Origin: a virus
Direction: 5' to 3' (one strand)
Length of the DNA stretch: 27,404 nt
IMG/VR virus record: IMGVR_UViG_3300009052_000020
Coordinates: 1 to 27,404 of that record
Positions 1-27,404 of the stretch are shown here, one piece after another. Every line of letters begins with the position of its first letter. Position 1 is the first letter of the stretch. Both the position numbers and the translations under genes were made by a program. The notes below the pieces were generated by a model that saw only the letters and a list, made by a program, of their open reading frames with translations, ran no database searches and was not told where the DNA came from.

Positions 1-669
1 CCAGTATCAACATCATTTTTAGTTTTATCTGTATTCGCTTCAACGTTCGTGTTGGAAAAAATGCTAATGAAATCTATTATGGGTTATGGTGTAGCGGCTG
101 CGTTTGCTTATCTTGTATGGTTTGCAATTCATAAGTATTTCGGTAGATGGTATGATGAAACTCAGCCCGTAAGCGAAAGTAATAAGAACTATTGGCGCGT
201 TGCTCAATGGGTTGCTACTGGTGGTTTATGGTACACTTGGTTATCACACGATATTGCTAACATCGCAGTATTCTTACCAAGGCAAGTACCGGTAGACTTA
301 ATGATACTTATATCATTTGTATTTGTCGGTGGATTGTTCTTTATGTTTAGAGAACGGGGTGGTAAGATCCAGCAAATCGTATTAGAGAAACATAACACTC
401 GATACGTACGATCGGCCACATTGATTGATTTATTCTATTGGTTGTGTCTATACTTCTTTAAAGAACTAAATGATATTCCTATGAGTACAACATGGGTTTT
501 CGTTGGTTTACTTGCAGGTCGAGAACTTGCAATGGCTACATACTTTGGTAAAAAGAAAACAAAATCAGTATTTCCATTAGTTGCTAAAGACTTTGGAAAA
601 ATGATGGTTGGTCTTGGTGCTTCAGTAGCATTAGTATTACTTATTCATACTGTGATTAATCCAGTGTAA
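1..669 (+). CDS. Multi-pass membrane protein, 5' end outside the window
   Basis: The frame is open from base 1, so the gene probably begins upstream; a GTG at 49 and an ATG at 61 are only internal candidates. The visible part has about five hydrophobic stretches (for example around 75-130, 200-290, 290-350, 430-470, 490-540 and 600-660 in nucleotides) separated by charged segments, which indicates an inner-membrane protein. I see no catalytic motif and do not recognise the family. It ends 24 bases before a terminator-like hairpin, so it is probably the last gene of an upstream transcription unit. Function is unknown; the membrane call is firm, anything more would be guesswork. Confidence 0.6.
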   Translation, partial: PVSTSFLVLSVFASTFVLEKMLMKSIMGYGVAAAFAYLVWFAIHKYFGRWYDETQPVSESNKNYWRVAQWVATGGLWYTWLSHDIANIAVFLPRQVPVDLMILISFVFVGGLFFMFRERGGKIQQIVLEKHNTRYVRSATLIDLFYWLCLYFFKELNDIPMSTTWVFVGLLAGRELAMATYFGKKKTKSVFPLVAKDFGKMMVGLGASVALVLLIHTVINPV

Positions 670-692
670 TATTTTTATCACATATTACTTTT

Positions 693-726
693 AATGGGCC
701 TCTTGTATTTACATTTGGCCCATTTT
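693..726 (+). terminator. Hairpin terminator after the membrane protein
   Basis: AATGGGCC (693-700) pairs perfectly with GGCCCATT (717-724) around a 16-base loop, and the 3' arm runs into TTTT (723-726). The T-run is short, so termination may be partial. It ends the first gene and overlaps the promoter proposed for the tmRNA. Confidence 0.55.
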
Positions 727-736
727 ACATTATATA
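708..736 (+). promoter_or_regulatory. Sigma70-type promoter for the tmRNA
   Basis: TTTACA (708-713), a 17-base spacer and TATATA (731-736) fit a host sigma70 promoter. The expected start near 743 matches the beginning of the acceptor half of the tmRNA. The -35 lies in the loop of the preceding hairpin. It is inferred from sequence only. Confidence 0.5.
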
Positions 737-742
737 TACTTA

Positions 743-1000
743 GTGAACGTTGAAGTGACGTGAATACGGATCGGACCGCGGGGCAGTACCGCGCATCTCC
801 ACCACAAGCGCATTATGTGTGTTTTTGATGGGGATGAACTAGGATCGACGGACGGGATAGCTAAGTGGAGTTCATCGGGTGATCGCGTATAGATCAATTA
901 AACTAAATGCAAATGAAAATTTCGCACCATCTGGTTATGCTCTAGCAGCATAAACACAGGGGGTTGGCAACTTACCTAGCAACAGAAAAGTTCGCATACA
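743..1000 (+). ncRNA. ssrA: Circularly permuted (two-piece) tmRNA
   Basis: tmRNA rescues stalled ribosomes and tags unfinished proteins for proteolysis. Here the acceptor half comes first. CATCTCC (794-800) is followed by an encoded ACCA (801-804), and a 5-bp T-arm-like stem (777-781 with 789-793) precedes it. After a spacer of about 25 bases the coding half begins with GGGGATG (830-836), which forms a 7-bp acceptor stem with CATCTCC (one G-U pair). It continues with the conserved tmRNA-like GGATCGACGG block (842-851), a TGATC/GATCA stem before the tag, and the tag frame at 909-953. This permuted order is the form known from alphaproteobacteria. The outer ends (743 and about 1000) are estimates. 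The T loop is unusual (GGCAGTA). No smpB gene is visible in the window, so host SmpB would be needed. Confidence 0.88.
909..953 (+). other. tmRNA proteolysis-tag reading frame
   Basis: From the resume codon GCA (909-911) the frame encodes ANENFAPSGYALAA and stops at TAA (951-953). The A-N-x-N start and the A-L-A-A end are typical of bacterial tmRNA tags; the terminal residues are what ClpXP-type proteases recognise. Confidence 0.88.
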
Positions 1001-1030
1001 TACAAACTATTAGAAAAGGAAAGAAGTAGT

Positions 1031-1831
1031 ATGAATAAATTTTTAACAACAACAGCTTTAGTATTTTTAGGAACGTCAGCATTCGCAGAGGAAGCTGCTC
1101 CAGAAGCACCAGCGGCAGTCACACTCGGTGGCTCAATCGAAACAGTAATCGCAGAAGGTGCAAACGATAAGTACGGCGCTACTACTTCGTTCGAACTTAA
1201 TGGTAATCTTGCTAACGGCTTAGCAACAGGCTCAATGGATTTCGTAGTAGGTTCTTCAGATGAACTTAAATTAGACGAATGGTCAATGGGCACAACAGTA
1301 GCAGGCATGGGTTTATCTTTCGGAGATCAAGGTAATGCATGGATCTCAACTGAAGCAGGTTCAACAATCGAAGAGCCAACTATGAATGAAAGCTTACAAA
1401 TTTCAGGTTTAGGCGCAACAGTAGCTCTTGGATTTACAAGTGTATCTACAGACGTAACAGATATTTCTAATGTTCAAGCAACATACGGTATGGATCTTTC
1501 AATCCTCGAAATATCAACAGCTGGTGACTATAACATTGATTCACAAGACTGGGTAATTGCAGGTCGTGCAGATACAGCAGGAATGATTGACGGAGTTCGT
1601 TTAGGCGGTGCAATGTCTTACGGTTCAGCATCTGAAAATATTGGTTTTGAAGCTGACGCAACAGTAATGGGCGTAACTGCTTACTTATCTGGTGATCAAG
1701 ACGATATGGCTCAGCATGTAGGTGGTTCATATACATACAATCTAAAAGGTTTAGATCTTGAAGGTGCAGTAGATTATGACATCGATGCAGAAGCATACAC
1801 ACCAAAAGCGACTTTAAGCTTTAACTTCTAA
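1031..1831 (+). CDS. Porin-like outer-membrane beta-barrel protein
   Basis: The 266-residue protein begins with a clear signal peptide (residues 1-19, ending T-S-A-F-A) followed by an acidic, Ala/Pro-rich linker. The rest is a succession of short alternating polar/hydrophobic stretches rich in Gly, Ser and Thr, as in beta-barrels, and it ends with S-F-N-F, a terminal Phe typical of the outer-membrane assembly signal. There is almost no Cys. The start has a GA-rich ribosome site (AAAAGGAAAG) just upstream. It follows the tmRNA directly and is closed by a strong terminator. It may alter host outer-membrane permeability or block superinfection; both are inference. The porin-like fold is likely, specificity is unknown. 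Confidence 0.72.
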   Translation: MNKFLTTTALVFLGTSAFAEEAAPEAPAAVTLGGSIETVIAEGANDKYGATTSFELNGNLANGLATGSMDFVVGSSDELKLDEWSMGTTVAGMGLSFGDQGNAWISTEAGSTIEEPTMNESLQISGLGATVALGFTSVSTDVTDISNVQATYGMDLSILEISTAGDYNIDSQDWVIAGRADTAGMIDGVRLGGAMSYGSASENIGFEADATVMGVTAYLSGDQDDMAQHVGGSYTYNLKGLDLEGAVDYDIDAEAYTPKATLSFNF

Positions 1832-1884
1832 ACTTACTCTACACAGTAAATTTCATTAACTTACTCTACACAGTAAGTTACATT
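1831..1884 (+). repeat. Two tandem 27-base repeats with hairpin potential
   Basis: Copies at 1831-1857 and 1858-1884 differ at two positions. The second copy forms a perfect 8-bp hairpin, AACTTACT/AGTAAGTT with a 6-base loop; the first has one mismatch in the same stem. They sit between the porin stop codon and its terminator, so they would form the 3' end of the porin mRNA. Confidence 0.8.
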
Positions 1885-1887
1885 TAA

Positions 1888-1909
1888 GGGAGCTTCGGCT
1901 CCCTTTTTT
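1888..1909 (+). terminator. Strong Rho-independent terminator after the porin gene
   Basis: GGGAGC (1888-1893), a TTCG tetraloop, GCTCCC (1898-1903) and six Ts (1904-1909) form a textbook intrinsic terminator. Confidence 0.93.
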
Positions 1910-1914
1910 GTTGT

Positions 1915-1922
1915 TATAAATA
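1915..1922 (+). promoter_or_regulatory. T4-type late promoter upstream of heme oxygenase
   Basis: Exact TATAAATA, 6 bases after the porin terminator and 32 bases before the heme oxygenase ATG. T4-like late promoters use this octamer with gp55/gp33; gp33 is encoded at 4470. Confidence 0.72.
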
Positions 1923-1954
1923 ATATTACATCATTATAGAGAGGCGTTTACATT

Positions 1955-2497
1955 ATGACAAACAAATTAAAGCAACTCACTTGGGCACATCACCAAGCCG
2001 CAGAACGCAGAAAGTTTGCTAAGCAATTAATAAGCGGTGGTATTGATCCATTCGTATATTATAAATTTCTTAATTGCCAATATCTAGTCTACAAGTTATT
2101 AGAAGATATTGTAATTATTCCCCCACATCTTGCAACAATTTATAGGGCACCACGTATACTTCAAGATATTGAAGAACTTGGTGAGATCTACGGGTTTGAT
2201 GATATTGATCATTATCCAGAATCTGTAGGCCGTTGTATGTCACACATGCAAGGTTTAGCTGATGCAGATGATAATGATGGTTTACTGTCTCATATGTATG
2301 TAAGACACTTTGGTGAATTACACGGCGGACAAATCATTAAAGCTAAAACACCTGGGAAAGGTGTAATGTATGAATTTGAAGGTGATACTAAAGTTCTTAT
2401 TGAAGAATTCAGAAAACTTTTACACGATGGCATGGAAGTAGAAGCTAAACGTTGTTTCGACTTTGCTTCAGAACTGTTTGACGAATTATCTAAATAA
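1955..2497 (+). CDS. Heme oxygenase
   Basis: This 180-residue all-helical protein matches bacterial and phage heme oxygenases, which open heme to biliverdin IX-alpha, CO and iron using reduced ferredoxin. H13 in H-x-x-A-E fits the proximal heme ligand. The distal-helix glycine motif is G-E-L-H-G-G-Q (120-126), preceded by Y-V-R-H-F. The length is slightly shorter than typical cyanobacterial HO1 (about 240). It is read from a late-type promoter at 1915. A bilin reductase lies about 0.9 kb downstream, so biliverdin is probably passed on to it. The product family is confident; expression timing is inferred. Confidence 0.88.
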   Translation: MTNKLKQLTWAHHQAAERRKFAKQLISGGIDPFVYYKFLNCQYLVYKLLEDIVIIPPHLATIYRAPRILQDIEELGEIYGFDDIDHYPESVGRCMSHMQGLADADDNDGLLSHMYVRHFGELHGGQIIKAKTPGKGVMYEFEGDTKVLIEEFRKLLHDGMEVEAKRCFDFASELFDELSK

Positions 2498-2500
2498 ACG

Positions 2501-2529
2501 TTTACATATACGTAAAAATATGGTATTAT
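2501..2529 (+). promoter_or_regulatory. Sigma70-type promoter for the bilin reductase operon
   Basis: TTTACA (2501-2506), a spacer of exactly 17 and TATTAT (2524-2529) lie just after the heme oxygenase stop. A strong ribosome site AAGGAGG (2547-2553) and an ATG (2560) follow. The downstream genes could therefore be read early by host polymerase. Confidence 0.62.
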
Positions 2530-2559
2530 AAATTAATAATCTATACAAGGAGGAATACA

Positions 2560-2727
2560 ATGCATAATGAAGCATTAGAAGAAGTTAACCTCAAGCCAAA
2601 GCCTCGTGCTTTAAGGATGTTGCGAAGTAGAGCAGCACGAACCAGGCGAAGACTTCAGAAATCAATATCTGAAACTAGATTAGTAAATGAATATAATAAA
2701 TTAAGAAGGCTACGTAAAAAGAAATGA
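2560..2727 (+). CDS. Small, very basic protein (55 aa), function unknown
   Basis: An ATG 6 bases after a near-perfect Shine-Dalgarno (AAGGAGG) opens a 55-codon frame. The first 11 residues are acidic or neutral; the remainder is dominated by Arg and Lys (R-T-R-R-R, R-L-R-K-K-K at the end) and is probably helical. Such a charge pattern suits nucleic-acid or ribosome binding, but no family is recognised. The stop overlaps the next start as ATGA, so the two are translationally coupled. It is the first gene behind the promoter at 2501. Confidence 0.68.
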   Translation: MHNEALEEVNLKPKPRALRMLRSRAARTRRRLQKSISETRLVNEYNKLRRLRKKK

Positions 2728-3452
2728 TTTTCCATAGAAGGAAAAAAATAACGGTAGATGCTTTTACAGATCAGGAAAATATTGCAAAATATCCAATAGA
2801 AAGATCTAATAAGCATTTACCGAGTTGGTTTACTGACATGAAAACCGTAATAAAAAAGAAAAGCACTCAAGGATTAGTAGGAAAAACTGCTACGTTTAAA
2901 ATGTGTCAAGGCTTTCAAGATAATATTAATAATAGCTTTACTATTTCATTATGGGCAGATTTGATGTTTAGAGTAGAAGTAGATGGAACGTTTTCATACC
3001 AATACCCAAATAAACTTTGCAACTTTGGAATGGAATCTCATAATAGTCCTGAAGCAACTCCAATGGGTGAATTTGCACCGCTTAAGCATTTAAAGATATT
3101 TTCGCCCTGGGTTTTAAGAGAAAAAACTGGTGTAAACTTCTATTGGTCTCAAGCTTTTTGGTCTTATGGCGCAGCTGCATCAGATATGCTTATTCCGCCT
3201 GGTGTCGTTAATTACAAATATCAGAATGGAACACATATTAATTTAATGATACAGGCTGGAAAACAATTAGATTTAGACGCAGGTCAACCTCTCGTTTATC
3301 TACATCCTTTAACTGAAAACAAAGTAGAAATCAAAACTCATGTAGTAGATACAAAAGAGTATGAAAAATTAAAGCATGCAACAGTCTATAACAAGTTTGT
3401 AGGCGGATATAAAACACATAAGAAGAACTCAAAATGCACCCACTCTGGATAA
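2724..3452 (+). CDS. Conserved-looking phage protein of unknown function in the bilin cassette
   Basis: This 242-residue soluble protein starts in an ATGA overlap with the preceding small gene and overlaps the bilin reductase start by 19 bases. It is rich in aromatic residues (several Trp, Phe and Tyr, for example around L-P-S-W-F, F-S-P-W-V and F-Y-W-S-Q-A-F-W) and has no signal peptide or membrane segment. The middle (residues 70-190) looks beta-rich. I recall proteins of similar outline in marine T4-like phages but cannot name a domain. Its place between heme oxygenase and bilin reductase suggests, without proving, a link to bilin metabolism. Confidence 0.7.
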   Translation: MIFHRRKKITVDAFTDQENIAKYPIERSNKHLPSWFTDMKTVIKKKSTQGLVGKTATFKMCQGFQDNINNSFTISLWADLMFRVEVDGTFSYQYPNKLCNFGMESHNSPEATPMGEFAPLKHLKIFSPWVLREKTGVNFYWSQAFWSYGAAASDMLIPPGVVNYKYQNGTHINLMIQAGKQLDLDAGQPLVYLHPLTENKVEIKTHVVDTKEYEKLKHATVYNKFVGGYKTHKKNSKCTHSG

Positions 3453-4117
3453 GACTAAACGAATATGCTGATCATCTTACACAATGCTTTGATCAGCAAT
3501 TTACTCGTTATAATAACGAAAAGTATACAGAAGATCTAAAATTTAAAGATTGGAAAGATACTTTTTGGAAATCCGAACAAGTAAGTAAAGTCCATCTTAA
3601 AACTATTGTACCTGATGATGGTAAAGGTTTATGGCTTATGCATATTAATATATTTCCAAGAGTAGGCATTGAACTGCCGATTTTGGGATTTGATATTGTA
3701 GCAGGACCTAAAAAAATTACAGGTTCGTTTATGGACTTTTCACCACTACATGGTTATGATCATGCTTATAATGATTATATGGCGAAAAAAGTTTACGGTA
3801 TCGAATGGAATAAACCACGAGAACTACCCGAATGGGCTAAAGAAATTTTCTCTGATAATATGCTAGCTGTTGGCAATATTAGAGATGGCGAAGAACTAGA
3901 CCAGTTTATGGCCATAACAAAAGATTTGGTTGATCATTACTTAACTAATCTTAAAGACAGTGCGTTTGTATCAAATCGTGATACAAAACCATTACTTAAC
4001 AAATACTGCACAAATCAAAAGATGAACCCTCATCTTCATAGATCTATTTTAGCTATGGGTATTTCAGAGGAAGGAAAAAACCAATACGTCGACGACGTTC
4101 TATTTGAGGTAATTTAA
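3434..4117 (+). CDS. Ferredoxin-dependent bilin reductase (PcyA/PebS/PcyX family)
   Basis: The enzyme family reduces biliverdin to phycobilins with electrons from ferredoxin. This 227-residue protein carries the family core: a beta-strand with M-H-I-N-I-F-P-R (His70), then L-P-I-L-G-F-D-I-V-A-G (Asp87), then M-D-F-S-P-L. The 17-residue gap between His70 and Asp87 equals, from memory, that of the catalytic His88/Asp105 pair of PcyA. The Glu76 position of PcyA seems not to be Glu here. That, the phage context and the adjacent heme oxygenase favour a PebS/PcyX-like enzyme making phycoerythrobilin over PcyA, but the product cannot be settled from sequence. It is followed directly by the next gene (stop TAA then ATG). 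Confidence 0.85.
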   Translation: MHPLWIRLNEYADHLTQCFDQQFTRYNNEKYTEDLKFKDWKDTFWKSEQVSKVHLKTIVPDDGKGLWLMHINIFPRVGIELPILGFDIVAGPKKITGSFMDFSPLHGYDHAYNDYMAKKVYGIEWNKPRELPEWAKEIFSDNMLAVGNIRDGEELDQFMAITKDLVDHYLTNLKDSAFVSNRDTKPLLNKYCTNQKMNPHLHRSILAMGISEEGKNQYVDDVLFEVI

Positions 4118-4477
4118 ATGGAAAAAGGGTTTACAATTAATGCATGTTGTAGTAGAGTAAACATAATATCTGAATCACAAACATTGACATTCGGCGAACA
4201 CTTGTTCCTCGTGACTGTAGTTCATTGTTCTAATTGTGGTTCAATTAAAGCAACTACTAATATTAAGGAACACAAAATGGCAGGCGATACTATAATAGTA
4301 GAAAAAGCAGGAAAAACACTTAAGGCTGAATATTTTACAACAACAGATGGTTGTGGATGCAGATTTTTTATTAACGAAGAATTTATTCAAGAAGAATTAT
4401 ATCAAGGTAAATCTATTACATGGGCAGAAAGTGCTGCGAGTAATTGGTTGTCTGGGGTGAAAACATTAAATGGATAA
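4118..4477 (+). CDS. Small Cys-containing protein, function unknown
   Basis: This 119-residue protein has C10-C11, a C-x-x-C pair (C37, C40) and a C-x-C pair (C79, C81), which could bind a metal or, in principle, a bilin through a thioether. It has no signal peptide or membrane helix and looks largely beta with a helical end. The ATG follows the bilin reductase stop without a gap, and its 3' end overlaps gp33 by 8 bases, so it belongs to the same transcript. No family is recognised. Confidence 0.7.
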   Translation: MEKGFTINACCSRVNIISESQTLTFGEHLFLVTVVHCSNCGSIKATTNIKEHKMAGDTIIVEKAGKTLKAEYFTTTDGCGCRFFINEEFIQEELYQGKSITWAESAASNWLSGVKTLNG

Positions 4478-4724
4478 TAAGGAAAAGGTTATAAATCCAA
4501 GAACTCCAGAAAAAGTACACCACGATATATCATATATGTTACAAACTGGCGTTAACTATGTTGATGCTCTTGTTGAATATGCTCGTAAAAATGATTTAGA
4601 AATAGAGGCGGTTGCTGATATTGTTAAAAAGTCTTCGATCTTAAAAGAGAAAGTAAGAAACGAAGCTGTTAAAATGAAAATGGTTATAAGAGAAGATGAT
4701 AAAGACATCACAGAGCTTTGCTAA
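4470..4724 (+). CDS. 33: gp33-like late transcription coactivator
   Basis: In T4, gp33 bridges RNA polymerase and the sliding clamp to activate late promoters. This 84-residue helical protein has the outline of gp33 in marine T4-like phages: a central helix with V-N-Y-V-D-A-L-V-E-Y followed by D-L-E-I-E-A-V-A-D-I-V and L-K-E-K-V-R-N-E-A. The call rests mostly on that pattern and on its position directly before gp59 and gp32, the same order as in T4. It overlaps gp59 by 29 bases. The TATAAATA promoters in the window are its expected targets. Confidence 0.72.
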   Translation: MDNKEKVINPRTPEKVHHDISYMLQTGVNYVDALVEYARKNDLEIEAVADIVKKSSILKEKVRNEAVKMKMVIREDDKDITELC

Positions 4725-5298
4725 TGAAGAGTCGTTTAATTGTTACGTAAAGTATCTTGCTATGAAAAAGCATTTTACTACTGATCAATACGACTATCAT
4801 AAGTACAGAGGAAAGATTAGAGCTTCATTCGATACGTATCGTACTCGTAATGATGTTTTCTTCTTCCATAAGCTTGCTCAAAAAGATGATCCAGAGAAAT
4901 TACTAATGGCTAACATGATAGTTAAGCCTAATATATGGATAAGAGAAATTCTTGAGCAAGCAGGTGAAGATCGATATATTGACTGGTTGAAGAAGCGAGA
5001 CTCGCTTACTCGCGTAGTTAAAGAAGATCTAACCAAATTAAGAGACGTATATCAGGATAATTTTGTTTCAGTTAATGGACAACATCCTGAGATATTACGT
5101 CTCTTTATACAAAGACAAATAACACTTGAAACTTTTACGATACTTACGCATTCCGCAAAGATATTTGATTATTGGGATGCAAATTTGGTTGACAAAATCG
5201 TGGCACGTGATATTATAAGACTATCTAAGAAGTATTATCCTTTCTTAGATATAGATCAAAAAAAGTTTAAAAAGGTTATCAAAGACTACTTCTTTTGA
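4696..5298 (+). CDS. 59: gp59-like helicase loader
   Basis: gp59 loads the gp41 helicase onto gp32-coated forked DNA. This 200-residue basic, helical protein shows the N-terminal gp59 pattern (F-N-C-Y-V-K-Y-L-A-M-K-K-H-F, then Y-D-Y-H-K-Y-R-G-K) and is close to the T4 length of 217. It lies between gp33 and gp32 as in T4. The ATG at 4696 lies inside the gp33 end and is the only good start preserving the conserved N-terminus. Its partners gp32 and gp41 are both encoded downstream. Confidence 0.87.
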   Translation: MIKTSQSFANEESFNCYVKYLAMKKHFTTDQYDYHKYRGKIRASFDTYRTRNDVFFFHKLAQKDDPEKLLMANMIVKPNIWIREILEQAGEDRYIDWLKKRDSLTRVVKEDLTKLRDVYQDNFVSVNGQHPEILRLFIQRQITLETFTILTHSAKIFDYWDANLVDKIVARDIIRLSKKYYPFLDIDQKKFKKVIKDYFF

Positions 5299-5306
5299 TA
5301 TAAATA
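5299..5306 (+). promoter_or_regulatory. T4-type late promoter upstream of gene 32
   Basis: Exact TATAAATA directly after the gp59 stop codon, 77 bases before the gp32 ATG. T4 gene 32 is also transcribed late in addition to early, so the placement makes sense. Confidence 0.65.
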
Positions 5307-5382
5307 GATGGTGGATACATTCCACATATACATCGCAATATAAAACAAACGCTATACAACGCAAAATTAGGAGAAATAAACC

Positions 5383-6309
5383 ATGACTATGGATTTCAAC
5401 GCACTGAAAAAGAATCGTTCAACATCACTTAACAAGTTGAACTCACAGCTCGAAAAGATTACACAGAAGAGCTACTCAGACCCCAACGAAGGTAAAATTT
5501 GGAAGCCTACCCGCGATAAAGCTGGTAATGGCTTTGCTATTATTCGTTTCCTACCAGCAGCACAAGGTGAAGAGATGCCTTTTGTTCGTGTATGGGATCA
5601 CGGTTTCCAAGGCCCAACAGGCTTATGGTATATCGAAAACTCACTTACAACTATTAACGTAGACGATCCCGTTTCAGAGTATAACTCTAAACTATGGAAT
5701 TCAGGTATTGAATCTGATAAAGAAATTGCTCGTAAGCAAAAGCGTCGTCTTAAGTATTTCGCAAACGTTTTAGTTGTCAAAGACTCAGCAAATCCTGAAA
5801 ACGACGGCAAAGTATTCATGTACCAGTTTGGTGCAAAGATCTTTGAAAAGTTGAACGATTTGATGAACCCACAGTTCGACGATGAAACAGCAATCAATCC
5901 GTTTGATTTCTGGGAAGGTGCTAACTTCCGTCTCAAGATTCAAAAAGTAGCTGGTTATCCCAACTATGATAAATCAGACTTTGATAGCGTATCAGCAATT
6001 GCTGATGATGATTCAGAGATCGAACGTATTTGGAATCAACAGCACAAGTTGCAAGACATGGTTGATCCAAAGAACTTTAAATCATATTCAGAATTGAAAG
6101 CAAAACTTTACAGAGTTCTTGCTCTTGATGAAGAAGCTTCGACACCTTCTACAGCTGAAGAAGATGATGATTTAGATCTAAGCAGCTTCGGTAATAAGTC
6201 GGCCCCAGAACCTACTTTAAAAGAAGCTATGCCAGCTCAAGCGGCAAGTGTACCTATGGACGATGATGACGACGACCTCTCAATTTTTAAGGAACTAGCG
6301 AATGGTTAG
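5383..6309 (+). CDS. 32: gp32-like single-stranded DNA-binding protein
   Basis: This 308-residue protein has the three-part gp32 layout. A basic N-terminus (residues 1-25, with K-K-N-R-S-T-S-L resembling the LAST motif) would give cooperativity. The core OB-fold includes F-A-I-I-R-F-L-P, W-D-H-G-F, L-W-Y-I-E-N-S, F-A-N-V-L-V-V-K-D and F-W-E-G-A-N-F. A flexible acidic tail rich in Asp is the known contact for gp59, gp41/61 and UvsX. Unlike T4, the three zinc-binding cysteines are absent: they are replaced by Ser87, Asp95 and Ser98, while His73 is kept. It starts after an AGGAG site; an alternative ATG lies two codons later. Confidence 0.93.
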   Translation: MTMDFNALKKNRSTSLNKLNSQLEKITQKSYSDPNEGKIWKPTRDKAGNGFAIIRFLPAAQGEEMPFVRVWDHGFQGPTGLWYIENSLTTINVDDPVSEYNSKLWNSGIESDKEIARKQKRRLKYFANVLVVKDSANPENDGKVFMYQFGAKIFEKLNDLMNPQFDDETAINPFDFWEGANFRLKIQKVAGYPNYDKSDFDSVSAIADDDSEIERIWNQQHKLQDMVDPKNFKSYSELKAKLYRVLALDEEASTPSTAEEDDDLDLSSFGNKSAPEPTLKEAMPAQAASVPMDDDDDDLSIFKELANG

Positions 6310-6628
6310 TAAAACCTACGAAGAGGTTTTAGATTTTGACTTCGGCTTCAGCTTCATTGATGAAGAGCTTCAGGAAAAAGAAGCTGCGGCCGAGGAAAAA
6401 ATTCAAGAAGTCAGTAACGAAAAACAATCACTTGAGGACCAACTCAATGATGCTAAAGTAGCTGCTGACGACTTTGAATATCGTCTAGAACTTCTATATA
6501 AATCAATTACTCCGTTCTTAGATAATCTTTGTAAGAACGAAGAAAAATCAACAATTTATTGGCCTGATCGAGTAAGTAAGATCGAGGCCTATAAGACTAA
6601 ATTATATAGTATTGTAGAGGGAAAATAA
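6302..6628 (+). CDS. Small coiled-coil protein between gp32 and uvsX
   Basis: This 108-residue protein overlaps the gp32 stop by 8 bases and ends one base before uvsX, so the three are one operon. Residues 25-65 form a clear acidic coiled coil; the end contains Y-W-P-D-R-V-S-K-I-E-A-Y-K. A similar protein occurs, to my recollection, at this spot in other marine T4-like phages, without assigned function. A role in replication or recombination is a guess from position. Confidence 0.75.
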   Translation: MVSKTYEEVLDFDFGFSFIDEELQEKEAAAEEKIQEVSNEKQSLEDQLNDAKVAADDFEYRLELLYKSITPFLDNLCKNEEKSTIYWPDRVSKIEAYKTKLYSIVEGK

Positions 6629-6629
6629 T

Positions 6630-7703
6630 ATGAGTCTATTAGACAAACTAGTGAAAAACAGCACGATTAAAATGACGGCTCCTCTTATGGACTCTAAAGT
6701 TTACGGCAAAAAAGACATGGCACCTACACAGGTTCCAATGGTAAATGTCGCGTTATCAGGTAGAATTGATGGCGGTGTTGTTCCAGGCTTGCTAGTATTA
6801 GCAGGTCCTTCTAAGCACTTTAAATCAGCATTCGCATTGTTGATGGCTGGTGCTTATATGAAAGCAAATCCAGATGCTGTACTATTATTTTATGATGCAG
6901 AATTTGGTACACCTCAAGCTTACTTCGAATCTTTCGATATTGATATGGATCGTGTAGTACATACTCCAATTACAAATGTTGAAGAACTTAAGTTTGATAT
7001 CTCTCATCAGCTTGATCAAGTTGAAAAGGGTGAACAAGTTATCGTTGTTATTGACTCTGTTGGTAACTTAGCTTCTAAGAAAGAAGTAGATGACGCACTT
7101 GATGGTAAGTCAGTTGCAGATATGTCTCGAGCAAAAGCTCTTAAGTCTTTGTTTCGAATTGTTACGCCGCATCTTAATCTTAAAGATATTCCGCTCATTG
7201 CTGTTAACCACACATACAAAGAGATCGGTCTATATCCTAAAGATATTATTTCTGGCGGTACAGGCATTTATTATTCAGCAGATGCTATTTGGATTATCGG
7301 TCGCCAACAAGATAAAGTTGGTACAGAAATTCAAGGCTATCACTTCGTTATTAATATCGAAAAATCAAGACACGTTAAGGAAAAATCTAAGATTCCAATC
7401 TCAGTGTCATGGGATGGTGGTATTATGAAATGGTCGGGTCTAATGGATGTGGCTGAAAAAGGTGGCTATCTTAACAAGCCTAAAGTTGGATGGTATGAAG
7501 CTATTAATCCTGAAACTGGTGAAGTCATATCTGAAAAGCTTATGCGTGCCAAAGAAGTTAACGATAATAAAGAGTTTTGGCTAAAAATGTTTGAAGAAAC
7601 TAATTTTGCTTCTTACATCAAGAGTCACTTTACAATCGGAGCTGGTGGTTCGATCATGAGAAACGATGACGACGAAGTTATTGAAGAGACCTCAGTCGAA
7701 TAA
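6630..7703 (+). CDS. uvsX: UvsX, RecA-like recombinase
   Basis: UvsX forms filaments on single-stranded DNA and drives strand exchange and recombination-dependent replication. The 357-residue protein carries Walker A G-P-S-K-H-F-K-S (59-66), a conserved F-Y-D-A-E-F-G segment (around residue 92), Walker B V-I-V-V-I-D-S-V-G (around 137), and the loop A-V-N-H-T-Y-K. The acidic C-terminus (D-D-D-E) is typical. Length is near the T4 protein (391). It lies behind gp32 in the same operon and is followed by a hairpin. Confidence 0.95.
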   Translation: MSLLDKLVKNSTIKMTAPLMDSKVYGKKDMAPTQVPMVNVALSGRIDGGVVPGLLVLAGPSKHFKSAFALLMAGAYMKANPDAVLLFYDAEFGTPQAYFESFDIDMDRVVHTPITNVEELKFDISHQLDQVEKGEQVIVVIDSVGNLASKKEVDDALDGKSVADMSRAKALKSLFRIVTPHLNLKDIPLIAVNHTYKEIGLYPKDIISGGTGIYYSADAIWIIGRQQDKVGTEIQGYHFVINIEKSRHVKEKSKIPISVSWDGGIMKWSGLMDVAEKGGYLNKPKVGWYEAINPETGEVISEKLMRAKEVNDNKEFWLKMFEETNFASYIKSHFTIGAGGSIMRNDDDEVIEETSVE

Positions 7704-7705
7704 GG

Positions 7706-7769
7706 TTGACATTTTCAACTTAATGTTTTACTATAAATTTGTGGCGGGTAATTATGTTGCTCGCCACAA
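7706..7769 (+). promoter_or_regulatory. Promoter and leader hairpin before the helicase gene
   Basis: TTGACA (7706-7711), a 17-base spacer and TACTAT (7729-7734) make a plausible sigma70 promoter starting three bases after the uvsX stop. Right behind it TTGTGGCGGG (7739-7748) pairs with CTCGCCACAA (7760-7769), 10 bp with one G-U and an 11-base loop. No T-run follows the hairpin, so it is more likely a leader structure or weak terminator than a strong terminator. Confidence 0.5.
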
Positions 7770-7796
7770 TTCAACTTAGAATTCTGGGAATATATA

Positions 7797-9227
7797 ATGA
7801 TCGAAGCAACAGTACTATCTAATCTGATATTTAATGAAGACTACTTTAGAAAAGTATATCCTTATATTAAAACAGATTACTTTGAAGACCACAATCTTCA
7901 AAAGATATTCAACACTTACTCCGAGTATGTAGATGAATATCGTGATCCTCCATCAATAGAGGTTCTAAAATTACAACTTGATAAAAAGAAAGATATGAAC
8001 GAGGATACGTATAAAAACGTAATGTCCTCTGTAGATACACTAAAAGTTGATGAGAAAACAGACTTTGATTGGCTAGTTAAAGAAACTGAGAAGTTTTGCC
8101 AAGATAGAGATCTATACAATGCAATCCGTAAAGCAATCTTAGTTGTTGATGGATCAGAAACTGAATTAAGTAAAGACGGTTTACCAGCGCTACTTCAGGA
8201 CTCATTAGGTATAAGCTTTGATACAAGTGTAGGCCATGATTTTCTTGAAGACTATGAAGCACGTTATGACTTCTATCACAAGAAAGAAGAGCGTATTCCT
8301 TTTGATATAGATATTATGAATAAGATTACGAAGGGTGGTTTGCCTCGTAAATCAATGACAGTTCTTTTGGCTACAACTGGTGGCGGTAAATCTTTAGTTA
8401 AATGCCATGCCGCAGCAGCAGCTTTACTTCATGGTAAAAACGTATTATATATTACTATGGAAATGGCTGAAGAACGTATTTCAGAACGCATAGATGCTAA
8501 TATGCTTAATGTTACTATTGATGAAGTAGCTGAAATGCCACGCGATGTATACTACAAACGTATGGAACGCATCAAAGGCAAATCAACTGGCAAGTTAGTT
8601 GTTAAAGAATTCCCAACAGGTTCTGCACACGTAGGTCACTTTCGTCATCTCTTAACAGAGCTACGAATGAAACGTAACTTCAAACCAGATATTATTATGA
8701 TTGATTATCTAAACATATGTGCATCAGCTCGTGTCAAAGGTGCTGCTGCAGCTAATTCATATACATTAGTTAAGTCAATTGCAGAGGAGGTACGTGGTCT
8801 TGCGATGGAATACAATTGTGCTGTTATTACTTCGTCTCAATTTAATCGTGACGGGTACGGGAATACTGACGTTGATCTTACTAATACTTCTGAAAGTATG
8901 GGAATAACACATACTGCTGATTGCATATTAGGTCTAATTACAACAGAAGAATTAGATAATCTAGGCCAGCTTATGATTAAACAATTAAAGAATAGATGGG
9001 GTGATTTAAGTTACTATCGTAGATTTGTTGTAGGTATTGATAGAGCTAAGATGCAACTATACGATCTTGAAGATGGAGCACAAAATTTAAGTCAAGCTCC
9101 AGCAGTTGCTAATACAATGCCAAGACCTTCCGTTTCTTTTAGTGATGATAATGGTCCAGTATTTGATAAAGGTCCACTTGGCAGAGTTGATAAGAAATCA
9201 TTGTTCGGTGCAGGAGGGATTTCATGA
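7797..9227 (+). CDS. 41: gp41-like replicative DNA helicase (DnaB family)
   Basis: This 476-residue protein is the 5'-3' helicase of the T4-type replisome. The N-terminal third is helical (primase/loader interaction). The RecA-like motor follows with Walker A T-T-G-G-G-K-S (193-199), Y-I-T-M-E-M-A-E-E (around 222-230), Walker B I-I-M-I-D-Y-L-N (about 299-306), T-S-S-Q-F-N-R (around 348) and the C-terminal K-N-R-W-G segment. Length matches T4 gp41 (475). Its partners gp59 and gp61 are encoded at 4696 and 23597. The next gene starts inside its stop as ATGA. Confidence 0.94.
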   Translation: MIEATVLSNLIFNEDYFRKVYPYIKTDYFEDHNLQKIFNTYSEYVDEYRDPPSIEVLKLQLDKKKDMNEDTYKNVMSSVDTLKVDEKTDFDWLVKETEKFCQDRDLYNAIRKAILVVDGSETELSKDGLPALLQDSLGISFDTSVGHDFLEDYEARYDFYHKKEERIPFDIDIMNKITKGGLPRKSMTVLLATTGGGKSLVKCHAAAAALLHGKNVLYITMEMAEERISERIDANMLNVTIDEVAEMPRDVYYKRMERIKGKSTGKLVVKEFPTGSAHVGHFRHLLTELRMKRNFKPDIIMIDYLNICASARVKGAAAANSYTLVKSIAEEVRGLAMEYNCAVITSSQFNRDGYGNTDVDLTNTSESMGITHTADCILGLITTEELDNLGQLMIKQLKNRWGDLSYYRRFVVGIDRAKMQLYDLEDGAQNLSQAPAVANTMPRPSVSFSDDNGPVFDKGPLGRVDKKSLFGAGGIS

Positions 9228-9418
9228 GTTACGTAGTGTTTACTTCATTGAAGAATAAAAAGAAATACGATATCGTAGAAACAAAATGGAATACAAGAAT
9301 TGAATTAAGAATTGCTAAGAACGAAGCAAACAAGTTAGCTCGTAGACTTAATCTTGGTAATGGGTTTGGTTCTGGTCCTGTACCAGCTTTCTTCTGCATA
9401 AAAACATCAAACGCGTGA
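9224..9418 (+). CDS. Small protein of unknown function (64 aa)
   Basis: It starts in an ATGA overlap with the helicase stop, preceded by GGAGGG, so it is translated with gp41. The sequence is basic, with an N-terminal beta strand (S-Y-V-V-F-T-S), a helix rich in Arg/Lys/Ala (residues 25-42) and a C-terminal F-F-C-I-K. No family is recognised. Confidence 0.65.
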   Translation: MSYVVFTSLKNKKKYDIVETKWNTRIELRIAKNEANKLARRLNLGNGFGSGPVPAFFCIKTSNA

Positions 9419-9609
9419 TGAAAAAGATAGTTCTTGTAAGAAATCGCATGTTGCTTTCTGCTTTGTTGAAAGCGTTAATTCGTTATATGAACTATCAAGA
9501 AAAAACTAAAAAATATATTAACCCTAAATCTCAATGGTCCGGGGTTAATAATACAGAAGAAACTCTTATGCTTCAAGTTAAGAGAGTTTTAGAAAGACGA
9601 TTGGGTTAA
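9418..9609 (+). CDS. Small basic protein of unknown function (63 aa)
   Basis: The ATG at 9418 shares its A with the TGA of the upstream gene; a GTG one codon earlier (9415) is also possible. The protein is helical and basic, with L-L-S-A-L-L-K-A-L-I-R in the first third and L-Q-V-K-R-V-L-E-R-R-L-G at the end. It is the last gene of the gp41 operon and overlaps the convergent minus-strand gene by 4 bases. No family is recognised. Confidence 0.6.
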   Translation: MKKIVLVRNRMLLSALLKALIRYMNYQEKTKKYINPKSQWSGVNNTEETLMLQVKRVLERRLG

Positions 9610-9977
9610 GACGTGTAACCACTTTCTTTAGTGAGTTTCATAATGACGTGGAATGGTCCGTCGCCAATGATGCGTATATCTCTGCCTGAGTAAACATTGT
9701 CTACGAAACCTGTATATTCATGAGAACCAGAGTTAACAAAATAATAATGTCCGTGAGCAGTTGCGCCATCCCACCTAGATACATCTACGTGTTTGTTGAC
9801 TTTACAACCCCAAAATATTTCTTTAATTGTAACAGAAGCTGTACCCGAATCAAAAGTTTCGCCAGCAGCGGCAAGGTCTGATAGTGCAACATCAACAGTA
9901 TCGCCAGATGAGTCTGTTACGTATACTTTGATTACTGCTTCGTTCTGTGATCTTTTTAAATAATGAATACTAGACAT
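9606..9977 (-). CDS. Probable virion structural protein, only minus-strand gene
   Basis: The 123-residue protein starts at an ATG (9975-9977) with a GAGGTTGC ribosome site; a longer frame reaching 10112 has an atypical Cys-rich beginning and is rejected. The sequence is beta-rich (V-I-K-V-Y-V-T-D-S, T-V-D-V-A-L, A-S-V-T-I-K-E-I, H-Y-Y-F-V-N-S-G) and ends with F-H-V-I-M-K-L-T-K-E-S-G. Short beta proteins like this occur as structural or decoration proteins in marine T4-like phages, as far as I recall. An exact late promoter on its own strand (9998-10005) supports a late, virion role. The specific function is not known. Confidence 0.65.
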   Translation of the reverse strand: MSSIHYLKRSQNEAVIKVYVTDSSGDTVDVALSDLAAAGETFDSGTASVTIKEIFWGCKVNKHVDVSRWDGATAHGHYYFVNSGSHEYTGFVDNVYSGRDIRIIGDGPFHVIMKLTKESGYTS

Positions 9978-9997
9978 TGCAACCTCTTTTTTTATTT

Positions 9998-10005
9998 TAT
10001 TTATA
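9998..10005 (-). promoter_or_regulatory. T4-type late promoter, minus strand
   Basis: TATTTATA on the + strand reads TATAAATA on the minus strand, 20 bases upstream of the minus-strand ATG. It is the only late octamer on this strand in the window, and it serves the only minus-strand gene. Confidence 0.75.
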
Positions 10006-10043
10006 AAATGACAAACTGTCACATTTTCACTTGGTGCATAACC

Positions 10044-10064
10044 GCAATGCCAAATAGGGCATGC
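10044..10064. other. Hairpin between divergent genes
   Basis: GC-A-ATGCC (10044-10051) pairs with GGCATGC (10058-10064), with one bulged A and a 6-base AAATAG loop. It lies in the 155-base divergent intergenic region that must hold the promoter of the 10133 operon, which I could not place convincingly. It may be an operator or an upstream stop. Confidence 0.4.
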
Positions 10065-10132
10065 TAATTTACCAATTTCCTTAATAAATAAAATTGTAAA
10101 ACAGTTTAACACTTATTAGGAAAGGTACCAGA

Positions 10133-10408
10133 ATGGCACACACACTAAATAACGAATCATCTGCAGCATCAGTATTTGCATACAAAGTTGTAGTCTTCTT
10201 CGAAAAATTCGGCGCAGCAATGGCTAAGCGTAGAGAAGCACGAGCAACATTCAAAACCCTCCAAGGATTAACAGATCGCGAACTTAGCGACATTGGTATC
10301 AGTCGTGGAGACATTCGCTCGATCGCAAACGACACATGGGAAGATAATCGTAAACGCGATACTTTACCATATGCATCAACTAACTCTAACTTAAAAGGTT
10401 TTGTATAA
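10133..10408 (+). CDS. DUF1127 domain protein
   Basis: This 91-residue protein has an N-terminal amphipathic stretch, an Arg-rich helix (K-R-R-E-A-R-A-T-F) and the DUF1127 signature L-x-x-L-T-D-R-E-L-S-D-I-G-I-S-R-G-D-I-R (about residues 43-63). DUF1127 proteins are small, Arg-rich proteins common in alphaproteobacteria; some are reported to affect RNA turnover and nutrient metabolism. It heads an operon of small membrane and periplasmic proteins, with the stop and next ATG overlapping (TAATG). A gene derived from a host is likely. Confidence 0.83.
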   Translation: MAHTLNNESSAASVFAYKVVVFFEKFGAAMAKRREARATFKTLQGLTDRELSDIGISRGDIRSIANDTWEDNRKRDTLPYASTNSNLKGFV

Positions 10409-10596
10409 TGGAAATCGCAGGTGAACAACCAGTAAGAATGCCAAAATTTTTTAGATTATTAGCAAAAGGCTTAGTTGCTCTTGGAATGTTCTTATGGGCA
10501 TTTGGTGAGTCAGCAGGTAGAGCAAGAGCTGCAAGTGAATTATATCGTCAAGGATATGTAGAAGAAGCAAGAAGATTAATGTTGGAGAGTAAATAA
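10408..10596 (+). CDS. Small membrane protein (62 aa)
   Basis: It overlaps both neighbours by one base. Residues 14-34 form one hydrophobic helix ([18 protein letters not shown]) and the C-terminal half is a charged helix ([16 protein letters not shown]). The topology suggests a single-span protein with a cytoplasmic tail. No family is recognised. Coupling to the c-subunit gene hints at a joint role in the membrane. Confidence 0.7.
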
Positions 10597-10817
10597 TGAC
10601 TGGTGATATAGCAACAATGGGCGCATTAATTGGCGCAGGGTTAGCAACATTTGGTATGGGTGGCGCAGCCATCGCAGTAGGAATGATTGTTGGTAGTGTA
10701 CTTAAAGTAATGCCTAAGAAGCCGGATACTGGTACAATGTTTGTAGGAGTCGCATTTGCAGAAGCATTAGGAATCTTTGCATTCTTAGTAGCATTATTAT
10801 TAATGTTTGCGATCTAA
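10596..10817 (+). CDS. F0 ATP synthase subunit c homologue
   Basis: Subunit c forms the proton- or sodium-driven rotor ring of F-type ATP synthase. The 73-residue protein is the right size and has the two-helix hairpin: helix 1 is Gly/Ala-rich ([18 protein letters not shown]), then a polar loop (M-P-K-K-P-D-T-G, replacing the usual R-Q/N-P), then helix 2 with [18 protein letters not shown]. Glu56 fits the essential ion-binding carboxylate. No other ATP synthase gene is present, so any rotor function would need the host enzyme; it might join, replace or disturb the host c-ring. It is translationally coupled on both sides. Confidence 0.85.
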
Positions 10818-11038
10818 TGGTTGGTGAACAACACCTCGAGATCTCAGCGCAAGTAGTACAGAAATTAGGTTTCTATATGTTTGTGGTAATGACATCTCTA
10901 ATATTAATATGCATAGCATTTGGGTTTTATGCAGTGATTACTAAGTTTAAAGAACCCACATGGAAAGAAGCGTGTATCGCACAAGGCGGTGTACCAGTAC
11001 AGTTAGAAAAATCATACTTCGACTGTAAGAAGCTGTAA
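10817..11038 (+). CDS. Small membrane protein (73 aa)
   Basis: It starts within the c-subunit stop (TAATG). One long hydrophobic helix (about residues 17-42, F-Y-M-F-V-V-M-T-S-L-I-L-I-C-I-A-F-G-F-Y) is followed by a polar C-terminal part with two Cys (W-K-E-A-C and Y-F-D-C) that could form a disulfide if it faces the periplasm. No family is recognised. It could be an accessory of the c-subunit homologue. Confidence 0.7.
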   Translation: MVGEQHLEISAQVVQKLGFYMFVVMTSLILICIAFGFYAVITKFKEPTWKEACIAQGGVPVQLEKSYFDCKKL

Positions 11039-11053
11039 CAAAGAGGAAACGTA

Positions 11054-11188
11054 ATGTTTAAACGATTTATGAAATTAATGGAATATAGAAGTTACTGCAT
11101 GAGTATTAAGCAGTTGAGAGAAATGGGTATGTATGATAAAGCTGATGAAATCTCAGAATTCAAACACAACATGTATAAAACAAGTTAG
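11054..11188 (+). CDS. Short basic protein (44 aa)
   Basis: An ATG follows AGAGGAAAC, a good ribosome site, 15 bases after the preceding stop. The 44-residue product is helical and rich in Met, Lys and Arg (M-F-K-R-F-M-K-L-M-E-Y-R ... I-K-Q-L-R-E-M-G-M-Y-D-K-A-D-E-I). The arrangement loosely recalls the C-terminal helix of DUF1127 proteins, but this is not enough for a family call. The pseudoazurin gene starts 8 bases later. Confidence 0.58.
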   Translation: MFKRFMKLMEYRSYCMSIKQLREMGMYDKADEISEFKHNMYKTS

Positions 11189-11196
11189 GATATAAT

Positions 11197-11625
11197 ATGA
11201 AAACACTTTATTTTTATTTAGCAGTCTTCGCCGCAGTATTTACAGTGAGCGCAGCAAACGCAGACGTAACAATCGAAATGTTAAACAAGCGCGACGATGG
11301 CGCTAAGATGGTTTACTCACAAGATATTACACGTATCGAAGTGGGTGAGATTATCACATGGATACCAACATCAAAAGGTCATAACGTAGAATTTATTGCA
11401 GGACCAGACGGATGGAAGTTGCCTAAGAAATCAAAATTAAATAAAGTAGTTGAGATGCAGTTCAATACACCTGGTGTATATTTGTATCAATGTTCACCAC
11501 ATAAAACAATGGGCATGATTGCTATTGTCGTTGTAGGTGATGGCGGAGATGGTTTATCTGTTCCAGGTAAAAAGATTAAAGGCAAGTCAAAGAAAAGACT
11601 TAAAGAAATAATGGCTGACCTATGA
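11197..11625 (+). CDS. Pseudoazurin-like blue copper protein
   Basis: Pseudoazurins are periplasmic type I copper electron carriers. The 142-residue protein has a signal peptide (residues 1-22, ending S-A-A-N-A). The mature part is a beta-sandwich with the full ligand set: His62 in K-G-H-N-V-E-F, Cys99 and His102 in Y-L-Y-Q-C-S-P-H, and Met107 in K-T-M-G-M. The Cys-to-Met gap of 8 equals that of classic pseudoazurins. A Lys-rich C-terminus follows. It closes the operon with the c-subunit homologue, so it likely acts in the host periplasm as an electron carrier. The copper site looks intact; the redox partner is unknown. Confidence 0.88.
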   Translation: MKTLYFYLAVFAAVFTVSAANADVTIEMLNKRDDGAKMVYSQDITRIEVGEIITWIPTSKGHNVEFIAGPDGWKLPKKSKLNKVVEMQFNTPGVYLYQCSPHKTMGMIAIVVVGDGGDGLSVPGKKIKGKSKKRLKEIMADL

Positions 11626-11684
11626 TCGATCCAGACCACACTTACGTAAAGCCTAAAGGTGAGAAGAAAAAAGGCGGAAAGTAA
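11622..11684 (+). CDS. Possible 20-residue peptide overlapping the pseudoazurin stop
   Basis: ATG at 11622 overlaps the TGA of pseudoazurin (ATGA) and opens 20 codons ending G-E-K-K-K-G-G-K. The coupling geometry is the same as elsewhere in this operon, but length and composition alone cannot show that it is made. Confidence 0.33.
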   Translation: MIDPDHTYVKPKGEKKKGGK

Positions 11685-11700
11685 TAACTTTATAAATCCG

Positions 11701-11708
11701 TATAAATA
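11701..11708 (+). promoter_or_regulatory. T4-type late promoter of the glycan cassette
   Basis: Exact TATAAATA, 51 bases before the methyltransferase ATG. The expected start (about 11713) falls on the first bases of the hairpin at 11712, so the late transcript would begin with a stem-loop. Confidence 0.7.
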
Positions 11709-11711
11709 AAG

Positions 11712-11740
11712 GGTAGGCATTAAGTTGTCTACCTTTTTTT
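11712..11740 (+). terminator. Terminator of the pseudoazurin operon
   Basis: GGTAGGCA (11712-11719) pairs with TGTCTACC (11726-11733), 8 bp with one G-U and a 6-base loop, followed by seven Ts (11734-11740). It is a clear intrinsic terminator in shape, placed downstream of a late promoter rather than upstream of it. Confidence 0.8.
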
Positions 11741-11759
11741 GATTCAACGGAGAAATATT

Positions 11760-12323
11760 ATGGGAAGAATACGTGATAGAGGTAATGATGGCGGTAATGT
11801 TTATAGGTGGCAAACATTAGCAAGATTCGTAAATACTAACGGTTGGAGAAGAGGCGCAGAACTAGGAGTTCACGATGGCGTTAACTACAAATATTTAATT
11901 AATAATTGTCCGAATTTACATTTAATCGGTGTAGATTTATACGAGCCACAACCAGAAAATAATGGTCCAGAAAAGTGGACTCCAGGCGAACATGGTCATG
12001 CTTGGAATCATAACGCATATTATGACGATATGAGAGAATTTTCAATAAAACACCCAGATAGAACTGATATAATTAAAGACTATACCACAGAAGCTGCTAA
12101 GACGGTTTATGATGGTTCATTAGATTTTGTATTCATCGATGCTGATCATGGATATGAAGGTTGTTTGCGTGATATTAAAGCGTGGGATAGTAAAGTACGA
12201 GAAGGTGGTATTGTATTTGGACATGATATTCATTTCCCTACTGTACAAAAAGCAGTTACAGAATTTTACGGTGAAAACTCTTGGAACGTTGAAGATGATT
12301 TTATTTGGTGGGTGCAAAAGTGA
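11760..12323 (+). CDS. SAM-dependent methyltransferase (class I)
   Basis: The ATG at 11760, behind ACGGAGAAAT, gives a 187-residue protein; an upstream in-frame ATG at 11739 lies in the terminator T-run and is rejected. Motif I is A-E-L-G-V-H-D-G (33-40), an acidic strand end I-G-V-D (56-59) fits SAM ribose binding, and F-V-F-I-D-A-D-H-G-Y-E-G (123-134) matches small sugar- or lipid-type methyltransferases (Methyltransf_24-like). The next gene starts at a GTG overlapping its stop. In a cassette with glycosyltransferases and a sulfotransferase it probably methylates a glycan. Confidence 0.8.
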   Translation: MGRIRDRGNDGGNVYRWQTLARFVNTNGWRRGAELGVHDGVNYKYLINNCPNLHLIGVDLYEPQPENNGPEKWTPGEHGHAWNHNAYYDDMREFSIKHPDRTDIIKDYTTEAAKTVYDGSLDFVFIDADHGYEGCLRDIKAWDSKVREGGIVFGHDIHFPTVQKAVTEFYGENSWNVEDDFIWWVQK

Positions 12324-12970
12324 ATATTGAAAAGAAGCTGACACAGATTTGGATAGGACCTAAGCCTGCTCCGCTTACATGGATGCACACTTGGCGAGAT
12401 AAACATCCTGACTGGGAATATTCTATATTTGATGATAGTATGCTTCATAATCGTAAATGGCATAACCAACATTTAATTGATCGTTACTATGCAATGCAAA
12501 AGTGGCCAGGAGTATCAGACTTAATAAGATATGAATTGTTATATGAAAGAGGTGGCTTTTGGCCAGAAGCTGATATGACTTGCTTAGAAAATACTGATGA
12601 GTTGTTTACTTCACCAAAAGATCATGCTTATTCTTGTTATGAAAATGAAAAAGGAAGACAAAACTTTATTCAACCTATTATGGCATGTAATCCAGGTAAT
12701 GCTTTCGTAAAACATGTCATAGATACATTACATATATTAACACCAAACGAATTAAGCCCAGAACCTTTTAGATCAACTGGAAATCTATTCTTAGCTCGTC
12801 ATGTTCCGCATTGGATGCATCAACTTACAGTATGGCCCAGTCATTACTTCATTCCTTTGTTTTACATTGGCGGAGCTAAAAGATATGATGGACCTGATAA
12901 GGTTTATGCCGATCATAAATGGGGATCAACCGGCCATGCAAATAGTATAACATATGATAAGGGTTTATAA
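12320..12970 (+). CDS. GT32-like glycosyltransferase
   Basis: The GTG at 12320 overlaps the preceding stop (GTGA) and puts the conserved strand K-L-T-Q-I-W-I-G-P at residues 6-14, as in GT32/OCH1-type sugar transferases; an upstream GTG at 12305 is less likely. Further family features are W-R-D-K-H-P-D-W-E, S-D-L-I-R-Y-E-L-L-Y-E-R-G-G-F, and E83-A-D85 at the place of the usual D-x-D that binds the nucleotide sugar and metal. A His/Trp-rich segment follows. The product is 216 residues. Its acceptor is unknown; capsid, tail or host surface glycan are possible. Confidence 0.77.
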   Translation: MNIEKKLTQIWIGPKPAPLTWMHTWRDKHPDWEYSIFDDSMLHNRKWHNQHLIDRYYAMQKWPGVSDLIRYELLYERGGFWPEADMTCLENTDELFTSPKDHAYSCYENEKGRQNFIQPIMACNPGNAFVKHVIDTLHILTPNELSPEPFRSTGNLFLARHVPHWMHQLTVWPSHYFIPLFYIGGAKRYDGPDKVYADHKWGSTGHANSITYDKGL

Positions 12971-13641
12971 TGTACATATCTCACAAATATAAATTGATAT
13001 TTTTAAGATCTCCGAAAACCGCTAGTAGCAGCTTATCAGAGTTTTTTATTAAAAACATTCCCGATCCTGATGCTATATACACGCCAGTAGAAGATAGTAA
13101 TATAAAAGGAACATTGAGTCAGGATATTATTAATAGATATAAAACTCATTTCAAATTTTATCATTTTACTTTGCAAGATATAATTGATAATAATATTATT
13201 ACGAAAGAACAGGCATTATCATATCGTTCTATTTGTGTTATAAGAGATCCAGTCGATAGACAAAAAAGTTTTTACTACTTTTATAAAAAATGGAAACAAC
13301 CTGGTTCTCAAGCGAGCATTGAACAATACAACGATTGGACATCAAACGGTCCTTTTATAGGTGAACCTAACTCTGGTATATTACAATCATCTTTTTTAAA
13401 AATCGATAACAAAATTGTAGGAGAGTATTGGTTGTATCAAAACTTTCATAATGATTTAAGTCAATTAATGCGAGAATTAGACTTATCGGTAACACATATG
13501 TTACCACAGCATAAGACAGACTTTAGAAAAAACAGAGATAACGAAATAAAGTTTAACGAGTTTGCCACTGATAATTTAAACAAATTCTTTGGTTCAGATG
13601 TTAAGTTGTATAATGAATTATTAGAAGAGACTTATGTATGA
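12970..13641 (+). CDS. Sulfotransferase family protein
   Basis: Sulfotransferases move sulfate from PAPS to hydroxyls of sugars or other acceptors. The 223-residue protein starts with a strand leading into the 5'-phosphosulfate-binding loop F-L-R-S-P-K-T-A-S-S-S-L (11-22). The second hallmark, the 3'-phosphate site V-I-R-D-P-V-D-R-Q-K-S (90-100), is also present. The rest is helical with many aromatic residues. It overlaps the neighbours by 1 and 4 bases. Together with the methyltransferase and two glycosyltransferases it suggests a sulfated glycan product. The PAPS source would be the host. Confidence 0.77.
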   Translation: MYISHKYKLIFLRSPKTASSSLSEFFIKNIPDPDAIYTPVEDSNIKGTLSQDIINRYKTHFKFYHFTLQDIIDNNIITKEQALSYRSICVIRDPVDRQKSFYYFYKKWKQPGSQASIEQYNDWTSNGPFIGEPNSGILQSSFLKIDNKIVGEYWLYQNFHNDLSQLMRELDLSVTHMLPQHKTDFRKNRDNEIKFNEFATDNLNKFFGSDVKLYNELLEETYV

Positions 13642-14321
13642 AAGCTTACATATTAAAGATTGATACTCAAACATCGAATGAATATGCTAAAGTTTGTTCT
13701 GATAGCTGCAACAATATAGGACTTGATTGGGAGTATTTTAACGGGTTTCAAAACATGTCTGGAAAGATGGCTTTTAATACTTTAAATATCCCTGGTTTAC
13801 CTGTAGAAACATACAGTCACATCGATAACCCTTCTACTGGCCATAAAGCTATGTGTGCTACAGCTGGTCATTTTGCGATATGGCAGAAAATTGCTAAGTC
13901 TGACCACGATGTAGGTATAGTTTTAGAACATGACGCAGTTATGTTACAACCAGTAACTATACAAATACCAGAAAATACTATCGTTGTTCTTGGTTACAAA
14001 GTTAAAGATAAAGATAGATACGATCACAAATCTGCTGGTGTTCCTAATGATTTAATAAGAATTGACGGGCACGAAGGAGCTCACGCTTATGCAATAACTA
14101 AAAGAACTGCTAAGTTCTTGCTCAATGAATTGAGCATACAAGGTGTTCATAGCGCAATAGATAATGATTATTTTATTAGAAGACAGCGCAGAACTGCAAT
14201 GCCTTTAACTATAGCATCACCTACACCAGCTATAGGATGGTTAAGGGAATCTACCATATGGCAAGAAAGTTCTCATACTAATTATGAATTTATACCCTCT
14301 TTTCATAAATATTATAAATAG
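13638..14321 (+). CDS. GT25-like glycosyltransferase
   Basis: The 227-residue protein resembles the GT25 (LPS galactosyltransferase-like) family: N-terminal strand A-Y-I-L-K-I-D, G-H-K-A-M-C-A-T-A-G-H-F-A-I-W-Q-K-I-A (69-86), V-G-I-V-L-E-H-D-A-V with E97-H-D99 as the acidic metal/sugar site, and G-A-H-A-Y-A-I-T-K-R-T-A-K-F-L-L. It is the last gene of the cassette and its stop codon overlaps the next late promoter. The acceptor is unknown. Confidence 0.77.
   Translation: MKAYILKIDTQTSNEYAKVCSDSCNNIGLDWEYFNGFQNMSGKMAFNTLNIPGLPVETYSHIDNPSTGHKAMCATAGHFAIWQKIAKSDHDVGIVLEHDAVMLQPVTIQIPENTIVVLGYKVKDKDRYDHKSAGVPNDLIRIDGHEGAHAYAITKRTAKFLLNELSIQGVHSAIDNDYFIRRQRRTAMPLTIASPTPAIGWLRESTIWQESSHTNYEFIPSFHKYYK
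14313..14320 (+). promoter_or_regulatory. T4-type late promoter of the head-protein array
   Basis: Exact TATAAATA overlapping the stop codon region of the GT25-like gene, 33 bases before the ATG at 14353. Confidence 0.72.
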
Positions 14322-14352
14322 AAATAAATCTCAATACAATAGGATTGCTCTC

Positions 14353-16461
14353 ATGGCTGATGATAAAGACGTTAAAACAGATGAAAAATCTAAAAAGAAA
14401 AATTCTAAGAATTTTGACAGTTCAAAATATATAGATGTAGAACCTACATTGGATGAAAAAGAAGAGACTAACGAGGCTCTTTTAACCAGAATGCAAAGAC
14501 GTGCACGCGGTATTACAATGCGTAAAAATCGTTTTAAGATTAAAAGAGGTAGAGAAAAAGCTGCCCGCAGAATGGCATCAGTCGAAATACTTAAAAAGAG
14601 AGCACGTAAACAAGCTATACGCAATTTAAAAGCCAAATTCGCTAAAAATAAAAGATATGCTGAAATGAGCGCTGGTGAAAAGATAGTCATCGATAAAAGA
14701 ATTTCTAAGTTACCAGCATCTAGATTGAATGCTATGGCTCGTAAGTTATTGCCAAGTGTCAAAACTGCTGAACGCGCAAGAAAAACACATGCTAAGAAAG
14801 AGTCTGTTTCTTTATCAAGCATGGTAGATAATAATTTAAATGAAGCAACAATGTGGGGTCAAAGACAAGGCAAGCGTCCTCATATGCTTCTTGATAAAGA
14901 TAACAAACCAAAATTCGATAAACGTTTTAGAATGTATAAACCTAAAATGGAAGAAAGTGTTGATGATTTTGATGAGATCCTCAATTTATTAGAAACAACA
15001 GAAGATTACGTTAGTAGCGAACAAGGACGAGAAGATATGCAAAGCTTTAAAGAAAACACAAGGCTAAAGTTAATTAATAAAATTAAAAACTCAGGCGTAG
15101 TTAAGTCAGGTTCCATGTCAAAAGACGCACCAGTTAAAAAGGAAAAAGAAGAGATCAAAGAGCTATCGATTGCTGACGTTCAAAAGGCCACAGCGATGGC
15201 AAAGAAACGACAAGAAAAGGAACGTAATGCTAAAGGAAAAACCAGTGTATCGACGACTGATCTTGCAGCACGTATGCCTAAGAAAGAAGCAGCTGATTTA
15301 GCAGATCTCGCAAACGAAAAGATTAAAGATAAAAAAGAAATCGGTGAAATACCAAAAGACAGCGAAAGAAAATTTAAGCGTCGTAAAACCGTAGTTGATA
15401 AAGAAATAGAAAAAAATGACGTGGAAGAAGCAGCAACTCAAAGATCTTTGTTAAACATTGTTGCTAAAAACGAAGCATTTGGTCGTGCAAGATTTTCTCA
15501 AGAACTAAAAAGAAAAGGAATGGATGTAAATAAAATGCATTCCGACAATGTTAAAGATGCAGAAGCTGCAAAGAAAAGATCGGCAGAAGCTGAAAAAGAT
15601 TTAGCTGATTTCAGAAAAAAGCACGGAATGAAAGAGTCAACAAACGGTGTACGTCAACCAAAGCATATGGACCCTAAGCCAACAAGCATTAAATCTATTA
15701 CTACAACCAAAAGAAATCCTACTAAAGTTAAACCAAAACCGGCTGCAAACAACCGGCCAGGATATGTTGCTGGAGATGAGTACATTGGTGAAGCACAACT
15801 TGACGAGTTATCGCCTGAAACAATGATGAGCTATAAAAAGAAAGCTGATTACAGTGCAGATCGTGCAGCAAACTCTGCAGCTGCTAAAATTCTTAGAGGT
15901 AAAGATAAAGACGGCAATAGAGCTGATCATTCTCCTGAACTTAAGACTATGAAAAAACGCAGAGAAGGCGACAGACTGTATAATACAAGAGCTGCCGATA
16001 AGTTAAGAAAGGCTTTACAAAAAGAAGCTACTATTCCTGATGGACAAACTGCTTTTACAAAAAGACCAGATGTGACAGATAGCGATAAAGATAAACTTCT
16101 TAAGATTAAAGCAATGATGGATAAAGAACGCTCAAAGAAAAATACGAATGAGAAATATGCTTCAGATGCTCAACGTAAAGCAGTATGGGCATCGAGAAAT
16201 GATAAGAAAAATGAAGCCCAGGTAGACGAGATGGATATTTCTGTTAAGTCTATTACTAAGTCAGGACTTAGAAAAGTTGGTGATGAACCTAAACTAAAGG
16301 CTGATTTAAAAGCTTTAAGAGATAGACTTAATAAAGATAAGGGTGACGGATACGGCTCAAATAAATCATTAAAAGCTAATTACGGCGAAGAAGCTGGTGC
16401 AGGAGAACAAGGTACTGATAAATTAGTTAATAGATTTAAAAAGGACACTCCCAATGCTTAG
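14353..16461 (+). CDS. Long Lys-rich modular phage protein, probably head-internal or structural
   Basis: I choose the ATG at 14353 (M-A-D-D-K-D), 9 bases after AGGA, because an upstream ATG at 14284 lies before the late promoter. The 702 residues are highly charged, dominated by Lys, Ala, Asp and Glu, and predicted mostly helical or disordered. Recurrent short blocks suggest a modular or processed protein: Q-L-D-E-L-S-P-E (about residues 482-490), Y-A-S-D-A-Q-R-K-A-V-W-A-S, and Q-V-D-E-M-D. The first block recurs in the 19300 gene. The N-terminal 160 residues are very basic (R-K-R-A-R-K-Q-A type helices) and could bind DNA. It lacks the N-terminal targeting motif of its downstream neighbours. 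Family not assigned. Confidence 0.7.
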   Translation: MADDKDVKTDEKSKKKNSKNFDSSKYIDVEPTLDEKEETNEALLTRMQRRARGITMRKNRFKIKRGREKAARRMASVEILKKRARKQAIRNLKAKFAKNKRYAEMSAGEKIVIDKRISKLPASRLNAMARKLLPSVKTAERARKTHAKKESVSLSSMVDNNLNEATMWGQRQGKRPHMLLDKDNKPKFDKRFRMYKPKMEESVDDFDEILNLLETTEDYVSSEQGREDMQSFKENTRLKLINKIKNSGVVKSGSMSKDAPVKKEKEEIKELSIADVQKATAMAKKRQEKERNAKGKTSVSTTDLAARMPKKEAADLADLANEKIKDKKEIGEIPKDSERKFKRRKTVVDKEIEKNDVEEAATQRSLLNIVAKNEAFGRARFSQELKRKGMDVNKMHSDNVKDAEAAKKRSAEAEKDLADFRKKHGMKESTNGVRQPKHMDPKPTSIKSITTTKRNPTKVKPKPAANNRPGYVAGDEYIGEAQLDELSPETMMSYKKKADYSADRAANSAAAKILRGKDKDGNRADHSPELKTMKKRREGDRLYNTRAADKLRKALQKEATIPDGQTAFTKRPDVTDSDKDKLLKIKAMMDKERSKKNTNEKYASDAQRKAVWASRNDKKNEAQVDEMDISVKSITKSGLRKVGDEPKLKADLKALRDRLNKDKGDGYGSNKSLKANYGEEAGAGEQGTDKLVNRFKKDTPNA

Positions 16462-16951
16462 TTTTAAACAATTTGTTATTGAAGCAAGAGATACTCATTG
16501 CTCAGATAAATGTTGTGGTTCCGACGTTAAAAGAGAAGATTGCGATTGCCCACCAACTTGTGAGCATTGTAATTGCAACGCAGTTGACGAAGCTTGTTGG
16601 GATACTCATAAACAAGTAGGAATGAAGAAAAAAGGCGATAAGATGGTACCAGATTGTGTACCTAAAGAAGATGTAGATGAAGGTATTGTTGGATCAGCTT
16701 TATCAGGCGTATTTAAAGGCGCTGCTAAAACAGTTGTAGGTGGAACACGCCTAGCCGGTAAGGGTATCAGAAGAGCATCTGTAGCAGGGAGAGCAGACGC
16801 AGCTGAGAAAAAAGCTAAAAAAGCCGAACAAAAGAATAAAGATCGTGAAAGACTTACTAAGATGAAAGCAAGATACGATGCTGCAAAAGCTAAAGCAAGA
16901 GAAAGAGCTAATGCACCGGTAAAGCCAACTAAATCAGGAGCTACTTCATGA
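16454..16951 (+). CDS. Putative head-targeted protein with a Cys-rich N-terminal region
   Basis: The 165-residue protein starts M-L-S-F-K-Q-F-V-I-E, similar to the T4 capsid-targeting sequence ending at a protease-cleavable Glu. Residues 17-41 hold eight Cys (C-x-x-x-C-C, C-x-C, C-x-x-C-x-C) likely to bind zinc or another metal. A block C-W-D-T-H-K-Q-V-G-M-K-K-K-G then follows. The C-terminal half is an Ala/Lys-rich helix. It overlaps the upstream gene by 8 bases and the next by 4. I recognise no known domain. Confidence 0.68.
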   Translation: MLSFKQFVIEARDTHCSDKCCGSDVKREDCDCPPTCEHCNCNAVDEACWDTHKQVGMKKKGDKMVPDCVPKEDVDEGIVGSALSGVFKGAAKTVVGGTRLAGKGIRRASVAGRADAAEKKAKKAEQKNKDRERLTKMKARYDAAKAKARERANAPVKPTKSGATS

Positions 16952-17178
16952 AAAAGTTTAAGTCATTCTTAGAAGCAAAAGACCAAAATCCTGGTGAATA
17001 CGATCAAGAAGGAAGCATGGCTAAGACATCTTTGCGCACTATGATAGATGCTGCAACTGAATTGTCTAATATGCTAGGCGATGATGATAATCTACCAGAA
17101 TGGGTTCAAGGCAAAATTACTAAGGCCACTGATTATATTGATACCGCAAGAGATTATATGAAGTCAGAAAAGAGTTAA
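16948..17178 (+). CDS. Putative head-targeted small protein (76 aa)
   Basis: It begins M-K-K-F-K-S-F-L-E-A, the motif shared by the array. The body contains M-A-K-T-S-L-R-T-M-I-D-A-A-T-E-L and L-P-E-W-V-Q-G-K-I-T-K-A-T-D-Y-I-D-T-A, a helical pattern I recall from many marine T4-like phages but without known function. The start lies in an ATGA overlap. Length and composition fit an internal or assembly protein. Confidence 0.73.
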   Translation: MKKFKSFLEAKDQNPGEYDQEGSMAKTSLRTMIDAATELSNMLGDDDNLPEWVQGKITKATDYIDTARDYMKSEKS

Positions 17179-17181
17179 TAA

Positions 17182-17562
17182 ATGTTAAGATTTAAGCTTT
17201 TTTGCGAAAGAGTAACTCAGAGACAGATTACTGATTTAGAAAAATTTGGTGATAAACTGCTTAATAAGTACAATATCGATATCGAGTTTTCTAGACATTT
17301 CGCAGATAGGATGAATGATCCAAGAAACAAACCAGAGATTAAGATAGCAGAGCTTCAGAAACTGTTTAAAAAGATTGCTAAGAGAAAAGGCAAATCAATT
17401 AAACAGTTAGGGCCTGATGTGCAAGCTGTTTTAAAAGATATTGATACAGATTTAAATTTGCCTATTGTTATTCATTATAACAAAGGTGAATTTGAGATTA
17501 CGCATAAAACTATTATGCGCAAAAAGAATTTTAGAACCCCAAACGACGTGGTGAAAGTATGA
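17182..17562 (+). CDS. Putative head-targeted basic protein, nuclease-like outline
   Basis: The 126-residue protein starts M-L-R-F-K-L-F-C-E, then contains F-S-R-H-F-A-D-R-M-N-D-P-R-N (about 56-69), L-P-I-V-I-H-Y, and K-T-I-M-R-K-K-N-F near the end. The H-F-x-D-R helix followed by a small beta-sheet with terminal basic residues resembles RelE/barnase-like RNase folds, but this is only an impression; similar proteins in marine phages are unannotated to my knowledge. It overlaps the next gene as ATGA. Confidence 0.68.
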   Translation: MLRFKLFCERVTQRQITDLEKFGDKLLNKYNIDIEFSRHFADRMNDPRNKPEIKIAELQKLFKKIAKRKGKSIKQLGPDVQAVLKDIDTDLNLPIVIHYNKGEFEITHKTIMRKKNFRTPNDVVKV

Positions 17563-18017
17563 AAAGATTTATTCAGTTTACAGAAAACGCTAGTTACTAT
17601 AAAGGCATTCCTAAAAAACAAAAAGATGACAGAGAACGTCATTTTGAAAAAGGCGCAAAGATGGATGATGGTAATCCAGCTGCTTATAAACCTGCTCCAG
17701 GAGATAAAGATGCTAAGACTAAAGAGTCAAAGCATACAAAGAAAGCACGCGCAATGGGTTTTACAAACGAAGAGTTTGATTTCTTAGGAGAAGACGCTGC
17801 AGGTAAATCTTTAGCAGATAAAGCAAAAAAATCGGGTATGGCCGCAGGTATTTTGCGTAAAGTATATAATAGAGGTGTTGCGGCATGGCGTACTGGACAT
17901 AAACCTGGCACAACTCCACAACAATGGGGTCATGCTAGGGTAAATTCTTTCATTACAAAGTCTTCTGGTACTTGGGGAGGAGCTGATAAAGACTTAGCTT
18001 CTAAGGTAAAAAAATGA
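17559..18017 (+). CDS. Putative head-targeted protein, DUF5824-like
   Basis: The 152-residue protein starts M-K-R-F-I-Q-F-T-E-N, the array motif, followed by a polar Lys-rich linker. From about residue 80 it has K-S-L-A-D-K-A-K-K-S-G-M, L-R-K-V-Y-N-R-G-V-A-A-W-R-T-G-H-K-P-G-T-T-P-Q and W-G-H-A-R-V-N-S-F, which I associate with DUF5824, a phage domain of unknown function. Both ends overlap neighbours by 4 bases. Confidence 0.74.
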   Translation: MKRFIQFTENASYYKGIPKKQKDDRERHFEKGAKMDDGNPAAYKPAPGDKDAKTKESKHTKKARAMGFTNEEFDFLGEDAAGKSLADKAKKSGMAAGILRKVYNRGVAAWRTGHKPGTTPQQWGHARVNSFITKSSGTWGGADKDLASKVKK

Positions 18018-18919
18018 TAACTTTTAAACAATATATAGCAGAACAAGAAGATAAGGCTACACCTGGCTTTGATAAAGATAAAGATGGAAACGTTTTTGTT
18101 GCTCATGATACTTCATTCGACAGGAAAAAAGAAAAAGAAAAGAAAAAAGATACTAACGAATCTATAATAAAAAAAGTTAAAAAAGCTTTTGGCGTTAAAG
18201 CAGATCATGAAAAATCTTTAGCTGATCACGCTGCGAGTCATAATAAAACAGATCACAGTGAACATCTATCAAACCATTCTTCTCGCGCACATGATGACAA
18301 TCATGAGAGTGAAGCTTTCGGTCATTTTAAACGTAACTCTTCAGAAATGAATGAGCATTTAATAAGTCAGCATAAAAAAGGATTAAGTCCTGATCATCAC
18401 AAAGGCTACAGTAAAAAAGCTGCTCACGAGCACAAAATACATAAAATGGACCATTCGCATTGGGATGACCACAGTGAATTTCCTGATCGTCACGAGCAAA
18501 AACATATTCGCAATAGCGAAGCCCATGTGCATCACACAATCCATAAACATTCTAAACCTCTTGGTAAAAAAATAACTTTGTATCACGGTTCACATCACGA
18601 CTTTGGTGCAGCAGCTGCAAAACATCCAAAAGGTATAATTCACAACCCAGCTCATATGTCTACATCACATGATCATAAATCAGCAAAAGAATTTGGAAGC
18701 GGACATATTCTTGCAATTCACGCCGATAAGAAAACTAAAGCCGTTCATATAGACGGCGAAGGCGCACGCCAACAGTCCAACCATCCTGAAAAAGAAACAG
18801 TTCTTCCAGCTGGAACTAAATTAAAACATGTTAAATCACATAAAACATCCGACGGCTATACAGTACACCACTTTAAAGTCCATAGTCAACACGATAATGG
18901 CAAGCATTACGATCACTAG
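18014..18919 (+). CDS. Putative head-packaged ADP-ribosyltransferase
   Basis: T4 packages the ADP-ribosyltransferase Alt in its head and injects it to modify host RNA polymerase. This 301-residue protein begins M-I-T-F-K-Q-Y-I-A-E, very close to the T4 capsid-targeting sequence with an I-x-E cleavage site. A His- and charge-rich central region (residues 60-180) follows. The C-terminal domain has motifs of ADP-ribosyltransferases: L-Y-H-G (189-192, His where Arg is usual in the R-S-E class), M-S-T-S (215-218, the S-T-S motif), and E259-K-E261 in E-K-E-T-V-L-P-A-G-T-K-L (the E-x-E motif). Overall similarity to Alt is not visible otherwise. Enzyme class likely; target unknown. Confidence 0.72.
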   Translation: MITFKQYIAEQEDKATPGFDKDKDGNVFVAHDTSFDRKKEKEKKKDTNESIIKKVKKAFGVKADHEKSLADHAASHNKTDHSEHLSNHSSRAHDDNHESEAFGHFKRNSSEMNEHLISQHKKGLSPDHHKGYSKKAAHEHKIHKMDHSHWDDHSEFPDRHEQKHIRNSEAHVHHTIHKHSKPLGKKITLYHGSHHDFGAAAAKHPKGIIHNPAHMSTSHDHKSAKEFGSGHILAIHADKKTKAVHIDGEGARQQSNHPEKETVLPAGTKLKHVKSHKTSDGYTVHHFKVHSQHDNGKHYDH

Positions 18920-18930
18920 AGAGATATTAG

Positions 18931-19254
18931 ATGAAAACTTTTAAAACATATATTAGTGAATTATATACTGAAGAAAAAGATCCACGTTTAAAGAACGCTG
19001 GTGTAGCCGGTTTTAATAAAGCCAAAGGTACTCCTTCTCATCCTACCAAAAGTCATATTGTTGTTGCTAAAGATGGTGACAAAGTTAAAACAATTCGATT
19101 TGGTCAGCAAGGTGCAAGTACAGCTGGTGATCCTAAAAAGGGTGAGTCTGATAAAATGAAAGCAAAACGTAAGTCGTTTAAGGCTCGCCACGGTAAAAAC
19201 ATCGCTAAGGGGAAAATGTCAGCCGCATATTGGGCTGATAAGGTCAAATGGTAA
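18931..19254 (+). CDS. Putative head-targeted protein, DUF6321-like
   Basis: It starts M-K-T-F-K-T-Y-I-S-E (I-x-E site), followed by D-P-R-L-K-N-A-G-V-A-G-F-N-K, H-P-T-K-S-H-I-V-V-A-K, I-R-F-G-Q-Q-G, and the very basic end K-R-K-S-F-K-A-R-H-G-K-N-I and A-A-Y-W-A-D-K-V-K-W. I recognise this as the phage domain DUF6321, function unknown. The product is 107 residues. The basic character would suit DNA contact inside the capsid. Confidence 0.77.
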   Translation: MKTFKTYISELYTEEKDPRLKNAGVAGFNKAKGTPSHPTKSHIVVAKDGDKVKTIRFGQQGASTAGDPKKGESDKMKAKRKSFKARHGKNIAKGKMSAAYWADKVKW

Positions 19255-19260
19255 TTTTTT

Positions 19261-19268
19261 TATAAATA
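19261..19268 (+). promoter_or_regulatory. T4-type late promoter
   Basis: TATAAATA continuing as CTATC, the closest copy in the window to the extended T4 late consensus. It lies 31 bases before the ATG at 19300 and is preceded by a run of seven Ts. Confidence 0.78.
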
Positions 19269-19299
19269 CTATCAGTAAACATACAAAAAGGAAATCAAA

Positions 19300-19617
19300 A
19301 TGAAACGGTTTAGTACATTCATTAACGAATTAGAAGAAAGTAAAAAGAAACTTTCTGGTGGACAAAAGGCGTTAGATAAAGATAACGATGGAGACATTGA
19401 CGGTGACGATTTTGCTATGATGCGTAAAAAGAAAAACGAAGAAACAGAACAGCTTGACGAATTATCACCTGAAAAGTTAGGAACTTATATTAATAAAGCT
19501 TCTGATGATGCTTCTGATTTCCAGAATACGTCTAAGCGTAAAAAAGGTATTATGAGAGCTACTAAGAAATTAGTTACGAAAGCTGGTGGCGATAAAGACC
19601 AGGTCACAAACTATTAA
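19300..19617 (+). CDS. Putative head-targeted protein with an EF-hand-like loop
   Basis: The 105-residue protein starts M-K-R-F-S-T-F-I-N-E (I-x-E). Residues 26-37 form a canonical 12-residue calcium loop: Asp at positions 1, 3, 5, 9 and 12, Gly at 6, Ile at 8. Residues 51-68 (Q-L-D-E-L-S-P-E-K-L-G-T-Y) repeat a block of the 14353 protein. The end is basic. It has its own late promoter at 19261. Function is unknown; calcium binding is inferred from the loop. Confidence 0.72.
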   Translation: MKRFSTFINELEESKKKLSGGQKALDKDNDGDIDGDDFAMMRKKKNEETEQLDELSPEKLGTYINKASDDASDFQNTSKRKKGIMRATKKLVTKAGGDKDQVTNY

Positions 19618-19641
19618 TTAACCCAAACTAGGAGAACAACA

Positions 19642-19944
19642 ATGGCACTATGGGGAAAAACAGATGCACTAGCTTCCGTACCAAAATGGTTGGAAGATGC
19701 TGCATCAAACACAAACAAATCAAACGATCGCGATAACGCAATCTTTGTCGACCTTACAGAGGCAGGCATTGCATCTAACCGCGCTAAAGGTATTACTGGT
19801 CCAGGCTGGTGGTTGTATCATACATCAAATAGCCGTCATTATGCAGAATGCTTGGTACCGATGAAAGTAACCGCAGTTGCTGCTGGCGACTTAGGTGTTA
19901 CTGGTGATACAGCTGTTGAAGACGCGATTGTAGCTGACGCATAA
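19642..19944 (+). CDS. Probable virion structural protein (100 aa)
   Basis: It starts M-A-L-W-G-K-T-D-A-L and contains A-I-F-V-D-L-T-E-A, N-R-A-K-G-I-T-G-P-G-W-W-L-Y and H-Y-A-E-C-L-V-P-M. I recall proteins with the M-A-L-W-G opening and a G-W-W/Y-L-Y strand among virion proteins of T4-like cyanophages. It ends in an acidic, Ala-rich stretch. A good AGGAG site precedes the ATG. Exact place in the particle is unknown. Confidence 0.68.
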   Translation: MALWGKTDALASVPKWLEDAASNTNKSNDRDNAIFVDLTEAGIASNRAKGITGPGWWLYHTSNSRHYAECLVPMKVTAVAAGDLGVTGDTAVEDAIVADA

Positions 19945-19949
19945 ACAAA

Positions 19950-20324
19950 ATGAAATTAACAGAATCAACCTTTCTGTTATTTGCTTCGAAGTATTACGAC
20001 AATCCTAATTGTACTGATATAATCGAATTCGATGAGGACTTGAAAAGATTTCAATATTTACGTAAACTTTTTGGTAGATATAGACAAGATAATGATTTGA
20101 AAGAAAGGTTGATTTTGAACCACTTGATCGTCATATATAATATTTTTGGACCTGAAGCAACTAACATGCTCTTTATGAAGCTACATGACTATCACGAGTA
20201 TTTAAAGCCGTTCGTAGAGTATTTAAACTTTATGCCTTCGGTAATAGAATATGATGATATTATGCTTAGTAAAGATAATATTATTTCAGATATAAGTATA
20301 AGCGAAAAGCTTAGAGGAATTTAA
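19950..20324 (+). CDS. Conserved T4-like phage protein of unknown function
   Basis: This 124-residue helical protein has F-L-L-F-A-S-K-Y-Y-D-N-P, D-L-K-R-F-Q-Y-L-R-K-L-F-G-R-Y and L-K-E-R-L-I-L-N-H-L-I-V-I-Y-N-I-F-G. I recall close relatives in marine T4-like phages, always unnamed. It is flanked by virion genes and read in the same direction with 5- and 3-base gaps, so it probably acts in assembly. Confidence 0.72.
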   Translation: MKLTESTFLLFASKYYDNPNCTDIIEFDEDLKRFQYLRKLFGRYRQDNDLKERLILNHLIVIYNIFGPEATNMLFMKLHDYHEYLKPFVEYLNFMPSVIEYDDIMLSKDNIISDISISEKLRGI

Positions 20325-20327
20325 CAA

Positions 20328-20996
20328 ATGGTAGTAGATCTATTTTTAGTCTATCAATTTATAAGACGTTTAGCTACACCATTTAATAAATGGGAAGCAC
20401 ATAAACTCGGCATCATTGATGATAAGGGTAATGTCTTAATTAAATCAAAAGAATTTACTAACTCTCGTCAGAGAAAGGCGTGGGGTATATTTGATAGAAT
20501 GATAGCAAATCTAAAGAAACTCCTAGCTAAAGTGCCTGGTGGTAGTTCTAGATTTGCTACATACGCAGCTGCGTTATTCCTCATTAAAGAATATAAAGTG
20601 TTCACAGATGAATCAACTCTTACTGAAGACATAAGTGATGAACAACTACAAGAATCTATGGAATTATTTTCTAGTAGGTATAACCATTATACTGTGTTAG
20701 CTGAAAATGTCAACGAAAAGTTGAAAAAGAGTGATGATATGGGTGCTTGGATAGACGACTTTCAAGACTCAGACGCTCCTCAGTTTAAAGGTAAATCAAA
20801 AGAGAAAAAACGTAAGATGGCAATTGCTGCAAAGCTAAGTGCTATGGATGAAGAACCAGTTAATAATGTAGGTGGTGGTAATATCGCCGGAATGGATGGT
20901 GGCCATATGTCTAAAGCAGGACAAAAGAAATGGACGTCAAAGAATAGTTCTTCAAAAAATAAAAGACTAAGAGACATTATTGGAGATAAAACATGA
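20328..20996 (+). CDS. Conserved T4-like phage protein, possibly virion-associated
   Basis: The 222-residue protein has a conserved N-terminal half (V-V-D-L-F-L-V-Y-Q-F-I-R-R-L, W-E-A-H-K-L-G-I-I-D-D-K-G, L-L-A-K-V-P-G-G-S-S-R, A-A-A-L-F-L-I-K-E) and a polar, Gly- and Lys-rich C-terminal tail (V-G-G-G-N-I-A-G-M-D-G-G). I recall the N-terminal half from other marine T4-like phages, unannotated. Its stop overlaps the endolysin ATG (ATGA). Confidence 0.7.
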   Translation: MVVDLFLVYQFIRRLATPFNKWEAHKLGIIDDKGNVLIKSKEFTNSRQRKAWGIFDRMIANLKKLLAKVPGGSSRFATYAAALFLIKEYKVFTDESTLTEDISDEQLQESMELFSSRYNHYTVLAENVNEKLKKSDDMGAWIDDFQDSDAPQFKGKSKEKKRKMAIAAKLSAMDEEPVNNVGGGNIAGMDGGHMSKAGQKKWTSKNSSSKNKRLRDIIGDKT

Positions 20997-21841
20997 TTAC
21001 GTTAGAACAATTCAGTGCAATGATTCCTTCAAATAAAAATCCTGAAGCTTGGTATGAAGCAGCAGTTCCTATGTTTGAAAAATATGAAATCAATACAAAC
21101 AATCGTATCGCTGGCTTCATGGCTCAGTGTGCGCATGAGTCATTAGACTTTACCCGTTTAGTAGAAAATCTTAATTATTCAGAAAAAGCATTAAACTCAG
21201 TGTTTGGTCGTTACTTTGGAAAGGGTAAAAGAAATGCAAAAGACTACGCTAGAAACCAAGAAAAAATTGCAAACTACGTCTATCAAGATGAGTTTAGGTC
21301 CAAACGAGGAGCCTTGGGAAACGTTAATCCCGGCGATGGCTGGCTCTTTAGGGGTCGAGGTATCAAGCAGCTTACAGGCAGAAATAATTACACACAATTC
21401 GCAAATACAGTAGATATGACAGCCGAAGAAGCGGCTGAGTATGTTTCAACGCCTAAGGGCGCTATTGAGTCTGCTTGTTGGTTTTGGTCTACAAATAAGT
21501 TAGAAAAATGGGCAGATAAAGGCGATAATAAAGGGTTAACTAAAAAAATTAATGGCGGTACTATTGGTTTAGATGACCGTAATCGTCGTTGGGATGAAGC
21601 ATTAGCAATCCTTGGCGGTAAAGCACCAGCCCCCAAGAAAACATCTACAAATGCAGTACGCACTCTACGTAAAGGTATGCAAGGTGATGATGTTAAAAAG
21701 ATGCAAAAGGCTATTGGCGTAACAGCTGATGGTGATTTTGGATTTGGAACTCTTACTGCCGTAAAGAAATGGCAAAAGATGAACGGTTTAACTGCAGATG
21801 GTATTGTTGGACCAGCAACTCAAGCTAAAATGTTTAGTTAG
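20993..21841 (+). CDS. Endolysin: GH19 muramidase/chitinase-type domain plus peptidoglycan-binding domain
   Basis: It cleaves peptidoglycan at lysis. Residues 1-205 form a GH19 domain: M-A-Q-C-A-H-E-S (catalytic Glu49), R-L-V-E-N-L-N-Y-S with the second acidic site, G-W-L-F-R-G-R-G-I-K-Q-L-T-G-R-N-N-Y, and A-C-W-F-W. After a Lys/Pro linker, residues 225-282 form a PG_binding_1 domain with L-R-K-G-M-Q-G-D-D-V-K-K-M-Q, A-D-G-D-F-G-F-G-T and D-G-I-V-G-P-A-T. There is no signal peptide, so a holin or other release route is needed. It starts in an ATGA overlap, and a late promoter follows its stop. Modular GH19 endolysins are typical of phages of Gram-negatives. Confidence 0.92.
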   Translation: MITLEQFSAMIPSNKNPEAWYEAAVPMFEKYEINTNNRIAGFMAQCAHESLDFTRLVENLNYSEKALNSVFGRYFGKGKRNAKDYARNQEKIANYVYQDEFRSKRGALGNVNPGDGWLFRGRGIKQLTGRNNYTQFANTVDMTAEEAAEYVSTPKGAIESACWFWSTNKLEKWADKGDNKGLTKKINGGTIGLDDRNRRWDEALAILGGKAPAPKKTSTNAVRTLRKGMQGDDVKKMQKAIGVTADGDFGFGTLTAVKKWQKMNGLTADGIVGPATQAKMFS

Positions 21842-21849
21842 TATAAATA
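21842..21849 (+). promoter_or_regulatory. T4-type late promoter
   Basis: Exact TATAAATA directly after the endolysin stop codon and 30 bases before the next ATG. Confidence 0.72.
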
Positions 21850-21879
21850 GAATATAGTTTAAACAAAGGAGGCAGTAAA

Positions 21880-22086
21880 ATGTCATTAGAAAAAATTATT
21901 GCAGCTGCAATCGAAGGCGATGCAGTTGAAGTCAATAACACGTTCAGCGAAGAAATTAGCAATCGTATCGCTTTGGCTTTAGAAGAAAAATATAAAAAAG
22001 CTATGGAAGCAAAAGCTGACGACGAAGACGAAGATGATGAAGACGAAGATGAAGATGATGATGACGACGAGGATGACGACGAGTAA
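21880..22086 (+). CDS. Small acidic protein, prohead-core-like (gp67-like)
   Basis: The 68-residue protein has a helical N-terminal half (I-I-A-A-A-I-E-G-D-A-V-E-V-N-N-T-F, then R-I-A-L-A-L-E-E-K-Y) and an almost pure Asp/Glu tail from residue 48. Size, helix and acidity match small prohead core proteins such as T4 gp67 and its relatives in cyanophages. A strong ribosome site (AAGGAGG) and a late promoter indicate high late expression, as expected for scaffold. The exact gp67 assignment is tentative. Confidence 0.58.
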   Translation: MSLEKIIAAAIEGDAVEVNNTFSEEISNRIALALEEKYKKAMEAKADDEDEDDEDEDEDDDDDEDDDE

Positions 22087-22103
22087 GTCGTTGATCTAAA
22101 AAT

Positions 22104-22628
22104 ATGCCATCATTCTTATATTTAGGCATTATAATCATGGCAATGGGTGGAGGCGGTGCAGTCTACTACAAATCCACCCAAGCCAAAATTGTAGAACTTG
22201 TACAATATAATGCCACATTGACAGCACAAGTAGATCAGATTGCTCAAGTTAATGAAAAGAACTTAGCAACAATTGCTGACATGCAAGCAAACTTTGAACG
22301 TCAAAGAGAGCAATATGATGAGTTGCAAAAATCATTCAGCGAAATTAACGCACAGAAAAATCAATTGCAAAAACGCTTAGGTGACCACGATTTAGGAGCA
22401 TTAGCTGCTGCTAAGCCTACATTAGTAGAAAGGGTCGTTAACGGAGCTTCTAAGAAAGCTTTTAGATGTTTTGAATTGGAATCAGGAGCTGAACTAACAG
22501 ATAATGAAAGGAAAGCTAAAAATGCAAAAGCGTTTAATAGCGAGTGTCCTTGGGTTTACGATGATCTTATCGCTAGCGGCGTGCTCATCAAATCCGATAG
22601 TGGAACCACCGCCGAAAATAATAACTGA
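22104..22628 (+). CDS. Rz-like inner-membrane spanin
   Basis: The 174-residue protein has an N-terminal transmembrane anchor (residues 3-22) followed by a long coiled coil (about 25-95) and a C-terminal domain with two Cys (C-F-E-L and E-C-P-W-V-Y). This is the i-spanin topology: anchored in the inner membrane, spanning the periplasm to meet an outer-membrane lipoprotein. The partner gene overlaps its 3' part in another frame, as is classic for Rz/Rz1. It follows the endolysin region. Confidence 0.78.
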   Translation: MPSFLYLGIIIMAMGGGGAVYYKSTQAKIVELVQYNATLTAQVDQIAQVNEKNLATIADMQANFERQREQYDELQKSFSEINAQKNQLQKRLGDHDLGALAAAKPTLVERVVNGASKKAFRCFELESGAELTDNERKAKNAKAFNSECPWVYDDLIASGVLIKSDSGTTAENNN

Positions 22629-22884
22629 AACAGAATACGTTAAACCATCTAAACCAATTGTTCCTAATCCTCCTCAATTAACTATGAGAGAAATAGAATT
22701 TATAATTGTAACTCCAGAAAATGTAGATGAAGTATTCGCAAAACTAAAATCTGAAGATAAGGCAATATTTGGTTTAACGGATAAAGGTTATGGAGATATA
22801 GCTTTGAATCTTGCAGATTTAAGAGCATACATTCAACAACAAAAGAAAATCATAGGCATATACGAATCTCAGTATGACCAGTAA
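22522..22884 (+). CDS. Rz1-like outer-membrane spanin lipoprotein
   Basis: I choose the ATG at 22522 because GAAAGGAAA sits 9 bases upstream; an earlier ATG (22504) would add six residues. The product has a signal peptide with lipobox L-A-A-C (18-21), then a Pro-rich stretch (N-P-I-V-E-P-P-P-K). It runs to 120 residues, longer than lambda Rz1. The first 107 bases overlap the i-spanin gene in a different frame. The mature lipoprotein would sit in the outer membrane and bind the i-spanin to fuse the membranes at lysis. Confidence 0.78.
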   Translation: MQKRLIASVLGFTMILSLAACSSNPIVEPPPKIITETEYVKPSKPIVPNPPQLTMREIEFIIVTPENVDEVFAKLKSEDKAIFGLTDKGYGDIALNLADLRAYIQQQKKIIGIYESQYDQ

Positions 22885-23036
22885 GAATAGCAGTTATGCT
22901 ATAAAAAAGTCTATTTTGTTGAACCAACCAGCCCAATATTCATAAATATAGATATATCATTTCTAGTGTGATTATATTATAATCATGGAGTTCGCCACTA
23001 GCCTCCGTTATCAAAAGGCATTAAAGGAATAATATA

Positions 23037-23531
23037 TTGTCAAAAGAACAAACTAATTGGGAAACAGATATACGCCTAATACAAAGTGATATCAAACAAA
23101 TCCAAAAGTTCTTTAACAAGGTTGAATCATCAATGGAACTTATGGTCGACCTTAGTAAAAACGTTGCTGTCCAGTCAGAAGTAATCGCTTTTACAAAAGA
23201 AAAGTTAGAAGAAATTGAACGTACGGTTGACGAAACTAGACGTAATGAAGATTTACGTTTACAAGTATTGAGCGATAGGTTAGAAGAATACAGACGATCG
23301 TCTCGTGGAGACCATGAAAAACTTGCGCAGCACAACGCTGAAAAACGAGCTATGAGTAATAAAGAAATACTTGAAAAGCTTGAAGTAATGGAACGTGGTT
23401 TGCATTCTCGTATCAACGATCAGAATAAAAAAGTTAATGCCCTAGAAAATTGGAAATACTATATGATGGGTATTGGCGGGGTAATCGTTCTTCTTGTCGC
23501 GCGAATTAATTGGCCATATCTTTTTAATTAA
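23037..23531 (+). CDS. Coiled-coil protein with C-terminal membrane anchor
   Basis: The start is TTG (23037), supported by AAAGGAA eight bases upstream. The 164-residue protein is a long, charged coiled coil (about residues 10-135) with one membrane helix near the C-terminus (W-K-Y-Y-M-M-G-I-G-G-V-I-V-L-L-V-A). This resembles the coiled-coil-plus-anchor layout of XhlA/hemolysin-type lysis accessory proteins. It follows the spanins, so a lysis or membrane role is plausible but unproven. It lacks the two or three spans of a typical holin. Confidence 0.65.
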   Translation: MSKEQTNWETDIRLIQSDIKQIQKFFNKVESSMELMVDLSKNVAVQSEVIAFTKEKLEEIERTVDETRRNEDLRLQVLSDRLEEYRRSSRGDHEKLAQHNAEKRAMSNKEILEKLEVMERGLHSRINDQNKKVNALENWKYYMMGIGGVIVLLVARINWPYLFN

Positions 23532-23535
23532 GTTG

Positions 23536-23564
23536 TGTACATCTGACAGATTCCGGCGTATAAT
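23536..23564 (+). promoter_or_regulatory. Sigma70-type promoter for the primase-nucleotide genes
   Basis: TGTACA (23536-23541), a 17-base spacer and a perfect TATAAT (23559-23564), 33 bases before the primase ATG. An early or middle promoter read by host polymerase is likely. No late octamer is nearby. Confidence 0.62.
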
Positions 23565-23596
23565 GTTATTATCACGCAACATGGAATCAATTTATA

Positions 23597-24607
23597 ATGG
23601 TAGATTTTGTAGACATACAATATGCTCAAATGCTTTCTGGTCGTCTAGATCAGTTTAAGATAAAACATACTAATCCGTATAAAATCAACTTTCGTTGTCC
23701 TATCTGTGGTGACTCTCAAAAGTCACGCTCAAAGGCACGCGCTTGGTTGTTAGAACGAGACAACAAATTCTCATTCTATTGTCATAATTGTAATGCTTCT
23801 CAAGGATTTTCATATTTCCTTAAAGGCCAAGATATGCAATTATACAATGATTACGTAGCTGATAAGTTTGTAGGTAAAGCTAATAATACTATTAAGGATA
23901 CCAAACAAGACGATGATAAGTTTAAGACTAAGGCTCCTGTTTTTAACAAAACAAATCCTCTTGCCAAAATTAAAAAGGTAAGTCAGCTTAAACATGATCA
24001 TCCTATAAAGCGTTATATCAATCAACGTAAAATTCCACCATCACATCATTACCGTTTATATTTTGCGCGTAAGTTTAAAACATGGATTAATGAAATTATT
24101 CCTGGTAAGTTTCAAAGTGTAAAGCACGACGAACCTCGTTTAATCATTCCGTTTCTAGACGAACGCGGTAATTGTTTTGGTGTCTCAGCGCGTGGATTTG
24201 ATCCTGAAGGTATCAGATATATAACTATAATGTTTGAAGATAGACCAAAGATATTTGGTTTAGATAAAGTAGATCAAACCCAAATATATTATATTGTAGA
24301 AGGCGCTATTGACAGTTTCTTCTTATCAAATGCAATATCTATGAATGGTGCTGAAGGTAATAGTAATTCTGCTAACGATAACGCTGTATATGTCTTTGAT
24401 GCAGAGCCTAGAAATAAAGAGATATGCAATCGCATGGAGAAGGTTATTAAGAACGGCCATAAAGTTTGTATTTGGCCATCTGATATAGATGGTAAAGATA
24501 TAAACGAAATGTTTCTAGCAGGATTAAATCCTGAAAGAATAATAGAAGAAAATACGTACTATGGTTTAACAGCCGAATTAAAATTAGCCGCATGGCGCAA
24601 AACTTGA
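23597..24607 (+). CDS. 61: gp61-like DNA primase
   Basis: gp61 makes RNA primers together with the gp41 helicase. The 336-residue protein has an N-terminal zinc ribbon (C34-P-I-C37 and C62-H-N-C65) and a TOPRIM core with V-E-G-A-I-D (around residue 234) and V-F-D-A-E-P (around 266), followed by W-P-S-D-I-D-G-K-D-I-N-E-M, the usual acidic metal site. The length matches T4 gp61 (342). It has its own promoter and is followed by thyX after 10 bases. Confidence 0.93.
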   Translation: MVDFVDIQYAQMLSGRLDQFKIKHTNPYKINFRCPICGDSQKSRSKARAWLLERDNKFSFYCHNCNASQGFSYFLKGQDMQLYNDYVADKFVGKANNTIKDTKQDDDKFKTKAPVFNKTNPLAKIKKVSQLKHDHPIKRYINQRKIPPSHHYRLYFARKFKTWINEIIPGKFQSVKHDEPRLIIPFLDERGNCFGVSARGFDPEGIRYITIMFEDRPKIFGLDKVDQTQIYYIVEGAIDSFFLSNAISMNGAEGNSNSANDNAVYVFDAEPRNKEICNRMEKVIKNGHKVCIWPSDIDGKDINEMFLAGLNPERIIEENTYYGLTAELKLAAWRKT

Positions 24608-24617
24608 AGGATTAAAA

Positions 24618-25289
24618 ATGAAAGCTAGACTAATCGCATATTCACAACCATCCAAAGATGAAATCATTGGTTTGGACGACGTACAAGATTTAATCGCGTA
24701 CTGCGCAAGAGTATCAAACCCATCGAACCAATTAAACCAAGAAACAGCTCCTAAGCTATTGTCATATCTTGCTAAACATGCTCATTGGTCACCGTTTGAA
24801 ATGGCTAATGCTACTATGGAAATTGAAACAACCCGTGATATCGCTCGCCAAATGTTACGTCATCGTTCATTTGCATTCCAAGAGTTTAGCCAACGCTATG
24901 CTGATATCCGTGACCTAGATAGTAAAATGGTTGTTCGTAAAGCTAGATTACAAGATCCAAAAAATCGGCAAAACAGCGTTATGACTGACGATGTATCTCT
25001 GCATATGGCTTGGGAAGTTCATCAACGAAATGTTTGGAACGAAGCAATGAAATCATATGCGTGGGCTATTGAAAATGGTATCGCAAAAGAACAGGCTCGT
25101 GCTATTTTACCTGAAGGTAATACACCAAGTCGTTTATATATGCAAGGTTCTATTCGTTCGTGGATCCATTATATTGAACTACGTTCGTCTAATGGAACAC
25201 AACAAGAACATATGGAAATTGCTGTTGCTTGTGCCGAAGCCATCACAAAAATATTCCCAAGCATCGGCGCTTTTATTCAAAAAGATTGA
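24618..25289 (+). CDS. thyX: Flavin-dependent thymidylate synthase ThyX
   Basis: ThyX converts dUMP to dTMP with FAD and methylene-THF. The 223-residue protein contains the R-H-R-x7-S signature (R81-H-R-S-F-A-F-Q-E-F-S91, followed by Q-R-Y). H-A-H-W-S-P-F-E (54-61) and L-Y-M-Q-G-S-I-R-S-W (C-terminal third) also match. An AAGGA ribosome site precedes the ATG. Together with NrdAB it supplies DNA precursors. Length is typical. Confidence 0.95.
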   Translation: MKARLIAYSQPSKDEIIGLDDVQDLIAYCARVSNPSNQLNQETAPKLLSYLAKHAHWSPFEMANATMEIETTRDIARQMLRHRSFAFQEFSQRYADIRDLDSKMVVRKARLQDPKNRQNSVMTDDVSLHMAWEVHQRNVWNEAMKSYAWAIENGIAKEQARAILPEGNTPSRLYMQGSIRSWIHYIELRSSNGTQQEHMEIAVACAEAITKIFPSIGAFIQKD

Positions 25290-25310
25290 CATATTACCAC
25301 ATATGTGGTA
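25286..25310 (+). promoter_or_regulatory. TTGACA box with a perfect 16-bp palindrome before nrdB
   Basis: TTGACA (25286-25291) overlaps the thyX stop, and a perfect inverted repeat TACCACAT/ATGTGGTA (25295-25310) follows at once, where a repressor would cover the promoter spacer. The -10 (TACCGT at 25309) is poor. It looks like an operator or, alternatively, a short hairpin. Size and position recall NrdR boxes, but the sequence fits that consensus only in the central ATAT. Confidence 0.5.
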
Positions 25311-25329
25311 CCGTAGTTGATAAATACAC

Positions 25330-25408
25330 CTACCAATTGATAGACTCATTGGTAGAATTCCAAATAAAAGTAGTAAACGTTGCATAGTTTTGTGATGCGT
25401 ACTACTTT
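25330..25408 (+). promoter_or_regulatory. Two stem-loops in the nrdB leader
   Basis: CTACCAAT (25330-25337) pairs with ATTGGTAG (25348-25355) over a 10-base loop. AAAGTAGTA (25367-25375) pairs with TACTACTTT (25400-25408), with an inner GCAT/ATGC helix (25382-25385 with 25395-25398). Neither is followed by a T-run, so a structured leader or binding sites are more likely than terminators. The nrdB ribosome site lies just downstream. Confidence 0.55.
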
Positions 25409-25432
25409 ACACTTTTAAACAAAGAGGCGCCT

Positions 25433-26728
25433 ATGATGTTAGAGAATACGCAACCAATTTCAAATGTAATAGAACTATTAAGACCGGTTAATTATGTAAC
25501 AAAACGTGACGGAACTACAAAAGATTTCGATAAAGACAAGATTACAGCAGCCGTAGAAAAAGCTATGAAAGGTATTGGAATTAGAAGTAAAAACTTATCA
25601 AGTGAGATTACTTCTGAAGTCGTAGAAACTATCAATCTAGAATCAAATGATGTTATTGTAAATGTTGATACTATCCATAAAACAGTAGAGAATGTTATAA
25701 TGGATATGGGTTTACACGATTTAGCTCGTGAGTATATCCTATTTCGTTTTAACAACAAACCAGACATCTTTCGTAAGCGCACAAGCTTAAAGCCATACGA
25801 GTATCCTCAACTAGTAGAATATACTGACGCTATTCGTCATTCATATTGGGTACACACTGAGTTTAATTATTCAGCTGATATTCAAGACATGAAGGTCCGT
25901 ATGAAACCAGAAGAAGTCGAAATCGTAAAGAAAGCCATGTTGGCTATCTCTCAAATTGAAGTTGCAGTTAAAACTTTCTGGGCTAAAATTGGCGATAGAT
26001 TTCCTAAACCTGAAATCGCGGCAGTTGGTATTACATTTGGCGAATCAGAAGTTCGTCATGCCGATGCATATTCAAACTTAATCGAGATTATGGGTCTTAA
26101 TGAAGAGTTTGAAAAAGTAGTAGAAGTACCTGCGATGAAAAAGCGTATTGCTTATTTAGAGCAATCAATTGGTTCTCCTGCAGATGATAAAGACTATTTC
26201 CACAAAATCATTCTATTCTCTATGTTTGTTGAAAACGTATCTTTATTCTCTCAGTTCTTAATTATGATGGCTTTCAATAAACACAAGAATGTTCTTAAAG
26301 GTATTTCAAATGCAGTTGAAGCAACATCAAAAGAAGAAGATATCCACGCTCGTTTCGGATTTGAGCTTGTAAATATTATCCGTGAAGAAAACCCAGAATG
26401 GTTCGATAAAGATAGTAATAACGAAGTTAATCGTCTTTGCCGTGATGCGTTCAAAGCCGAGTCTGCAATCGTTGATTGGATTTATGCCGAGCATGATTTA
26501 GACTTTTTACCCAAAGCAACAGTGAAAGAATTCCTTAAGCATCGCTTTAATCAATCGTTAAAAGCTATTGATATGAAGCCTTTGTACGAGGTTGATGAAG
26601 AAGCAATTGCAAGTACTGAATGGTTCGTAGAAGAAATCCTAAGTACCAAAAATGTTGATTTCTTTGTCAAGCGTTCGACCGCTTATTCTAAGAAGACAAA
26701 GGCATTCACTGAAGACGATTTATTTTAA
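25433..26728 (+). CDS. nrdB: Class I ribonucleotide reductase beta subunit with N-terminal ATP-cone
   Basis: NrdB stores the radical for ribonucleotide reduction. The 431-residue protein is longer than a plain NrdB because residues about 16-105 form an ATP-cone (V-T-K-R-D-G-T-T-K-D-F-D-K-D-K-I, V-D-T-I-H-K-T-V-E-N). The ferritin-like domain follows with metal ligands probably E176, E206 and H209 (S-E-V-R-H), E267, E302 and H305 (E-D-I-H). Tyr213, four residues after H209, fits the radical tyrosine. The C-terminus ends D-D-L-F, the usual NrdA-binding tail. An ATP-cone is normally on NrdA; the NrdA here lacks it. Confidence 0.93.
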   Translation: MMLENTQPISNVIELLRPVNYVTKRDGTTKDFDKDKITAAVEKAMKGIGIRSKNLSSEITSEVVETINLESNDVIVNVDTIHKTVENVIMDMGLHDLAREYILFRFNNKPDIFRKRTSLKPYEYPQLVEYTDAIRHSYWVHTEFNYSADIQDMKVRMKPEEVEIVKKAMLAISQIEVAVKTFWAKIGDRFPKPEIAAVGITFGESEVRHADAYSNLIEIMGLNEEFEKVVEVPAMKKRIAYLEQSIGSPADDKDYFHKIILFSMFVENVSLFSQFLIMMAFNKHKNVLKGISNAVEATSKEEDIHARFGFELVNIIREENPEWFDKDSNNEVNRLCRDAFKAESAIVDWIYAEHDLDFLPKATVKEFLKHRFNQSLKAIDMKPLYEVDEEAIASTEWFVEEILSTKNVDFFVKRSTAYSKKTKAFTEDDLF

Positions 26729-26739
26729 GGAAGTATATT

Positions 26740-27404
26740 ATGAGAAAATACAAAAAATTCTATTGGCTAAATGATGACTCCAAGACATTTTTGTCGCGCG
26801 GTTATCTAGAAGAAAAAGAAAAGCCGCAAGACCGTATCCGTTTCATTGCTGATAAAGCTGAATGGTACCTTAAGGATATGGCAAAAACAAAAGCAGGTAA
26901 AGCTTCTTATGACGGCTTTTCTGATAAATTTTATGACTACATGAGTCGTGGTTTTTATTCCCTAGCATCCCCTATTTGGGCAAACTATGGTAAAGAACGT
27001 GGGTTGCCAGTATCATGTTTTGGATCGTACATCGATGATAGCATGTCAGCAATCTTATTCGGCCATGCAGAAAATGGCATGTTGATGAAAAATGGTGGTG
27101 GTACATCAGGTTATTTTGGCGCAATCAGACACCGTGGAGCTCCTATCCGAGACTCAGGTGAATCTTCAGGTTCTGTGCACTTCATGCAGATGTACGATAC
27201 TTTGGCTTCAGTCGTATCACAAGGTTCAGTACGTCGTGGTTTCTTTGCTGCATATCAAGACATTGAACACCCAGACGCTGACGAGTTTCTAGACATTGGC
27301 ACAGAAGGTAATCCTATTCAAGGGTTAACAACTGGCATCAATGTTAGTAACAAATTCATTGATGAAATGAAAGCTGGAGATCCAGACAAACGTCGTCTAT
27401 GGGC
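26740..27404 (+). CDS. nrdA: Class I ribonucleotide reductase alpha subunit, 3' end outside the window
   Basis: NrdA binds nucleotides and carries the catalytic site. The visible 221 residues begin close to the catalytic barrel with no N-terminal ATP-cone. S-L-A-S-P-I-W-A-N-Y-G and L-P-V-S-C-F-G (with the first redox Cys) are followed by N-G-G-G-T-S-G-Y-F-G-A-I-R and G-S-V-R-R-G-F-F-A-A-Y. The ATG follows AAGGAAG, 12 bases after nrdB, so the pair is one operon with the order nrdB-nrdA. The remainder lies beyond the window. Confidence 0.93.
   Translation, partial: MRKYKKFYWLNDDSKTFLSRGYLEEKEKPQDRIRFIADKAEWYLKDMAKTKAGKASYDGFSDKFYDYMSRGFYSLASPIWANYGKERGLPVSCFGSYIDDSMSAILFGHAENGMLMKNGGGTSGYFGAIRHRGAPIRDSGESSGSVHFMQMYDTLASVVSQGSVRRGFFAAYQDIEHPDADEFLDIGTEGNPIQGLTTGINVSNKFIDEMKAGDPDKRRLW

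Follow-up and report, generated by a model that had tools for sequence, protein, structure and literature searches.

A permuted two-piece tmRNA gene in a T4-like phage and the variable intervening segment of its relatives

A two-piece tmRNA has been published for the Methylophilales phage Melnitz, in a study that classified 53 phage tmRNAs as two-piece; marine or aquatic samples had yielded 50 of these (PMC9004378). Melnitz, a T4-like marine phage, carries an alpha-type permuted two-piece ssrA upstream of gp33, the helicase loader (gp59) and gp32, with the tag ANDNYVPVDYALAA and a reported glutamine riboswitch; its 142-nt intervening segment holds an unannotated micro-ORF (MFKWLSKTRLVVITRDYF...). 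Its authors inferred early tmRNA expression from a predicted sigma-70 promoter (PMC9004378). RcXuper, DSS3P8, DSS3_MAL1, Cp1R7A-A1 and Lacusarx, phages of alphaproteobacteria, also possess permuted tmRNAs, with tags other than the one described here and with structured-looking inserts in intervening segments of ~70-110 nt. A tRNA-Ala nested in the intervening sequence of a tmRNA from one MAG has been called unique (PMC11915505).

The window analysed here, the whole 27,404-base stretch of an IMG/VR virus record, comes from a marine-type T4-like phage and encodes a T4-like gene set (gp32, UvsX, gp41-type helicase, gp33-type, gp59-type, RNR and ThyX) and the following features of the tmRNA locus and its surroundings.

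49-669, plus strand: membrane-protein gene upstream of the tmRNA, its 5' part outside the window
731-738, plus strand: TATATATA, which deviates by one base from the T4-type late promoter TATAAATA; transcription predicted to start at ~743-745
743-804, plus strand: acceptor (tRNA-like 3') piece, terminating in an encoded CCA at 802-804 (start of the RF04321 match at 743; sequence)
777-793, plus strand: T-arm, stem 777-781/789-793, loop GGCAGTA (RF04321 alignment, predicted fold)
794-800, plus strand: 3' strand of the acceptor stem, CATCTCC (sequence, Rfam alignment, fold)
805-829, plus strand: intervening segment (slot), 25 nt with one short hairpin, a minimal, cargo-free form (fold, slot comparison)
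830-836, plus strand: 5' strand of the acceptor stem, GGGGATG, and 5' end of the coding piece (putative RNase P site)
830-996, plus strand: coding (mRNA-like) piece (RF01849 match up to 996)
909-953, plus strand: tag reading frame, ANENFAPSGYALAA plus TAA (ARAGORN)
4470-4724, plus strand: gp33-type late-transcription regulator (phrog_254, E 1.1e-8; neighbourhood as in Melnitz)

Region 743-996 is a permuted tmRNA of the alphaproteobacterial type. ARAGORN reports a single permuted tmRNA at 712-1044. The Rfam models RF04321 (tmRNA_permuted; 743-953, 109.1 bits, E 9.9e-21, cut-off 47) and RF01849 (alpha_tmRNA; 699-996, 109.0 bits, E 3.4e-29, cut-off 50) are both matched over their full length, with scores more than twice the cut-off. 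The gene begins slightly 5' of the 743-1000 interval given in a preliminary description and finishes close to its end. That description had proposed a phage-borne, permuted, two-piece tmRNA with its own tag, an identification borne out by ARAGORN, both Rfam models, the virus record and the phage genes. It had also placed an acceptor half with encoded CCA ahead of the coding half, as found here with the CCA at 802-804 and the coding piece from 830. Its view of permutation as an alphaproteobacterial trait agrees with the RF01849 match, though permuted tmRNAs are found in beta- and cyanobacterial lineages as well (PMC11915505). By itself, the window gene is a further example of the already published phage two-piece tmRNA. 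It differs from that of Melnitz in its tag (ANENFAPSGYALAA), in its shorter slot, in the lack of a riboswitch match in the window, and in the tmRNA-gp33 gap, which in the window contains a porin-like gene and a heme oxygenase/bilin reductase block. Elsewhere, a glutamine riboswitch lies directly 3' of another phage tmRNA (L629, 1019-1072), as reported for Melnitz.

The 7-bp acceptor stem noted in the preliminary description (830-836 with 794-800) is exact when read from the sequence. The third pair is G.U, with G832.U798 corresponding to the alanine identity pair G3.U70, and the discriminator is A801. Both the alpha-tmRNA covariance model and ARAGORN, named there as the checks to run, match the locus, and the predicted fold contains the shared acceptor stem together with the T-arm and a hairpin inside the intervening segment. 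In the model alignment, several pairs of the helix under the tRNA-like domain are non-standard. Covariation across 446 phage tmRNAs is seen at acceptor pairs 5 and 6, which are formed in 99-100% as opposed to 53% and 75% when letters are re-dealt; the search pattern left these positions free, but the filter required six of the seven pairs, which helps the figure. Pairs 1-4 were fixed by the search pattern and for this reason were not used as evidence.

The tag frame, given as 14 codons ending in A-L-A-A in the preliminary description and called identically by ARAGORN, is a short frame with a degradation signal. Alphaproteobacterial tmRNAs of the RF01849/RF04321 type usually encode 12-residue tags, in contrast to the 14 residues and the late-promoter-like motif upstream seen in the window. 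The same difference holds more widely, the commonest tag length being 14 residues in phages versus 12 in bacteria, and an aromatic residue occupies position -5 in 59% of phage tags versus 14% of bacterial ones. An [LVIM]AA end is present in 89% of phage tags, and LAA or a close variant is common to most tags in both groups. For PSG-type tags pS is 0.47 and pN 0.10; the phage tag peptide is under purifying selection. Tags of 29 residues (AKKSTTFASILPVKVERVSLVQEALAASA, AKASTGEVTVSAKNLKFRTLAAKGQSLAV) were called in L004, L005, L022 and L008; their ends are unlike degradation tags, and they may reflect calling errors or another type of tag.

Region 743-996 is likely a working-type permuted ssrA of a T4-like phage, a two-piece tmRNA that tags with ANENFAPSGYALAA and rescues ribosomes late in infection. 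The precursor would begin near 743, probably at a late promoter, and would fold with one acceptor stem common to its acceptor and coding pieces. Excision of the 25-nt intervening hairpin by tRNA-processing enzymes of the host would yield the two-piece tmRNA, which host AlaRS could charge by virtue of the G3.U pair and host SmpB could bring to stalled ribosomes. No SmpB gene is present in ten phage records searched, three of them complete genomes, which makes host SmpB the likely partner. The tmRNA would then append ANENFAPSGYALAA as a ClpXP-type degradation tag and free ribosomes in late infection; in relatives with cargo, the same processing would release the slot RNA. We infer transcription, processing, charging, tagging and cargo expression from sequence comparison. 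Tagging of proteins by the phage copy during infection, as the preliminary description envisaged, is plausible. Alternatively, the phage tmRNA might act as a decoy for host SmpB, AlaRS or EF-Tu, binding one of these and so weakening host trans-translation instead of tagging. There is a precedent in the tag-less tmRNA of phage DS6A, which inhibits host tmRNA in E. coli according to its citation in PMC11915505, and the dissimilarity of phage and host tags in length and at position -5 is compatible with such a role. A decoy has no need of a tag, yet this tag frame is intact, evolves under purifying selection and terminates in a degradation signal, and we regard this alternative as improbable.

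The preliminary description suggested that the phage had probably taken the gene from an alphaproteobacterial host; as a recent event this is not supported, the phage tmRNAs forming a separate lineage and a search for a close bacterial copy having found none. The same virus has identical copies of the window tmRNA on further contigs, and copies with 95% identity occur on phage contigs that were binned with a Rhodobacteraceae MAG. Blastn scores with the window tmRNA descend from 480 bits across many phages, and the best score among 101 alphaproteobacterial tmRNAs is 83 bits, in short pieces lying nearly all in the tRNA-like half. On a tree of 164 tmRNAs, built with the slot sequence left out and comparing phage rows with 80 alphaproteobacterial tmRNAs, 3 label changes suffice for the 83 phage rows, versus a shuffled mean of 55; the window tmRNA falls within a starred, all-phage set of 17 rows. 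This quick tree has many weak forks and supports an old phage lineage rather than a count of transfers. Together these comparisons support membership of the window tmRNA in a large, old phage lineage apart from the alphaproteobacterial ones.

Host assignment through the tag was tried and rejected: a tag-pattern scan of 84,980 species genomes returned alphaproteobacterial tags of 12-15 residues, and the phage tag itself was confined to phage contigs within the bin of a single MAG. The GTDB bin Rhodobacteraceae bacterium Water_Bin34 contains eight permuted tmRNAs, several on phage contigs (L121, L137, L145-L152; G001). Such a number indicates a bin mixed with phage, and Water_Bin34 is therefore not evidence for the host.

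The late-promoter-type motif distinguishes the phage genes further. TATAAATA is the T4 late-promoter core. Among the matches listed, TATANATA stands at a fixed distance upstream of 325 of 469 distinct phage tmRNAs (69%), compared with 9.5 of 469 (2%) expected from shuffling, and the exact TATAAATA precedes 298 of the 469. The motif starts ~70-85 nt before the CCA end. None of 80 bacterial tmRNAs has it, 35 of these being AT-rich upstream. The start predicted from TATATATA in the window coincides with the beginning of the RF04321 match, and four ORFs of the window, at 1955, 11739, 19300 and 21880, have an exact TATAAATA copy 38-40 nt upstream. No sigma-70 promoter or terminator was found at the window tmRNA locus. 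The presence of this motif upstream of phage tmRNAs suggests expression late in infection; the one-base deviation in the window and the early promoter predicted for Melnitz speak against it. A fixed-distance late-promoter motif before phage tmRNAs seems to be undescribed so far.

A recently captured host gene, or a passenger with no selected function in the phage, would be a different account of the locus, and tmRNA genes do commonly serve as integration sites. This account is very improbable in view of the large separate phage lineage, the phage-type promoter motif, the covarying stems and the selection on the tag; moreover, no integrase was found among the domains searched.

The membrane-protein gene upstream of the tmRNA gave no Pfam, PHROG or INPHARED match. 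Its product is 319 residues long in L137 (3405-4364) and shows 89-100% identity across the 80 best relatives; its start resembles a phosphate-permease motif by eye only. Downstream, heme oxygenase and ferredoxin-dependent bilin reductase genes are located at 1955-2497 and 3434-4117; phage cassettes of this kind (pcyX/pcyA type) have been described (PMC11480375). At 11197-14321, a cupredoxin (plastocyanin/azurin family) gene is followed by a run of methyltransferase-like, glycosyltransferase, sulfotransferase-like and LPS-type glycosyltransferase genes.

The slot between CCA and coding piece ranges from about 25 to 184 nt in the relatives of the window tmRNA. At least 497 distinct slots were assembled from pattern scans of viral contigs and from loci found in other searches. 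Their ends pair with each other over a median of 11 bp, versus 4 in shuffles (497 slots, among the matches listed). Pairs 3-10 of this closing stem are formed in 94-100% of the 331 listed slots of at least 50 nt, versus 49-90% with re-dealt 3' letters, and most of these pairs show at least four pair types. Slot-bearing loci retain a recognizable tmRNA: whatever the length bin, ARAGORN calls one in 49-80%, and the tmRNA models are matched at 20 of 20 cargo-bearing loci. When loci were collected by way of the upstream gene, a choice on which slot length has no influence, slots of at least 60 nt were present in 12 of 26 distinct tmRNAs, versus 13 of 79 bacterial slots. Patterns for 116-177-nt slots match 2 of 385 alphaproteobacterial genomes, one match being a phage contig; as the pattern fits only 23 of 101 bacterial tmRNAs, this bacterial comparison is approximate. 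A contig assigned to Rickettsiales MAG SAT45 (L131), probably a phage contig, carries a 265-nt stem-closed slot with a complete 75-residue ORF. Filled slots also occur in cultured phage isolates. The window slot holds only its hairpin and no ORF, tRNA or conserved RNA, while many relatives carry cargo; cargo is thus a property of the family and not of the window copy.

Among the matches listed, 67 of 233 slots of at least 100 nt contain a Shine-Dalgarno sequence and an ATG frame of at least 25 codons; mononucleotide shuffles would give 2.65, and the reverse strand has 7. In nine of ten ORF families tested pN/pS is 0.18-0.46, including cluster 0 at 0.44 with two misaligned frames; the tenth family, at 0.73, consists of three poorly aligned members. 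These ratios suggest purifying selection on the slot micro-ORFs of most families tested. Of 83 frames that occupy most of their slot, 44 stop within the slot and 39 run beyond the inferred RNase P site, so that their stop codon would be lost on processing. Ten slot peptides gave no PHROG match at E<=0.001, and tblastn detected no free-standing homologues of two slot peptides in phage records. None of the literature searched describes ORFs within the intervening segment of a tmRNA, although priority is not certain.

RNA cargo is of several kinds. ARAGORN places a tRNA-Arg inside the slots of L567 and L601, comparable to the nested tRNA-Ala of the MAG tmRNA. As a general filling of long slots tRNA was rejected, being found by ARAGORN in only 2 of 497 slots listed. 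No Rfam family reached its cut-off in the slots of 20 representative loci, where tmRNA clan competition hides overlapping tRNA matches. A pseudoknot RNA, whose structure was derived from the very sequences on which it was tested, shows pairing in 98% of cells and double changes in 10 pairs, versus 30-51% and 0-1 in slid controls. The cluster-12 RNA comprises a closing stem and three arms, with double changes in 12 of 29 pairs. All 16 contigs found with its pattern alone carry it in a tmRNA slot and none elsewhere, three of them having been marked FREE by the script and reassigned as slots by eye. Highly folded RNA as a general description of cargo was rejected (median z -0.56 to -0.95, one representative per cluster), and with such unremarkable scores structure is claimed only for cargo families with covariation. 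The cargo of L032 and L063 is similar to a stretch that lacks annotation within the tRNA cluster of Vibrio phage KVP40 and its relatives. That stretch (L383, 1501-1568) is 70 nt, conserved, located between tRNA-His and tRNA-Cys, and also present in other T4-like phages.

Cargo changes on the tmRNA tree number 82, versus a possible minimum of 22, and unrelated slots lie within identical tmRNA bodies in the pairs L503/L643, L302/L834, L539/L648 and L516/L621. This pattern indicates that slot cargo is swapped among phages while the tmRNA body stays. The inserts could instead be neutral stuffing tolerated in a discarded loop, as might be expected from the 145 singletons among the 415 listed slots of at least 50 nt and from the ordinary folding scores overall. 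Against this stand the excess of ORFs over both controls, their low pN/pS, the doubly changed pairs of the pseudoknot and the confinement of the cluster-12 RNA to slots, and neutral stuffing appears unlikely. We lean towards a dedicated, stem-closed cargo site from which T4-like and related phages would express swappable micro-proteins, tRNAs and structured RNAs by late transcription and tRNA-type processing of the tmRNA. On this reading some of the cargo would exist nowhere else, some micro-ORFs deprived of their stop codon could feed the tmRNA pathway itself, and the window gene would be the form with an empty slot. A cargo-holding, stem-closed slot in the intervening segment seems not to have been described so far. 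Whereas the nested tRNA-Ala was regarded as unique (PMC11915505), cargo in these phages is common, of many kinds and apparently swappable.

Phage tmRNA has hitherto been regarded as a stray host gene. The lineage specific to phages, the late-type motif and the selected tag point instead to phages that would supply their own ribosome rescue late in infection. If the reading of the slot is true, it would represent a new form of gene packing, with small genes nested in the removed part of an RNA gene and exchanged between phages with the tmRNA unchanged. Current annotation would then also be missing phage micro-protein and structured-RNA families, as it misses the slot ORF of Melnitz.
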